Origin: Clostridiales bacterium
GTDB lineage: Bacteria > Bacillota > Clostridia > Saccharofermentanales > Saccharofermentanaceae
DNA length: 64,000 nucleotides
NCBI GenBank assembly: GCA_017428545.1
Contig: JAFRQR010000014.1
Span: 1 to 64,000, forward strand
Direction: 5' to 3'
The first letter of the stretch is position 1; each line of letters starts with the position of its first letter. Of the stretch, positions 1 through 64,000 are shown piece after piece. The translations under genes were made by a program, and so were the position numbers. The notes below the pieces were generated by a model, which had not been told where the DNA came from, made no database searches, and saw nothing but the letters and a program-made list of their open reading frames with translations.

Positions 1-2
1 AG

Positions 3-41
3 GAACTCGATAAGGTATCTTCTTTGCTGAATGCAATTTAA
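3..41 (+). CDS. C-terminal tail of an unidentified gene entering from the left edge
   Basis: Twelve open codons (ending S-S-L-L-N-A-I) run from the window edge to a TAA at 39-41. This is too short to identify. Tails of this kind occur in tyrosine integrases, and the next gene has lost its N-terminal half, so an integrase at the end of an inserted element is possible; that is inference only. Confidence 0.2.
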   Translation, partial: ELDKVSSLLNAI

Positions 42-61
42 TGGTACACAAAATGGTACAC
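41..61. repeat. Short direct repeat ATGGTACAC x2
   Basis: The nonamer ATGGTACAC occurs at 41-49 and again at 53-61, a 12-base period, directly after the stop codon of the edge gene and before the truncated gene at 105. It could be part of a recombinase attachment or arm site, or a remnant of coding sequence in another frame (N-G-T-Q-N-G-T). Nothing decides between these. Confidence 0.35.
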
Positions 62-104
62 CTAATCAGAGGATGAGCCTGAGAAGTAAGCAAATAAAGG
101 GTTT

Positions 105-959
105 TTGAGTGATATAATCGTAAGTAGATTATTTTTTAAGAAAATAGACCCGGAATGCGTGCGCGGCATCTATGTCCCGTACTATCTTTATGACGGAGTA
201 CATGCGGATACCCAGCGCTTTATGATCGGAAAAGAACCATATATCCGCGACGGAAGCTGCGAGTTTCACGATCTTCCCGTCGAAGCCTGTAAAGTTCTGG
301 CCGACAAAACGACGGAACTTCTCGATCCGTTTGATATGCGTGAGAAAGTCGATTTTGACACGTCGTACCTGATGGGCTTTTATTCAAACATCGCCGATCT
401 GGACGCGCGTGGCGCGAGGGGTGCTGCGTTGCAGAAAGCAAGAAGTGTTTTTGACTGGGAGATGATGCAGCAGCCTCCGACGAGTATCCGCAAAAAGAGA
501 GTCTCTTCTGTTCCGAAGAGCGAGATGAGAAGGACGTCCCAGGCGCTTCTGCCCGTCTGGTTCATCACCCTCGATAAGGACGGGACCCCGTATACTTTCC
601 TGGTAAACGGACAGACGGGAAAAGTTGTCGGAACGGTTCCGTGGAACCGTGTTCTGGCGGGTGCGATCATTACGGCGATCTTTGCGGTCCTTGCGGCTCT
701 GATCACGATCTTCTTCTTTAAAGAAGGATTCTATAAAGAGATCGTCGATAAAGAAATATTTTTGTTTACGCATACGAAAAGGGGCGGAGAGAACTACCTC
801 TATGCGGAAATCGGAATCGGTTTTCTGGCCGGCTCCGGGGCCCTTGGCGTACTGGGCCTGGGCTTTTCGAAGTTCAAGCATGTGCTTGATAATCTGAACC
901 GGACCAAGTCCGTCGTTACATTTATCTTTTCGAAAAAAAGACAGGGGGATGCCAAATGA
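105..959 (+). CDS. Zinc-ribbon-type membrane protein lacking its N-terminal half
   Basis: Product of 284 residues from a TTG start with an AAAGG only four bases upstream. Residues 20-30 (GIYVPYYLYDG) and 160-178 (a lipid-facing beta segment ending NGQTGKVVG) resemble the C-terminal region of the long Clostridial TFIIB-type zinc-ribbon membrane proteins, which carry CxxC zinc motifs in an N-terminal half that is absent here. Two membrane segments are visible near 183-205 and 234-254. The reading frame is open back to a stop at 87-89, so the missing half is not simply in another start. The gene overlaps the next one by ATGA. It is either a truncated remnant at an insertion junction or a short family member; function unknown. 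Confidence 0.6.
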   Translation: MSDIIVSRLFFKKIDPECVRGIYVPYYLYDGVHADTQRFMIGKEPYIRDGSCEFHDLPVEACKVLADKTTELLDPFDMREKVDFDTSYLMGFYSNIADLDARGARGAALQKARSVFDWEMMQQPPTSIRKKRVSSVPKSEMRRTSQALLPVWFITLDKDGTPYTFLVNGQTGKVVGTVPWNRVLAGAIITAIFAVLAALITIFFFKEGFYKEIVDKEIFLFTHTKRGGENYLYAEIGIGFLAGSGALGVLGLGFSKFKHVLDNLNRTKSVVTFIFSKKRQGDAK

Positions 960-1150
960 TACTGGGTATATTTCTATACGGATGTGCAATCGTAGCTGCT
1001 CTCGGCATCGCTTTTTTCATAGTCGGACTGATGCTTCAAAAATCGAATTTCTTCGGCCATGAAAAGGAATCATGTCCTTCGATGAAAAAATTCCGTTGTG
1101 ATAATCCGGAAAAAAGCATCGATCAGGTGTTTAAAGGTCTCTCGCAGTAA
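956..1150 (+). CDS. Small single-pass membrane protein, unknown function
   Basis: A 64-residue product whose ATG overlaps the TGA of the upstream gene (ATGA), with GGGGG upstream, so the two are probably translationally coupled. Residues 2-28 are strongly hydrophobic (one membrane span), followed by a charged tail with two cysteines (CPSMKKFRC). I do not recognise a family. Its job is presumably tied to the upstream truncated membrane protein. Confidence 0.5.
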   Translation: MILGIFLYGCAIVAALGIAFFIVGLMLQKSNFFGHEKESCPSMKKFRCDNPEKSIDQVFKGLSQ

Positions 1151-1201
1151 GATCCGTTTCCTTTGGAAAAATCACTGTGGGGTTCGGGCACTTAGGGAAA
1201 A

Positions 1202-2125
1202 TCACTTTTCCTTCACGCCGATGTGAAGAGCTTTTTGTGGGCATGCACGGACACAGTCGCCACAGCGGATACACTCCATACTGTTCGGCGTTTTGCTCGG
1301 GTCGACGTTCATCTTGCAGGCCCTGGCACATGCGCTGCAGTGCACGCATTTACTTTCATTTAGGTGCATGCGGAAAAATGCGAACTTATTGAAGAATCCG
1401 TAAAAAGCACCTAAGGGGCAGAGGTATTTGCAGAACGGGCGGTACACGATAAGGCCCGACACGATGATGATTCCGAGAACGATCAGTTTCCAGTTGAAAA
1501 GGAATCCGAACTGCGAGCGGATCGCCGGCTGGGTGAACCAGGAAATGATGCCCGCGATCGTCCCGGAGGGACAGACGTATTTGCAAAATGCCGGTGTCAG
1601 AGGATGCGACAGCGGAAGAAGGATCACGAGGAAAAGAAGGACGGCATACTTCAGATAGCGAAGGAATTTGTCGATCTTAAACTGATTCTTCTTATAAAAC
1701 GGGATCATGTAAAGAAGATCCTGGATAAATCCGAACGGACACAGAAGGCCGCAGACGATACGGCCGAGAAGGGCACCGAAGAAGAGCAGGATGCCCAGTA
1801 CGTAATAAGGGAAGCGGAACTTCAGTCCGCTTAGGAAATTCTGAAGAGAACCCACGGGGCAGGCGCCGACGGCGCCGGGACAGGAATAACAGTTCAGTCC
1901 CGGCACGCAGACTTTTTTGCTTGCGCCATTATAGATCTTTCCCGTGAAAAAACCTTTGAAATTGGCATTCTGAAGAAGAGTGGCGGCCGCCTGGATCCCC
2001 AGGTGGGCGCCTTTCGGCATGCCGGCGGCGCGGCCGCTTTTCGAGGGCTCGGACGGAGCGGCCTCTTTCACATCGGAATCCGAAGGCACGATATTCTTTT
2101 CGGTTTTTCTTTCGTCCTTATCCAA
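1202..2125 (-). CDS. 4Fe-4S membrane protein, NapH/CcoG-like ferredoxin
   Basis: Integral membrane iron-sulfur protein of 307 residues. A central core of about four to five membrane helices carries the Fer4_5-type cysteines (CxxxCP motifs in GLLCP, KYVCP and KYLCP), preceded by a CYSCPGAVGACP cluster and followed by two C-terminal ferredoxin motifs (CVHCSACARAC and CIRCGDCVRAC). Such proteins pass electrons across the membrane. The start is a TTG overlapping the stop of the CXXC gene at 2118-2120, with GGAG ten bases upstream; an internal ATG before MPKGAHLG is an alternative. It is the last gene of a TlpA / CXXC / Fe-S trio, so I infer a role in extracytoplasmic thiol reduction or redox maturation. 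Confidence 0.8.
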   Translation of the reverse strand: MDKDERKTEKNIVPSDSDVKEAAPSEPSKSGRAAGMPKGAHLGIQAAATLLQNANFKGFFTGKIYNGASKKVCVPGLNCYSCPGAVGACPVGSLQNFLSGLKFRFPYYVLGILLFFGALLGRIVCGLLCPFGFIQDLLYMIPFYKKNQFKIDKFLRYLKYAVLLFLVILLPLSHPLTPAFCKYVCPSGTIAGIISWFTQPAIRSQFGFLFNWKLIVLGIIIVSGLIVYRPFCKYLCPLGAFYGFFNKFAFFRMHLNESKCVHCSACARACKMNVDPSKTPNSMECIRCGDCVRACPQKALHIGVKEK

Positions 2126-2273
2126 TTCCGATACACTCCATGCAGACCCGCACCGCCTTATTGAAGACAGATGTGACCTGACCGCGTGAGATACCGTACA
2201 CGATCAGGGCGATCCCGACGAGCATTACGGCGATCGCAAGGTAGTTCTTTTCGATAAGGAAGTGCTTTTTCAT
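2118..2273 (-). CDS. CD1871A family CXXC motif-containing protein
   Basis: A 51-residue protein that is easily missed. It has an N-terminal membrane helix (residues 11-28) and ends in VCMECIGIG, the CxxC tail that defines the Clostridial CD1871A family. It lies between the TlpA-like lipoprotein and the 4Fe-4S membrane protein, the usual company of this family, and overlaps the latter by eight bases. The ATG at 2273 sits behind AAAAGGAG. I infer a small membrane thiol carrier between the Fe-S protein and the thioredoxin-fold lipoprotein. Confidence 0.75.
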   Translation of the reverse strand: MKKHFLIEKNYLAIAVMLVGIALIVYGISRGQVTSVFNKAVRVCMECIGIG

Positions 2274-2310
2274 GGGACTCCTTTTCGGGCGCGGTCTTAT
2301 CTCTCAGATC

Positions 2311-3012
2311 TTACTGCATAAGCTCCAGAATGGTCTTTTCCCACTGTTCGTAGGAGGCGGATCCGACGATCACATTGTCGCCGTAGCCGTTGGAGACCGG
2401 GTAGAGTTTTCCGTTTCCGTCGACGAAGATCGTGGTCGGGACATACCCGGTCTGGAATCTGTCAAAAGCAGAATCATAGTACGCAATCGGGTAGGTAACG
2501 CCGGCATCGGAGATGACCTGATTGACTTCGTCCATCTGGTCGGTGGAACTGAATACGCCGATGATCTGTAAGCCCTGATCCTTGTATGTCTCATAGAGCT
2601 TTTCAAGCTCCGGCATCTCGCCGACGCACGGTCCGCACCAGGGCTCCCAGAAGTTGATCATGGTGACCTTTTTTCCGACGAAAACATTTTCCGTGATCTC
2701 ATTGCCGTTAAGATCGGTGGTCTTAAATGTCAGATCCGGATCGAAGTTTCCGTTATCGACAGTAACGGGAGTATCCTCGGAAGACGGAGCCTCTGTCACG
2801 TCGGAAGATCCGTCAGCCGCCTGGCTTTTGGTGAGATTTCCGATATCGATCTCATCATCGATATATTCCGACACGTCGTCCGCAATATCTTCGATTTCCT
2901 TTTCAAGATTCTTCGAAAATTTATCTTTCTGTTCTTCTGCCTTTTCTTTTGAGCAGGCGACAAGCGATGTTGCCATCAGAGCGGCAAGCACGATAGACAA
3001 TTTCTTTTTCAT
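2311..3012 (-). CDS. TlpA-like thioredoxin-fold lipoprotein
   Basis: A 233-residue exported lipoprotein: signal MKKKLSIVLAALMATS followed by the lipobox LVAC, then an acidic, Ser/Asp-rich linker to about residue 80, then a TlpA/AhpC-TSA thioredoxin fold with the redox site WCGPC (in NFWEPWCGPCVGEMP) and the cis-Pro region GYVPTTIFVDGNG. ATG 3012 is chosen because it has AGAGGTG upstream and gives a clean signal peptide; a longer frame upstream does not. It should reduce disulfides on the outer face of the membrane, fed by the downstream CXXC and Fe-S proteins. It follows the polyamine genes by only 23 bases, so it is probably co-transcribed with them. Confidence 0.85.
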   Translation of the reverse strand: MKKKLSIVLAALMATSLVACSKEKAEEQKDKFSKNLEKEIEDIADDVSEYIDDEIDIGNLTKSQAADGSSDVTEAPSSEDTPVTVDNGNFDPDLTFKTTDLNGNEITENVFVGKKVTMINFWEPWCGPCVGEMPELEKLYETYKDQGLQIIGVFSSTDQMDEVNQVISDAGVTYPIAYYDSAFDRFQTGYVPTTIFVDGNGKLYPVSNGYGDNVIVGSASYEQWEKTILELMQ

Positions 3013-3035
3013 GCGTGATGCACCTCTTTTCGAGA

Positions 3036-4238
3036 TCACTCGACTTCGACCGGGTTGAAGTCCTCGATCCACGGAAGTCCCCACTTGTTAAGGGCATCCA
3101 TGAACGGATCCGGATCGAACTCTTCAATGTTGTATACGCCCGGACGCTTCCACGTGCCGTTCATGATGAGCATAGCGCCGATCATGGCCGGAACGCCCGT
3201 GGTGTAGGAGATGGCCTGAGAGCCGACTTCCTTATAGCACTCCTGGTGGTCGCAGACATTGTAGAGGTAATACTTCTTTTCCTTACCGTCCTTTTTGCCC
3301 TTGAAGATACAGCCGATATTGGTCTTGCCGACGGTTCTCGGACCAAGAGTTGCCGGATCCGGAAGCATGAACTTCAGGAACTGAAGCGGTACGATCTCGT
3401 GGCCTTCATAGATGACCGGCTCGATGGATGTCATGCCGACATTCTCAAGGCACTTCAGGTGTGTCAGATAGCTCTGACCGAAAGTCATAAAGAAGCGGAT
3501 ACGCTTGATGCCCGGGATATTCTTTCCGAGGGACTCGAGCTCTTCGTGATGGAGAAGATACATGTCTTTCTCGCCGACCTGATCGAAGTTATACACTCTC
3601 TTGATCTCCATCGGTTCGGTCTCGACCCACTTGCCGTCTTCCCAGTAGCTGCCCTTCGCGGAGACTTCACGGATGTTGATCTCCGGGTTGAAGTTCGTTG
3701 CGAACGGATAGCCGTGATCGCCGCCGTTGCAGTCGAGGATATCGATATAGTTGATCTCGTCGAACTGGTGCTTCAAAGCATATGCGGAGAAGACGCCCGT
3801 TACGCCCGGATCGAATCCACTGCCGAGAAGCGCGGTGATACCGGCCTCCTTAAATCTGTCGTGGTAAGCCCACTGCCACTTGTACTCAAACTTCGCCGTA
3901 TCGAGCGGCTCGTAGTTGGCGGTATCGACGTAAGGAGTCTTGGTCGCCAGGCAAGCATCCATTATGGTCAGATCCTGGTAAGGAAGAGCGAGGTTCAGGC
4001 AAACGTCCGGCTTAAACTCCTCCATGATGGCGATAAGTTCCGGAACTTTATCCGCATCTACCTGTCTTGTATGAATAATGGTCTTCGTCGTCGGCTGAAG
4101 TTTCTCCTTCAGTGCGTCACACTTGCTGAGCGTTCTGCTCGCGATCATGATCTCCGTGAAGACCTCGCTGTTCTGACAGCATTTGGCGATCGCAACCGAG
4201 GCAACGCCTCCACAACCGATGATAAGTGCTTTTCCCAT
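3036..4238 (-). CDS. Saccharopine dehydrogenase-family protein, probable carboxy(nor)spermidine synthase
   Basis: A 400-residue NAD(P)-dependent oxidoreductase with an N-terminal Rossmann motif (IIGCGGVASVAI) and the saccharopine-dehydrogenase core (ALLGSGFDPGVTGVF). Members next to polyamine genes are usually carboxynorspermidine/carboxyspermidine dehydrogenases, which condense aspartate semialdehyde with putrescine or diaminopropane. The neighbours speB and speE support that. The expected partner, a carboxynorspermidine decarboxylase, is not in this window; the next gene is the TlpA-like lipoprotein. ATG 4238 is preceded by AAGGAG. It lies 85 bases after speB in the same direction. Confidence 0.85.
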   Translation of the reverse strand: MGKALIIGCGGVASVAIAKCCQNSEVFTEIMIASRTLSKCDALKEKLQPTTKTIIHTRQVDADKVPELIAIMEEFKPDVCLNLALPYQDLTIMDACLATKTPYVDTANYEPLDTAKFEYKWQWAYHDRFKEAGITALLGSGFDPGVTGVFSAYALKHQFDEINYIDILDCNGGDHGYPFATNFNPEINIREVSAKGSYWEDGKWVETEPMEIKRVYNFDQVGEKDMYLLHHEELESLGKNIPGIKRIRFFMTFGQSYLTHLKCLENVGMTSIEPVIYEGHEIVPLQFLKFMLPDPATLGPRTVGKTNIGCIFKGKKDGKEKKYYLYNVCDHQECYKEVGSQAISYTTGVPAMIGAMLIMNGTWKRPGVYNIEEFDPDPFMDALNKWGLPWIEDFNPVEVE

Positions 4239-4323
4239 AATGATCACTCCTTTTCTATTTGTTATCCGGCCAAGAAAGGCCGTCTTCATTTTCTGCTTTG
4301 ATCCAACCGGAAGTTTCTCCGGG

Positions 4324-5190
4324 TCATTTTCCGTATTTCATGATGAGCGTTTCTCTTAAGATCTTCAGCGCGAGTGCCGTGCTGCAGCCGCTCTGGTCAT
4401 ATGGCGGGGAGAGCTCTACAAAGTCCATGCCCACGAGGTTTATGTCCTTAAGCTGCATCAGGCAGATCCGAAGTTCCTCGAAAGAAAGTCCGCCTGCTTC
4501 CGGCGTTCCCGTTCCCGGGAATTCTCTCGGGTCGAGTACGTCGAGGTCCACCGTCAGATAGACCGGAACGGGCTTTTCGGAAAGTCTCAGAAGCGCGAGC
4601 ACTTCGTCGAAATTATCGGCCCTGAAACGCTCCATTTTCGTGTGCGTTTTTGCAAATTCGAATTCTTCCTTCGTGCCGGAGCGGATCCCGAACTGGTAGA
4701 TCCTGCCGTCGCCGACGATGTCGTGGATGCGGCGGAGCACGCATGCATGTGAGAGCTTCGATCCGATGTAGTCTTCACGAAGGTCGCAGTGCGCGTCGAA
4801 GTGCAAAACGACGACGTCCGGATATTGTTCCGCCACCGCGCGAAAAGCACCGAGCGTGACCAGGTGCTCGCCGCCGAGCATGATCGGGAGTTTGCCGTCA
4901 TTTAAGATCGTTTTAGTCTCCTCTTCGATGAGGGCAAGTGCTTTTTCCGCATCACCGAAAGGAAGGTCCAGATCTCCGGAATCGCAGATCGGGGCATCCT
5001 CGAGATCCTTGTCCTGATAGGGGCTGAAGGACTCAAGTCCGATGCTCTCGTTTCGCATCGCGGAAGGACCGAATCTCGTTCCCGGGCGGAAAGAAGTGGT
5101 GCCGTCAAACGGGGCGCCGAAGAGGACCGCCTCGGAGTCTTCGTAAGAGCAGTTTAGCGCGAAGAAGTTCTTTTCGATACGGTCGATCAT
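4324..5190 (-). CDS. speB: Agmatinase
   Basis: A 288-residue ureohydrolase that splits agmatine into putrescine and urea. The six binuclear manganese ligands are all visible: H109 in GGEH, D132/H134/D136 in DAHCD, and D215/D217 in DLDVLDP. The loop PGTGTPEAGG fits agmatinase rather than arginase. Its ATG overlaps the TGA of speE by four bases (ATGA). It consumes the agmatine made by the speA product at 9428-10912 and supplies putrescine to SpeE. Confidence 0.93.
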   Translation of the reverse strand: MIDRIEKNFFALNCSYEDSEAVLFGAPFDGTTSFRPGTRFGPSAMRNESIGLESFSPYQDKDLEDAPICDSGDLDLPFGDAEKALALIEEETKTILNDGKLPIMLGGEHLVTLGAFRAVAEQYPDVVVLHFDAHCDLREDYIGSKLSHACVLRRIHDIVGDGRIYQFGIRSGTKEEFEFAKTHTKMERFRADNFDEVLALLRLSEKPVPVYLTVDLDVLDPREFPGTGTPEAGGLSFEELRICLMQLKDINLVGMDFVELSPPYDQSGCSTALALKILRETLIMKYGK

Positions 5191-6086
5191 GCTTTCTCAC
5201 CTCCCAGAGTATTCGTCGTGTCGTTATTCGGAAGCTCTTCCATCGCTTCCAGAAGTTTCTGCACGTAGTTCGGAAGCGCAAAAGCGCCGCGGTGCAGGTT
5301 CGTGTTGTAGTATTTCGTCTCGATGCCGAGTTCTTTCCAATCGGCAGCGTGCATATCGCGTACCGGGTGGTACTTCTTCGATGCGAAACCGAACAGCCAG
5401 TGGCCGGACGGATAGGTCGGGATGTGCGCCTGGTAAACGCGGCAGATCGGGAAGTTCGTGTGGATGCGCTTGTGCGCGCGCTGCATCGCACGTGCGTCGT
5501 TGGCGTAGAAGGGGCTCTCGTTCTGGTTGACCATGATGCCGTCTTCCTTGAGCGCGGTGTAGCAGTTGCCGTAGAACTCCTTGGTGAAAAGACCTTCGCC
5601 GGGACCGAACGGATCGGTGGAATCGACGAGGATCAGATCGTATTCGTTCTCGTGGTGGCGGACATATTTGAGTCCGTCTTCGAAGTGGCACTGCACTCTG
5701 GGATCGTCAAAACCGCAGGCGGTGAAAGGCAGATACTCCTTGGCGACTTTGACGACTTCTTCGTCGATCTCGACGACATCGATGTGCTTGATCGTCTCGT
5801 AGCGGGTGAGCTCTCTTACGACACCGCCGTCACCGGCACCGATGACCAGTACTTTTTCCACATTCGGATGCACGCACATCGGCACATGGACCAGCATCTC
5901 GTGATAGATGAATTCATCTTTCTGCGTGAGCATCATGTAGCCGTCGAGCGTCAGGAAGCGGCCGAACTCCGGCGATTCGAAAACATCGATCTGCTGGAAA
6001 TCGCTCTTGCCGCTGTAAAGCTGCTTGTCGACCTGGATCGCAAGTTTGACGTGCGGGGTATGAAATTCAGAAAACCAAAGATCCAT
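5187..6086 (-). CDS. speE: Polyamine aminopropyltransferase (spermidine synthase)
   Basis: A 299-residue cytosolic enzyme that transfers aminopropyl from decarboxylated AdoMet to putrescine. Visible signatures are the N-terminal beta domain with FLTLDGYMMLTQKDEFIYHE, the cofactor loop GAGDGG (83-88) and the catalytic pair D155/D158 in DSTDP, followed by GPGEGLF. Length is normal for bacterial SpeE. AAGGAG lies about 13 bases before the ATG. It is the first gene of the leftward speE-speB-dehydrogenase unit; decarboxylated AdoMet would come from speD at 10913-11704. Confidence 0.93.
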   Translation of the reverse strand: MDLWFSEFHTPHVKLAIQVDKQLYSGKSDFQQIDVFESPEFGRFLTLDGYMMLTQKDEFIYHEMLVHVPMCVHPNVEKVLVIGAGDGGVVRELTRYETIKHIDVVEIDEEVVKVAKEYLPFTACGFDDPRVQCHFEDGLKYVRHHENEYDLILVDSTDPFGPGEGLFTKEFYGNCYTALKEDGIMVNQNESPFYANDARAMQRAHKRIHTNFPICRVYQAHIPTYPSGHWLFGFASKKYHPVRDMHAADWKELGIETKYYNTNLHRGAFALPNYVQKLLEAMEELPNNDTTNTLGGEKA

Positions 6087-6350
6087 TTTCTATTTATTTC
6101 TCCTTAGTCTGTACCTCGATTGATTCTCGTGCCGGTGGTCGCGCACGAAGCCGCACGGACAGGTGCTTTTCGCAAAGTGCGGATCGAACCGGCGCGAGCC
6201 GACATCTATATAATACCACCTATATATGCTTAGAGCATAACGAAAACTTGGGGAGATAAACGCTGTAATTCGCAATAATCGATCCTATAGAAATCGAGCC
6301 GGACGGAAGGGGATGGGTTGCAAAAGGGATTGAGATAAGTCTGACGATTG
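6087..6350. other. Intergenic region upstream of speE
   Basis: No gene seen. The stretch holds GC-rich short inverted segments, one copy of the window-wide octamer GTGCTTTT (6163-6170) and an AT-rich block at about 6210-6240 (TATATA twice around ACCACC) that could contain the leftward speE promoter, although no convincing -35/-10 pair could be assigned. Confidence 0.4.
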
Positions 6351-6356
6351 CATGGG

Positions 6357-6644
6357 TTTTATATCAGGTGAAAAAGTCGCACCTGATATAAAAGCACTAT
6401 AAACGTCTGATTTATATCAGGTAAAAGTTGGGCGCTTGATATAAATGTTTTAAAAATGGTCGAATTATATCAGTCGGATGGACCGGGCTGGTGATATTAC
6501 TGATATAAATCTTGAATCTCCTCATCTTTTAGATAACCCGCTTTCATGAAAACTGGTATAAAAAACCCGATATGGGCTGGTTTATATCAATCGATTGGGG
6601 AAAAACTGAGATAAATTAACTTCCATTGGTCCATTTATATCAAT
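6357..6644. repeat. Intergenic hairpin array A, word TTATATCAG
   Basis: At least eight exact copies of TTATATCA or its complement TGATATAA lie in 290 bases, mostly as facing pairs. The best pair is a perfect 14-base inverted repeat, TTTTATATCAGGTG at 6357-6370 and its complement at 6380-6393 with a 9-base loop. Others pair 6411-6419 with 6437-6445, and 6465-6474 with 6499-6508; further half sites are near 6582 and 6635. It fills the gap between speE (upstream side) and the end of the nuclease-like gene. Confidence 0.8.
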
Positions 6645-6664
6645 GAACACCACTAGTGACTCGA

Positions 6665-7462
6665 TTACACATCGAAAAGCTCTTTGATCTGCTCCCGAAA
6701 AGATTGAATATTGAAAGGGAAACTTTCTGACTCCCAACTGATAAGAAGATTCTTGCCCGGGAAGATTCCGTTGTCCTCATATAGTCGCAGCTTTCTCATG
6801 TTTCGGGCGCGATATGCGTCATCATCAAGACAGCCAAGATGTTCATGGTAATAGACAGTCCGACGAGATGAATGATAAAGAGTAAAATCAGGATATTTAA
6901 CCTTGCCGTTTTTGAGTTTAAGCTCACACTCGTAGCGATATGGAATGCCAAGATCATAATACATGTCTGCAATCAGCAGTTCCGATTTCGAACGGACAAG
7001 TTCTCCGCGCTTTGTCGGATAGATCTTTTCATCAGGTTCATAAGAAGAAATGTTGTATGGGAGGCTATTCCAATATCGGATGCGTTCATCGCTGTTTCGC
7101 AAGATCGGTTCAGCCAAAAACTGACGTTTGGGATCCAGCTTAGAATAAACGGACTCAGAATTGTGCTTATCTATCCCTCGTAAATATACTTCTGTATCAT
7201 GTAATTCCTGCCTTGCTTCAGCCAGCAATTTTTTGGCATAGTCTTTCTGAGCAAGTTGGCAGATAAGAGGTCTATCTTTTGCGTGGATATATTTCCCGTT
7301 TGTATCACCTTTCTGAGTGATGAGGTAGTAACGGGTGCAATCGGTAGATTTGCTGATTCGAAGAGACCCGAACGGCGCGCTTTCAAGGAAGCTTTCTGCA
7401 GACGAAATTGCTTTTTCAAGACGGTCTTTACGTGCTAATAATTCCTTTTTCAATTCATCCAT
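6665..7462 (-). CDS. PD-(D/E)XK nuclease-like protein, unknown function
   Basis: A 265-residue protein with a coiled N-terminal part (residues 1-100, Lys/Glu-rich). The C-terminal domain carries a restriction-enzyme-like pattern: SKSELLIADMYYDLGI, then KYPDFTLYHSS, then YYHEHLG, then a long helix and NLLISWES. The spaced E, PD and E-x-H/K elements resemble Vsr/HNH-less PD-(D/E)XK nucleases common as hypothetical proteins in Clostridia. ATG 7462 has AAGGACG upstream. It stands alone, next to hairpin array A. Base composition is more AT-rich than the polyamine genes, which may mean transfer. Substrate unknown. Confidence 0.65.
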   Translation of the reverse strand: MDELKKELLARKDRLEKAISSAESFLESAPFGSLRISKSTDCTRYYLITQKGDTNGKYIHAKDRPLICQLAQKDYAKKLLAEARQELHDTEVYLRGIDKHNSESVYSKLDPKRQFLAEPILRNSDERIRYWNSLPYNISSYEPDEKIYPTKRGELVRSKSELLIADMYYDLGIPYRYECELKLKNGKVKYPDFTLYHSSRRTVYYHEHLGCLDDDAYRARNMRKLRLYEDNGIFPGKNLLISWESESFPFNIQSFREQIKELFDV

Positions 7463-7705
7463 GAATGATCACGTCCTTACCGATATGCTTTCCATGTAAA
7501 TCCGACCAGTTTGTTTACTGCTTTCATTGAACACTGCTGAGACAGAGAAGTCTATATGATATATGCGCGATTTCGAAAATAACGGTTGCAAAAGAGAGCG
7601 GTTTCGGCCGGTTTGTCCCATTAATCTTCTCTAATCCGACAAATCTTCCTGACAAATTATCGGATAAATTGATTTTTCGGGTAGTTTTTTTGAAAAGTGT
7701 TGTTG

Positions 7706-7711
7706 TATAAT
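7706..7711 (+). promoter_or_regulatory. Probable -10 element of the small membrane protein gene
   Basis: A perfect TATAAT at 7706-7711 lies 22 bases before the AGGAGGGG ribosome site. No good -35 was found at 16-18 bases; the region upstream is T-rich. Confidence 0.4.
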
Positions 7712-7748
7712 GGAAATTGTTAAAATCTCATTAGGAGGGGTATATTTT

Positions 7749-8240
7749 ATGGACTTGAAAAAAATGAAGTTGGATTTTAAGGATCCGGCAACGATCTGTG
7801 TTCTTGCTGGTAGCGTTCTTATGCTGCTCGCTAGTTTCCTGCCGCAGGCAAAAGCTAAAGTATCGATGTTTGGTATGAGCGAATCTACAACATCTACACT
7901 GATGGGTGACTATGCTCACCAGGGTATTTTCCTGCTGCTCCTTGCTATCGCTACAGTAGTTATCCTGGTTCTCGGCCTGGATAAGGAAAAATTCCTGAGC
8001 GGTGCTCTCGGTGCTTCCGCTGCTTTCGGACTCTGGGGCATGATCAATGTCATCAAGGACGTTTCCGATGCTAAGAAGGAAATTAAGGGCTATGAGGATA
8101 TGATGTCCGTATCTTACCAGATCGGTTTCTTCCTTCTGATCCTCGGCATCATCGCTGTTGTTGGCGCTATCGTTCTTACAACACTGGGTGCTAAGAAGCA
8201 GAATGCTGCTCCGGCTCAGCCGCAGGTGCCGCAGGTTTAA
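7749..8240 (+). CDS. Small polytopic membrane protein, unknown function
   Basis: A 163-residue protein with four predicted membrane helices (about residues 15-32, 60-80, 85-100 and 123-148) and a Pro/Ala/Gln-rich cytoplasmic tail ending PQPQVPQV. ATG 7749 is preceded by AGGAGGGG and is preferred over an earlier in-frame GTG-type start. I recognise no family; the pattern (short soluble N-terminus, helix pairs, low-complexity tail) is common in small Clostridial envelope proteins. It is a single-gene unit ended by the terminator at 8266-8290. Confidence 0.65.
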   Translation: MDLKKMKLDFKDPATICVLAGSVLMLLASFLPQAKAKVSMFGMSESTTSTLMGDYAHQGIFLLLLAIATVVILVLGLDKEKFLSGALGASAAFGLWGMINVIKDVSDAKKEIKGYEDMMSVSYQIGFFLLILGIIAVVGAIVLTTLGAKKQNAAPAQPQVPQV

Positions 8241-8265
8241 TCGATTTAACCACGATTAGCTAATA

Positions 8266-8293
8266 AAAGGTCCTCGTAATGAGGACCTTTTTT
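8266..8293. terminator. Bidirectional terminator
   Basis: AAAGGTCCTC (8266-8275), loop GTAAT, complement GAGGACCTTT (8281-8290) and a T run. The A run on the other side lets it serve the convergent DUF4003 gene too. Confidence 0.85.
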
Positions 8294-8340
8294 CATGCTT
8301 CAAAATGCAATAGTAAAAGCCCCGGGGGCAGCTTTTCCTG

Positions 8341-9336
8341 TCAGGAGGAGCTGCTGGCGGCTGCGGCAGAGGAGGCGGCTGCGGCGGCACAGATTGCGGC
8401 GATTTCTGCGGCAATGACGGCCGAGATGATTGCGCTGATTGCGCTGTTCTTTACCTTAACATCTCCTCCGTCGGCGTATGCGTCGATCACGATCGCGGTG
8501 GCGATCATGTTGCGGATCTTCTTGCCTGCGCCCAGAGAACCCATACCGCGGATGCTCTTAAGTTTGGAACTGACCTCGGCAATGTGCCCGCAGACCAGGC
8601 TTCTGTCTGGCTTATCGACGATCATGGCAAGTGCGCCGACGATGGAATAAGCGTTGGTGTCAAAACGCACTCCGTATTCTTTTAGAAGCTTTCTCGTCTC
8701 ATCGACAGCTGCGGCTTTCTCGTCCGGAGCTCCATCAAACAGACTGGTGATGCAGGAAAGGTACTGGACCTTGTTCTTCAGAACATAAGACTTCTTCATG
8801 TACTGGAAGTCCTGCTCGCAAGTTTCCGTGATCTTTCCGGGATCATAGCCCGAGAGTGCCATCAGCGCGCAGTTGGCGAGATCCTCGCGTCCGGTGAGCA
8901 TCGGATGATCGGCACGAAGTCTCTTATAGATCTGTCTGGTCCTTGCTACGACCTGATCATATTCTTCCGGTTTGCTGTTCTGGTAGATGATCGTTGCGGC
9001 AAGTACGAGATAGTCAGAATTAAAGAACTTCTTGTCGAGTGCCTTGTGGATCTGTGCGATCCGCTTCATGGCAAGATCCGGATCCGGATCTTTAGCGAGA
9101 ACTGCGGATACGACCTGTCTGGCATTTCCGTGTCCGAGCGTGGAGAGCAATCCCGTGTTTTTACTCAGAAGATGCTTGGCATCTTTCAGTTCGTCGGCCG
9201 TGACCGGCTGTTCCTCTCCGATAAAAGCGGCGGCACAGGCGGAAGCTTCCATGCTTGAATTGAGCACGAATGCTTTCTTTGCTGCCTTAAAGTTTTCGGC
9301 AAATACTTTCATGTTTGTTTCGATTTTTGTAAGCAT
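8341..9336 (-). CDS. DUF4003 family protein
   Basis: A 331-residue soluble helical protein matching the DUF4003 pattern known from Firmicutes: MKVFAENFKAAKKAF near the start, the middle segments NSDYLVLAATIIY and LTGREDLANCALMALSG, and the glycine-rich segment RGMGSLGAGKKIRNMIA near residue 275. The last 30 residues are a low-complexity Ala/Ser tail. ATG 9336 is preferred (GAGGG upstream, family start) over a start nine residues earlier. It follows speA by 91 bases on the same strand, so it may be co-transcribed with polyamine genes. Molecular function is unknown. Confidence 0.75.
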   Translation of the reverse strand: MLTKIETNMKVFAENFKAAKKAFVLNSSMEASACAAAFIGEEQPVTADELKDAKHLLSKNTGLLSTLGHGNARQVVSAVLAKDPDPDLAMKRIAQIHKALDKKFFNSDYLVLAATIIYQNSKPEEYDQVVARTRQIYKRLRADHPMLTGREDLANCALMALSGYDPGKITETCEQDFQYMKKSYVLKNKVQYLSCITSLFDGAPDEKAAAVDETRKLLKEYGVRFDTNAYSIVGALAMIVDKPDRSLVCGHIAEVSSKLKSIRGMGSLGAGKKIRNMIATAIVIDAYADGGDVKVKNSAISAIISAVIAAEIAAICAAAAASSAAAASSSS

Positions 9337-9427
9337 CGTAATGACCCTCACTTTCTTGTTCATGAGGTTATTGTACTAAACGTTGATAAAGAAACGGTTA
9401 AGGAGTATACAAAGAATTCCTTAAGAC

Positions 9428-10912
9428 TTACTTCACAACTCGGATCGTGAGAAGACTGCTGTCTTCGGCGCCTGTGATCTGGCAGCCTTTTTCCTGCGCG
9501 AATCTTAAATATTCGAGTACTTCCTCGGTGATCCTTTCGCCCGGCGCCAGGACCGGAATTCCCGGAGGATAGCACATAATGCTTTCCGCGGAGATCCTTC
9601 CGACGGAAGAATTAAAATCAACATGCTCGGTATCCGCATAGAAAGCTTCCTGCGGGGAAAGCACTACTACCGGTGCGATATAGCTGTTCGGAAGAGACAC
9701 GAGCGGTTCTTTTCCGAAGCGGCGGCGGATCTCAGAAAGAGCACCTACGAGGCGCTCGATCTCGCGGACACGGTCGCCCACCGAAAGATACGCCAGGCAG
9801 TTGCCGAAATCGCCGAACTCCATCTGGATATCGTATTCATCACGAAGAAGGTCGTAGACCTCGATGCCGGCAAGCCCTACCGGAAGCGTGTGGATGACGA
9901 GTTTGGTCTTGTCAAAATCACAGATCGCCTTACCGTCGATGAGTTCCGAACCGATGGCGTAATACCCGCCGATACTGTTGATCTCATCTCGGGCATACTC
10001 GGCCATCTCGATTACTTTGTCGAACAGTTCTTTTCCGTGAAGAGCAAGTCTTTTACGGGAAAGATCGAGGCTCGAAAGGAAAAGGTACGAGCCGGAGGTC
10101 GTCTGCGTCAGGTTAATGATCTGGCGGACATAGGCAGGGGAGACCAGAGGAGCCTTATTCTCCTTATTTTCCGCGCCGCCGACCAGAAGGAAAGAACTCT
10201 GCGTCAGTGATCCGCCGGACTTATGCATGGAAACGGCGGCCAGATCCGCGCCTGCTTCCATCGCGGAAACAGGAAGTTTGTCGGAAAAAGAAAGGTGGGT
10301 GCCGTGCGCTTCGTCGACAATGACCTGCATGCCGTGAGAATGCGCGAGCTTCACTATGCCGCGAAGGTCAGAGCAGATGCCGTAATACGTAGGGTTATTG
10401 ACGAAGACCGCTTTTGCATCGGGATTTTCGAGAATCGCTTTTTCCACATCGGCAAGCTGCATGCCGAGCGCGATGCCCAGCTGCTCATGGGCGCCCGGAT
10501 CGACATAGACCGGGATCGCACCACAGAGGACCATGGCGTAGATGACGCTTCTGTGGACATTGCGGGGAACGATGATCTTTTCGCCACGGGCGGCAACGGT
10601 AAATACCATCGCCTGCACGGAAGAGGTCGTCCCGCCGACCATAAAGAATGCAGCTCTTGCGCCGAAAGCTTCTGCCGCGAGTTCCTCGGCTTCCTTAATG
10701 ACGGAGACCGGGTGGCAGAGGTTATCCAGGGGCTTCATGGAATTGACGTCGAGCGTCATGGTGCGCTCGCCTAAAAAGGCGGTCAGTTCGGGATTTCCGC
10801 GGCCGTGCTTATGTCCGGGCACGTCAAAAGGAACGACGCGTTCGGATGTGTAATCTTCCAACGCTTCGGCGATGGGGGCACGGCTCTGTCTTTTCAGGAA
10901 ATCCTTTTCCAC
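9428..10912 (-). CDS. speA: PLP-dependent arginine (Orn/Lys/Arg-type) decarboxylase
   Basis: A 494-residue aspartate-aminotransferase-fold decarboxylase. The pyridoxal phosphate lysine is K231 in SMHKSGGSLTQSS, the cofactor-contact motif is DEAHG (200-204), and the N-terminus contains the family's FDVPGHKHGRG. At this length it lacks the N-terminal wing domain of the inducible enterobacterial enzymes and matches the biosynthetic Firmicutes SpeA. With speB present, arginine to agmatine is the likely reaction; lysine or ornithine cannot be excluded from sequence alone. It starts with GTG immediately after the speD stop (TAAGTG), with GGAGG inside the end of speD. Confidence 0.88.
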   Translation of the reverse strand: MEKDFLKRQSRAPIAEALEDYTSERVVPFDVPGHKHGRGNPELTAFLGERTMTLDVNSMKPLDNLCHPVSVIKEAEELAAEAFGARAAFFMVGGTTSSVQAMVFTVAARGEKIIVPRNVHRSVIYAMVLCGAIPVYVDPGAHEQLGIALGMQLADVEKAILENPDAKAVFVNNPTYYGICSDLRGIVKLAHSHGMQVIVDEAHGTHLSFSDKLPVSAMEAGADLAAVSMHKSGGSLTQSSFLLVGGAENKENKAPLVSPAYVRQIINLTQTTSGSYLFLSSLDLSRKRLALHGKELFDKVIEMAEYARDEINSIGGYYAIGSELIDGKAICDFDKTKLVIHTLPVGLAGIEVYDLLRDEYDIQMEFGDFGNCLAYLSVGDRVREIERLVGALSEIRRRFGKEPLVSLPNSYIAPVVVLSPQEAFYADTEHVDFNSSVGRISAESIMCYPPGIPVLAPGERITEEVLEYLRFAQEKGCQITGAEDSSLLTIRVVK

Positions 10913-11704
10913 TTAATCGTTCTCTTCCTCCGGTGCTTCAAATACATTGGCTCCGGAGAAGATCTCGATCATTTCCTTACGGAGATTGTTGGTGATCTCA
11001 AGTCTCGTCTTCGGCGCGATCTCATAGACATCCGTCTTAAAGAGATAGTTCTGCAGATCCACATCCTTGATGAGCATCTTGGTGTGGTACAGATTGGCCT
11101 GATAAACGTTGATATCGATGGCGTCATAGCGCTCAAGAGTCTTTTTGTCGATATAGTTCTGGATCGAAACGATGTTCTTGTCGCGGAAGATCTTTTTGCC
11201 GCTGACGTCACGCGTAAATCCGCGGACGCGGTAGTCCATCGTGATGATATCGGAATCGAAACTTCCGATCAGATAATCCAAAGTGGAAAGCGGGGAGATC
11301 TCGCCGCATGTTGCAACGTCGATGTCTACGCGGAATGTTGCGATAGCGGTGTCCGGATGGTACTCCGGATATGTGTGTACGGTGACGTGGCTTTTATCGA
11401 GGTGGGCAACGACCGTCTCGGCCTCCATGTGCGGGATCATGGACTCTTCCGCGATAAGAAGCGTAACAGACGCACCCTGCGGCTCGTAGTCCTGTTTGGA
11501 AATAGAAAGCACCTTCGCACCGATCATTTCGGTGAGGTTAGTTAGGATCTTGGTAAGACGCTCCGAGTTATACTGCTCGTTAATGTACGCAATATAATCT
11601 TTCTGCTCGCGCGCGGTCTTGGCGTAGCATACGTCGTAAATATTGAAACTGAGGGATTTGGTCAAATTGTTAAAGCCGTAGAGACGAAGTTTCTCGTGCG
11701 CCAT
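10913..11704 (-). CDS. speD: S-adenosylmethionine decarboxylase proenzyme
   Basis: A 263-residue proenzyme of the Escherichia coli type (264 residues there). It is conserved from [20 protein letters not shown] at the N-terminus, through the self-processing site LDKSH (Ser105 becomes the pyruvoyl group) with HTYPE, to [11 protein letters not shown]. It makes decarboxylated AdoMet for SpeE. The ATG at 11704 is chosen because AAAGGA sits eight bases upstream; the two upstream candidates have no spacing to this site. It heads the speD-speA-DUF4003 unit. The enterobacterial type is notable, since many Firmicutes carry the short SpeH type. Confidence 0.93.
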
Positions 11705-12144
11705 ATGATCCATCCTTTCCAAGATGGTCTAACTTACTGAATATTCTACACCGGGAAAACGTTACATCACGCCCACGGGCAAGAGGTCCTAAAAGCCAAA
11801 GCTTCATCGCACTCTTATTGATTATTCACAAGTTATAACCAACTTATCAACATTAAGGGAATTCGAACTTCCCACTCAATAAGGCAGTAGTAAACTGCCG
11901 CTTCGGCATTTGACCCGGCTGTCCGTATGGCCTACTAACCACGAAGCTCGTGGCGGTCAAACATTGCAGGTGCTTTTCCTTCTTTGGAAAAAGCACTTCC
12001 GCAATGAAACAAAGATATCACGGAAAGCAAGGAATTGCAAGTGTTTTACAATTATTCATGCTTAGAAAAAAAGAACCATATAGAGTTGATTCCCTGCAAC
12101 ATGATAGAATTGTATTAGAAGATGAAGGATGGGGGATTATAGGA
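11705..12144. other. 440-base intergenic region with a structured element
   Basis: No gene could be supported. A cluster of perfect short stems lies at 11883-11961: GGCAGT/ACTGCC (11883-11899), TGCCG/CGGCA (11896-11908), and a seven-base stem TTTGACC (11909-11915) with GGTCAAA (11955-11961) that encloses CCACGA/TCGTGG (11939-11953). Next comes a facing pair of the window octamer, GTGCTTTT at 11970-11977 and AAAAGCAC at 11989-11996, extended by CC/GG. Either strand could be transcribed: leader of speD (leftward) or of the lipoprotein (rightward). Confidence 0.5.
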
Positions 12145-13299
12145 ATGAAGAAGTTTATATCAGCATTGTTATGCCTTTCAATGATTAGTGCTCTTACCTC
12201 ATGTAGTGGCAAAGAGACTACATCATTGTCAAATGGTTCTACTGAAATTCCAACAGAGGTTACTACGAGTTCGGAAGAAGTGACAGAGTTGTCTTCTGAA
12301 GAGGAAAGTATTTCTCCGAGTGTTTCTCCTGAAGAATTGTATTTCGCAAAAGAGCCTATTCCTGAGGATCTTCCGGTTTATGAAGAACAATATCAGTTTG
12401 TTAATCAAGGCGCTTTCTTTGCTAATGAAGAGTATATATACTCTACGGAATACGATTATGATCGACAGATTAACCAAGTTATCAAAATCAACTTACTATC
12501 AGGCGAAATAGTAGATAAACATAAGGTTGACAGGCGATGGAGAATAACACATATCCCTTATGAAGATGGAATTCTGGTGTATACCGATGATGAATCGTCT
12601 AGTATGAAAGACCCTTATGATCGAACAACTGTTGCCTACATGGATCCAGATACATGCAAGATAACGGAGCTCTTTACAATCACAAGGGAGTTAAGCGTAG
12701 ATAACGCGTCCTATGAGCTAATAGCGGTAGAAGGAGATTTGTTTTATTTTCATTGCAGTAAACGGAAAAACATAGGGTATGATTGCTGCAAATGCTATGA
12801 CAAAGACGGAGCCTTGGTATGTCAGACCCCGTACTCGTACTTTGATATACTGGGAGGTGAAGGACCTTTATGGTTTGTGAGCAATGGGACGATATATGCT
12901 ATTACTCAAAAAATAAACAATGAAACACAAACCCCGTTCGGCGAAGAGTGTGGTTTGAGCGTGTATGAGAATGATGGGCATAAAACCCTTTCGTTGAGCC
13001 GCCAAGAAACCATTACACTGTCCCCAGAGCAAAAATGCTTTGTTTCTAATACGGGAGATGAAGTGTATTTGATTGATGGTGAAGGGTACTGGGAACTGAA
13101 CCCACAGACGTATACTTGGGAGTGCGTATTGCTCTGGAAGGATTATTCGTGGTCTCTAACAGATGGGTATTTGACTGAGTATGGTGCAGAGGTTTTTGAG
13201 AATGCCAAGAAAGTGTTGCTGTATGCATACAATGTTGAGACTGATAATGGTGAGATCCTAGATGAAGAATATAAGTGGTTTGAAATTCGAGACACATAA
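12145..13299 (+). CDS. Lipoprotein with a propeller-like extracellular part, unknown function
   Basis: A 384-residue lipoprotein: signal MKKFISALLCLSMISALTSC with the lipobox cysteine at residue 20, a Thr/Ser/Glu-rich linker to about residue 55, then repeated beta segments ending in aromatic-Asp-Gly turns that suggest a beta-propeller-like surface domain. ATG 12145 is chosen for the clean signal sequence and the GGGGG upstream. Base composition is distinctly more AT-rich than the neighbours and codons such as AGG/ATA are common, which suggests acquisition or relaxed selection. No family recognised. It is a single-gene unit ended by the hairpin at 13298-13325. Confidence 0.65.
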   Translation: MKKFISALLCLSMISALTSCSGKETTSLSNGSTEIPTEVTTSSEEVTELSSEEESISPSVSPEELYFAKEPIPEDLPVYEEQYQFVNQGAFFANEEYIYSTEYDYDRQINQVIKINLLSGEIVDKHKVDRRWRITHIPYEDGILVYTDDESSSMKDPYDRTTVAYMDPDTCKITELFTITRELSVDNASYELIAVEGDLFYFHCSKRKNIGYDCCKCYDKDGALVCQTPYSYFDILGGEGPLWFVSNGTIYAITQKINNETQTPFGEECGLSVYENDGHKTLSLSRQETITLSPEQKCFVSNTGDEVYLIDGEGYWELNPQTYTWECVLLWKDYSWSLTDGYLTEYGAEVFENAKKVLLYAYNVETDNGEILDEEYKWFEIRDT

Positions 13300-13330
13300 A
13301 CCACAGATTCTAGAACCTGTGGTTTCTTAT
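13298..13330 (+). terminator. Terminator of the AT-rich lipoprotein gene
   Basis: AAACCACAG (13298-13306) pairs with CTGTGGTTT (13317-13325), overlapping the stop codon, followed by a weak T-rich tract. Confidence 0.65.
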
Positions 13331-13332
13331 TC

Positions 13333-13361
13333 TTGCACTACTTGATTTCGGGATATAAAAT
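13333..13361 (+). promoter_or_regulatory. Probable sigma-A promoter of cysK
   Basis: TTGCAC (13333-13338), 17 bases, TAAAAT (13356-13361). It would give a leader of about 75 bases containing GGGTCTTCCCG; no known riboswitch was recognised in it. Confidence 0.5.
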
Positions 13362-13440
13362 AGTAGAGCATTTGCCCTCATGACCTAAGGATAATAGGGC
13401 GATTACTCTTCGGGTCTTCCCGTGGAAAGCAGGATGGAAA

Positions 13441-14370
13441 ATGGTTTATAAGAATGTACTGGAAGCAGTCGGACACACCCCGATGATCGAGCTGTCCTCC
13501 CGCATGGTCGGTGAGGATTGTGCCCGCGTGCTTGTAAAATACGAAGGATTAAATGTCGGCGGATCTATCAAGACCCGCACCGCGCTCAACATGATCGAGC
13601 AGGCGGAAAAGGACGGCAAGATCACCAAGGATACGATCATTGTCGAGCCGACATCCGGAAATCAGGGTATCGGACTTGCGCTGGTCGGTGCGGTGCGAGG
13701 CTATAAGACGATCATCATCATGCCGGACTCCGTGTCCTGCGAGCGCCGCTACCTCGTCGAGCACTATGGTGCCGAGGTCAAGCTCATTCACGATGACGGC
13801 GATATCGGAAAAGCGATTGACGAATGCCTGAAACTTGCCGAAAAGATGGAGAGAGAAGATCCGAACGTCTTTGTTCCGCAGCAGTTTACGAACCCTGCCA
13901 ATCCGATGGTCCACCGCCATCACACCGGCGTGGAGATCCTGGAACAGGTCGCGGGCCCGATCGACGGCTTCTGCGCAGGTATCGGAACGGGCGGTACTTT
14001 GTCGGGTATCGGTGAAGTCCTGAAAGCTCAAAACCCCAACATCACGATCTGGGCGGTCGAGCCGGAAAACGCGGCGATCCTTGCCGGCGGTAACATCGGT
14101 TCTCACCTGCAGATGGGTATCGGCGACGGATTGATCCCGGACAATCTCAATACCGAGATCTTCGAAGATGTTTATGTCGTAACGGACGAGGCGGCGCTCG
14201 AAACAGCCAAAGACCTTGCCAGAAAAGAGGGCCTGATGTGCGGCATCTCTTCCGGATCCAATGTCGCTGCGGCGATCGCCATGGCGAAAAAGCTCGGCCC
14301 CGGCAAGACCGTGGTCACCGTACTCCCCGACACTGCCGAGAGATATTTCTCCACTCCGCTTTTTGAGTAA
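13441..14370 (+). CDS. cysK: Cysteine synthase (O-acetylserine sulfhydrylase)
   Basis: A 309-residue PLP enzyme that forms cysteine from O-acetylserine and sulfide. The PLP lysine lies in GGSIKTR, the substrate loop is PTSGNQGIGLA, the phosphate loop GTGGTLSGIG, and the C-terminal serine site is GISSGSN. Length is typical of CysK. AGGATGG precedes the ATG. It is a single-gene unit with its own promoter and a strong terminator at 14407. Homocysteine or cystathionine activity of CBS-like relatives is less likely because no CBS domains are present. Confidence 0.9.
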   Translation: MVYKNVLEAVGHTPMIELSSRMVGEDCARVLVKYEGLNVGGSIKTRTALNMIEQAEKDGKITKDTIIVEPTSGNQGIGLALVGAVRGYKTIIIMPDSVSCERRYLVEHYGAEVKLIHDDGDIGKAIDECLKLAEKMEREDPNVFVPQQFTNPANPMVHRHHTGVEILEQVAGPIDGFCAGIGTGGTLSGIGEVLKAQNPNITIWAVEPENAAILAGGNIGSHLQMGIGDGLIPDNLNTEIFEDVYVVTDEAALETAKDLARKEGLMCGISSGSNVAAAIAMAKKLGPGKTVVTVLPDTAERYFSTPLFE

Positions 14371-14406
14371 GCTTTGAGTGAGCAAAGCAATCTGAAAGAT
14401 TAAAAA

Positions 14407-14432
14407 CTGCCTCTCCGGAGGCAGCTTTTTTG
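14407..14432 (+). terminator. Terminator of cysK
   Basis: CTGCCTC (14407-14413), loop TCCG, GAGGCAG (14418-14424), then CTTTTTT. Confidence 0.9.
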
Positions 14433-14436
14433 TTCG

Positions 14437-14660
14437 ATAGGACTAAAATCATTGAAAGTGGTTTTTAGTCCTATTGCTTTGGGGTATATGTGCCTGTTTT
14501 TTGGTAAAAACTATTCTGAAAGCCAAAAAGCAGAGGAAGAAGAGTCATGGAATAGGACTAAAGATGCTATCTCGCCTTTTTAGTCGTACTTTGTGAGCAA
14601 AGGCGTAGGACTAATCTGCGAAAACGACAATTTAGTCGCATCGTTTAGTGCCATATACCC
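14437..14660. repeat. Intergenic hairpin array B, word AGGACTAAA
   Basis: Between convergent cysK and maf. A perfect 12-base inverted repeat, ATAGGACTAAAA (14437-14448) with its complement at 14463-14474 (14-base loop), is followed by further AGGACTAAA/TTTAGTC pairs at 14554-14562 with 14579-14585, and 14606-14614 with 14631-14637, and a half site at 14645. An outer perfect pair, GGGGTATATG (14481-14490) and CATATACCCC (14651-14660), encloses the later hairpins. There is no sequence relation to arrays A or C, but the architecture is the same. Nothing coding is seen in the 374-base gap. Confidence 0.78.
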
Positions 14661-14744
14661 CAGGGGGGTATATAAGTGACACATTCATTTCATTTAAACA
14701 GTTGAATAGGTATAGCTTCCAAGGGAAAAAAGCAGGAGTTTGAA

Positions 14745-15473
14745 TCAGAGCATCGCTATCAGTTCGCGGTTGACCTGGGCGATCGGGAGTCCTACCACGG
14801 CATAGTAGTCGCCGGAGATCGAGTCGATCAGGAGCGCGCCCTCGTCCTGGATGCCGTAACCGCCGGCCTTATCCATCGGCGAGCCGCCCGCGATATAGCG
14901 CTCGATCTCTTGTTTCTGAAGTTCATCGAGACTATGGAATTTCACATCGGCAAAAGCACTGGACACGCGGCTTTGTGTGCCGGCGCCGTCGCACTTTTTC
15001 AGGATCGCGACCCCGGTATAGACGCGGTGAGTGCGGCCGGAGAGCTTGGTCAGCATGCGGCGGGCATCGGCCTCGTCACGGGGTTTCCCGAGGATCTCGT
15101 CTTCGGTCACGACAACGGTATCGGAGCCGATGACGATGATATCGGAATCGGAGCCGGGTGCGGCGCCTTCTGCGCCGGAATCGGGCTCTGCAGCCTCTGA
15201 TCCCGCCGTAGCAGAAGCGGAAGAAGCCTCTGATCCCGCCGCGCTCACGCTCTTGAGCACGGCTTCGGCCTTGGCCCGGGCCTGCGCGCAGGCGACGTCC
15301 TCGGCGATCTGATACATATCAGCGCGGATCGCTTCATTGCGATATTTGGCAAGCACGGAAGCTTCGACCGCGTCTTCATCGACGTGCGAAGTGATCACTT
15401 CAAAAGAAAGCCCCGTCATTGAGAGAAGCTCAAAACGACGGGGGGATTTACTTGCAAGAATAATGCGGGCCAT
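14745..15473 (-). CDS. maf: Maf family nucleotide pyrophosphatase with an Ala/Ser/Glu insert
   Basis: A 242-residue Maf protein (usual length about 190), which hydrolyses non-canonical nucleoside triphosphates and limits septum formation when overproduced. Visible motifs are ASKSPRRFELL at the start, GSDTVV, LGKPRD and AGGYGIQDEGA. About 45 extra residues, almost all Ala, Ser, Gly and Glu/Asp, sit at roughly residues 67-112 between the first helix pair and the catalytic GSDTVV; they look like a disordered loop. Transcribed with nadC (11 bases upstream). Confidence 0.9.
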   Translation of the reverse strand: MARIILASKSPRRFELLSMTGLSFEVITSHVDEDAVEASVLAKYRNEAIRADMYQIAEDVACAQARAKAEAVLKSVSAAGSEASSASATAGSEAAEPDSGAEGAAPGSDSDIIVIGSDTVVVTEDEILGKPRDEADARRMLTKLSGRTHRVYTGVAILKKCDGAGTQSRVSSAFADVKFHSLDELQKQEIERYIAGGSPMDKAGGYGIQDEGALLIDSISGDYYAVVGLPIAQVNRELIAML

Positions 15474-15484
15474 GGGAAATATCC

Positions 15485-16342
15485 TTACTCGATCGGCTTT
15501 AAGTTCTTCATGGAGAAGTCCAGGATCGGAGCGGAGTGTGTCAGCGCACCGCAGGAAATGTAATCTACACCGATCTCGGCGAGTGCCTTGAGTCTTTCGA
15601 TGCTCATGTTGCCGGAAGCTTCGAGTTCAGCCTTACCTTTGGCCATGGCGACTGCCTGTGCGGTCATCTCATCGGTCATGTTATCGAGCATGATGATGTC
15701 GGCCTTGGCATCGAGCGCTTCCTGAAGCATCTCCAGGTTTTCGACTTCGACTTCGATCTTTCTGACGAACGGAGCATAGGCACGTGCCATTTCCACTGCC
15801 TTGGCGATGGAGCCGGCGGCACCGATGTGGTTGTCCTTGATGAGGACACCGTCGGAAAGGTTATAGCGGTGGTTTGTACCGCCGCCGATGCGGACTGCGT
15901 ACTTCTCGAAAGGACGCATGTTCGGCGTCGTCTTGCGAGTGTCAAGAAGCTTGGTGGCATAGCCCTCGAGTTCTTTGGTCATGGAACGGGTGAGGGTAGC
16001 GATACCGCTCATGCGCTGCAGGAAGTTAAGAGCAGTTCTTTCACCGCTTAAGACTGCGCGTCCGTCGCCGACGAGAACGCCGATGACATCTCCCTTATGG
16101 ATCTCGTCGCCGTCCTTGAAGTTGGCGCGGAAAGAGGAGTTGTCACAGAGCATCTGGAAGACTCTCTCAAAAACGTCGAGTCCGCAGAGGACACCGTCCT
16201 GCTTGCAGATCAGGTCGACCGTGACCATAAAAGGTTCCGGCATAATGGCCTGGGTGGTCACATCATCGGAAGTGATGTCTTCGCGCAGTGCGCGCATGAT
16301 ATAGTCGTCCCAAAGGATCGTATTAAGTACACCATTGTTCAT
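15485..16342 (-). CDS. nadC: Nicotinate-nucleotide pyrophosphorylase (carboxylating)
   Basis: A 285-residue quinolinate phosphoribosyltransferase of de novo NAD synthesis. Seen are the N-terminal REDITSDDVT, the active-site stretch NFLQRMSGIATLT, DTRKTTPNMR with RIGGGTNHRYNLSDGVLIKDNH, and the C-terminal barrel motif IMLDNM. ATG 16342 lies inside the end of nadB (20-base overlap), the arrangement expected for coupled translation; a longer frame upstream would run far into nadB and lacks a ribosome site. nadA is not in the window. Confidence 0.93.
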   Translation of the reverse strand: MNNGVLNTILWDDYIMRALREDITSDDVTTQAIMPEPFMVTVDLICKQDGVLCGLDVFERVFQMLCDNSSFRANFKDGDEIHKGDVIGVLVGDGRAVLSGERTALNFLQRMSGIATLTRSMTKELEGYATKLLDTRKTTPNMRPFEKYAVRIGGGTNHRYNLSDGVLIKDNHIGAAGSIAKAVEMARAYAPFVRKIEVEVENLEMLQEALDAKADIIMLDNMTDEMTAQAVAMAKGKAELEASGNMSIERLKALAEIGVDYISCGALTHSAPILDFSMKNLKPIE

Positions 16343-17630
16343 AGAAATCTTTGTCCCTTCTCTTGATCTCTTCAAGTACGATCTCGCGGTATTCCTTCGC
16401 GAAATCTCTGTTCTCATACTGGCTGAAATCTACTTCTTCGGTCTCTGTCGGCTCGTACGGGATCGTCTCTTCAATGTTCTGTGCGGAACGCTTCGCAAAA
16501 ACGAGGCTTTCGAGCAGAGAGTTACTGCCGAGACGGTTCTTGCCGTGCACGCCTGTGCAGGAAGTCTCGCCGATCGCGTAGAGGTTATCCATCGACGTTC
16601 TGCCCTTGAGGTCGACCTCGATACCGCCCATGAAGTAGTGCTGCGCCGGAGTTACCGGGAAAGGCTCCTTCAGGATATCGTAGCCTTCCTCTTTGCAGTG
16701 CTCGAGGATGTTCGGGAAATGGCTCTTGATGAGCTCCGGATCGAGGTGGGTGACATCGAGCCATACGAAGCCTCTGCCGTCGATCTCCATCTGCTTTTTG
16801 ATCGCAGCGGAAACGACGTCACGCGGCTGAAGTTCGTCAGTGAAACGCTCCATGTTCTTGTTTCTGAGCACGCCGCCCTCGCCGCGTACCGCCTCGGAGA
16901 TGAGGAAGGATCTGCCCGGCTTTTCAGAATAGAGGGATGTCGGGTGGATCTGGATATAGTTGATGTCCTTAAGAAGGATGTTATGCTTCAGCGCGATCGC
17001 GAGCGAGTCGCCCGTGATGTGGCGGAAAGCGGTGCTGTGCTTAAAGAGTCCTCCGATACCGCCGGTTGCGAGTACTACGGCTTTGCCGAATACCGCGTGA
17101 AAAGCACCGTCCGCATCTTGTGTGATGATGCCTTTGCAGACATTCTTCTCGCAGATCAGGTCGACCATGGTCGTGTGCTCGTGAAGATCGATGTTCTTCT
17201 TTTCACGGACATTCTGCAGAAGCTTAGATGTGATCTCCTGTCCGGTGATGTCCTCGTGGTGGAGGATACGGGAAGCGGAGTGGCCGCCTTCTTTCGTCAG
17301 GTCGAGGTCGTCGCCCTTCTTATCGAAGTTGACGTGATAGTCGAGAAGCTCACGGATGATGACCGGAGACTGGCGGATCATGGTATCGACGGCCTTTCTC
17401 GAGTTCTCATAGTGGCCGGCACGAAGCGTGTCCTCGAAGTAGTCTTCGTAATCCTCGGAGTCCTTAAGCGCCGCGATACCGCCCTGGGCGAGATAGGAAG
17501 CGCTGTTCTCGAGAGTATCCTTGGTGATCATGTAAATGGAAAGATTTTCCGGAAGATGAAGTGCGCAGAAAAGACCTGCGGCGCCGGTGCCGACGATAAC
17601 GACATCAGCAGAAGTAGTGGAATAGGACAT
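16323..17630 (-). CDS. nadB: L-aspartate oxidase
   Basis: A 435-residue FAD flavoprotein that oxidises aspartate to iminoaspartate for quinolinate synthesis. The FAD dinucleotide motif is VGTGAAGLFCAL at residues 12-23; ASYLAQGGIAA, the substrate/FAD motif GEGGVLRN and QHYFMGGIEVD, and the C-terminal GRTSMDNLYAIGETSCTGVH follow the L-aspartate oxidase order. It is shorter than E. coli NadB (540) because the C-terminal helical domain is reduced, as in other Clostridia. AGGGGG precedes the ATG. First gene of nadB-nadC-maf. Confidence 0.92.
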   Translation of the reverse strand: MSYSTTSADVVIVGTGAAGLFCALHLPENLSIYMITKDTLENSASYLAQGGIAALKDSEDYEDYFEDTLRAGHYENSRKAVDTMIRQSPVIIRELLDYHVNFDKKGDDLDLTKEGGHSASRILHHEDITGQEITSKLLQNVREKKNIDLHEHTTMVDLICEKNVCKGIITQDADGAFHAVFGKAVVLATGGIGGLFKHSTAFRHITGDSLAIALKHNILLKDINYIQIHPTSLYSEKPGRSFLISEAVRGEGGVLRNKNMERFTDELQPRDVVSAAIKKQMEIDGRGFVWLDVTHLDPELIKSHFPNILEHCKEEGYDILKEPFPVTPAQHYFMGGIEVDLKGRTSMDNLYAIGETSCTGVHGKNRLGSNSLLESLVFAKRSAQNIEETIPYEPTETEEVDFSQYENRDFAKEYREIVLEEIKRRDKDFYEQWCT

Positions 17631-17747
17631 ATTACGATCCCCCTAACAAAATAGCCTTTTTAAGAAAGTGTTTTTCCCGCTGTCAAAATATTATTAGTTT
17701 ACCAGTAAGAAAAAGGCTTTTTTCGATTTTATCACGCGCGTCGGCAA

Positions 17748-17776
17748 GTGACAAGGGAAAGGGGAAGGGGTATAAT
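17748..17776 (+). promoter_or_regulatory. Probable sigma-A promoter of the repeat-containing membrane protein
   Basis: GTGACA (17748-17753), 17 bases, perfect TATAAT (17771-17776). Confidence 0.6.
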
Positions 17777-17849
17777 ACATTACTGTGTGAAACTGGGCTT
17801 TTATGTCCGAAGGAAACACGAAAGATCTTTACGGAAAGGAGAAACGGAG

Positions 17850-18896
17850 ATGAAACGCGACATCATCGGGGACATTTTTCTCGGCGGGGTTCTGCTTTCT
17901 TTGCTCTTCCTGTTCTCTTTTCCCGCATATTTCTGCTACAGTCAGAATGTGCCGCGCGACATTTCCCTCATGGAGAGGATGATGAGCGTTTGTTTCCTTC
18001 TCGCCATGATATTGACCATCATCTGGGCATGCTGGAAGAAAAAGGTCTGGGTCATGCTCGGCATCTGCGCATTCGGGATCCTGGCATATCTGCCGAAGTG
18101 GTTCCTTCCGGGGATCGACGCGCGTATCGCTAAAAACGGGAAGAATCTTCTCGATTCGTTTTTCTCGATGAGCCTTAGCCGGATCCATGAACTGACGCAC
18201 GCCCCGTTTACCGGCCTTATCGGGATGGTATCCGAAAAAACGGCCGAAAAACTGCCGTACCTGATCCTTCCGGTCGCGGCGATCGGATATGTATGTTCCC
18301 AGATCGTCGTTTTCTACCGCGACGCTTATGTGAAGGAAAAGAAGCAGATCCACGATTTCAACCATTTCAGGAAGACCAGCGAGATCAGAACTCCGGTCAT
18401 GGCCTTCGATATGCCGGAAGAAGCTCCGTCGCCGCTGGGCACGATCGTTCTCAACGAAAAGGCCGAGATCGAAAAGGAGACTTTCCCGGTCAAGCCGCAG
18501 GACAATGCGCAGACCGTGACCAATGTCCTGTCGTCGGATGATCCGGCGAAACTTCCGGAGGGGGATGCAACTGCGGTGATCCCGCTTGCGGCCCACGCTC
18601 CTTCGTCAAAAGCAACTGACGATACACAGGTGATCGCTCTTGCTGCGCACGCACCGTCATCTAAGGATGACACGCAGGTGATCGCACTTTCGGCCCACGC
18701 CCCGACATCGGCGCCGGATATCACGAAAGAGGACGAGGTCCCCGCTTCCGCAAATTCCGTTACCGCGGAAAAAGCACCTGCCGGGGAAGCAAAGAGCGCA
18801 GAAAAAACACCGGAAGATGACGGGAATCTCGATTTCCCGGATGTGCACGGTGAAGCAGAGAAGATAGACGTTTTCGGCGACAGCGATCTGGACTGA
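17850..18896 (+). CDS. Membrane protein with a cytoplasmic tandem-repeat tail, unknown function
   Basis: A 348-residue protein with four membrane helices in the first 165 residues, then a long hydrophilic tail. In the tail a unit of about 16 residues with the core DTQVIALAAHAPSS occurs three times (roughly residues 236-290), followed by an Ala/Glu/Lys-rich acidic end (FPDVHGEAEKIDVFGDSDLD). ATG 17850 has AAGGAG 8 bases upstream and follows a promoter at 17748. No family recognised. The next gene, a hemolysin III protein, is 67 bases downstream in the same direction. Confidence 0.6.
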   Translation: MKRDIIGDIFLGGVLLSLLFLFSFPAYFCYSQNVPRDISLMERMMSVCFLLAMILTIIWACWKKKVWVMLGICAFGILAYLPKWFLPGIDARIAKNGKNLLDSFFSMSLSRIHELTHAPFTGLIGMVSEKTAEKLPYLILPVAAIGYVCSQIVVFYRDAYVKEKKQIHDFNHFRKTSEIRTPVMAFDMPEEAPSPLGTIVLNEKAEIEKETFPVKPQDNAQTVTNVLSSDDPAKLPEGDATAVIPLAAHAPSSKATDDTQVIALAAHAPSSKDDTQVIALSAHAPTSAPDITKEDEVPASANSVTAEKAPAGEAKSAEKTPEDDGNLDFPDVHGEAEKIDVFGDSDLD

Positions 18897-18963
18897 CCGC
18901 AAGCCGCGATAAATAGAAGAAACAGGTCTTTGAAAAAGATCTGAAAAACAGGAGGAAGAAAAC

Positions 18964-19758
18964 ATGTCAACGAACAAAGCATTCTGGCGGGTATGGCTGG
19001 AAGGTTCGAGATCACATAAGGAGGCAAAAGGCGCCGAAGCTGCCCCGGATCCGCTCGAGGAAGGTCTTGCCGACCTGACCTGGTCGGATGAGGAATCCGC
19101 GAAGAAAGTAAAGACTGAAGAGACTTTCGGCGAAGAGATCGGAAACGCGACGACACATGGTGTCATGGCGCTCTTTATGCTTTTCATCCTGCCTTATGCA
19201 GCTGTCCATGCCTATCTTTCCGCAAGAAGCGGAAATGCCGTTCTGGATACCGTCGCGGTCTCGATCTTCTGCATCGGCACATTCCTTATGTTCCTGATGT
19301 CGACGATCGACCACACCATGATGCACGGCACCAAGCAGAAAGAGGTCTTTAACCGCCTCGACCACATCATGATCTTCTATGCCATCGCCGGCGCCTATAC
19401 GCCGATCTGCCTGACGATCATCGGCGGCAAATGGGGCATCGGCCTTTGCGTGGCCCAGTGGATCGTCGTTATCGCGGGAACGCTCATGAAGGCGATCGCT
19501 TTTTCCAAGACACTGATCTCCTACATTTTCTCCGCTCTTCTTTATCTTCTGATGGGCTGGATGATCGTTCTGTGCTTCCCGATCCTGTACGAACAGGCAA
19601 ACCCGGTAACGTTCTGGCTGATCCTCGCCGGCGGTATCTGCTACACGACAAGCGTCATCCTTTTCTTCATGCGCTTTAAGTTCGCGCACATGATCTTCCA
19701 CCTGCTGGTCGATTTCGGCGCGATCTGCCACGTCATCGCACTTTGCTTCTTTGCATAA
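18964..19758 (+). CDS. Hemolysin III (PAQR) family membrane protein
   Basis: A 264-residue member of the hemolysin III/adiponectin-receptor family: GEEIGNATTHGVMALF opens the conserved core, and the metal-type histidines sit in STIDHTMMHGTKQK, FNRLDHIMIFYAIAGAYTP and HMIFHLLVDFGAICHVIAL. Seven membrane helices are predicted. The first 55 residues are an extra hydrophilic, charged N-terminal extension not usual for the family. AGGAGGAAG precedes the ATG. The biochemical role in bacteria is uncertain (hydrolase of ceramide-like lipids in eukaryotic relatives). Confidence 0.85.
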   Translation: MSTNKAFWRVWLEGSRSHKEAKGAEAAPDPLEEGLADLTWSDEESAKKVKTEETFGEEIGNATTHGVMALFMLFILPYAAVHAYLSARSGNAVLDTVAVSIFCIGTFLMFLMSTIDHTMMHGTKQKEVFNRLDHIMIFYAIAGAYTPICLTIIGGKWGIGLCVAQWIVVIAGTLMKAIAFSKTLISYIFSALLYLLMGWMIVLCFPILYEQANPVTFWLILAGGICYTTSVILFFMRFKFAHMIFHLLVDFGAICHVIALCFFA

Positions 19759-19792
19759 TCGAAGCGGAGAAACCGGATAAACGAAAAGTGAC

Positions 19793-19823
19793 AAATCCCT
19801 TATCCCCGATAAGGGATTTTTTA
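19793..19823 (+). terminator. Terminator after the hemolysin III gene
   Basis: AAATCCCTTAT (19793-19803), loop CCCCG, ATAAGGGATTT (19809-19819), T run. Confidence 0.9.
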
Positions 19824-19834
19824 TTTATAATTTA

Positions 19835-19893
19835 AGTTGGTTAGTTACGAACTTTCATTGGAAATTAGTTGGTTAGTTTCGGACCTTAATTGG
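19835..19893. repeat. Two direct repeats upstream of the M1 peptidase gene
   Basis: Two 27-base copies beginning AGTTGGTTAGTT, at 19835-19861 and 19867-19893, match at 23 of 27 positions with a 32-base period (three helical turns). They sit between the terminator and the ribosome site. They could be a tandem operator or a simple local duplication. Confidence 0.6.
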
Positions 19894-19910
19894 GAAAAAG
19901 GAGTTTTCGT

Positions 19911-21617
19911 ATGAAAAAGAATGTGAAGATCATGGCACTGGTGCTTACGGCTTCGCTGATCGTGCCGCTTGCCGCCTGCTCGAAAAAGACAAAGGAAACC
20001 AGAAAAAAGAGAAAGACGAAGAAGACCACTTCCGTCGAAGAAACGGAAAAGACGAAAAAGACCACGCAGACAGAGATAGAAGAGCCTTTCGATGACTCCG
20101 ATCCCACCGATACAAAAGCACCGTCCGTACCTACGGACAGCGTCCCGGATATGCTGATCACGCTCCCGGAGGAAAACTGCGCGATCGAATTTCCGACATC
20201 GGAGACCTTCCGGTACACCATGGATCTGACACTGGATACTGAAAAGAACCAGGTCGGCGGACATGTGGATATCGAGTTTTTCAACTACTCGGAAGACACA
20301 TGGGACGAACTGTGTTTCCGTGACTATTCCAGCCTTTTTGAGGAAGGAAGCGGAGCCGCATATCCGGCGGCCACAAAGACCAACGGGGCGCTTACCGAGA
20401 TCAATAACATCACGGACGGCCGTTCCGGAGAAAAGATCGATTACAGACGCGATGCCGATGTATCTGTCGTATGGGTCAAGCTTTCTTCGCCTCTTGCTCC
20501 GAATGAAAAGATGACACTGTCTTATGATTTTACGGCCCAGATCCCGACGATCGCCGACCGCTATGGCGTTAAGGACGATGTATTTAATGTCACGAATTTC
20601 TATCCGATCCTTGCCGAATATACGGAGACAGGATGGTCACATGAGGCGTTCTATAACATGGGCGAATGCTTCTTCTCGGAGATTTCCCAATACGATGTCA
20701 CGCTCACGGTCCCGGAAAATTACATGGTGCTTTCTACAGGAACGGAAGCTTCTTCGAAGACGGACGGCGGAAAGACCACATATAAGTTCGACGCACCGAA
20801 TGTCCGCGATTTCGTATTCTGTGCATGTGCTTCTTTCGAGAAGATAGAAGGCGACTATGACGGCACGCATATCAATGTCGTTTATGACAAGGCGCATCCG
20901 GCATCCAATCAGATGGATGAGTGCCTTAAAGCCTGTCTAAAGGCTTCGCAGGATTCGCTTGCTGCCTTTAACGAAGCATTCGGCAAATATCCGTATCCGG
21001 AACTGGACGTGATCCTTGCGCCGATCGATGCCGGAGGCATGGAGTATCCGAATCTGGTCATCATCACCGTAGATTCTTTTTACTGCTCTTCAAATTCTTA
21101 TGAAGATATCCCGTTCCAGACCATTTCCGTGGTCGTGGCCCATGAGATCGGACATCAGTGGTTCATGGGCATCGTCGGAAGTAATTCCGGTATGGAGCCG
21201 TGGCTGGATGAGTCTTTTGCCTCCTACACGGAAATCGTCTATGGCGAGTACATGGATGTGGATTCGCTGTATTTTTACTACTCGGAAAGTTTTGATGATC
21301 TGAAAGATCCGGCTACACAGAGTTCTCTGAAGGCGTCGGACATCATTCCGATCAACAGATCCTACTACTCGTTCAGAGACACCGGTTCATATGTCATGTC
21401 CGCATATGAGTACGGAAAGATGGCGCTTTATCAGATGGAAGAGATCCTCGGAAGAGAAAATTTCCACGGCATCATCCGTGAGTATGTCCGGAGGAACGCT
21501 TTTACCAATTCGACTGCAGAGCGCTTCTTTGAGGTGCTTTTCGAGGCGGCGGGACCGAATAACGAAAATCTGAATAAGCTCGTCGAAGGATGCTTCGAGG
21601 GCGTCGGACCAAGCTGA
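19911..21617 (+). CDS. M1 family metallopeptidase lipoprotein
   Basis: A 568-residue exported aminopeptidase-like protein: signal and lipobox PLAAC, a Lys/Thr-rich linker, then an M1 domain. The zinc site is HEIGH (411-415) with the third ligand E434 in WLDESFASYTE, correctly 18 residues later. The exopeptidase motif is GGMEYP, a variant of the usual GAMEN, so N-terminal amine recognition may be altered. A Tyr in the C-terminal SAYEYGKM region could be the catalytic tyrosine. The C-terminal helical domain is short. ATG 19911 follows AAAGGAG; an earlier in-frame start would break the signal sequence. Confidence 0.88.
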   Translation: MKKNVKIMALVLTASLIVPLAACSKKTKETRKKRKTKKTTSVEETEKTKKTTQTEIEEPFDDSDPTDTKAPSVPTDSVPDMLITLPEENCAIEFPTSETFRYTMDLTLDTEKNQVGGHVDIEFFNYSEDTWDELCFRDYSSLFEEGSGAAYPAATKTNGALTEINNITDGRSGEKIDYRRDADVSVVWVKLSSPLAPNEKMTLSYDFTAQIPTIADRYGVKDDVFNVTNFYPILAEYTETGWSHEAFYNMGECFFSEISQYDVTLTVPENYMVLSTGTEASSKTDGGKTTYKFDAPNVRDFVFCACASFEKIEGDYDGTHINVVYDKAHPASNQMDECLKACLKASQDSLAAFNEAFGKYPYPELDVILAPIDAGGMEYPNLVIITVDSFYCSSNSYEDIPFQTISVVVAHEIGHQWFMGIVGSNSGMEPWLDESFASYTEIVYGEYMDVDSLYFYYSESFDDLKDPATQSSLKASDIIPINRSYYSFRDTGSYVMSAYEYGKMALYQMEEILGRENFHGIIREYVRRNAFTNSTAERFFEVLFEAAGPNNENLNKLVEGCFEGVGPS

Positions 21618-21648
21618 GTTATAAGTGCTTTTGGAAAAGTGAAAAAAG

Positions 21649-21680
21649 GCGCCCCGAGGGAAAAAACGGGGCGCTTTTAA
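21649..21680 (+). terminator. Terminator of the M1 peptidase gene
   Basis: GCGCCCCG (21649-21656) pairs with CGGGGCGC (21667-21674), flanked by A and T runs. The octamer GTGCTTTT at 21625-21632 lies just upstream. Confidence 0.9.
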
Positions 21681-21687
21681 TCTTTTC

Positions 21688-21716
21688 TTGCATTATCGGG
21701 ACTTGCGAATTATAAT
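21688..21716 (+). promoter_or_regulatory. Possible promoter of the foldase-like gene
   Basis: TTGCAT (21688-21693), 17 bases, perfect TATAAT (21711-21716). Confidence 0.45.
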
Positions 21717-21764
21717 GTTCCGTGCTGATATTTTATAAGAATAGAAAAAAGGAAGGGCATAATT

Positions 21765-23348
21765 ATGTCTAAGCAGGATGGGTCAGGGAAAGCAAAGACC
21801 AAGAAACATATGAAAACTTCCAAGAAGAATAAGATCATCGTGATCCTTGTCGTGGTCGCGCTGGTGCTTACTTGCTTCTTGTATTTTGCCCATATCACCG
21901 GTTTCTGGGCGAAGGTAATTCCGGGTGCTTCGATCAAGCATACGGTCGACGGCAAAGAGAAGACGGTCAAGAACGTCCCGATCGTGGAGATGAACTATTA
22001 CTACTCCATGGCATATAGCGAGATGATCAACAGCGGTATCATCACTTATGAATCCGATCTTGATCTGGTCATCGATGAGACATCCGGCCAGACATACCGT
22101 CAGAGAATCTGGGAAACAGCGGCAAACAATGTCCAGCAGGAGTATATCCTTGCCAAAGCTGCTTCTGATGCAGGTTTCGATGACAGAGCTTCCGAAAGAT
22201 ACGCAGAAGTCCTGGTCGAGGACATGCGTTCCATGACGAACTACTACAATACCATCCGCGGCACGAACATGACGATGGACCAGTATCTGCAGAGCACATA
22301 CGGCCCGGGCATGACTGTCCAGACATATCGTAAGATCATGCAGAGAAAAGCACTGATCGACGAGTTTACCGCTTACTACAAGCTGGTTAAGTGCGCTCCG
22401 ACACAAGAAGAGATCATGGCTAAGTACAACGAGGATCCTTCTTCCTACGAGAGAGTCCAGATCCAGGCATACTTCATCAGTGCCAACCTTACAGCCGATA
22501 CAACGGGCGATGAAAAGACAAAGGCTCTCGAAGAAGCTTCCAAGAAAGCGCACGAGATCGCAGACGGCTGCATCAACGCAGTTGAGTTCCAGACCAGAGT
22601 CATGGGCGTCTGCACAGAAGAGTACAAGAACCGCATGATCAACGGCGAAGATCCGACGACGGTAAGCGATCTTACCAAGGAGCAGCTCAAGCAGTATAAC
22701 GAAGAGTTTGCGGATCTCTGCTTTGCGGAAGGCACAAAAGAAAATACGACTATGGTATTTGAAGACAGCGAGCAGCAGGGCGCATTCGCAGTGCTTTTCG
22801 AGAAGAAGTACATCGACGAAGAGCCGACGGCTCAGCTCCGTTTCCTGCAGCTGAACGACGATCTCATGCAGGATCTCTCGAAGACACCGGAAGAGAAGGC
22901 AGAGTCTTTCTCCAAGTATCACAAGCAGGCAGAAGAGATCATGGCCGGCATTACTTCCGAGGATGAGTTCATCGCAGCCGTAAAAGAGCACTCCACAGAC
23001 TCCGCTACATATGTTAACGGCGGTATGATGTACGGCATCAGACAGGACAACACCAACTACTTCAAGCCGACGATCCTCGAAGAAGGCGGAGAACCGGTAC
23101 TTCCGGAAGAGGACGCTAAGCTGATCGAGTGGCTCTACAGCGCAGACAGAAAGCGCGGCGACATGATCATCATCGATTGCGCCAGCTCTGTTAAGATCTT
23201 CTACTACATCGATGTCATCCCGGGTTACCAGAACGACATCCGCACGGATATGATCACAGAGAAGTACAACGATTGGTACAACGGACTGATCAACGATCCG
23301 TCCTATTCGACAGTAGTAAACAACGGTCTGATCGATTTCTTTACGTAA
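21765..23348 (+). CDS. Membrane-anchored SurA/PpiC-like foldase
   Basis: A 527-residue protein with a Lys-rich N-terminus, one membrane anchor (residues 21-45), and an extracytoplasmic part with a SurA_N-like helical region (WETAANNVQQEYILAKAASDAGF, AERYAEVLVEDM, YRKIMQRKALIDEF) and a parvulin-like segment (VQIQAYFISAN near 230 and QLRFLQLNDD to HSTDSATYVNGGMMYGI near 365-425). The parvulin core is degenerate, so isomerase activity is uncertain; chaperone function on exported proteins is more likely. AAGGAAGGG precedes the ATG. It directly precedes rpoB but does not share its promoter. Confidence 0.7.
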   Translation: MSKQDGSGKAKTKKHMKTSKKNKIIVILVVVALVLTCFLYFAHITGFWAKVIPGASIKHTVDGKEKTVKNVPIVEMNYYYSMAYSEMINSGIITYESDLDLVIDETSGQTYRQRIWETAANNVQQEYILAKAASDAGFDDRASERYAEVLVEDMRSMTNYYNTIRGTNMTMDQYLQSTYGPGMTVQTYRKIMQRKALIDEFTAYYKLVKCAPTQEEIMAKYNEDPSSYERVQIQAYFISANLTADTTGDEKTKALEEASKKAHEIADGCINAVEFQTRVMGVCTEEYKNRMINGEDPTTVSDLTKEQLKQYNEEFADLCFAEGTKENTTMVFEDSEQQGAFAVLFEKKYIDEEPTAQLRFLQLNDDLMQDLSKTPEEKAESFSKYHKQAEEIMAGITSEDEFIAAVKEHSTDSATYVNGGMMYGIRQDNTNYFKPTILEEGGEPVLPEEDAKLIEWLYSADRKRGDMIIIDCASSVKIFYYIDVIPGYQNDIRTDMITEKYNDWYNGLINDPSYSTVVNNGLIDFFT

Positions 23349-23380
23349 TATAATTTCTTTTACGATAAAGAAAATTTGCA

Positions 23381-23409
23381 TTGACACTAGAAAAAGATCG
23401 TGGTATCAT
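23381..23409 (+). promoter_or_regulatory. Sigma-A promoter of rpoBC
   Basis: TTGACA (23381-23386), 17 bases, TATCAT (23404-23409). It gives rpoB its own promoter and a leader of about 150 bases. Confidence 0.8.
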
Positions 23410-23415
23410 TCTATA

Positions 23416-23568
23416 CTGCGTTACAATGGGTAGGGGTACTTTACCCATTTTGACGTAAAAGCATGGCGGAGCTTGCAAAGCCTGCTTTTGGAGTGTATAG
23501 GAAGGTACGCGATCTTTTTTTGCGTACACGTAAACAGAGCTGTTTACGAAGTCGAGAGGTGATGTGTA
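23416..23568 (+). promoter_or_regulatory. Structured 5' leader of rpoB
   Basis: Three short stems can be drawn: AATGGGTA with TTTACCCATT (about 23427-23451), GGTACGCG with TGCGTAC around a T-rich loop (about 23503-23528), and GTAAACAG with CTGTTTAC (23530-23547). The second could act as an attenuating hairpin, but it lacks a T run on its 3' side. No known leader family was recognised. Confidence 0.45.
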
Positions 23569-26500
23569 ATGGTGCGTCCCATCAAGCAGGGAAGAGCAGA
23601 GAGAATGTCTTATTCTCATATCGACGAAGTCATCGAAGTCCCGGATCTTATTGAAGTACAGAAGAATTCCTATAAGTGGTTCCTCGATGAGGGCCTTATG
23701 GAAGTACTTGAAGAAGTATCTCCGATCAGAGACTTTTCGGGTGATATGGAATTATCCTTCGTTGGCAAGGAATTCGATATCGATAACCCGGCAAACACAA
23801 TTGAGCAGTGTAAAGAAAAGGACTGCAATTTCGCAGCTCCGCTCAAAGTAAAAGTTCGCCTTTTGAATAAACGTACCGGTAAGGTAGAAGACCAGGATGT
23901 CTTCATCGGTGATTTCCCGATCATGACCGAGCACGGTACATTTATCATCAACGGTGCTGAGCGTGTTATCATCAGCCAGCTTGTCCGTTCCCCGGGTGCG
24001 TATTTTGACGTCATCCACGATAAATCCGATGCTTATCTTTATACCTCTCAGGTCATCCCGAACCGTGGTGCCTGGCTGGAATATGAGACAGATGCCAACG
24101 GCGTTATCTACGTCCGTGTTGACCGTGCAAGAAAGTTCCCTCTGACCGTTTTCCTGCGTTCTCTGGGTATCGGCACAAACGAAGAACTCATCGACCTTTT
24201 CGGCGACGAGAAGTTCCTGACCGAGACGATCGGAAAGGATCCTTCGCACTCCCGTGAGGAAGGTCTTGCAGAGCTTTATCACAAGCTCCGTCCGGGTGAA
24301 CCGACATCTCTCGAAGGTGCGGAATCTCTCCTTAACGGCATGTTCTTCGATCCGAAGAGATATGATCTGGCACGTGTAGGTATTTATAAGTTAAATAAGA
24401 AGCTGTCCCTGGCTTCCCGAATCAAGGGCCATAAGTCAGTTTCCGATATTATTACCGACGACGGTGAAGTACTCCTTAAGGCCGGTGAGATCATCACCTC
24501 CGACAAGGCTTGGGAGATCCAGGATGCCGGTATTAATGAAGTATATGTATATCCGATCACTAAGATCGGTGATACGGACAAAATCTCCGATCAGCCGTTC
24601 AAGGTCATCGGTAATGCCCGTGTAGACGCTGACAAGTTCATCCGCAGCAGTTTCTCCGCAAAAGAACTCAAGGGCTTCGATATCAACGAGACCCCTGTCA
24701 ATGAAATGGTCCGCACCAAGATCCTGCGTGGCATCATCGCTGAGGTCCGTTCCACAGCGAAGAAGACCGAATATGCCGAAAAACTCATGGAAGCTCTCCG
24801 TGCCCAGGTCACAGAGCTTATGCCGAAGCACCTCGTATTCGAGGATATCGTTGCTTCCGTAAGTTACCTTCTCGGCCTGCAGTATGGTGTAGGTACCAGA
24901 GATAACATCGACCACTTAGGTAACCGTCGTATCCGTTCCGTAGGTGAACTCCTCCAGAACCAGATCCGTATCGGTTTCTCCCGTATGGAAAGAAATATCC
25001 GTGAGCGCATGAACGCTGCTTCCGACGAAGAGCCGACTCATCCGAACCAGCTCGTAAATACTCGTCCGGTAAGCGCAGCCGTTAAGGAGTTCTTCGGATC
25101 CTCCCAGCTGTCCCAGTTCATGGATCAGCCGAACCCGCTGGCAGAACTTACACATAAGCGTCGTCTGTCCGCTCTCGGCCCGGGCGGTCTTTCCCGTGAC
25201 CGTGCAAACTTCGAAGTCCGTGACGTTCACTCCTCTCACTACGGCCGTATGTGCCCGATCGAGACACCTGAAGGTCCGAACATCGGTCTTATCAACTCTC
25301 TGGCTACATATGCCAAGGTCAACCACTATGGTTTCGTTGAGACACCTTACCGTGTTTACGATAAGGAGAACGGCGTAGTTACTAACGAAGTTGTTTACAT
25401 GACAGCGGATAAGGAAGATAACTACAACATCGCACAGGCAAATGAGCCGATCGACGAGAACGGCCGTTTCATCAGCAAGAAGGTCGTCTGCCGTCACCTC
25501 GACCAGTTCATCGAGGTAGATCCGTCCGGTGTCGATTACATGGACGTATCTCCGAAGCAGCTCGTATCCGTTGCTACATCGCTTATCCCGTTCCTCGGAA
25601 ACGACGACGCGAACCGTGCTCTCATGGGTTCCAACATGCAGCGTCAGGCTGTACCGCTCATCAAGCCGGAAGCACCGATCATCGGTACCGGTATGGAGTA
25701 TCGTGCAGCGAAGGACTCCGGTGTATGTAAGGTAGCAAAAGAAGACGGTCAGGTAACATTCGTTTCCGCCGACAAGATCGTAGTTACATCCTCTGACGGT
25801 AAGGAACATGAATACAACCTTACCAAGTACCAGAGATCCAACCAGAGCACCTGCATCAACCAGCGCCCGATCGTAAGAATGGGTGAAGAGGTCAAGAAGG
25901 GCGACGTTATCGCGGATGGTCCTTCCACCGAGAACGGTGAGCTGGCTCTCGGTAAGAACGTTCTCATCGGATTTATGACCTGGGAAGGTTACAACTACGA
26001 GGATGCCGTTCTTATCAACGAGCGTATGGTACGTGATGATGTTTACACATCTATCCACATTGAAGAATATGAGTGTGAAGCCCGTGACACCAAGCTTGGT
26101 GCCGAGGAGATCACACGTGAGATCCCGAACGTTTCCGACGATGCGCTCAAAGAACTCGACGAGAACGGTGTTATCCGTATCGGTGCCGAGGTTCGTGCGG
26201 GCGACATCCTCGTTGGTAAGGTCACTCCGAAGGGTGAGACCGAACTGACTCCTGAAGAGCGCCTCTACCGTGCGATCTTCGGTGAGAAGATCCGTGAGGT
26301 CCGTGACACATCCGTACGTGTTCCGCACGGTGAGTCCGGTATCGTTGTTGACGTTAAGACCTTTACAAAGGAAGACGAGAATGTCCTTAAGGGCAGCGTC
26401 AATAAGCTGGTCCGTGTCTACATCGCCCAGAAGAGAAAGCTCTCCGTCGGTGACAAGATGGCCGGCCGTCACGGTAACAAGGGTGTTGTTTCCAGAATCC

Positions 26501-27345
26501 TGCCGGAAGAGGATATGCCTTTCCTGCCGGATGGTACTCCGCTTGACATCGTACTCAATCCTCTCGGCGTTCCGTCCCGTATGAACATCGGTCAGCTCCT
26601 CGAGGTTCACCTCGGCCGTGCTGCCCGCGCCCTCAACTGGAAGGTCGCAACACCGGTATTTGACGGTGCAAACGAGAGCGACATCATCAAGGCATTCCAG
26701 CTTGCCGGAATCGATGAAGACGGTAAGACGATCCTTTACGACGGACGTACAGGTGAGCCTTTCGAGAACAGAATCACCGTTGGTGTTATGTATTACCTCA
26801 AGCTCCACCACCTCGTTGACGATAAGATCCATGCCCGTTCGATCGGACCATACTCCCTCGTTACGCAGCAGCCTCTCGGCGGTAAAGCCCAGTTCGGCGG
26901 CCAGCGTTTCGGTGAGATGGAAGTTTGGGCCCTCGAGGCATACGGTGCAGCACATACCCTGCAGGAGATCCTCACAGTTAAGTCGGACGATATCACCGGC
27001 CGTACAAAGACATATGAGGCGATCGTTAAGGGTCAGAGCGTACCTGAGGCCGGTATTCCGGAATCCTTTAAGGTACTCGTCCGTGAGCTTCAGTCTCTGG
27101 CTTTGGATGTCCGCATCTACTCCGGCGACGAAGAGTACAAGCTCAAGGATGCTGCTGATGAAGAAGAGAATCTGCCGTCTCCGGATCCGGAACTTCTCAT
27201 GAAGTTCGATTCGCTGGCAGAAAGTGAGATGGGTGCCGCAGGTTTCTCTGAGGTCGGTGAAGACGGCGAGCTGATCGACGATTCTCCGGAAGATGAAGAA
27301 CCGAGCATGGACGATCTCGCTTCCATGGAAAATGAAGATATGTGA
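23569..27345 (+). CDS. rpoB: RNA polymerase beta subunit
   Basis: A 1258-residue core subunit of RNA polymerase. The N-terminus ([15 protein letters not shown]) is Firmicutes-like; the rifampicin pocket [20 protein letters not shown] with [11 protein letters not shown] carries the sensitive-type residues (Asp, His and Ser at the positions of E. coli 516, 526, 531). Further conserved blocks include [31 protein letters not shown] and the C-terminal [20 protein letters not shown] Glu/Asp-rich tail of about 50 residues ends the protein. GAGAGGTG lies before the ATG. Codon use is strongly biased (CGT, GGT, ATC) as for a highly expressed gene. rplJ/rplL are not upstream. Confidence 0.98.
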
Positions 27346-27367
27346 GTAGGGAAGGAGATAGCAATAT

Positions 27368-31003
<3,636 letters not shown>

Positions 31004-31028
31004 TCCAAGCACCAAACAGTTGATCAGA

Positions 31029-31067
31029 AGAGGGCAACTCATCACTTCGATGAGCTGCCCTCTTTGC
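31029..31067 (+). terminator. Terminator of rpoBC
   Basis: AGAGGGCA plus ACTCATC (31029-31043) pair with GATGAG plus CTGCCCTCT (31049-31063); a short T-rich tract follows. Confidence 0.8.
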
Positions 31068-31078
31068 TTTGTTTATGC

Positions 31079-31191
31079 AGTGGTCAATGTAGTGGTCAAT
31101 GTAAAACGATACGACATTGACCATAACATTGACTTTTGCTCATATTCCATGAAGTGGTCAATGTAAAACGATACGACATTGACCACTTCAT
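31079..31191. repeat. Intergenic hairpin array C, word GTGGTCAATGT
   Basis: The word occurs in both orientations with the same 11-base loop AAAACGATACG. A 32-base unit is repeated directly at 31092-31123 and 31154-31185. In the second copy the arms extend to 16 perfect bases (31149-31164 and 31176-31191, starting ATGAAGTGGTC). Additional half sites are at 31080-31090 and at about 31126-31134. It lies after the rpoC terminator. The rest of the 371-base gap to the next gene contains an octamer copy at 31341 and no visible gene. Confidence 0.82.
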
Positions 31192-31374
31192 TGGATTCTT
31201 GCGCAACAGGATTGTAAAATAAGAGAAACGTCACTTAGGTTGTGTTGGGGATTTACCGATAGTAAAATACAAAGTAACAGAGAATGCCTTATTATCGGGC
31301 AGTTCTATGCGTAGTTAGAAGAAAGAGCCCCGAAAGACAAGTGCTTTTGGAGAAGAATAACGGAAAGGTGTCAG

Positions 31375-32829
31375 ATGCGGCAGCATAGAAAAAGCAGAGA
31401 TCGGAGACTATCTGTTGTCATCATCGCGATATGTACCATGATTACATTCCCGGTGCTGATGATCCCTGTCGGCCTGCGCGAAAGTACACCTGCCGGAGTT
31501 GTTGTCGGCCGCGCGTATGCAGCCGCATATCCCTATAATGATCAGGAAGAAGTATATGTCGAGGACTGGGCGCTCGTTCCCGGAAGTTCCGATGTAACGG
31601 ATCCGACAGGCGATCCGGACGGAACAGATCCGACTTTGGATACGACTGCTGATCCTACGGCGACTACCGATCCTTCGGCTGATCCGTCGGTTACGGATCC
31701 AACAGGTGAAGGCGAGGGCGAAGAACCCGACGAGCCGGAAGAAGGATATATGCCGATCCAGACGGTCGACCCGGAAACAGGACTTGCGCTTATCGAGGTT
31801 GCTGATGGTGAGACCGCCGTTCAGGAGTCATATTTCGATAACAGCGAACAGATCGAGAAGAAGTATGCAGGTGTTCTGACCGCTCAGATCGTCCAGACAT
31901 ACGATTCCTCTAATCTTCCGATCGAGCTTCTTGATACGACCGCATTTATCCCGACGGACGAAGTGTTCTACATCAAGACAACAGATACGATCCTTAAAGA
32001 AAAGCCGAATATGGATGCCGTTACAGTCGCATCGGTCGCCAGATCCACTCAGGTCACACGTATTGCGAAAGGTGATACATGGTCGCTGATCCGCCTGGAA
32101 TCCGGTGTGGAAGGATACGTACTTACGAACTCCCTTTCCGTAGAGATGGTATTTAACTCGATCGACAGAACCGTCTGGGTCGATGCCAGCGGTCTCAAGC
32201 TCCGTTCCGAACCGAATACGAACTGTGAAGTCATTAAAGAAATGAAGCGCTGGACGCGCCTGCACTGTTCCGGTGTTGCAAACGACCAGTGGTATAAGGT
32301 CACACTGGACGATGGCACGGAAGGCTATGTTTATAAGTCCTACACGACTCAGAAACCACCGCCGACACCTACACCGAAGCCGACACCGAAGCCGAAGAGC
32401 AGCGGTAAGGGCGGAAAGAGCGGAGGCGGCTCAAACAACAATCCGCCGCCGAAGATCACCGGCGTAAACGGCGAGAGTATCGTAAATATCGCAAAATCCA
32501 TGCTTGGCGTTGACTATGTATGGTGCGGCGAATCAAAAGGCGGTGTAGACTGCTCCGGTCTGGTCGTTTACTGCTACCGTCAGGTCGGACTTTCAGTCCC
32601 GCACCAGTCGAATTCGATCAAGACCAAAGGAAGTTCGGTAGACCGTTCGGAACTGCGTCTCGGAGACGTTATCGTATATGACTTAAAGGGTAATGACGGA
32701 ACGGCTGACCACGTTGCCATCTATGCCGGTAACGGTCAGGTCATCCACGCATCTTCCAGTAAGGATGCCGTTGTTTACGGAAGCCTGGATATGGGTAAGA
32801 TCTTAACTTACCGGAGATTTATCGGATAA
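31375..32829 (+). CDS. Secreted NlpC/P60 peptidoglycan endopeptidase with SH3 domains
   Basis: A 484-residue cell-wall hydrolase. After a signal/anchor segment (residues 13-35, ending AYAAAYP) come an Asp/Thr/Pro-rich repeat linker (about 60-115), two bacterial SH3 domains (about 195-245 and 255-315), a Pro/Thr/Lys linker (PTPTPKPTPKPK) and a C-terminal NlpC/P60 domain. The catalytic Cys393 lies in DCSGL, His446 in DHVAIY and the third polar residue is His458 in VIHAS. It should cut D-gamma-glutamyl-diaminopimelate bonds during wall turnover. GGAAAGG precedes the ATG; terminator at 32872. Confidence 0.92.
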   Translation: MRQHRKSRDRRLSVVIIAICTMITFPVLMIPVGLRESTPAGVVVGRAYAAAYPYNDQEEVYVEDWALVPGSSDVTDPTGDPDGTDPTLDTTADPTATTDPSADPSVTDPTGEGEGEEPDEPEEGYMPIQTVDPETGLALIEVADGETAVQESYFDNSEQIEKKYAGVLTAQIVQTYDSSNLPIELLDTTAFIPTDEVFYIKTTDTILKEKPNMDAVTVASVARSTQVTRIAKGDTWSLIRLESGVEGYVLTNSLSVEMVFNSIDRTVWVDASGLKLRSEPNTNCEVIKEMKRWTRLHCSGVANDQWYKVTLDDGTEGYVYKSYTTQKPPPTPTPKPTPKPKSSGKGGKSGGGSNNNPPPKITGVNGESIVNIAKSMLGVDYVWCGESKGGVDCSGLVVYCYRQVGLSVPHQSNSIKTKGSSVDRSELRLGDVIVYDLKGNDGTADHVAIYAGNGQVIHASSSKDAVVYGSLDMGKILTYRRFIG

Positions 32830-32871
32830 GAAAGAGGATCTCAGAGAGAAGGCAATTTAAGTAAAAAGTGC

Positions 32872-32903
32872 AAAGGGAGCGCCAAGAAAGGCGCTCCCTT
32901 TTT
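32872..32903 (+). terminator. Terminator of the NlpC/P60 gene
   Basis: AAAGGGAGCGCC (32872-32883), loop AAGAAA, GGCGCTCCC (32890-32898), T run. Confidence 0.92.
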
Positions 32904-33002
32904 ATGGGCGGATAGTGCTTTTTACGGAGTAATCTTTTGAGCCGGAATGAAATTAGCGTGCTATACTGAATACATCTGAAAACATCTTAGGAGGAGAATA
33001 GT

Positions 33003-33248
33003 ATGTTAGTAAGTTTGATTATCGGTATTATCGTGGGTGGACTTGCAGGTTTCGTTGCAAGTAAGATCATGAACGTCAGCAATGACCTGATCGTAAATAT
33101 CATCCTGGGTATCGTCGGCGGTATCCTGGCAGGTGTTATCTTCGGTCTTCTCGGACTTGGCGCAACCAGCCTCATCGGAACATTTATCCTTTCCGTCGTC
33201 GGCGCTTGTGCACTGATCTGGCTGTGGAAGAATGTGCTGAAGAAGTAA
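33003..33248 (+). CDS. GlsB/YeaQ/YmgE family stress-response membrane protein
   Basis: An 81-residue protein with three glycine-rich membrane helices: LIIGIIVGGLAGFVASKIM, then IILGIVGGILAGVIFGLLG, then the C-terminal LIWLWKNVLKK. This is the transglycosylase-associated (GlsB/YeaQ/YmgE) pattern at the normal length. AGGAGGAG precedes the ATG. Its stop codon lies inside the left arm of the long inverted repeat that follows. It is a single-gene unit, possibly stress-induced by analogy to the family; the molecular role is unknown. Confidence 0.9.
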   Translation: MLVSLIIGIIVGGLAGFVASKIMNVSNDLIVNIILGIVGGILAGVIFGLLGLGATSLIGTFILSVVGACALIWLWKNVLKK

Positions 33249-33365
33249 GGCTTCTATAAAACAGTAGAAAAAAGGATCCCCTTTGTGACTCATACAGTTT
33301 GCTTCGCAAAACTCGTCACTCAGGGGATTCCTTTTTTCTGTTTTACATATAGAAGCCTTACTTCT
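33240..33365. repeat. Long nested hairpin overlapping the end of the GlsB-type gene (element E)
   Basis: Outer arms of about 45 bases, starting AGAAGTAAGGCTTCTATA and running through AAAAAAGGATCCCCT on the left (33240-33281) and the near-perfect complement on the right (about 33319-33365), flank an inner palindrome: GTGACTCATACAGTTTG (33284-33300) facing CTTCGCAAAACTCGTCAC (33301-33318). The stop codon of the gene is inside the left arm. The outer A/T-rich part can terminate transcription in both directions. The inner core is shared with element D at 55380-55495. Confidence 0.82.
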
Positions 33366-33407
33366 TCTGGGGGCGCTCAGGGGTTTTCTTTTTGTTTGAA
33401 AAAGGGT

Positions 33408-33436
33408 GTTGACTTATGAAAATGACGTTGTATAAT
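33408..33436 (+). promoter_or_regulatory. ctsR: Sigma-A promoter of the ctsR operon
   Basis: TTGACT (33408-33413), exactly 17 bases, perfect TATAAT (33431-33436). Confidence 0.9.
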
Positions 33437-33442
33437 GAAATT

Positions 33443-33459
33443 AGTCAAAGAAAGTCAAA
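33443..33459 (+). promoter_or_regulatory. CtsR operator
   Basis: AGTCAAA-GAA-AGTCAAA matches the CtsR heptad repeat (RGTCAAA-NAN-RGTCAAA) and covers the start site just after the -10 element. A further GTCAAA follows at 33459-33464. It implies autorepression of ctsR-mcsA-mcsB-clpC relieved by heat or thiol stress. Confidence 0.88.
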
Positions 33460-33487
33460 GTCAAATATCAAAAAGGCAAAAATACTG

Positions 33488-33583
33488 ATGAAGACGGAAA
33501 TGTTTCCGGGCGGAACGGGTGATACTCCTGGCGGACAGGGAAAGGCCTTTTCGCCGGGAACATCAGAATATATAAGGAGATGA
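33488..33583 (+). CDS. Possible short leader peptide before ctsR
   Basis: A 31-codon frame from ATG 33488 to TGA 33583, Gly/Pro-rich (PGGTGDTPGGQGKAFSPG), ending seven bases before the ctsR ATG so that its stop lies in the ctsR ribosome site (AAGGAGATGAGAGGG). Its own ribosome site is weak (AAGG, 13 bases away). It may be coincidental. Confidence 0.3.
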   Translation: MKTEMFPGGTGDTPGGQGKAFSPGTSEYIRR

Positions 33584-33589
33584 GAGGGT

Positions 33590-34051
33590 ATGGCAAGATT
33601 AGTCGATGTGATCGAGATGATGATCAAGGAAATGCTCGACGAGAATAACGGTGCAGCGGTAATCAACAGAAGCGATCTGGCTGAGCGTGTGAATTGTGTA
33701 CCGTCCCAGATCACGTATGTTATTTCCACGAGATTCACGAACGGCCAGGGCTACATCGTGGAGAGCCGGAGAGGCGGCGGCGGACAGATCCGTATCTCCA
33801 GAGTCCAGAGAATGCCGGCATCCAGTTACCTGATGCACAGCATTAACTCCCTGGGAGACACGATCTCGCAGCAGGAGGCGGAGATCTTCCTTTTGAACTT
33901 CATGGACTATGGAGTCATGGATGAGAAGACCGCCCGTCTGATCAAGGCGGCGATCTCGGACAAGGCTTTGTCGGGGATCGATTCGGATAAGAAAGCCTCG
34001 GTCCGGATGGACATTTTTAAGAATATGCTTATAAGCCTGATCACGAAGTAG
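33590..34051 (+). CDS. ctsR: Transcriptional repressor CtsR
   Basis: A 153-residue repressor of class III heat-shock genes. The N-terminal winged helix contains IEMMIKEMLDENN, RSDLAERVNCVPSQITYVI and the glycine-rich wing RRGGGGQIRI whose arginine is the thermosensor contact in Bacillus. The C-terminal dimer domain contains AEIFLLNFMDYGVMDEKTARLIKAAIS. Length equals Bacillus CtsR (154). It controls its own operon through the box at 33443-33459. McsB and ClpC, encoded downstream, inactivate and degrade it in better-known species. Confidence 0.95.
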   Translation: MARLVDVIEMMIKEMLDENNGAAVINRSDLAERVNCVPSQITYVISTRFTNGQGYIVESRRGGGGQIRISRVQRMPASSYLMHSINSLGDTISQQEAEIFLLNFMDYGVMDEKTARLIKAAISDKALSGIDSDKKASVRMDIFKNMLISLITK

Positions 34052-34208
34052 GAGATCAGGCAGTAAAGAAACGTAACCCCAGCCGGCTTTGTAAAAAGAC
34101 CGGACCCGCGCCGGTCGAGAAAGAAACGGACCGGCAGACGGGAGACGAATAAGAAGGAAAGGATGAGTACCGGCAAGGAGAACCGGTCGTTAAGGTAAGG
34201 ATTATAAA

Positions 34209-34886
34209 ATGAAATGTCAACGTTGTAAGGAAAGAGAAGCGAATGTAAAGATCATGAAGCAGACGACGGGAAAAGCGCCGCAGATGCTCATGCTTTGCGA
34301 CGAGTGCGCCAGAGAACTCGGCATCGCGATGCCGGGAAACCTTTTGGGCGGAGGGCTTTTCGGAGCCGCATCAGGAAACCCGATGGGCGCGGGACTCGGA
34401 AGACTGGGGCTCGATGCCATCCCCAATCCGCTGGATATGTTTGCCAGTGCTTTTGAAACACCATTCGGACTTGGCCTGGAAGGAATGGTCGACGAGGACG
34501 ATTCGGTGACCTGCCCGACCTGCGGGATCACGCAGGGACAGTTCACGAAGAGCGGATTCCTCGGATGTCCGGACTGCTATAAGGTATTTTCCCAGTCGAT
34601 CGATCCGCTGTTCCTTCGTACCCAGATGGGATCTAAACATGTCGGAAGAAAGCCGGGGATCTCGGATGCGCAGAAGGTAAACGTGGATCCGGAGGAAGAA
34701 GTCCCGGTATTTACCCAGGTCGAGACCAAAGCCGACGAGCTCCCGGACGAAGAGAAGGCCAAGCACCTGACGATCCTGGAAAAAGAAAGGCTACTGAAGA
34801 AAGCCGTACAGGAAGAAAACTACACCGAAGCGGCGAAACTTCGTGACGAGATCCAGGAATTAAAGGGAGAGGAGGACAAGAAATGA
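34209..34886 (+). CDS. mcsA: McsA, zinc-finger activator of McsB
   Basis: A 225-residue protein with an N-terminal CQRC...CDEC zinc motif (residues 3-35), a glycine-rich middle, a second zinc motif CPTCG...GCPDCYKVF (about residues 100-125), and a C-terminal UVR (UvrB/UvrC-type) helix, KKAVQEENYTEAAKLRDEIQ. It activates the McsB arginine kinase and senses metals or thiol stress in Bacillus. AAGGATT precedes the ATG; its stop overlaps the mcsB start by ATGA. The 157 bases between ctsR and mcsA show no gene. Confidence 0.92.
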   Translation: MKCQRCKEREANVKIMKQTTGKAPQMLMLCDECARELGIAMPGNLLGGGLFGAASGNPMGAGLGRLGLDAIPNPLDMFASAFETPFGLGLEGMVDEDDSVTCPTCGITQGQFTKSGFLGCPDCYKVFSQSIDPLFLRTQMGSKHVGRKPGISDAQKVNVDPEEEVPVFTQVETKADELPDEEKAKHLTILEKERLLKKAVQEENYTEAAKLRDEIQELKGEEDKK

Positions 34887-35926
34887 GCTGGTATTTAGAA
34901 GCAGGAAATGACAGCGACATCGTCCTCTCCAGCAGGATCCGCCTGGCAAGAAACCTAAAGGACATGCCGTTCCCGAATAAGATGAATGACGAGACGAGAA
35001 AGAAAGCGCTCGATCTCATCTCGGAAAAACTTCTTAAGTATTCGAAGAACAATCTGATGCGGATGGATATCGCGCCTCTGCCGCAGACGGACAGACGGGC
35101 ACTGATCGAAAAGCACCTGATCTCGGAAGATCTGGCAAAAGGACTCGAAGGACAGAGCGTTTTCATCTCAAAGGACGAGAACATCAGCGTCATGGTCAAC
35201 GAAGAAGACCACATCCGTATCCAGGTCATGGCACCGGGTTTCGCGCTGGAGAATACGTATAAGGAAGCCGAAGAACTGGCGGTCTATCTGGAAAAAGAAC
35301 TGCCGGTGGCGTTTTCCGAAAAGTACGGATTTCTGACGGCGTACCCGAGTAATACAGGTACCGGACTTCGTGCTTCGGTGATGGTCCATCTGCCGGTCGT
35401 GACCAGTATCGGAAGGATGCAGAAACTTACGGACTCCCTGTCCAAAGCAGGATACACGGTCCGCGGCGTATACGGAGAGAAGAGCCAGCCGGCCGGAAAT
35501 ATCTACCAGATCTCGAATACGATCACGCTGGGTATTTCGGAGAGCAGGACACTTCAGAACTTCGCGAAGATGATCAACGAGGTCATCTCTCTCGAAAGAA
35601 AGCTCCGTAAGGACTACTACGAGAAGAGTAAGGACAGGCTCGAAGATAAAGTCTACCGCTCCCTCGGTGAACTGACTTACGCGAGGATGCTATCCGCGGG
35701 AGAAGCGATGAACCGCTTAAGCGACTTAAGACTCGGCGTGGCCTGCGGATTCATGAAGGATGTGGACGAGCGGCAGCTGATGCTTCTTCTGAATACGATC
35801 GGAGATGCATCGGTACAAAAAAGCAGCGGAGAGGTGCTTTTGCCGAAGGATATAGATACGAAGAGGGCAGAACTCGTAAGAGAAGTGCTCCTCAAAAAAG
35901 AAGAGAAAAAGAATGATAATGAGTAA
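34883..35926 (+). CDS. mcsB: McsB protein arginine kinase
   Basis: A 347-residue phosphagen-kinase-like enzyme that phosphorylates arginines, the degradation tag read by ClpC. Visible are the nucleotide-binding SSRIRLARNL at the start, EDHIRIQVMAPG, the conserved TAYPSNTGTGLRASVMVHLP, and the C-terminal helix KRAELVREVLLK where the phosphoarginine-reading motif (RDxxRA in Bacillus) would lie; here it reads DIDTKRA, so the allosteric site may be weaker. It is translationally coupled to mcsA (ATGA) and lies 13 bases before clpC. Confidence 0.94.
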   Translation: MSWYLEAGNDSDIVLSSRIRLARNLKDMPFPNKMNDETRKKALDLISEKLLKYSKNNLMRMDIAPLPQTDRRALIEKHLISEDLAKGLEGQSVFISKDENISVMVNEEDHIRIQVMAPGFALENTYKEAEELAVYLEKELPVAFSEKYGFLTAYPSNTGTGLRASVMVHLPVVTSIGRMQKLTDSLSKAGYTVRGVYGEKSQPAGNIYQISNTITLGISESRTLQNFAKMINEVISLERKLRKDYYEKSKDRLEDKVYRSLGELTYARMLSAGEAMNRLSDLRLGVACGFMKDVDERQLMLLLNTIGDASVQKSSGEVLLPKDIDTKRAELVREVLLKKEEKKNDNE

Positions 35927-35939
35927 GGGGGAATGACCT

Positions 35940-38630
35940 ATGAATATATCGAAAAGAACTATGGAGATGCTTTCCCGTGCGCATATGTACGCGGCATCTT
36001 TTAACCTGAATTTCATCGGTACGGAGCACATCCTCCTGGCGCTGTCGGACGCTTCGATGACGCCGGTCGATGAGATCTTAAGCCGATACGGCGTCGGCCA
36101 GAACATCGTCATGGGCGAGATCGTCAAGATCACGGGAAGAGAGCCCGGTGCTTTTGTCGAAAGAGAAGGAGATCCGAATGAGATCTTCACGCACTGCACG
36201 AACAGGACCAAAAGGCTTCTGTACCTCGCCGAGTTCCTCACCAAGAAGACGGGCAAAAACGTCGTCGAGCCGGAGCATGTACTGCTTGCGATCTTAAAGG
36301 ACGGCCAGTGCACGGCGTTCCGTATCCTTGCCTACCATGACTTCGATGCCAAAGAGGCAGCCGAGGATCTCATCGATATTTTAAGAGAGCGCGCCAGAGA
36401 AGAGAACGAAGAATTCGAAGGCGACGATGACGGCGATGTAGATGAGGGCGAAGAGGACGAGGCCGATGAGGATGCTGACGAGTCCGAAGATGAGGATCCG
36501 GTTGCAAAATTCTTCGGCGGACAGGCGCCTTCCAGAAGAGGAAGAGCCGCAAGTAAGCGTGCCGGCGGAAAAGAAAAGGACGGCGGCAAGACAAAGACGC
36601 TCGATAAGTACTGTAAAGATCTGACAGCTGAGGCAAAGGAAGGACGTATCGATCCGGTCATCGGCCGTGAAGAAGAGATCTCCCGTGTCATGCAGATCCT
36701 CGTCAGAAGAACGAAGAACAATCCGGTCCTGATCGGTGAGCCTGGTGTAGGTAAAACGGCGATCGCCGAAGGCCTTGCCCAGAAAATCTACAATAAGGAC
36801 GTTCCGGATCTTCTCGCCGGAAAGAGAGTGCTTTCGCTGGATCTTGCATCCATGGTCGCGGGCACCAAGTTCAGAGGTGAATTTGAGGACCGTTTCAAGA
36901 AGTCTCTGGAAGAGGCGACGAAGGCCGGCGATGTTATCCTTTTCATCGATGAACTGCATACCATCATGGGCGCAGGAAATGCCGACGGCGCAATGGATGC
37001 GGCCAACATGCTCAAGCCGCTTCTGGCAAGAGGCGATCTGCACGTGATCGGTGCGACGACACTTGATGAATATAGAAAACATATCGAAAAGGACTCCGCT
37101 CTCGAGCGTCGTTTCCAGCAGGTCCTCGTTAAGGAACCGAGCACAACGGATACGATCCTGATCTTAAAGGGTATCAGAAGTAAGTTCGAAGAGCATCACG
37201 GCATTAAGATCCCGGACGATGCGATCGATGCGGCAGTTATCCTGAGCAGCCGTTATATCACCGACAGATTCCTGCCGGATAAGGCGATCGACCTGATCGA
37301 CGAGGCCGCTTCAAGACTTCGTATCAAGTCTTCGACCGAGCCGGACGAAACAAAAAAGATCGGCGAGCGTATCAACGAGATCATGCGTCTGAAGCAGGAA
37401 GCCGTAAACAACCAGGACTTCGAAACGGCACAGAAACTTCGTGACGAAGAGACCGTGCTCGAGGAAAAACTCAGCACACTCCGTCAGCAGGTCGTAAGTT
37501 CCGAAAAGGATCTTGCACTGACACCTGACGACATCGCGGACATCGTAGCGCACTGGACAGGTATCCCGGTCAAGAAGATCACCGAGAGCGACGCCGAGCG
37601 TCTGAAGACTCTCGAAGAAGAACTCAAGAAACGTGTTATCGGCCAGGATGAGGCGGTTACGGCGATCGCCAAGGCGATCAGAAGATCTCGTCTCGGACTT
37701 AAGGATCCGAAGCGTCCTTCCGGTTCGTTCATCTTCCTCGGTACTACCGGTGTTGGTAAGACCGAGCTGGCAAAAGCACTGGCCGAGGTCATGTTCGGTA
37801 ACGAGAATGCTCTGATCCGTGTCGATATGTCGGAGTATATGGAGAAGCACGACTCCGCAAAACTCATCGGTTCGCCGCCGGGTTATGTCGGTTACGAAGA
37901 GGGCGGACAGCTCACCGAGAAGGTACGCCGTCAGCCGTATTCCGTAGTGCTTTTCGATGAGATCGAAAAAGCACATCCGGAGATCTTCAACTCCATGCTG
38001 CAGATCCTCGATGATGGCCGTCTTACCGACGGTCAGGGACGTGTCGTTGACTTTAAGAACACGATCATCATCATGACATCGAACATCGGTGCCAGAATGC
38101 TGACCACATCCGCAGGACGCCATATCGGATTCTCGATCCCGACGGAAAAGAAGACGGACGATCCGTTCTTCGATGAGGCGGATGCAGATAAGCTCTACGG
38201 CGGCAAGTCCTATAGCGAGGCAAAAGAACTCGTTCTCGAAGAGCTGAAGAAGGCTTTCAATCCGGAGTTCATCAACCGTGTCGATGAGATCATCTTCTTC
38301 AGAATGCTCGGCAAGCAGTCGATCCTCAAGATCGTCGATCTGCTGACAGAGAGCCTCAGCAAGCGCGTCAAAGAACTCGGTATCGAGATCGAACTGACCG
38401 ATGCGGCAAGAGAACTTCTTGCCAAGAAGGGCTACGACCCGCAGTACGGCGCAAGACCGCTCAAGCGTGTCATACAGTCTATGGTCGAGGATAAGTTCTC
38501 CGAGGCACTTCTCGACAGGACGGTCGAATCCGGATCCACCGCGCTGGTAGATGCGGAAGGCGATGAGATCGTGATCCGCAAAAAGGATGCGGAAGTCAAA
38601 GATCCTGCGATGGCGGAAGCAGAAGAGTAA
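35940..38630 (+). CDS. clpC: ATP-dependent Clp protease ATPase subunit ClpC with an acidic linker
   Basis: An 896-residue AAA+ unfoldase (usual length about 810). The order is: Clp_N repeats (residues 1-150), an extra linker, AAA-1 with Walker A GEPGVGKT, the UVR-type middle segment ([22 protein letters not shown]), AAA-2 with Walker A GTTGVGKT, and a C-terminal D2-small domain ([15 protein letters not shown]). The extra linker, residues about 156-187, is almost wholly Asp/Glu and is followed by a basic Arg/Lys stretch to about 220. It feeds substrates to ClpP (not in the window). AGGGGG precedes the ATG. Confidence 0.96.
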
Positions 38631-38653
38631 TCTTCGGAAAAGAAGGGAGTACC

Positions 38654-39409
38654 GTGACTTCGAAAACCGCACAGATCGAATTGAAGGAACCCCCGAAGAG
38701 CCTTTCTTCGGGGCGTTTCGGCATCAGCGGAAGTGTCCTGAAACTGATCGCAGTCATCTCGATGCTGATCGATCACACGGCGGGATATTTCCTTGCCCAC
38801 TATGCCTTTGCGAACAGGGTGATCCTGGAGATCATGGGACATGAACTGACACTTCTGGTGATCCTCCGAAAGTTCATCGGAAGACTGGCATTCCCGATCT
38901 TCTGCTTCCTGATCGTGGAAGGATTCCTTCATACGAAAAGCCGTCTGAAATATGCGCTGAACCTAGGGGTTTTTGCGATCCTTTCGGAGGTTCCCTGGGA
39001 TCTTCTTCATAAAGGACAGTACTTTAACATCGGGACGCAGAATGTTCTTTTCACTCTGCTCTTCGGACTTTTGGGCATATGGGCCCTGGAGTATTTTAAG
39101 GAGGAAGAGTGGAAGAGCATCCCGATTTTGGTCGGACTTCTTCTGATCAGCAGTTATGCACATGCTGACTATGGCGTAAAAGGATTCGGTCTGGTCGTCG
39201 CTCTGTATGGGTTTCGCGAAAGCAGGCTCCTGCAGGCGATCGTGGGATCCGCGCTTACTTCCTGGCGCGCAGGGATCGCTTTTATTCCTATCGCTTTTTA
39301 TAACGGGGAGAGGGGATTTATCAAAGGCAAGGTCATGAAGTATTTCTTCTACGCCTTTTATCCCTTACACATACTTGCACTATACCTACTGCAGAGAGCA
39401 GTTTTTTGA
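38654..39409 (+). CDS. TraX family membrane protein
   Basis: A 251-residue polytopic protein of the TraX family: LIAVISMLIDHTAGYF, RKFIGRLAFPIFCFLIVEGF, LGVFAILSEVPWDLLH and the C-terminal YFFYAFYPLHILALYLL are the family signatures. TraX acetylates pilin in F plasmids; in Clostridia the family is chromosomal and its acyl acceptor is unknown. The start is GTG at 38654 with GAAGGGAG upstream, 23 bases after clpC, so it may read through from the clpC operon. Terminator at 39428. Confidence 0.88.
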   Translation: MTSKTAQIELKEPPKSLSSGRFGISGSVLKLIAVISMLIDHTAGYFLAHYAFANRVILEIMGHELTLLVILRKFIGRLAFPIFCFLIVEGFLHTKSRLKYALNLGVFAILSEVPWDLLHKGQYFNIGTQNVLFTLLFGLLGIWALEYFKEEEWKSIPILVGLLLISSYAHADYGVKGFGLVVALYGFRESRLLQAIVGSALTSWRAGIAFIPIAFYNGERGFIKGKVMKYFFYAFYPLHILALYLLQRAVF

Positions 39410-39427
39410 ATCTTCATTCATATGGAA

Positions 39428-39464
39428 AACCTCGTTCCGGCTTTCGCCGGAACGAGGTTTTTTT
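39428..39464. terminator. Bidirectional terminator between convergent genes
   Basis: AACCTCGTTCCGG (39428-39440), loop CTTTCG, perfect complement 39447-39459, seven T. Confidence 0.96.
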
Positions 39465-39499
39465 GTTTGAAGGGGTTATGTGTTTTTACTTAGACCGGT

Positions 39500-40372
39500 T
39501 CAGATCTTCTTTACCGGTACGAGTTCGATGTAGCCACGCTCGCCTCGTGGCTCGAGCTGGATACGCGGGTTCTTGTCATCCCATTTGTATCCGATGAATG
39601 CCGGATCATATTTCTTTTCCGCATCCCAGATCTCGACGATCGCCTTCTCGTAGTTTTCTTCCTTGAAAGGTTCTCCGCGGAAGAGAAGATAGGTGGATGC
39701 AGGAAGGTCGATGACCTCAAAGCCTTCCGGTACTGTTCCTGTATAGTCCGGTTCTACCTCAACACCCTGGACATACTCATTCGTTACCGGCTTTCTCAAG
39801 TGTTCCGGCAGCCACAGGCAGACCGGTTCTCCGCTTAAGGACTTGATGCTCGTCAGAAGTCCCCAGACATCGCAGCCGACTTCTTCACAGTAGCTCCAGT
39901 ACTCGGTGGCCTTGATGCCTCTTTTGATGATGACCTTTCTTCTCGGCTTCTCGATTACCTGAATAAATACGTTTCTGATCTCACTCATGTTATCGTCATT
40001 CCTTTCTTCATCAATGATCAGCGAAGGAGTGAATAGCCAGATCGGGACCGGACTTGTGGAGTACTCTTTCGGATTACAGCCGAACTCACGTCTGAATGCG
40101 CGCTGGTATCCGTCAACACTACCGAATCCCATCTGTGTGGCCACATCAAGTACGGACACATTTTCATCTCTTAAAAGCAGGGCCGATTTCGACAGTTTCA
40201 GGCGCCTGATGTAAACTGCCGGCGTCATCCCGAGGTTCTCGATGAAGAGCCTTCTTGCGTACCAGGGAGAAAACGACGATGCCTTTGCAAGATCAGAAGG
40301 TGTGATCTCCTCGCTGAGATGCTCAATGATGTAATCCTGCATGGATCGTACCGCTTCTTTATGTTCGTCCAC
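39500..40372 (-). CDS. AraC-type regulator with GyrI-like effector domain
   Basis: A 290-residue regulator. An N-terminal AraC double helix-turn-helix spans about residues 5-105 (LAKASSFSPWYARRLF; VLDVATQMGFGSVDGYQRAFRREFG), joined to a GyrI-like/effector-binding domain (about 130-290, ending YIELVPVKKI) that usually binds hydrophobic cations or drugs. The start is GTG 40372: AAAGGAGGT lies seven bases upstream, and an earlier in-frame GTG would place that ribosome site inside the gene. Target unknown; the MATE exporter at 42245 is a possible candidate but is not adjacent. Confidence 0.88.
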   Translation of the reverse strand: MDEHKEAVRSMQDYIIEHLSEEITPSDLAKASSFSPWYARRLFIENLGMTPAVYIRRLKLSKSALLLRDENVSVLDVATQMGFGSVDGYQRAFRREFGCNPKEYSTSPVPIWLFTPSLIIDEERNDDNMSEIRNVFIQVIEKPRRKVIIKRGIKATEYWSYCEEVGCDVWGLLTSIKSLSGEPVCLWLPEHLRKPVTNEYVQGVEVEPDYTGTVPEGFEVIDLPASTYLLFRGEPFKEENYEKAIVEIWDAEKKYDPAFIGYKWDDKNPRIQLEPRGERGYIELVPVKKI

Positions 40373-40446
40373 TTGGCCTACCTCCTTTGTGAGCACATCT
40401 TAACGTAGAAGGTCATTTTGATTCTCGACATTTTTTGCACAGATCT

Positions 40447-41229
40447 TCAGCTGATGTTATTTACGATGCCGACAGATACATAGTGATCCAGAAGGGCACG
40501 AAGATCCGTGCCTTCGTCGGCATGGTCGCGGTCCACCCAGTGGATCGAGTAGCGTCTGCCGCCGCCGGGGAGTTCTTCTTCCATCCTATAGGTATCCACA
40601 TAAGGCGTGTTCATGCTGACCCTGCAGTTCCAAAGGACCCCTTTACACTCTTCCGGCGGACAGTCCGGGAAGTTGACGTTGATCACCTGTCCGGGGGTGA
40701 GAAACGGTCTTCTTTCCTTGGAAAAAGCACCGGCCTTTTCGGGAGTAAGAAAGGCCTGAAGGATCACAGGCAGATATTTCTCCGTGATCTTTCTTCCGTG
40801 ACCGTTACTTCTCGGATCATTTAAGAACCCTTCGGAAAAAGCAATGACCGGGTATCCGCACATCGCAGCGTCAAGTGCGGCGCCGACGGTAGCGGAATAC
40901 TGGATATCCGTGCCGGCGTTAAAACCGTTATTGATCCCGCTGAAAACGAGATCCGGCTTTTGCGGCATGACGCATTTGCTGCCGATGCGGAAACAGTCCG
41001 ACGGAAGTCCCGTGCAGGAAAATGCGTGTATCTCCGGTATCCCCCAATCGACCGGATAGACATCCAGGGGCTTATCGATCGTAAGGCTATGGGAAGCGGC
41101 GCTTCTTTGCCCGTCGGGCGCGACGACCCATACCTCACCGTATGCTGTCGCGGCTTCTGCCAGGCGGCGAAGCCCGGAAGACTCGATCCCGTCATCGTTT
41201 GTGATCAGTATCTTTAACTGTTTTTCCAT
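40447..41229 (-). CDS. surE: 5'/3'-nucleotidase SurE
   Basis: A 260-residue metal-dependent nucleotidase. Metal site residues are in ILITNDDG at the N-terminus; VVAPDGQRSAASHSLT, the GTP/nucleotide pocket SGINNGFNAGTDIQYSATVGAA and the stretch GYPVIAFS match SurE throughout. It removes phosphate from 5' and 3' nucleotides, a survival or salvage role. AAGGAG precedes the ATG. It lies 74 bases before the AraC-type gene on the same strand. Confidence 0.93.
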   Translation of the reverse strand: MEKQLKILITNDDGIESSGLRRLAEAATAYGEVWVVAPDGQRSAASHSLTIDKPLDVYPVDWGIPEIHAFSCTGLPSDCFRIGSKCVMPQKPDLVFSGINNGFNAGTDIQYSATVGAALDAAMCGYPVIAFSEGFLNDPRSNGHGRKITEKYLPVILQAFLTPEKAGAFSKERRPFLTPGQVINVNFPDCPPEECKGVLWNCRVSMNTPYVDTYRMEEELPGGGRRYSIHWVDRDHADEGTDLRALLDHYVSVGIVNNIS

Positions 41230-41338
41230 CGGATCTTTCTCCTTAAGAGGAATCTGTATGTTAATTATCTCATAATAAGCACCACCCCTGTAAATCGTTT
41301 CTTGGTTTTTATTTGGTATATCATCTCATCGTTGCTGT

Positions 41339-41408
41339 CCGAATATTCGGATTGACAAAACGAATGTTCGGTATTAGAATGACCTCACATTAGTCGAACA
41401 TAATTTCG
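41339..41408 (+). promoter_or_regulatory. Promoter with three palindromic, LexA-like operators
   Basis: TTGACA (41352-41357), 17 bases, TAGAAT (41375-41380). CCGAATATTCGG (41339-41350) abuts the -35, CGAATGTTCG (41361-41370) fills the spacer, their centres 21 bases apart (two turns), and CGAACATAATTTCG (41395-41408) lies downstream. The last matches the Bacillus SOS box CGAACRNRYGTTYG at 12 of 14 positions. Confidence 0.7.
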
Positions 41409-41429
41409 GAAACGAAAGGAGGACCTGAA

Positions 41430-42215
41430 ATGGAGAACGACCTGGAATATATTTACGACGGCACATTTGAAGGTTTTTTATGTTGTATCTACGCAAGTTA
41501 TGTGCGCAGGGAGATCCCGAGATGTATCTATGTGGAAGATGGTGTTCCGCTCCTGGGGGAGACGGCGACATGGATCCCGACAGAGTGGGAAAAGGCACAG
41601 AGCGTGTATGTTTCTTTAAGTAAGAAGATCGGGATGGAAGCACAGGATATCGTCAAGGAAGTCTTTCTGACACATCTTCCGAACAAAGAAGAGATACTGT
41701 TCCGGTATATCCGTCTGGGATACTGGATGGGAAGGAAGATCCTTTTCGAGGGGGACTCCGAAGAGAGTAATTCCTACGGCGGGGAAAAACTGTCGGACGA
41801 TTCGAAGGATCTGGTCCAGCAGGTGCTTTTCGCATCGAGAAATTATCGGGCGGAAGTGAAAAATATCGAAGGACATCTCCGGTTCCGTTCTTTTTCGGAT
41901 GTCATGATCTCCTGCATAACTCCCAGGAATCTGGTGCTTCCGGACCTGGCGGAATTCTTTGAAAAGAAACTGGGGGATTCGAATTTCCTTCTTTATGACA
42001 AGACGCACCAGATGGCGGCCGTGCATAGAGAAGAAGGGACGATGGTGACGCGGATGAAGAACATTAACCTGCCGGTCCTTTACGATGAAGTGAATGTGTA
42101 TGAGAATCTCTGGAAGCCGCGCTATGAAAACATCCATATCGAAACTCCGATGAATCAGAGATACGCGCTTAATGAGATGCGGAAGCGTCTCTGGTGCGAA
42201 ATGACAGATGGCTAA
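41430..42215 (+). CDS. TIGR03915 family putative DNA repair protein
   Basis: A 261-residue protein matching the TIGR03915/DUF4130 family: it opens YIYDGTFEGFLCCIYASYV, contains the middle segment LGYWMGRKIL and the DUF4130 core EVKNIEGHLRFRSF with YDKTHQMAAVHREE, and ends in the NMR-like basic helix NEMRKRLWCEMTDG. The family is normally paired with a radical-SAM protein (TIGR03916) and is thought to act in DNA modification or repair; the partner is absent on both sides here. AAAGGAGG precedes the ATG. The palindromic, SOS-like promoter fits a DNA-damage role. Confidence 0.85.
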   Translation: MENDLEYIYDGTFEGFLCCIYASYVRREIPRCIYVEDGVPLLGETATWIPTEWEKAQSVYVSLSKKIGMEAQDIVKEVFLTHLPNKEEILFRYIRLGYWMGRKILFEGDSEESNSYGGEKLSDDSKDLVQQVLFASRNYRAEVKNIEGHLRFRSFSDVMISCITPRNLVLPDLAEFFEKKLGDSNFLLYDKTHQMAAVHREEGTMVTRMKNINLPVLYDEVNVYENLWKPRYENIHIETPMNQRYALNEMRKRLWCEMTDG

Positions 42216-42244
42216 GGGGCGAAGATCTGTCGGGGAACAGTTTC

Positions 42245-43627
42245 TCAGATCTCTTCTTTATTTCCGTCCGAAGCTTTGTTGCGCAGAACAAAGAGAAAGT
42301 GAAGCGCAAACGGAAGGCTCGTCAGACAGGTCAGAAGATCGCATACCGGAAAGACCGATTCGATTCCGCGAATGCCGAAGAAGTACGGAAGAATGAAGAT
42401 ACACGGAATGAAGTACAGACCCTGACGCAGGCAGGAAAGAAACGATGCCTTAAAGCGTTCGCCAATAGACTGGAAGGTCATGTTACACATGACGTTAATG
42501 GTAAGCAGGGGGAGCATGAAGGCTTCCAGCCGCAGGGCATTGGTGCAGATGGAGATAACTTCCGCGTCATCGATGAAAAGCGGCACGAGCTGTGGCGCGA
42601 AGATATAAAGCGGGATCGCAAAGACGAGCATGACCGCGGTACCGAAGATCCAGGTGAACGTGTATGCGGTCTTCATGCGGTCCCATTTCTTGGCGCCGAA
42701 GTTATAGCCGAGGACCGGCTGGTAACCCTGGCCGATACCGAGGAGTATACAGAAGATCAGCATGACGACCTTGGAAAAGATGCCCATCGCGGACAGCGCA
42801 GCATCGTCGGCAAGATTTCCGGCCTGCTGGTTCAAAAAGATCGTGGAGATACTGGCAAGACCCTGACGCAGAAGGGACGGAAGTCCCGTAAACCAGATAT
42901 TGCCGTGGAAAGACAGGTCTTTGGAAAAGTGTCTGATGCTGAGTTTGGCGATGTTCTTCTTCAAAAGAACAGGGACCAGAAGAAGACAGAAGGATACGCA
43001 CTGGGAGATCAAGGTGGCGATCGCAGCACCTGCGACACCGAGATCCAAAACGTTGATCATGAGCGGGTCAAGGAAGATATTGAGGACACCGCCGAGACCG
43101 ATACCGATCATGGAGAAGAAGGCTTTTCCTTCCCATCTCCAGAGGTTGTTGAGTACGTAGGTGCCCATCATGACAGGGGCACCGAAAAGAATATATGTGG
43201 CGTAGGTCTTTGCATAAGGAAGTGCAGTCTGTGTGGAGCCGAGCATGTTCATGATCGGTTCGATAAAGATAAGACCCAAGATCGTGATCAGCGTTCCGAT
43301 GCCGAGTGCAGAGAAAAAACTGGTGGAGAGGGCGCGGTTGGCGGTCTCCTTATCTTTCGCACCGAGCGAACGGGAAAGGATACTTCCGGAGCCCATGCCG
43401 AGCGTAAAGCCGATGGCCTGGATGAGGGCCATGAGAGAAAAAACAACACCGACGGCGGCGGACTGGCTCTTCCCGAGCTGGGATACGAAATAGGTATCTG
43501 CAGTATTATAAATTCCGGTCACGAGCATACTGACCGTTGTCGGAACTGCCAGCTTTAAAATCAAGCGGCGGACCGGTGCCTCAGTCATTCTCTTAAATTG
43601 TTTCTGATCAGCAGATGATGCAGACAT
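42245..43627 (-). CDS. MATE family efflux transporter
   Basis: A 460-residue, 12-helix antiporter with the two-fold MATE repeat: PVRRLILKLAVPTTVSMLV, then TADTYFVSQLGKSQSAAVG in the first half and LPSLLRQGLASISTIFLNQ in the second. It should expel cationic drugs or metabolites in exchange for Na+ or H+. AAAGGTAT lies 11 bases before the ATG. It is convergent with the TIGR03915 gene, only 29 bases apart and without a visible terminator between them, and divergent from the AT-rich island. Confidence 0.92.
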   Translation of the reverse strand: MSASSADQKQFKRMTEAPVRRLILKLAVPTTVSMLVTGIYNTADTYFVSQLGKSQSAAVGVVFSLMALIQAIGFTLGMGSGSILSRSLGAKDKETANRALSTSFFSALGIGTLITILGLIFIEPIMNMLGSTQTALPYAKTYATYILFGAPVMMGTYVLNNLWRWEGKAFFSMIGIGLGGVLNIFLDPLMINVLDLGVAGAAIATLISQCVSFCLLLVPVLLKKNIAKLSIRHFSKDLSFHGNIWFTGLPSLLRQGLASISTIFLNQQAGNLADDAALSAMGIFSKVVMLIFCILLGIGQGYQPVLGYNFGAKKWDRMKTAYTFTWIFGTAVMLVFAIPLYIFAPQLVPLFIDDAEVISICTNALRLEAFMLPLLTINVMCNMTFQSIGERFKASFLSCLRQGLYFIPCIFILPYFFGIRGIESVFPVCDLLTCLTSLPFALHFLFVLRNKASDGNKEEI

Positions 43628-43738
43628 GAGTGCAGATACCTTTCTATCCTACGAGAAAACCGAAAAGAAACGGCGAGGGGAAAGAGTCCTTCTGCGAGCC
43701 GTTTCCGAACAAAAATCATTATAGCAAAGGGGTGATAT

Positions 43739-44137
43739 TTGGGGAATAAGAGATATTGCACGAAATTTCGTGATTTTTCACACGCTTCTCCAACTATCAT
43801 GCAGATGGCGGAAAATCTTCTATCTTACGAAAAATACAGTGTTCTACTGATTTCATTTCCATTTATGAGACGGCATGATATTGTAAATTTATTAGGGTTG
43901 GCAAATTGGAGAGGTCTAGACATCACTGAATGCATCATAGGAAATGGCCTCAATGGAGGAATACGATATGATGAAGAATCGTTGGTTGATGTAATAACTA
44001 CTCATATGTACTGTTGCACCCAAAACGGCATTAAAGAATATCTTTTGATACAAGAGTATAATGGATATGATCCCCAGGATATAGCGAATCGACACAATCC
44101 ATTGTTATCTTGGAAAGCGGGTGAGATACCAGGATGA
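43739..44137 (+). CDS. AT-rich 132-residue protein, unknown function
   Basis: The start is a TTG at 43739 with a good AAAGGGG seven bases upstream. The product is soluble, with a regular alpha/beta look (KYSVLLISFPFMRRHDIVNLLG; NGIKEYLLIQEYNGY), and no recognised family. The first residues (TKFRDFSHA) are encoded by the left copy of the 22-base direct repeat of the island. The stop overlaps the start of the next lipoprotein gene (ATGA), so the two are coupled. Base composition is much more AT-rich than the surrounding genes. Confidence 0.55.
   Translation: MGNKRYCTKFRDFSHASPTIMQMAENLLSYEKYSVLLISFPFMRRHDIVNLLGLANWRGLDITECIIGNGLNGGIRYDEESLVDVITTHMYCCTQNGIKEYLLIQEYNGYDPQDIANRHNPLLSWKAGEIPG
43763..43784 (+). 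repeat. Left direct repeat of the AT-rich island
   Basis: 22 bases beginning AAATTTCGTGATTTTTC; 21 of 22 match the right copy at 45223-45244. Confidence 0.75.
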
Positions 44138-44970
44138 GGAAATATTTAATATCGAGGACTGTAATAGCAGCGCTGATTGTGATGCTTTTACTTTTAAACG
44201 GTTGCAATAATGTCGAAGATTCAGACATGACTAGCACTGAGTCAGATTTGTATAGTGATACAATGTCAGAGATATTAGTAGAGTCAACGAATTTGACTTC
44301 CATTTACGATCCGACCTGTCGTCCATTTTGTAGTATGCCACCAGAGACTAAGGCAATGCAAGAGTCATTCGAGTATGTCATTTTTGCTGAAGTAGATTAC
44401 CCGACAGTGCTTAATCTCCCTGTTCATGTAGAGGATTATATCAGCGAAAAGAATGATTTTCTTTTCTTTGACATGGATTTGGTCGCTTCAGACTATGGAT
44501 GGAAACAAACCACTTCCTCCCGTGAAGAAGATGGGAAGACTGTCGAATACACATACTACTATTATGATTGTGGAGAGATGTGGGTGTATCTTGAGTTTGA
44601 GTTTTTGGCAGATGATCACACAGATGGTGTGATGCGTGACTGCTTAGGGCGTATAAAATATGCTTTTATCTATCCCAATGAACCAGAACACTATTTCTAT
44701 GATCCTAACAATGAATTTGCTACATCAACCAATAATTCATACGTATTTCTAATCAGAAACGTTATGAAACAAGAACTCTACCAGGTTCAAGAGGAAAAAG
44801 ACCTTTACGCTTATGAGGATGAAACTATACTGATGACCTACGTTTTTTCATTTGTAAGTCGTTATCCAGAGTATAACCCATTTTGCTTCGAAGAGTTTAG
44901 ACAATGGCGCTGTTGCGACTACTATTCGATTTCGAATGATTATCCGTGGGATAAATATGAGGTTGCTTGA
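44134..44970 (+). CDS. AT-rich lipoprotein, unknown function
   Basis: A 278-residue lipoprotein with a signal (ISRTVIAALIVMLLLLNGC, lipobox LNGC at residue 22-25), a Ser/Thr/Asp/Glu linker and an acidic extracellular domain rich in Tyr, Asp and Phe. No family recognised. It is coupled to the upstream gene by ATGA. A degenerate second copy of its C-terminal 40 residues lies immediately downstream (44976-45104), so the gene has been duplicated and one copy lost. Composition and codon use mark it as a recent or rapidly changing acquisition. Confidence 0.6.
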   Translation: MRKYLISRTVIAALIVMLLLLNGCNNVEDSDMTSTESDLYSDTMSEILVESTNLTSIYDPTCRPFCSMPPETKAMQESFEYVIFAEVDYPTVLNLPVHVEDYISEKNDFLFFDMDLVASDYGWKQTTSSREEDGKTVEYTYYYYDCGEMWVYLEFEFLADDHTDGVMRDCLGRIKYAFIYPNEPEHYFYDPNNEFATSTNNSYVFLIRNVMKQELYQVQEEKDLYAYEDETILMTYVFSFVSRYPEYNPFCFEEFRQWRCCDYYSISNDYPWDKYEVA

Positions 44971-44975
44971 TAGTA

Positions 44976-45104
44976 GTATACATCTATGCAAGCAGTTATC
45001 CACGCTGCAATCCGCTCGCGTTTAAAGAGTTTGACTACAATAGAAGCCGCTTCCCGATTTCGAATGAAAATGATTCTTGGGATTTATACCGTCAGTCATG
45101 GTGA
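44976..45104 (+). pseudogene. Degenerate copy of the C-terminus of the preceding lipoprotein
   Basis: Read from 44976, this frame gives VYIYASSYPRCNPLAFKEF, then DYNRSRFPISNENDSWDLY, ending at TGA 45104. It aligns with the end of the lipoprotein just upstream (SRYPEYNPFCFEEF; YYSISNDYPWDKYEV). There is no start codon or signal sequence, so it is a remnant of a tandem duplicate. Confidence 0.65.
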
Positions 45105-45222
45105 AAAATGTAAAAAGCAAGGTGAATATATCAGGAGAAGATTATTCAGCAATGCAGTTATCATTATGTTCCCATGGTCAACTATCTGTCCGGGAATTTT
45201 AAAGATTTGGACTAGATGAACT

Positions 45223-45244
45223 AAATTTCGTGATTTTTCCCACG
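45223..45244 (+). repeat. Right direct repeat of the AT-rich island
   Basis: Second copy of AAATTTCGTGATTTTTC with flanking bases; one mismatch to the copy at 43763. Between 45105 and 45347 no intact gene is visible apart from short open stretches. Confidence 0.75.
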
Positions 45245-45347
45245 AGTTTCTTTTTTCGTCTGCCGTTTCGCTCATGTATTGATATACTAATAGTAGTGGC
45301 TATGAATATTTCCGATCCGGATCCGGGCATGAAAGGGGGACGAGAAT

Positions 45348-45908
45348 TTGTTAGACAAAATGATCATCCTCATAGGTATGCCCGGGTGTGGGAAAAGCAC
45401 GATCGGACGCATCCTTGCTCAGGAACTGGAAGTTCCGTTTGTCGACACGGACGAACTGATCGCCAAGGCGGAAGGAATGCCGCTTTCGCAGATCCAGCAG
45501 GATAAGGGAATGAGGTATTTTCTTCAGGCGGAAGAGAATGCTCTCTTTTCTTTGGACGATTCACCGAAGGTCGTGGCGACCGGAGGAAGCGCCGTGCTCT
45601 GTTCACACGGTATGGTTTACTTAAGTTCGATCGCAACGATCGTATATCTGGAAACGGATATTAATATGCTGATGCGCCGTATGGGCGATCCGAAAAAACG
45701 CGGTGTCGTTCTGGCTCCGAACCAGACGATCATGGGCGTATACAGAGAAAGACGTCCGCTTTATCTGCGATATGCAGATATACGGATCCGCACTTATCAT
45801 ACAAGACCGAGAACGGTTGCACAGAGAGTGCTTGACGTTCTGACGGGACAGGGAAGGGACGAAGCGAAAGGAGAAGATGATGCCAAGAGCAGTGAAGAAA
45901 ACAACTGA
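45348..45908 (+). CDS. Shikimate kinase-like P-loop kinase
   Basis: A 186-residue kinase with Walker A GMPGCGKST and the shikimate kinase order DTDELI, ATGGSAV, RRPLYLRYADI. The residues that bind shikimate in AroK differ: the FRxxE motif reads FLQAEE and the GGG motif reads GGS, and the lid carries KKRGVVL instead of RPLL. It belongs to a known subfamily of COG0703 whose substrate is unclear. A canonical shikimate kinase domain is fused to AroE at 56678-58012, so this copy need not serve the pathway. TTG start at 45348 with AAAGGGGGACG upstream; the later ATG has no ribosome site. Confidence 0.75.
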   Translation: MLDKMIILIGMPGCGKSTIGRILAQELEVPFVDTDELIAKAEGMPLSQIQQDKGMRYFLQAEENALFSLDDSPKVVATGGSAVLCSHGMVYLSSIATIVYLETDINMLMRRMGDPKKRGVVLAPNQTIMGVYRERRPLYLRYADIRIRTYHTRPRTVAQRVLDVLTGQGRDEAKGEDDAKSSEENN

Positions 45909-46236
45909 GACGAAGAAGCCGGCAGTGAAAAAGAAAACGGCCGCCGTGAAGAAGCAGGAAGAAATGCTTTATGATCTGGCCGATCTGTTCAAGGTATTCG
46001 GAGACTCCACACGTATCCGTATCCTCTATGCGCTGATGGATGGTTCCCTGTGCGTCGGTGATCTCGCGGCGGAACTGGAGATGAACCAGTCGGCGGTATC
46101 GCATCAGCTGAAGATCTTAAAACAGAACAAACTGGTCAAGAATACCCGCGCAGGTAAAGCGATCCTTTATGAACTGGCAGACGGGCATGTAAAATCGATC
46201 CTCGAGATCGGACAAGAGCACATCGAGGAGTTGTGA
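45880..46236 (+). CDS. ArsR/SmtB family metal-responsive regulator
   Basis: A 118-residue winged-helix repressor. A Lys-rich tail (residues 1-25, VKKKTAAVKKQEE) precedes the core LFKVFGDSTRIRILYAL, and the recognition helix is LCVGDLAAELEMNQSAVSHQL. The C-terminal helix DGHVKSILEIGQEHIEEL carries the alpha-5 zinc ligand pattern (Asp, His, His, Glu), as in CzrA/SmtB, so zinc or a related metal is the likely signal. ATG 45880 is preferred over the one three bases earlier for spacing to AAAGGAG. It overlaps the kinase gene by 29 bases and lies just before mnmM. Confidence 0.85.
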   Translation: MPRAVKKTTETKKPAVKKKTAAVKKQEEMLYDLADLFKVFGDSTRIRILYALMDGSLCVGDLAAELEMNQSAVSHQLKILKQNKLVKNTRAGKAILYELADGHVKSILEIGQEHIEEL

Positions 46237-46242
46237 TCTTCT

Positions 46243-46818
46243 ATGGACAGAAGACCGTCTTTCAGCGCGCTTGACATCATTTCCAAAGTTATCCGTGAAC
46301 ACGTAAAAGAAGGGGATCTGTGTATCGATGCAACAGCAGGCCGCGGCAACGATACGGCGATGCTCTGTGAACTTGTCGGAAAGACCGGCAAAGTCATTGC
46401 TTTTGATATTCAGGAAGATGCCGTGAATAGCACAAAAGAACTTCTGGAGAAGAAAGGTCTTTCCGACCGTGCGGAAGTACACCTCGAAAGCCATAGCGAG
46501 ATGGGAAAGTATGCTGCTCCGGGAACGGTATCCTGCATTACTTTTAACTTCGGATGGCTTCCGAAAGGTGACCACAATATCTTCACGAAAAAAGAAACAA
46601 GTATCCCGGCGATCGAAGCGGGGCTCGAACTTCTGAAAGAAGACGGGATCATGACGCTGATCCTTTACTACGGAAGAGAAACGGGCTTTGAAGAAAAAGA
46701 TGCACTTCTGGAATATCTTCCGACGATCGACAGTTCGAAATATACGGTAGTCGAGATGCCGTTCGTAAACAGAAGCAACTGTCCGCCGATCCCGATCCTG
46801 ATCCTAAAAGGCAGATAA
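46243..46818 (+). CDS. mnmM: tRNA mnm5 methyltransferase MnmM (YtqB)
   Basis: A 191-residue class I SAM methyltransferase of the YtqB family. The SAM site is CIDATAGRGNDTAML, followed by VIAFDIQEDAV and the catalytic-region motif FNFGWLPKGDHNIFT, and YYGRETGFEEKDALLEYL. In Bacillus, MnmM adds the methyl group in 5-methylaminomethyl-uridine at the tRNA wobble base. It starts seven bases after the ArsR gene, with GAGGAG within that gene's end, forming kinase-arsR-mnmM. Confidence 0.88.
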   Translation: MDRRPSFSALDIISKVIREHVKEGDLCIDATAGRGNDTAMLCELVGKTGKVIAFDIQEDAVNSTKELLEKKGLSDRAEVHLESHSEMGKYAAPGTVSCITFNFGWLPKGDHNIFTKKETSIPAIEAGLELLKEDGIMTLILYYGRETGFEEKDALLEYLPTIDSSKYTVVEMPFVNRSNCPPIPILILKGR

Positions 46819-46854
46819 GAAAAAGAAGCACAAAAAGAAAAGAGACCGTGCAGG

Positions 46855-48459
46855 ATGAGTAAACTGATTTCCGGAACGAACCCGATATTGAGGATGGATT
46901 TTCCCGATCCCGATGTGATCTTTGTGGATGGTGTGTATTACATGATCTCCACCACGATGCATTTCCTTCCCGGTGGTCAGATCCTGCGTTCGTATGACCT
47001 TCTTGCCTGGGAACATGCGGCTTATGTTTTCGACTATCTGGATGGCACGGACGCACAGAAATTAAGTAGCGGCAAATACATCTACGGCAAAGGAATGTGG
47101 GCGGCAAGTCTTCGGTATCACAAGGGTATCTTCTATGTCGTGTTCGTCTGTAATGATACGCAGAAAACATATCTTTACCGGGCAGAAAAAGTAGACGGTC
47201 CTTGGAGAAAAAGTGAGATCGAAGGATTCTATCACGACTGCTCACTTCTCTTTGATGACGACGGCCGCACATATATTGTTTACGGCAACCGGCAGATCTA
47301 TCTGACGGAATTAAATGAAGACCTGACAGGACCGAAAGAAGGCGGGCTGAACCGCCTGATCGTTTCGGATTCCGAGGAGACTTCTCTGGGCTTTGAAGGT
47401 TCGCATCTTTATAAGATCAACGGCAGATATTATCTGTTCTTTATCCACTCGCTTAAGGAAAGATGGAGAAGAGTCGAGGCGTGTTTTTCTTCGGATTCTT
47501 TGGAGGGCGAATTTACGGGCGGAGATATCCTTAATGACGATATGGGATTTAGAGATTCCGGTGTTGCGCAGGGAGGTATCGTCTGTGGTGTAGATGGCAC
47601 CTGGAACGCGATCCTTTTTCAGGACAGAGGAGCCGTCGGACGTATCCCTGTTGTAGTTCCGGTAACCTGGGATAACGGCAGAATCGTATTTGGTATCAAC
47701 AAAAAAGTACCGCATGAACTGACACTTCCTGTCTCTGAAAAATGTCCGGTAAAAGATGGGGAATATGAGTATTCCCCGCTCATCGATTCGGATGGTTTCC
47801 GCTATGGATTCAACTGGGGCGAGATTCCGGCAGATAAAAGAAAGCACGGGACATTCGGACTTAGAAGTATCTGGCAGTTTAATCACGAGCCGGATCCGGA
47901 GCTTCTTTTCCGTGATGAAAAAGAAGGCAAACTCTGGATCACGACGGATAAGATATGTGCGGATCTGAACCATGCGAGGAACACGCTGACACAGCGTACG
48001 GTGTATCCCGGATGTTCTGCGGAAGTATCGGTCGATGCATCAAAACTTCACGACGGAGACCGTGCCGGGCTATGCATCCTGCAGGGAGATTACTGCTGGG
48101 CAGGCGTAGAAAAAAGAGACGGAAAACTCTTTTCTGTTATGTATTCACAGAAAGAAGAAAGAGGCGTCTGGGATCTAAGTCAGGCTCCGGCGGATCTTCT
48201 GGAGGAAAGAGAAATCACTTCGGAAGAAGAAAAGAAAAACAGTGTCTTCCGGTTCCGCATAGAAGTCTGTTTTGAAGACGAAAAAGATGCGGCCGGGTGC
48301 TTTATCCAAGAAGACGGGAAGTGGAAGAAAATCGGCGGCGCGCATAAGCTTCATTTCCGGCTGGATCACTTCACCGGAGCGAGGTTCGGGCTTTTTGTCT
48401 ATTCGACAAAAGAACCCGGAGGAAAAGCCGGATTTTCGGATTTCCGGATAGGGAGGTAA
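46855..48459 (+). CDS. Glycoside hydrolase family 43 beta-xylosidase/arabinofuranosidase
   Basis: A 534-residue cytosolic enzyme without a signal peptide. The five-bladed GH43 propeller occupies residues 1-300: the general-base Asp is in FPDPDVIFVDG, the pKa-modulating Asp in YHDCSLLFDDDG and the acid Glu in GFEGSHLYKINGRYYLFF. Residues about 330-534 form a concanavalin-like C-terminal domain (DHFTGARFGLFVYS). Such enzymes release xylose or arabinose from imported oligosaccharides. Ribosome site weak (GCAGG). It is followed after seven bases by the phosphoesterase gene. Confidence 0.88.
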   Translation: MSKLISGTNPILRMDFPDPDVIFVDGVYYMISTTMHFLPGGQILRSYDLLAWEHAAYVFDYLDGTDAQKLSSGKYIYGKGMWAASLRYHKGIFYVVFVCNDTQKTYLYRAEKVDGPWRKSEIEGFYHDCSLLFDDDGRTYIVYGNRQIYLTELNEDLTGPKEGGLNRLIVSDSEETSLGFEGSHLYKINGRYYLFFIHSLKERWRRVEACFSSDSLEGEFTGGDILNDDMGFRDSGVAQGGIVCGVDGTWNAILFQDRGAVGRIPVVVPVTWDNGRIVFGINKKVPHELTLPVSEKCPVKDGEYEYSPLIDSDGFRYGFNWGEIPADKRKHGTFGLRSIWQFNHEPDPELLFRDEKEGKLWITTDKICADLNHARNTLTQRTVYPGCSAEVSVDASKLHDGDRAGLCILQGDYCWAGVEKRDGKLFSVMYSQKEERGVWDLSQAPADLLEEREITSEEEKKNSVFRFRIEVCFEDEKDAAGCFIQEDGKWKKIGGAHKLHFRLDHFTGARFGLFVYSTKEPGGKAGFSDFRIGR

Positions 48460-48465
48460 CCTGAG

Positions 48466-49374
48466 ATGTCGTTGTTTCTTCTGATCGCCATTCCGCTTGG
48501 CCATCTTCTGATCTTCTGGATAATTGCCGCGCTTATCCTTTTCTTCGTGAATAAGAAAAAGAAGACACCCAAATGGCTGTCTGTCGCAATTGCCTTACCG
48601 GTCACGATCATCTACATGTCGGTCGCGTATTTTCTGGGAACGCACATGTATAAGACTGAATACAACGTGAAGTCCTTAAAAGAAGTTGCACCGCTTCGTA
48701 TCGCGCTCATTTCCGATGCGCATGTGGGCGCCTGTTTCGACGGCGAAGGATTTTCTGAGCGTATCGAAGAGATCGAAAAACAGAAGGCAGATCTACTGGT
48801 CATCACCGGTGATTTTGTCGATGACGGAACGAAGAAAAAAGATATGGTCACCTGCTGTGAAGCGCTGGGAAATATAAAGACGACATATGGTGTTTACTAC
48901 GTTGCGGGAAATCACGATGTGGGAGACAGCAGCAAAAGAGATTTTGATTTCGACGAACTTATCGCCGAACTTGAAAAGAACGATGTGCATGTCCTTTTTG
49001 ACGAAGTGGCTGAGGTCGGAGATGACTACTATATCGTCGGGCGAAAAGATGCCAGCATGGTGAGAAAGCCGATCTCTGAACTGACGGCATCTCTTGATCA
49101 ATCGAAATACATCATCGTTTTAGACCACCAGCCGACCGACTATAACGCAGAAAGAGAAGCCGGATGTGACCTGGTCTTAAGCGGCCATACGCATGGTGGC
49201 CAGATGTTCCCGATCAAGATCCTGACAGGTATTCTTAACGCATACGATCAGACCTATGGAAAGAAGACGGAAGGCGATACGACCTTCATCGTCACTTCCG
49301 GGATCGGCGGGCTTCTGGTGCCGTATAAGACAGGAACGATCTCCGAGTACTGCATTATCGATATAGAGAAGTGA
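48466..49374 (+). CDS. Membrane-anchored metallophosphoesterase (YaeI-like)
   Basis: A 302-residue calcineurin-like phosphoesterase: two N-terminal membrane helices (about residues 2-24 and 36-58), then the metal motifs ALISDAHVG, ITGDFVDDG, VAGNHDVGD and LSGHTHGGQMFP in the expected order. Relatives hydrolyse UDP-diacylglucosamine-type or other phosphodiesters; the substrate here is open. GGGAGG precedes the ATG. Terminator at 49411. Confidence 0.9.
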   Translation: MSLFLLIAIPLGHLLIFWIIAALILFFVNKKKKTPKWLSVAIALPVTIIYMSVAYFLGTHMYKTEYNVKSLKEVAPLRIALISDAHVGACFDGEGFSERIEEIEKQKADLLVITGDFVDDGTKKKDMVTCCEALGNIKTTYGVYYVAGNHDVGDSSKRDFDFDELIAELEKNDVHVLFDEVAEVGDDYYIVGRKDASMVRKPISELTASLDQSKYIIVLDHQPTDYNAEREAGCDLVLSGHTHGGQMFPIKILTGILNAYDQTYGKKTEGDTTFIVTSGIGGLLVPYKTGTISEYCIIDIEK

Positions 49375-49410
49375 TGAAATAAATAATGGAAATATCCTTT
49401 TGAAAAAGTG

Positions 49411-49434
49411 TCGCCCGCCGGGCGACCTTTTTTA
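49411..49434 (+). terminator. Terminator of the GH43-phosphoesterase unit
   Basis: TCGCCC (49411-49416), loop GCC, GGGCGA (49420-49425), then CCTTTTTT. Confidence 0.9.
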
Positions 49435-49567
49435 TGTTCAAAACCTGTTTAATGAGCTTGTAAGAAAGAGATGCGGCCGAAGCAAAACGCCGGTGAAAGC
49501 AGCCGGTGAAAAAGGCCGCAGCAGAAAGACGCGGGATCCGCGGTAGAAGTTACAGGAGGAAAAGGAC

Positions 49568-50269
49568 ATGAAAAAGGACATGAAGAAAGAAAAGATTTTA
49601 GGTGAGTGCGGAGGCATCCCGACGATCACGATGAATAAAACCACGGAGATCGTTTTCATCCTCGACAGATCCGGTTCGATGGGAGGACTGGAAGAAGACA
49701 CGATCGGAGGCTTTAACTCCATGATCAAAAAGCAGAAAAAGGAAGATGGCAAGTGCTATGTCACCACGGTGCTTTTCGATTCGGTCGTGGAAACACTTCA
49801 TGACAGAGTGGATCTTGAAAAGATCGGGGAGATGACCGATAAAGAGTATTTCGTAAGAGGCTCTACGGCGCTTCTGGATGCGATCGGAAGAACGGTCAAA
49901 CACATCTCGGATATCCATAAATACATAAGAGATGAGGATGTTCCGGCGCATACGATCTTCGTGATCACGACAGACGGAATGGAGAACAGCAGCCGCGAGT
50001 ATTCTTCCGATAAGGTCAAGAAGATGATCGGAAAGAAGAAGGAAAAGGGCTGGGAGTTTATCTTTCTCGGTGCAAACATCGATGCGGTCGAGACGGCAAG
50101 ATCTTTCGGCATCGCAAAGGAAAATGCGGTGAACTATCACTGTGACGCGAAAGGTACTGCGATCAACTTCGCATGTGTCGGCAAAGCCGTCAGCAGCATG
50201 CGTGCCAAGGGAAAGATGGACGAATCCTGGCGCGAAGAGATCGACGCGGATTATGCTTCCCGCGGATAA
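49568..50269 (+). CDS. von Willebrand factor A domain protein
   Basis: A 233-residue soluble VWA protein. The metal-ion-dependent adhesion site is complete: D33-R-S35-G-S37 in FILDRSGSMGG, the Thr in VRGSTALLDAIG and the Asp in ITTDGMENSS. A segment at about 155-175 (GWEFIFLGANIDAVE) is typical of phage-like and TerY-like VWA proteins. There is no signal peptide or MoxR ATPase partner nearby, so the client is unknown. AGGAGGAAAAGG precedes the ATG. Single-gene unit. Confidence 0.85.
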   Translation: MKKDMKKEKILGECGGIPTITMNKTTEIVFILDRSGSMGGLEEDTIGGFNSMIKKQKKEDGKCYVTTVLFDSVVETLHDRVDLEKIGEMTDKEYFVRGSTALLDAIGRTVKHISDIHKYIRDEDVPAHTIFVITTDGMENSSREYSSDKVKKMIGKKKEKGWEFIFLGANIDAVETARSFGIAKENAVNYHCDAKGTAINFACVGKAVSSMRAKGKMDESWREEIDADYASRG

Positions 50270-50410
50270 AAAGATGCGGAGGACAGGTGCTTCGCGGGAA
50301 TTTGAAAATTCTTTTTGCAAAGTGACATCGAAGTAATTTTTTGTTGAGAAACTCTCCATATAATGAAATCAGAGATTAATCTTGAGTTTGTTGTGTGGGG
50401 AGTTCTTTTC

Positions 50411-52837
50411 ATGAAGAAAGTCATTAAAGGCGTGGCCGCAGTCTTACTGTGCGGCTGTATTGTATTGCCATCAGCAGCTTGTGGAAAAAAGAAAGCGGGA
50501 AAGACCGCAAAAGTAGTACAGGAGAGCGATACGTACTATCGCGCGGAAAAGATCGATCTTCCTCTTCCGAAGGCAGATCCGGATCTTGAAGTGAAGATGG
50601 CGGTCATTGAAAAATGCTATTGCCTGAATTCTGTGGTAGTAGCGAAGTATGGCATCGAGTATGAACTGCCGAAGGATCTTTCCGACAGATACCAAAGTAC
50701 CATCATGAATCCCTTTGCTCTGAGTGAAGAGGAGAACGAAAAACTGCAAAAAGAGGTCGATGCCTATTCCCAGTCCGGCATGATCATCTACAACTTCGAC
50801 GGAAGTACAAGATGCACGATCCCGGAAGCAGCACGCGAATCCGGATGGATAACGAAAGTCATGGAAACAGATGACGGAAGATTGCTGGCGCTTATTGAAA
50901 AGCACGGAGAACCACCGGATTGGATCCTGACTTATTCGATCGCGGAGATCGGTCCTGACGGGGAAATGAAGGAACTGTTCGATCTGGAAAATGAAGGCGA
51001 GTCGTTCCACGATATCGCCCTTATGGACAATGGCGGATTTATCTGCACCGGGTATCAGGAGATCGTTGTATTTGACGGCAACGGCAAGAAAGTCGCAAGT
51101 GATACGAATACGATGGACAATTCGGTATTGCAGGAAGTGTTCTGTCAGGACGGTCAGTACTACGGCCTGTTCTGGGAGGCAGCCTCCGTGGTCGATGAAA
51201 CCGCTTATTTTAGAAAATTCGATATTCAATCCGGTAAATTTGCCCAGGACATGATGTATACGAGAATGGGCGGTTTGCGGCAAGGAAATGACGGGGTGTA
51301 CTCTTTGGACGGCAACAATGTCGAAAAGATCGATATTTCCACCTGTCAGACGGAAAAAGTGCTTTTCTCATGGAATAATGTGGATATAAACAGAAGACTG
51401 ATCACCTCTATTCATATCCGTTCCGAAGAAGAGATATATATCCTCCAGGAAAGATCACTTGCTGATGACCCGTATTTTTTCAAACTTACGGATCCGTCGA
51501 TCAGCCTTTATAAACTTACAAAAGAAGAGAAGAATCCGCATGCGGGAAAGAGCATCATCGAGATCGCTTCTTCCCAAAACTACGGCATGATCCCGGACGT
51601 TCTTTTGGACCGTATCGTCGAATATAATCTGGATCCGGATAATAAGACCAGGATCGAGATCGTCGACTACAGCACGTTCGCGACGCCTTTCCCTGAAACG
51701 GGAACAGACGAAGATACCCTCATCTCTCAGACGGTAGATAAAGTCTATCTGGATATCCAGAACGGCGGCGGGCCGGACATCCTTCTCGACTTCGGTGAAT
51801 TCAGCCAGTTCGATAACGAGAAGATCCTTGTCGATCTGAATACCATGATCGACGGTGAAAACGGACTTAACCGCGATGAGTATTTCGACAATATTTTCCG
51901 CGCCTGTGAAAAAGACGGACATCTTTATCAGATCCCGGTCATTTTCGCGGCTTCCGGAATAGTCGCAGATAAGAAGTATACTTCGGGAAAAACATCCTGG
52001 AGTTATGACGATTTTCTCAATCAGATCGATTCTCTTCCGGAAAACGTGACGATGATCCAGGAAACATACTGGGCCGATGTTCTCAAAGAACTTCTTTATT
52101 CCAACGGCAGATCCTTTATCGACTACGAGAAAAGAACTGTTCATTTTGACGATCCCGAGTTCCTGAAGATCCTGGAGATCGCGAAAAAGACCGGTTCTCT
52201 GAGAACGGAGGACGAGATCCTGGAAAGCAACATGGAGCAGTTCTATTCGGGAACAAATATCAGCGTGCAGTATCTCAATCAGGGGATGACGGCATCTGCG
52301 ATCTGCCGCCTGATCCATATCCTGGAGTTTGCCGAGTATGACGCGGCCTGCTCTGACGGAACCGATTTTATCGGTACTCCCGGAAGTGAAACCGGCGGCC
52401 TTTCTGCCGAATATAACATGAGTATCGGAATCTCGAAAAACTCCTCGTATCAGAAAGAAGCATGGGACTTCATAAGATACCTTCTCGATGCAGACGCACA
52501 GACGGAATGCGTGCACCTGATCGATGGGTTCCCGGTAAATAGAGAAGCCTGCAAAAATATCCTTACGGAGCAGGTAGGAAGATATGAAGATGCGATCGCA
52601 CATCCGGCTCTCGGATATGCCCAGGAACTTCTTGAAAGCTACCCGGTCCTTAACGGAGAAACCGTAGAACGCGCAATGGCGATGATGGATAATATCCACA
52701 CGGTCAAGACCTTTGATAAGACGGTATTCCTTTTGATCAAAGAGGAAGCAGAAGGCTACATCATGGGCGACCGGACAGCGGAAGACGTGGCAAAGAATAT
52801 CCAGAACAGGACCGCCACGGTCGTTAATGAGCGCTGA
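50411..52837 (+). CDS. Large lipoprotein with a propeller-like part and a solute-binding domain, copy 1
   Basis: An 808-residue lipoprotein with signal KKVIKGVAAVLLCGCIVLPS and lipobox SAAC. Residues about 60-370 form repeated beta segments with ASP/GLY turns (propeller-like); residues about 380-808 are a family 1 extracellular solute-binding domain (NPHAGKSIIEIAS, then PDILLDFGEF, DNIFRACEKDGHLYQIPV, and SIGISKNSSYQKEAWDFIRYLL). No ABC permease or ATPase genes lie nearby, so it may sense or capture sugars for a remote transporter. ATG 50411 is chosen for the signal peptide (GGGGAG upstream). The next gene is a paralogue. Confidence 0.78.
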   Translation: MKKVIKGVAAVLLCGCIVLPSAACGKKKAGKTAKVVQESDTYYRAEKIDLPLPKADPDLEVKMAVIEKCYCLNSVVVAKYGIEYELPKDLSDRYQSTIMNPFALSEEENEKLQKEVDAYSQSGMIIYNFDGSTRCTIPEAARESGWITKVMETDDGRLLALIEKHGEPPDWILTYSIAEIGPDGEMKELFDLENEGESFHDIALMDNGGFICTGYQEIVVFDGNGKKVASDTNTMDNSVLQEVFCQDGQYYGLFWEAASVVDETAYFRKFDIQSGKFAQDMMYTRMGGLRQGNDGVYSLDGNNVEKIDISTCQTEKVLFSWNNVDINRRLITSIHIRSEEEIYILQERSLADDPYFFKLTDPSISLYKLTKEEKNPHAGKSIIEIASSQNYGMIPDVLLDRIVEYNLDPDNKTRIEIVDYSTFATPFPETGTDEDTLISQTVDKVYLDIQNGGGPDILLDFGEFSQFDNEKILVDLNTMIDGENGLNRDEYFDNIFRACEKDGHLYQIPVIFAASGIVADKKYTSGKTSWSYDDFLNQIDSLPENVTMIQETYWADVLKELLYSNGRSFIDYEKRTVHFDDPEFLKILEIAKKTGSLRTEDEILESNMEQFYSGTNISVQYLNQGMTASAICRLIHILEFAEYDAACSDGTDFIGTPGSETGGLSAEYNMSIGISKNSSYQKEAWDFIRYLLDADAQTECVHLIDGFPVNREACKNILTEQVGRYEDAIAHPALGYAQELLESYPVLNGETVERAMAMMDNIHTVKTFDKTVFLLIKEEAEGYIMGDRTAEDVAKNIQNRTATVVNER

Positions 52838-52860
52838 CGCGCAAAGAACGTATGAAGAAA

Positions 52861-52904
52861 GCGGCCGGATCCGAGGGGATCCGGCCGCACGGCGTCTCTT
52901 TTTT
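52861..52904 (+). terminator. Hairpin between the two solute-binding lipoprotein genes
   Basis: GCGGCCGGATCC (52861-52872), loop GAGG, perfect complement 52877-52888; a TTTTTT follows ten bases later, so termination may be partial. Confidence 0.65.
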
Positions 52905-52931
52905 GAGATCGCAGGTCAAGGGGGGCAATAG

Positions 52932-55376
52932 ATGAATAAGAGAAAAGAAGTGGCGTGGATAAGTGCTTTTCTAGCGGTATCGGTCCTGCTATCGAGCGCA
53001 TGCGGAAAAAAGAATAAGGAAAGCGATGCATCCGGTTCGGGATCTTCTGATCTTGCTACCCGCGTGACGATGGATGCGGACAATCCGAATAATAACGTGG
53101 ACTTCTCTGCAGATGTTGTTAAAGCGGACGATCCGTTTTACGAAGTGGAGAGAAATGAACTGATCGCTCCTGAGGATCCTTCGAAGAAAATAGATCGGGT
53201 CTTTGGGGGAGGCGAACTATCCTTCGTTGGAGATTATATTGCGATGGAATATTACCGCCAGTATGAGTTCCCGCCGGATGTGCAGGCCAAGGTCTCGGGG
53301 CTTAAGTTCCCGGATGATTATGACGAATATGTAGAGCTCGCATCGGACTACTATGAGAATGGTCTGGCGATCTTTAATGCGTCCGGGGAATACCAATTCT
53401 CACTTCTGGTGGACAGCCTTGATTCCAACCCCGGAATGGCGTTTGAGACCAAAGACGGAAAATTCGGCTTGGTCGAGCACACAATGAAAAATGACGGTTT
53501 TTATACTGACATCCTGATGTTTAACGAAAAGGGCGAAATGATCAGCAAAGAACCTTTGAGTTTTTCAGAACAAGCGATGTCTTCCTGGAACGGAAAATCG
53601 ACGATCCTTCCTTCCGGAAATATCCTTCTTACCAATTTGGGTGTGGTGGTCCTTGTGGACGGCAACGGAAAAGAACTCTGGTGTCTGGCACCGGACGATC
53701 GTTCTACTATGCAGAACGGTTCGATCCACGATGCTTTTGTCATAGACGGAAAGATCTATTTCCTCTATGTCAACGACTGGGATTATCCCGTGAAGCGTTA
53801 TATCCGGCAGATCGATGAAGCGACCGGAGATCCGGTCGGCGATATGATCGATATCTCGCCGAATGTGCCGGAAAAAATCTTCCAGGGGAACGATGCCGTT
53901 TTCGCGGTCGGTGCGAACGGTATCGTCAAGGTCGATCTCAGAAGCGGCGACATGGAAGCCGTCATCAACTGGAATGAAACAGATATCAACTGGTTTAACT
54001 TAAAGACAGACTCCTGTCATATGGTCTCGGAAGGGGAGATATGCTTTCTTGAGTCTTCTTATGACGCGGATAAGGATGAGACCAAGACGTTCGTAACTCA
54101 CTTTAAACGCGCTGCGGCCAATCCTCATGCGGGAAAAACACTTCTGCACTTAAGTGCCTACGGTCTTTATGATTCGAGTCTTATCGACCTTCTGATCGAT
54201 TACAATATCCGTCCGGACGGAAAGGCGCGCGTCATGACGTATGACATGAGTGACGACGTCGATGCTTCCATTCCCGGGAATGCGGCAAATGCGGATATGG
54301 CATATAAAGTGTTTCTGGAAATGCGTTCGGGAACCGGACCGGATCTTCTTATGAACTTTACGGATTTCGGCGAGTTTGAAAACGAAGAAGTGCTCTGTGA
54401 TCTCAATCCATATATCGACGGAAGTTCCGGCATTCAAAGAAGTGAGTACTACGACAATATTTTCCGCGCATTTGAGACGGATGGGAAACTCTTCCAGATG
54501 CCGCTTGTCGTGCAAGGTCTCGGACTTCTGGGTAATGCCGATATCGTCGGGGACCGTTACGAGTGGACTTACGCGGATTTCCTTTCCATGTGCAAAGGGC
54601 TTCCTGACGGGACGACGGCTTTCTTCGACAAAACGGCCGAGGATTTTATGGTAGAAATGTTAAGCAGCGACATCTCCTACTATGTGAACTATGCCACCTG
54701 TGAAGCGAAATTCGATTCGCAGGAATTCAAGGATCTTCTGGAGCTTGCCAAATTCTGTGAAGTTTCGAGGGCGCGGCAGTCTGTCGGGGACGACTACGAA
54801 GGAGATCCGGTACTGGACGGATTGGCCGCGAAAAACTGGGCGATGGTTTCCTATCTTCTCGATGGGGTGGAAAATGTTGCAAGGTATAAGAAACTGAATT
54901 TCGGAAGGATCTCCTTTATGGGATTCCCGTCCGCTTCCGGAGAGGGATTTGGAGCGATGGCCAATATGTCGGTCGGCATCTCGTCTTTCTCGGAGCACAA
55001 GGATGAGGCCTGGGATTTTGTGATGTATCTTCTGGAAAAGGACTCGCTCGTGGATCTGGGAGGATCATATGGTATCCCTGTCGGCCGGGAAGCTGTGGAT
55101 GAGAAGATAAAGATGCAGACGGAGATGGTCGAGAAAAGAAATGAGGGGACATCGGACGATCCGGCGGACAAATCGAAATATTCGGTCGAAGACTCCGACA
55201 TCACTAAGTATATTGACCAGATCGGGCATATCGACAGAAAGATCGCGAATTATCCTGCGATCATGAATGTCGTAAAAGAAGAAGCCGCAGCATACTTCGC
55301 CGGACAAAAGAGCGTGGACGATGTATGCGCGATCATCCAAAACCGAGTGAAACTGATCTTACAGGAAAGCCAATGA
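52932..55376 (+). CDS. Large lipoprotein with a propeller-like part and a solute-binding domain, copy 2
   Basis: An 814-residue paralogue of the preceding gene with the same plan: signal and lipobox SSAC, propeller-like region, then a family 1 solute-binding domain from about residue 395 (NPHAGKTLLHLSAYG, PDLLMNFTDFGEF, YDNIFRAFETDGKLFQMPL, SVGISSFSEHKDEAWDFVMYLLE). The paired domains and shared landmarks show tandem duplication followed by strong divergence. GGGGGG precedes the ATG. It is followed by element D. Ligand unknown. Confidence 0.78.
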   Translation: MNKRKEVAWISAFLAVSVLLSSACGKKNKESDASGSGSSDLATRVTMDADNPNNNVDFSADVVKADDPFYEVERNELIAPEDPSKKIDRVFGGGELSFVGDYIAMEYYRQYEFPPDVQAKVSGLKFPDDYDEYVELASDYYENGLAIFNASGEYQFSLLVDSLDSNPGMAFETKDGKFGLVEHTMKNDGFYTDILMFNEKGEMISKEPLSFSEQAMSSWNGKSTILPSGNILLTNLGVVVLVDGNGKELWCLAPDDRSTMQNGSIHDAFVIDGKIYFLYVNDWDYPVKRYIRQIDEATGDPVGDMIDISPNVPEKIFQGNDAVFAVGANGIVKVDLRSGDMEAVINWNETDINWFNLKTDSCHMVSEGEICFLESSYDADKDETKTFVTHFKRAAANPHAGKTLLHLSAYGLYDSSLIDLLIDYNIRPDGKARVMTYDMSDDVDASIPGNAANADMAYKVFLEMRSGTGPDLLMNFTDFGEFENEEVLCDLNPYIDGSSGIQRSEYYDNIFRAFETDGKLFQMPLVVQGLGLLGNADIVGDRYEWTYADFLSMCKGLPDGTTAFFDKTAEDFMVEMLSSDISYYVNYATCEAKFDSQEFKDLLELAKFCEVSRARQSVGDDYEGDPVLDGLAAKNWAMVSYLLDGVENVARYKKLNFGRISFMGFPSASGEGFGAMANMSVGISSFSEHKDEAWDFVMYLLEKDSLVDLGGSYGIPVGREAVDEKIKMQTEMVEKRNEGTSDDPADKSKYSVEDSDITKYIDQIGHIDRKIANYPAIMNVVKEEAAAYFAGQKSVDDVCAIIQNRVKLILQESQ

Positions 55377-55379
55377 TAA

Positions 55380-55495
55380 AAGGAAGCTTCTCCTTGCGAC
55401 GAGTTTTGCGCTTCCGGAAAAGGAAACTTCTCCGAGCGACGAGTTTTGCGCTTGCGCAAACTGTTTGAGTCGCAAGGAGAAAGTTTCCTTTTCGC
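55380..55495. repeat. Nested hairpin with a partial direct repeat (element D)
   Basis: A unit beginning AAGGAA(G/A)CTTCTCC and continuing GCGACGAGTTTTGCGCTT occurs twice (55380-55413 and about 55419-55453), followed by its complement at about 55454-55492 (GCGCAAACTGTTTGAGTCGC and on to TTTCCTTTT). The inner palindrome, GCGACGAGTTTTGCGC facing GCAAACTGTTTGAGTCGC, is the same core as in element E at 33284-33318, in reverse orientation. It probably also terminates the lipoprotein gene. Confidence 0.8.
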
Positions 55496-55556
55496 ATACA
55501 TTCCTTTTCGATAGTTGGCTTTTCTGTGCGTTCTCGTAGGCGCGGGGGCGGCTTCA

Positions 55557-55565
55557 TGCTATAAT
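55557..55565 (+). promoter_or_regulatory. Extended -10 promoter of the aro operon
   Basis: TGCTATAAT (55557-55565): a perfect -10 with a TGn extension, 31 bases before the tyrA ATG. No clear -35. Confidence 0.5.
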
Positions 55566-55596
55566 GAACCTACTGTAAAAAAGGAAGGTATTTCGC

Positions 55597-56691
55597 ATGG
55601 GTGAGGAGAAAAAGACCACGGGTTTTTCCAAGGTAGGTATCGTTGGTCTTGGTCTGATCGGCGGATCTCTGGCAAAAGCGATCCACGGTAAGACAGATGT
55701 CAAAGAGATCGTCGCGATCGATACGGATCCGAAGGCGGGCGAACTGGCTTCTTCGGAAGGCGTGATCGTAAACTTCAGTACAGATGATCTGAGTATCCTG
55801 GACGGATCTGATCTTGTGATCCTCTGCGCGCCCGTGGATGCCATTAAGAAGATGCAGCCGGAACTCAGTAAACTCAATATCGGCCTGATCACCGATGTCG
55901 GTTCGGTAAAAGCACCTGTCATGGAAGCTATTTCGCTTAGTAACTTCGTCGGCGGCCATCCGATGGCCGGCTCCGAACGTCACGGCTATGCATGCAGTAG
56001 CGGTTCTCTTTTTGAAAACGCACTCTATGTCATCTGTATCCCGGATACATGTGAAGTTTCTGCGAGAAACCTCGGGTATTTTGAAAACCTCATCCGCGAG
56101 ATCGGCGCGATCCCGATGCGGATGACCGCGGAAGAGCACGACAAGCGAGTCGCTGCCGTATCGCACCTTCCCCATATCGTAGCGAGCAGTCTCTCGCTCC
56201 TTCTTGCCAACCTCGACGACGGCGCCCTTTCACGAATGGCGGCCGGCGGATTTAGAGATATCACGCGTATCGCGTCCTCGGACCCGAAGCTCTGGGCAGG
56301 GATCACCGAGAATTCGAAAAAAGCACTTCTCCCTGTTCTGGAGGAGTACATCAAGCTCCTTTCCTCCTGGAAAGATTCTCTTCAGAACGATGACAAAGCA
56401 GAACTGGAGAAGCTTTTCGCGCAGGGTGCCTGCTACAGAGACCACCTCGACACGAACCTTCGCGGCGCGCTGGAAGCTTCTTGCCTGCTGACCGTCTATG
56501 TCGACGATAAACCGGGTGAGCTCGCCCGCATCACGGCGATCCTCGGAAAAGGAAACATCAATATCCGAAATATCAATATCCGTAACTTCAGAACCTACGA
56601 AGGCGGCCAGGTGAGCCTGCTGCTCGGTACGGCGAAAGAAGCGGTGGAAGCTTACGCGCTTCTTAAGGAGGCCGGTTATGAGTGCGATTAA
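55597..56691 (+). CDS. tyrA: Prephenate dehydrogenase with ACT domain
   Basis: A 364-residue enzyme that converts prephenate to 4-hydroxyphenylpyruvate for tyrosine. Rossmann motif VGIVGLGLIGGSLAKAI at the start, then VDSVGSVKAPV-like TDVGSVKAPV, GGHPMAGSERHGYACS, and the helical domain with AAVSHLPHIVASSL. The last 75 residues (LLTVYVDDKPGELARITAILG) are an ACT domain, so tyrosine feedback is likely. AAGGAAGG precedes the ATG. First gene of the aro operon; overlaps aroE by 14 bases. Confidence 0.93.
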   Translation: MGEEKKTTGFSKVGIVGLGLIGGSLAKAIHGKTDVKEIVAIDTDPKAGELASSEGVIVNFSTDDLSILDGSDLVILCAPVDAIKKMQPELSKLNIGLITDVGSVKAPVMEAISLSNFVGGHPMAGSERHGYACSSGSLFENALYVICIPDTCEVSARNLGYFENLIREIGAIPMRMTAEEHDKRVAAVSHLPHIVASSLSLLLANLDDGALSRMAAGGFRDITRIASSDPKLWAGITENSKKALLPVLEEYIKLLSSWKDSLQNDDKAELEKLFAQGACYRDHLDTNLRGALEASCLLTVYVDDKPGELARITAILGKGNINIRNINIRNFRTYEGGQVSLLLGTAKEAVEAYALLKEAGYECD

Positions 56692-58012
56692 AGCAGGCCT
56701 GATCGGATCCCCGCTGGGGCATTCGATGTCGCCCTATATCCATGAGCGGATCATGGAGGCCAGTGGCATTTCCGGAACCTACGAACTTTATGAGATCTCA
56801 CCGGAGGAACTTCCGAAATATGCGCCGATCCTGATGCGTGATCTGACGGGATTTAATGTCACGATCCCGCACAAAGTCAGCATCCTTCCTTTCCTCGATG
56901 AAACAGCACCGATGGTCAAAGAATACGGAGCGGCCAATACCGTCAGCGGAAAAACCGGCTACAACACCGACGTGGACGGATTTTTGTCCTGCAACATTCC
57001 GATGAAGGATAAGAAAGTCCTTCTTTTAGGTGCCGGCGGCGTTTCCCGTATGATGGCCATCGAAGCCTTAAAAGCCGGCGCGGATCTTTCGATCTGGGCC
57101 AGATCTTCTGAAAAAGCACTTGCCCTTGTAAGTGAGTGCAAGAAGAAAGGGTACGACAAGGTCGCCGTCGCAGATGAAGTTCCCGCGGAAGGTGCTTTTG
57201 ACACGGTATTAAACGGAACGCCCTGCGGCATGTGGCCGAATGTCCACGATACCGCCCCGCATCTTTCGGCATTAAAGAAAGGCGGCACGTTCTTCGATAC
57301 GATCTATAACCCGTGCCCGACGAAGTCCTGCATGCAGGTAAGGGCCGGCGGCGGAACGGCAGTTTCGGGACTGAAGATGCTTCTGAACCAGGCGATCGCC
57401 GCGGAGAAGATCTGGGCTCCGGATGCGCATTTCGATGACGAACGACTCTCGGAGATCCTGCCGGACGTCAGAAACAAACTCTGGGAAAAGAACCCGATCA
57501 AGATCGTTTTCACCGGCTTTATGGGCGCGGGAAAGACCAGCATCGGAAGAAAGACCGCAGAGGACATGAAGGTGCCTTTTACGGATCTGGACGAGCGGAT
57601 AGAAATGATCGCGGGATGCCCGATCACGGAGATCTTCAAAAAGGACGGCGAAGAAACCTTCCGAAGGATGGAGCACGACGTACTGAAGGCAGTCCTTGAA
57701 GGATCCGGGTCCGAGGTCATTTCGCTGGGCGGTGGTGTGCTCACAAACGAAGAGAACAGAAAGCTTCTTTCCGATAGCAAAGCCCTGGTCATTTATCTTC
57801 AGGCGGATGCGGACACGATCTGGGAGAGAGTGAAGGACGATACGACAAGACCGCTTCTTCAGGCTTCCGACAAAGACACCGCCTACAAGAATATGTGCGA
57901 AAGACTGAAAAACAGAGAAGAGTCATATCTGGCCGGATCCGACGTCGTCGTATCCGCCGTGGGCGAAAAAGAAGAAGTGTTCGACAGGGTGAAGAAATTA
58001 CTCCTGCCGTGA
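56678..58012 (+). CDS. aroE-aroK: Shikimate dehydrogenase - shikimate kinase fusion
   Basis: A 444-residue bifunctional protein. Residues 1-265 are AroE: GSPLGHSMSPYIHE, the catalytic Lys in NVTIPHK, YNTDVDGF, and the NADP loop LGAGGVSRM. Residues about 272-444 are AroK: Walker A GFMGAGKTS, DLDERIE, the shikimate-binding FRRME, SLGGGV and TRPLL, all canonical. It would carry 3-dehydroshikimate to shikimate-3-phosphate in one polypeptide. The fusion is uncommon, and no linker of note joins the parts. The start overlaps tyrA by 14 bases; aroB follows after 100 bases. Confidence 0.93.
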   Translation: MSAIKAGLIGSPLGHSMSPYIHERIMEASGISGTYELYEISPEELPKYAPILMRDLTGFNVTIPHKVSILPFLDETAPMVKEYGAANTVSGKTGYNTDVDGFLSCNIPMKDKKVLLLGAGGVSRMMAIEALKAGADLSIWARSSEKALALVSECKKKGYDKVAVADEVPAEGAFDTVLNGTPCGMWPNVHDTAPHLSALKKGGTFFDTIYNPCPTKSCMQVRAGGGTAVSGLKMLLNQAIAAEKIWAPDAHFDDERLSEILPDVRNKLWEKNPIKIVFTGFMGAGKTSIGRKTAEDMKVPFTDLDERIEMIAGCPITEIFKKDGEETFRRMEHDVLKAVLEGSGSEVISLGGGVLTNEENRKLLSDSKALVIYLQADADTIWERVKDDTTRPLLQASDKDTAYKNMCERLKNREESYLAGSDVVVSAVGEKEEVFDRVKKLLLP

Positions 58013-58112
58013 TAAAATAGAAAAAGACGGGCAGTGCTTTTGCCGGACCCGAAAAGCGCGGGGTGAAAGCTTCCGCGCGAGATAAAAAGATGAGTAAAGA
58101 GAGGTAACAAAT

Positions 58113-59153
58113 ATGCCGGAAATCATGGCCAATACCAATCATGGAAAATATCCGATCCTGATCAGAACAGGAGCGCTCGCCCAGCTCGGAGAAGTTGCGG
58201 GTAAGACAGTAAGAAGCAGAAAGGCGTTCATCGTTACCGACGATATCGTTGAAGGCCTGTATTTCGAAGCGGCGAAAAAGTCGCTGGAGGCATCCGGGTT
58301 TGAGGTCGCTTCCTATGTGATCCCGAACGGCGAAGCCAGTAAGTGCGAGACAAAACTTTTCGAGATCTATACTGCGATGAATGCTTTCGGCATGGCGAGA
58401 ACAGACCTTGTGATCGCGCTCGGCGGCGGTGTTGTCGGCGATCTTGCAGGATTTGCGGCCGCGACCTATATGCGCGGATGTAATCTCATCCAGGTACCGA
58501 CGACGCTCCTGGCGCAGGTGGACTCCAGTATCGGCGGAAAGACCGGAATCGATATGCCGTTCGGCAAGAACTGCGTCGGTGCTTTTTACCAGCCGAAAGC
58601 CGTCGTCATCGATCCGGGTCTTCTGAAGTCCCTGTCGAGGGCACGTATGGCCGAGGGTATGGCGGAAGTCATCAAGTACGGCTGCATCCGCGATGCGATG
58701 CTTTTCGAGGCGATCGAAAAGGGCCAGGCGGATATGGAGTGGATGATCCAGCGCTGCGTAAAGATCAAGACCACGGTCGTTCAAAACGACGAGTACGATA
58801 CCGGAGAGAGAATGCTTCTTAATTTCGGCCACACCTGGGGCCATGCGATCGAGAAGGTCTCCGGCTACACAAGATATACCCATGGAGAGGCGGTCGCGAT
58901 CGGCATGATCAAAGCAGTCGACCTCGGCGTCAAGCTCGGCGAGACCCCGGAGGGAGTAAAAGAGCGTATCCTTGCTGTCCTCGAGAAATGGCACCTGCCG
59001 ACATCGACGGATCTTCCGGTCGAGGATCTGTATCAGACGATGCTCAGTGATAAGAAAAAACTCAACGGCAAGGTCTACTATGTCATGATCAATAACATCG
59101 GCGAGAGTAAGACCCGGCCGCTTTCCGAGCAGGAACTTCACGACCTGCTGTGA
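58113..59153 (+). CDS. aroB: 3-dehydroquinate synthase
   Basis: A 346-residue NAD- and zinc-dependent cyclase that makes 3-dehydroquinate from DAHP. Seen are NGEASKCETK, the NAD glycine loop ALGGGVVGDLAGFAAATYMRG, PTTLLAQVDSSIGGKTG, the zinc ligands in AEVIKYG (Glu) and LNFGHTWGHAIE (His), and HGEAVAIGM (His). Length typical. GAGAGG precedes the ATG. The 100 bases upstream hold one octamer copy (58034-58041) but no gene or terminator. Confidence 0.95.
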   Translation: MPEIMANTNHGKYPILIRTGALAQLGEVAGKTVRSRKAFIVTDDIVEGLYFEAAKKSLEASGFEVASYVIPNGEASKCETKLFEIYTAMNAFGMARTDLVIALGGGVVGDLAGFAAATYMRGCNLIQVPTTLLAQVDSSIGGKTGIDMPFGKNCVGAFYQPKAVVIDPGLLKSLSRARMAEGMAEVIKYGCIRDAMLFEAIEKGQADMEWMIQRCVKIKTTVVQNDEYDTGERMLLNFGHTWGHAIEKVSGYTRYTHGEAVAIGMIKAVDLGVKLGETPEGVKERILAVLEKWHLPTSTDLPVEDLYQTMLSDKKKLNGKVYYVMINNIGESKTRPLSEQELHDLL

Positions 59154-59210
59154 GAAGATCCGATCTGTCCCTTGAGGGAGAACAAGGCGGCCGGATCAAA
59201 AGGAGAAACT

Positions 59211-60581
59211 TTGGAAAAAGAACTGCTAAAGAAACAACTATCGGAGTTTTATGCTTCCGGCAAACTCGGCATCACTCCGGGAAAACTCTCGGGTGATGTT
59301 TTTGTGCCGCAGAGCAAAAGCGCCGCACACAGAGCGCTGATCATGGCTTTCCTTTCCGGTGATATCGAGCTTGCAAAGATCGACGAGTCCTGTGTTTCAG
59401 ATGATATCAAAGCGACGAAGCGCGCTCTTCTTTCTATGGGAAAAGCACTTGCCGCCTCTTGTAACGGCAAGGAAATTTCCGCATGTCCTTCCGGCGACCC
59501 GGTCGAGATCGACTGTAAAGAGTCCGGCTCGACACTTCGTTTTCTGATCCCGCTTGCAGCTGTACTCGGTATCCCGACGAAGTTTATCGGATCCGGAAGA
59601 CTTCCGCAGCGCCCGGTCAAAGAATACGAGGGCGTTTTCGAAGGCTCCGGTGCGAAGATGACTTATCTCGATGAGACAGGACTTTCCCTTCCTCTTCTGA
59701 TCACGGGAAAGATGAAAGCCGGTGAGTATACACTCCCCGGAAATGTCAGTTCCCAGTATATCTCGGGCCTTCTCATGGCGCTGTCCGTAGCAGAAGGACC
59801 ATCCCGCCTGACGCTCACGACACAGCTCGAGTCCCGCCCGTATGTAGATCTGACCTGCGAAGTCATGCGTTCGTTCGGTGTAGAAGTCGAAGAAGAAAAC
59901 GACGGCTATTCTCTTAAGTGTGAAAAGAAACCGTCCCGCACGGATGAATTTGAAGTCGAGGCAGATTACTCGCAGGCGGCTTTCTGGCTGGTGGCCAACT
60001 ATCTCGGATCGAAGGTGAACTTAAAAAATCTTCCGGAAAAGACTGCGCAGGGCGACCGCGCGATCGTGGATCTTCTTTCGGGACTTTCTGAAGTGGAGAA
60101 GAAAAACGACGAAGCGGAAGAAAGAGATGCCGAAGAAGGAAGGATCACCGATCCTGAAAAAAGAGACATATTTGAGATGGACGCCAGAGACGTGCCGGAT
60201 CTGGTTCCGGTATTTGCCATTGCGGCGGCTGCAACGAACTGCATCACGAGAATCGTGCATGCCGAGAGACTGAGAATAAAAGAGTCCGACCGTATCGCTT
60301 CGACCTCGGCGATGCTTACTGCACTTGGCGTGAGAAACAAGATCACGGAAGACGGACTGGAAATAGACGGGCAGAGTGCCAAAGGAAAGAAGTGCTTTTC
60401 GGGCGGAACCGTGGACAGCTATAAGGATCACCGTCTTGTCATGGCGGCAGCTGTGGCGGCGGTCTGCGCATCGGATACGGTATGGATCAAGGACCCGGTC
60501 GCGGTCGAAAAATCCTATCCGTCATTTTTCGAGGATTATTTGAATTTGGGAGGAAATATACATGGGATCAACGTGGGGTAA
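59211..60581 (+). CDS. aroA: 3-phosphoshikimate 1-carboxyvinyltransferase (EPSP synthase)
   Basis: A 456-residue enzyme that joins phosphoenolpyruvate to shikimate-3-phosphate. Visible motifs are PQSKSAAHRALIMAFLSG, DCKESGSTLRFLIPLA with GSGRLPQRP, and DHRLVMAAAVAA near the end. An insert of about 20 acidic residues (EEKKNDEAEERDAEEGRITD-like, near 300-320) precedes FEMDARDVPDLVPVFA. In the inhibitor-binding GSGRLPQRP loop the spacing is class II-like; this is only a suggestion. TTG 59211 is chosen: AAAAGGAG lies five bases upstream, and an earlier TTG has none. Overlaps aroC by 20 bases. Confidence 0.94.
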   Translation: MEKELLKKQLSEFYASGKLGITPGKLSGDVFVPQSKSAAHRALIMAFLSGDIELAKIDESCVSDDIKATKRALLSMGKALAASCNGKEISACPSGDPVEIDCKESGSTLRFLIPLAAVLGIPTKFIGSGRLPQRPVKEYEGVFEGSGAKMTYLDETGLSLPLLITGKMKAGEYTLPGNVSSQYISGLLMALSVAEGPSRLTLTTQLESRPYVDLTCEVMRSFGVEVEEENDGYSLKCEKKPSRTDEFEVEADYSQAAFWLVANYLGSKVNLKNLPEKTAQGDRAIVDLLSGLSEVEKKNDEAEERDAEEGRITDPEKRDIFEMDARDVPDLVPVFAIAAAATNCITRIVHAERLRIKESDRIASTSAMLTALGVRNKITEDGLEIDGQSAKGKKCFSGGTVDSYKDHRLVMAAAVAAVCASDTVWIKDPVAVEKSYPSFFEDYLNLGGNIHGINVG

Positions 60582-61647
60582 CCGCATCAGGATAAGTGTT
60601 TTCGGTGAGTCGCACGGACCTGCGATCGGAGTCGTTATCGATGGGCTTCCTGCAGGCATTTCCATCGACGAATCAAGGATCGTAAAAGAGATGCAGAGAA
60701 GAGCGCCCGGCGGATCTCAGGCGGGCGCAACGGCGCGTACGGAAGCAGACCTTCCGACGGTGCTTTCCGGACTTTATAACGGAAAAACAACGGGAACTCC
60801 TCTTGCGATGGAGATCTTAAACACCAATACTCACTCTTCGGACTACGACGGATTTACCGTCACCCCGCGTCCGGGACATGCGGACTATACGGCGAGACTT
60901 CGCTACAAGATGAATAACGACCCAAGAGGCGGCGGACACTTCTCCGGAAGACTTACCGCGCCTGTTCTTTTTGCAGGTGCGATCGCCAAGCAGGTCTTAA
61001 AGGCCAAGTGCGGCGCGGAGGTGTACGGGCACATCATCCGGATCGGCAAGGTCAATGCACCGAGCTGGGAAGAAGAGGAGATGCCGGTCATCCCGACCGA
61101 GGGAAACTTCCCTCAGGAGAACCCTTCGATCGCGACCAGAATGGCCTCTGAGATCGAGGCGGCAAAGTTGGATAATGACTCGGTCGGTGGTATAGTAGAG
61201 GTGATGGCCACGGGATTTCCGGGCGGCATCGGCTCCCCGATGTGGGACACGGTCGAAAGTAACTTCGCCCAGCTGATGTTCGGTGTACCGGCAGTCAAAG
61301 GCGTATCTTTCGGATCCGGCTTTGAAGTGGCAAGCAGAAGAGGCTCGCAGAACAACGACCATCTTTTGTTTAAAGACGGGAAACTCAGAATGTCCACTAA
61401 CCACGGCGGCGGATTTGAAGGCGGCATCAGTAACGGCATGCCGATCCTAGCGCAGGTGGCATTTAAACCGACACCGTCGATCGGCGCGGAGCAGGATACC
61501 GTGGACCTGGACGCGAAAGAAAACGTGAAAATACAGATCAAGGGGCGCCACGATGCATGCATCGTCCCGAGAGCTCTTCCGGTAGCGGAAGGCTGCCTCG
61601 CACTGGCGCTTCTGGATGCATATATGGCAAAAGGAGAACTTGCATGA
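60562..61647 (+). CDS. aroC: Chorismate synthase
   Basis: A 361-residue flavin-dependent enzyme forming chorismate from EPSP. GESHGPAIGVVIDGLPAG (signature 1), NNDPRGGGHFSGRLTAP (replacing the usual RPGHADYTARLRY context, which is also present just before), GSGFEVASRRGSQNND and HGGGFEGGISNG are all present. Length typical. The start lies within the end of aroA (20-base overlap, with GGGAGG upstream), and its stop overlaps the next start by ATGA. Confidence 0.95.
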   Translation: MGSTWGNRIRISVFGESHGPAIGVVIDGLPAGISIDESRIVKEMQRRAPGGSQAGATARTEADLPTVLSGLYNGKTTGTPLAMEILNTNTHSSDYDGFTVTPRPGHADYTARLRYKMNNDPRGGGHFSGRLTAPVLFAGAIAKQVLKAKCGAEVYGHIIRIGKVNAPSWEEEEMPVIPTEGNFPQENPSIATRMASEIEAAKLDNDSVGGIVEVMATGFPGGIGSPMWDTVESNFAQLMFGVPAVKGVSFGSGFEVASRRGSQNNDHLLFKDGKLRMSTNHGGGFEGGISNGMPILAQVAFKPTPSIGAEQDTVDLDAKENVKIQIKGRHDACIVPRALPVAEGCLALALLDAYMAKGELA

Positions 61648-62384
61648 AAACGATACTGATCATGAACGGCCCGAATCTCTCACAGCTGGGAAAGAGAGAT
61701 CCGAAACATTACGGATCCGGAACTCTTTCTGATCTGGAGAATGCCTGCATCAACAAAGGCATCGAGCTGGGCGTGAAAGTACAGTGCTTCCAGTCGGAGT
61801 CCGAGTCGGCTCTGATCAAAAAACTCCATAACTCCATGGGAGCCATCGACGGTATCGTCTTAAATGCCGGTGCATATACACACTATAGTATTGCCCTTCG
61901 TGACGCGATCGAACTGATAAAGATCCCGGTCATCGAAGTGCATCTTTCCGATATTCATAACAGAGAAGACTTCAGAAACACTTCCGTCATCGAAGATGTC
62001 TGCGTCGAGCAGGTCTGCGGCATGGGCGTGAAGGGGTATCTGGTCGCGATGGAAAAACTCGTTGAAAAGTATATCTCCATCGACTCCGACGCGGCAGAAG
62101 TACTTACCGCCGTTACCGATCCGCTCTTTGAAGAAAGAGCCGCTCTTAACGAGATCGATAAGGAAATGTTTGTGCTTTTCGAGCGGAGAATGAAACATGT
62201 AGACAGAATTGCGAAGATCAAGGCCGAAAAGGGGCTGCCGACGAAGATCCCGTCCCGTGAAGCCGAGATATTAGAGCGGGTCGGACAATCCGTAGACCCA
62301 CAGTACAGTGAGTCGGCGAAGGCACTGATGCAGGAGATCCTGCGGCTTTCCCGAACGCGACAGCAGGAGATCAACAAGGAGTGA
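61644..62384 (+). CDS. aroQ: Type II 3-dehydroquinase - chorismate mutase fusion
   Basis: A 246-residue protein with two catalytic domains. Residues 1-150 are a type II dehydroquinase: NGPNLSQLGKRDPKHYG (catalytic Arg and Tyr), NAGAYTHYSIALRDAI, EVHLSDIHNREDFRNTS. Residues about 158-246 are an AroQ-class all-alpha chorismate mutase: LNEIDKEMFVLFERRMKHVD, IAKIKAEKGLP, SREAEILERV. It would act at step three of the shikimate pathway and again after chorismate, giving prephenate to TyrA. In the first motif the usual N-x-L-G-x-R-E reads S-Q-L-G-K-R-D. ATG 61644 overlaps aroC by ATGA. Confidence 0.9.
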   Translation: MKTILIMNGPNLSQLGKRDPKHYGSGTLSDLENACINKGIELGVKVQCFQSESESALIKKLHNSMGAIDGIVLNAGAYTHYSIALRDAIELIKIPVIEVHLSDIHNREDFRNTSVIEDVCVEQVCGMGVKGYLVAMEKLVEKYISIDSDAAEVLTAVTDPLFEERAALNEIDKEMFVLFERRMKHVDRIAKIKAEKGLPTKIPSREAEILERVGQSVDPQYSESAKALMQEILRLSRTRQQEINKE

Positions 62385-62389
62385 CATAA

Positions 62390-64000
62390 ATGCAGAAGAC
62401 CAGGATCAGATATTGCGCGAGCATACTGCTCGTCCTGATGTTAATTCTCACACCACTAAGGTTTTTACGCGCGGCAGATGCGGAAGCAAATGTCGAAGCG
62501 AATAACGGCAACTTTACGATCTATTCCATCAAGAATAATACCGATAAAGAAATGTCCGGATGGACAGTCACGATCAAGGGCGTGCCGGAAGGTGCCGTAG
62601 TACAAAATGCTTGGAACGCATCCTGTTCTTTATCCGGTGGCACGTTGACTTTTTCCTCGAATCAGGACTGGAACAGTACGATCAAACCCGGCGAGACGAT
62701 CTATGTCAGTGTCGGATGCTATATGGAAATAGCCGGACCTGACGGAAATTATGCTATGGGCAGCTGGTCTCCTTCGAGTGTTACCGTTACTCCGAAATTC
62801 AGCGGAGCTTCAAATACTCCGACGCCGGTTCCTGCAACCCCGACTCCGATTCCGACAGCCGCACCTACTGCGGCACCGACTGCAGCTCCTACCGCTGCAC
62901 CTACGGCAGCCCCGACAGCGGCGCCGACCGCAGCTCCTGTAAACCCGACAGTCGCACCGACCGAGACGACGGTCGTTCCGGCAGATACTACGACTACTGA
63001 AGTAGTGGAAACTACACCGGATCCGAATGCGGGCACGGCGGTTCCTGTTGCGGGAGATGACTGGCTGACGACAGACGGCAATAAGATCGTGGACCAGAAC
63101 GGTACACAGGTCTGGCTGACGGGCATCAACTGGTTCGGTTATAACACCGGCACGAACATTTTCGACGGATGCTGGAACTGCAATATGGATCAGGCATTAA
63201 AGGCGATCGCGGATCACGGATTCAATTTCCTGCGTATCCCGATGTCCGCCGAGCTTGTTCTGAATTGGAAGAACGGCGTATATCCGGAAGCGAATTTCAA
63301 TCAGGCAAATAACGCCGAGCTCGTCGGCATGAACAGCCAGCAGATCTTTGACTACGCGCTTTCGCTCTGCCAGAAGTACGGCATCAAGGTCATGCTCGAT
63401 ATCCACAGCGCCAATACGGATGCGTCCGGCCACATGGCTAACCTCTGGTACACCGATAAGGTATCGCTCCAGGATTATTATGATTCCCTTTCTTATCTTG
63501 CTGACCGTTATAAGGACAACGATACGGTCGTGGCGTATGACCTGAAAAATGAGCCTCATGGAAAGCCGAACGAAGAGAAGGCGATCTGGAATGATTCCGA
63601 GCTGGACAACAACTGGAAGCATGTGGCCGAGACCGCCGGAAATCTCGTCCTCGATGCGAACCCGAATGCCCTGATCATGATCGAAGGCATCGAGATCTAT
63701 CCGAAGGATCTTACTGCGAATGCGGATTTCTCCAGCACAAGTGATGCGGATTATTACTACAACTGGTGGGGTGCTAACCTCCGTGGCGTCAAAGACTATC
63801 CGATCGATTTCGGATCTCCCGAGAGAAACCGCCAGATCGTTTATTCCCCGCACGACTACGGTCCGACAGTCTATGAACAGCCGTGGTTCCAGGGTTCTTT
63901 TGACTATGAATCGTTAAAGGCAGACTGCTGGAACGATAACTGGCTCTTTATCCATAACGAAGGGATCGCGCCGATCCTGATCGGTGAATGGGGCGGATTT
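62390..64000 (+). CDS. Secreted GH5 glycanase with N-terminal carbohydrate-binding module (cut by window end)
   Basis: Open to the last base (537 codons seen). Signal peptide (residues 6-33), then a CBM2-like beta module (about 38-140; GWTVTIKGVPEGAVV, SGGTLTFSS, GSWSPSSVTV), a Pro/Thr/Ala linker with six APT units (about 145-205), and a GH5 barrel from about 225 (WLTGINWFGYNTG). The acid/base E388 is in DLKNEPHG and the nucleophile E533 in LIGEWGG, at the edge. Cellulase (endoglucanase) is the likely activity. AAGGAG lies inside the end of the upstream gene, and the ATG is six bases after that stop, without a terminator. Confidence 0.92.
   Translation, partial: MQKTRIRYCASILLVLMLILTPLRFLRAADAEANVEANNGNFTIYSIKNNTDKEMSGWTVTIKGVPEGAVVQNAWNASCSLSGGTLTFSSNQDWNSTIKPGETIYVSVGCYMEIAGPDGNYAMGSWSPSSVTVTPKFSGASNTPTPVPATPTPIPTAAPTAAPTAAPTAAPTAAPTAAPTAAPVNPTVAPTETTVVPADTTTTEVVETTPDPNAGTAVPVAGDDWLTTDGNKIVDQNGTQVWLTGINWFGYNTGTNIFDGCWNCNMDQALKAIADHGFNFLRIPMSAELVLNWKNGVYPEANFNQANNAELVGMNSQQIFDYALSLCQKYGIKVMLDIHSANTDASGHMANLWYTDKVSLQDYYDSLSYLADRYKDNDTVVAYDLKNEPHGKPNEEKAIWNDSELDNNWKHVAETAGNLVLDANPNALIMIEGIEIYPKDLTANADFSSTSDADYYYNWWGANLRGVKDYPIDFGSPERNRQIVYSPHDYGPTVYEQPWFQGSFDYESLKADCWNDNWLFIHNEGIAPILIGEWGGF

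Follow-up and report, generated by a model that had tools for sequence, protein, structure and literature searches.

A dispersed intergenic hairpin repeat with a fixed 62-bp unit at the rpoC locus and elsewhere in a rumen Clostridia lineage

The window, by which we mean the whole 64-kb stretch of DNA analysed, contains a hairpin array placed between the terminator of one gene and the promoter region of the next. The upstream gene, for which 22 of the 23 genus genomes have an orthologue, was taken to be rpoC from its place after rpoB and its own sequence. The features of the locus are as follows.

27368-31003, + strand: rpoC, the gene upstream of the array
31028-31064, + strand: ordinary rpoC terminator, a GC-rich hairpin just 5' of the array
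31075-31197, + strand: two-unit hairpin repeat element including the outer half-sites, with outer limits inferred by comparison with G005 and G007 at the same site
31083-31133, + strand: hairpin unit 1, with arms 31083-31102 and 31114-31133 and loop 31103-31113 (AAAACGATACG)
31083, 31095, 31114 and 31126 (starts), + strand: the half-sites of hairpin unit 1
31134-31144, + strand: 11-bp linker TTTTGCTCATA between units 1 and 2
31145-31195, + strand: hairpin unit 2, with arms 31145-31164 and 31176-31195 and loop 31165-31175, identical to that of unit 1
31375-32829, + strand: secreted SH3/NlpC-P60 cell-wall hydrolase gene, downstream of the array

A 1282-aa open frame also lies antisense to rpoC (27197-31045, - strand), and it is most likely a codon-usage artefact.

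The initial annotation had described a 32-base hairpin unit with an 11-base loop, repeated exactly after 62 bases, with extra half-sites nearby. In this study, the exact 32-nt core (GTGGTCAATGTAAAACGATACGACATTGACCA) was found at 31092-31123 and 31154-31185, and an extra half-site at 31080-31090. The 11-nt loop was as described, but the true arms are longer, at 20 nt each. The covariance model scored unit 1 at 74 bits and unit 2 at 69 bits. The 251-nt region containing the array folded at z = -9.2 against dinucleotide shuffles, with 0 of 200 shuffles as stable, and the single units folded at z = -6.8 and -8.2. An Rfam scan of the region gave no match above the gathering score, only sub-threshold microRNA-type matches to the plain stem.

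The unit has the form GTCNNTGT-4-GTCNNTGT-11-ACANNGAC-4-ACANNGAC-11, which makes 62 bp with four 8-bp half-sites, the latter two inverse. Arm direction flips every 31 bp, and the half-site spacing of 12/19/12/19 is fixed in nearly all arrays. Among 146 inner half-sites the skeleton GTC--TGT was almost invariant: T2 and C3 were constant in 146/146, and G1 differed in three. The two middle bases were variable (AA, CA, TA, AC, CC or TC); they differed among the arrays of one genome and agreed inside one array. In G012 and G022 other words, CCCTG and CTCTG, occur at periods of 61-62, so the geometry of the unit outlasts its sequence. Linkers often begin with TTTT. The loop had been proposed to be functional in sequence, and this was not borne out, as 40 kinds of loop occurred in 73 units and only the loop length (10-11 nt) was kept. 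Units of type A (loop AAAACGTTTCR) mostly make up a composite of two units at sites that are not orthologous; the remaining units are found in longer arrays, which tend to occupy orthologous sites. In most G014 copies the two-unit element starts with CTGGTCNATG and ends with CATNGACCAG, giving inverted ends CTGGTC..GACCAG.

Searching the own genome (G000) for the core with <=3 mismatches gave 4 occurrences, so the rpoC unit is not unique. The genome carries 17 units in 7 arrays, the number of arrays being at least seven.

C10:31.1k: array of 2 units
C10:151.5k: array of 2 units
C22:129k: array of 6 units
C22:26.2k: array of 2 units
C25:14.9k: array of 2 units
C16:388.4k: array of 2 units
C16:149.75k: 1 unit

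A looser palindrome pattern matched 12 times in this genome and its reversed control 0 times, and further diverged arrays of the family were recovered by blastn. Among the genomes compared, which are draft MAGs, a covariance model of one unit gave matches in 12 of 23 from the genus and found diverged relatives in five from the sister genus. The pattern ANTGGTCNNTGTA-N10-ACANNGACCANT was then scanned against about 85,000 species, and 21 of the 22 contigs matched were rumen Clostridia MAGs of this lineage; the sole Lachnospiraceae match (L166) was one isolated hairpin with no array. The family is thus essentially confined to one rumen Clostridia lineage. An exact-match search of genome contigs with the rpoC-array sequence gave no match, because its loop is private to this genome. 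In the sister genus, G089 has five two-hairpin copies, and G141 has three 270-bp elements (L148, L151, L152) that are 97-99% identical, have long inverted ends TGTGAAATGGGGACGGTTCT and each carry such a hairpin. These copies show the dispersal of such hairpins in related genomes. A phage or plasmid origin was rejected, as phage and plasmid records contained no match; four IMG/VR matches were one coding-looking phage sequence region, a chance match. Another palindromic array in the window (TTTATATCAGGTG / CACCTGATATAAA, 6331-6445, spacing about 53 bp) is unlike the rpoC-array family in sequence and geometry.

Copy number was compared among relatives at orthologous sites. At the FtsX-permease locus we found 6 (G000), 4 (G003), 3 (G001) and 2 (G007) units, and at least 1 in G005, where the contig ends. 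The symporter/radical-SAM locus has 3, 2 and 2 units, and the acetyltransferase/flavodoxin locus has 1 unit in four genomes. A unit that is unique and single-copy in all relatives was not what we observed, and the proposed duplication is supported by tandem units at a fixed 62-bp step, by copy number that differs at the same locus and by loops that are more alike within arrays. At the rpoC site, G000, G005 and G007 carry an array, which is missing from G012, G022, G001, G021 and G008; of these, G012 and G022 are the closest relatives in the rpoC tree. Since the array-less sites also have a different terminator hairpin, it is possible that the array was gained, and equally that the entire segment was lost or replaced. 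No consistent target-site duplication was seen by eye flanking the arrays, the empty sites having diverged flanks, and no clean base-exact empty site was found among the sites compared. Neighbour genes cluster only by orthology, which ruled out a shared neighbour gene across arrays.

At the rpmB site, G000 has two units and G022 has six with other words; G002, G004, G009 and G020 have none, and other species have two unrelated palindromic families. One of these, a second family in G005, G007, G014, G017 and G019, is resembled by the CGAGTTTTGCG part of a 40-bp tandem repeat (AAAAGGAAACTTCTCCGAGCGACGAGTTTTGCGCTTCCGC) at 55378-55460 of the window. A third family (GTTGATTCGAAAAATCC..GGCGCCTGCG..GAATCAAC) occurs in G012 and G022 (L219, L224). 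The rpmB intergenic site, whose repeat families differ from species to species, may be an insertion hotspot beside a terminator. At the locus orthologous to C22:26k, G005, G007 and G015 (L230-L232) have dispersed short CGCAAATATGGATTAGT-type repeats.

Similarity within arrays was examined by permutation. Type A loops had mean differences of 0.71 within and 1.56 between arrays, and other loops 2.12 within and 4.97 between (0/1000 permutations in both). Cores, like loops, were more similar within than between arrays (0/1000 permutations). Because loops match within arrays and vary freely between them, in-situ duplication or homogenisation of units is supported by the sequences. Half-site words inside one unit agreed beyond permutation for every pair, a result to which common ancestry of the half-sites contributes and in which the sequences are not independent. 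The inner paired half-sites agreed most (47/73), whereas the outer paired ones agreed in 28/73, no better than non-pairing ones (28-36/73). In G007 at the FtsX locus, HS1-3 have AC, yet HS4, the partner of HS1, has TA, and in L108 one spacer, the linker, appears inverted. Template switching between nearby inverted repeats is a mechanism that corrects arms to each other (PMC8794818). Since non-pairing half-sites agree as well as outer pairing ones, the pattern is what templated copying would be expected to give, and pairing selection alone would not.

None of the 57 arrays overlapped a predicted gene. By gene orientation, 23 were convergent, 20 tandem, 3 divergent and 11 undetermined, as counted with approximate calls from a home-made gene caller and with orthologous arrays counted separately. 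REPs are reported to have the same preference for gene 3' ends and for convergent or tandem intergenic places (PMC3733652). A gene 3' end faced an array within 130 bp in 43 cases, with a terminator detected between them in 8, which is a lower bound, as the detector misses some that are visible by eye. About 19 gene 3' ends lie <=31 bp from an array, and in these gaps the detector found no other terminator. Many units have a stem-loop followed by TTTT(T) on one strand, and the C16:149.75k unit has it on both. At the acetyltransferase/flavodoxin locus, a single unit lies 3-4 bp past a stop codon in G000, G002 and G007, and G010 has a standard bidirectional terminator, AAAAAAGGGACTGCATTCGTGCAGTCCCTTCGC, at the position of the hairpin unit. 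This natural replacement, at one locus, is suggestive as to function. The hairpin unit there takes the place of a relative's ordinary bidirectional terminator, so some copies probably terminate transcription.

These observations bear on the view that selection keeps the hairpins as transcription terminators or as mRNA hairpins at 3' ends, in many cases bidirectional, with tandem units strengthening the block between convergent genes. We regard this as conceivable but rather doubtful. The enrichment at gene 3' ends, the approximately 19 ends with no other detected terminator, the replacement of the G010-type terminator and the TTTT at the start of many linkers agree with it. However, an ordinary terminator stands beside the array at rpoC and at several G014 sites, where the array would be redundant. 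The rpoC-site array is probably redundant because the intact rpoC terminator precedes it, and several G014 copies adjoin terminator hairpins within a shortened T-tract. Moreover, the stems are AT-rich, the T-tract of many units runs in one direction only, and the terminator scan of the window, which allows loops of 3-8 only, called no terminator in the array. The outer pairing half-sites, as noted, also agree no better than non-pairing ones.

It is improbable that the arrays serve as sites for a DNA-binding protein, with four 8-bp half-sites per unit and successive arms 31 bp apart, or about three helical turns. The nearly invariant GTC--TGT skeleton and the constant spacing would suit such a protein, but one sequence-specific protein would not require middle bases that differ between the arrays of one genome and agree within them, and divergent (promoter) regions have almost no arrays. 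That the structure is CRISPR-like or due to chance is extremely improbable. The period of about 61-62 bp and repeats of about 30 bp recall CRISPR, but repeat and spacer are both conserved and palindromic, the spacers measure 11 bp, and the genes scanned included no cas-like neighbour; CRISPR was rejected on this structure. Chance is excluded by the shuffle folding (z = -9.2) and by the 12 pattern matches against 0 for the control.

The repeat is dispersed and intergenic, its four-half-site geometry is fixed, its copy number changes at orthologous sites, and its loops and arms are homogenised within arrays. The explanation that we favour, and consider fairly likely, is that of a hairpin repeat that is non-coding, dispersed and specific to the lineage, and that behaves as REP/BIME or BOX elements do. 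A putative trans-acting enzyme would have spread the two-unit form (about 120 bp), and arrays would grow and shrink in 62-bp steps via slippage or unequal recombination. Hairpin-templated (template-switch) copying, together with gene conversion, would keep the half-sites of one array similar. Copies would persist at transcript 3' ends because they are harmless there, and some may have taken over as terminators. Against this explanation, no trans-acting enzyme was found, nor a target-site duplication or a clean base-exact empty site. Several arrays also occupy orthologous places in several species, which agrees with lengthy vertical inheritance, and so with a possible function, no less than with mobility, and the GTC..TGT skeleton and 62-bp geometry are more strongly conserved than pure neutrality would predict. 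The arrays constitute an undescribed repeat family for a common, little-studied rumen lineage.

A more speculative proposal, which we advance only tentatively, is that the geometry (two 8-bp words per 20-bp arm, a 10-11-nt loop, an 11-bp linker and a unit of about 62 bp) is actively maintained while the word changes in concert across the array, in some cases at one locus shared by sister species. If true, hairpin-templated concerted evolution could be seen here directly, perhaps with some enzyme acting on single-stranded hairpins. Orthologous arrays with different words provide a natural test of how long hairpins retain complementary arms, one that can part pairing selection from templated copying, because non-pairing half-sites agree as well as outer pairing ones. 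Compensatory change, often read as proof of functional RNA, may mislead in such repeats.

REP, BIME and REPIN elements are short intergenic palindromes that often come as doublets and in tandem clusters; they lie at 3' ends, where the flanking genes are convergent or tandem (PMC3733652, PMC3116915). The array family resembles them in its dispersed short intergenic palindromes, with doublets and tandem clusters at gene 3' ends. It differs in having no conserved unpaired GTAG/CGTC tag beside the hairpin, the four bases between half-sites being variable (GTAAT/GTAGT) and inside the 20-bp arm, in the two copies of an 8-bp word in each arm and in the fixed 62-bp unit. It differs also in the RAYT-type transposase: G000 (98% complete) has no Y1_Tnp (PF01797), 10 of the 12 carrier genomes lack it, and 2 of 5 sister-genus carriers have it. 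A RAYT-driven REP was rejected, as the transposase is missing from G000, and the family falls outside REP/REPIN where these are defined by their tag and RAYT. G141 also codes a 299-aa Y1 transposase, located elsewhere than its 270-bp elements.

The BOX elements of Streptococcus pneumoniae are likewise lineage-restricted, multi-part intergenic stem-loop repeats, which have been judged to be probable parasites that can affect genes transcribed with them (PMC3049150). BOX consists of boxA-boxB(n)-boxC modules, whereas the array family is a single self-similar unit repeated, and the Rfam scan, the one search made for it, recognised no BOX in the region. Like bacterial MITEs, the family is small, non-coding and dispersed, with terminal inverted repeats in the two-unit form and a 270-bp hairpin-bearing element with inverted ends in the sister genus. 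For this family, no target-site duplication was seen by eye and no parent transposon was found, with no transposase domain among the 20 array-neighbour proteins scanned in the genus. An ISL3-family transposase (L153, 364-1281) lies about 240 bp from a sister-genus copy, with hairpins not on both flanks. Template-switched quasi-palindromes are similar in that arms are corrected to each other and one spacer appears inverted (the L108 linker), and different in that the mechanism here is read from the pattern. The array is thus a repeat of the REP/BOX/MITE kind, real, multi-copy and lineage-specific, with an unusual locked geometry.
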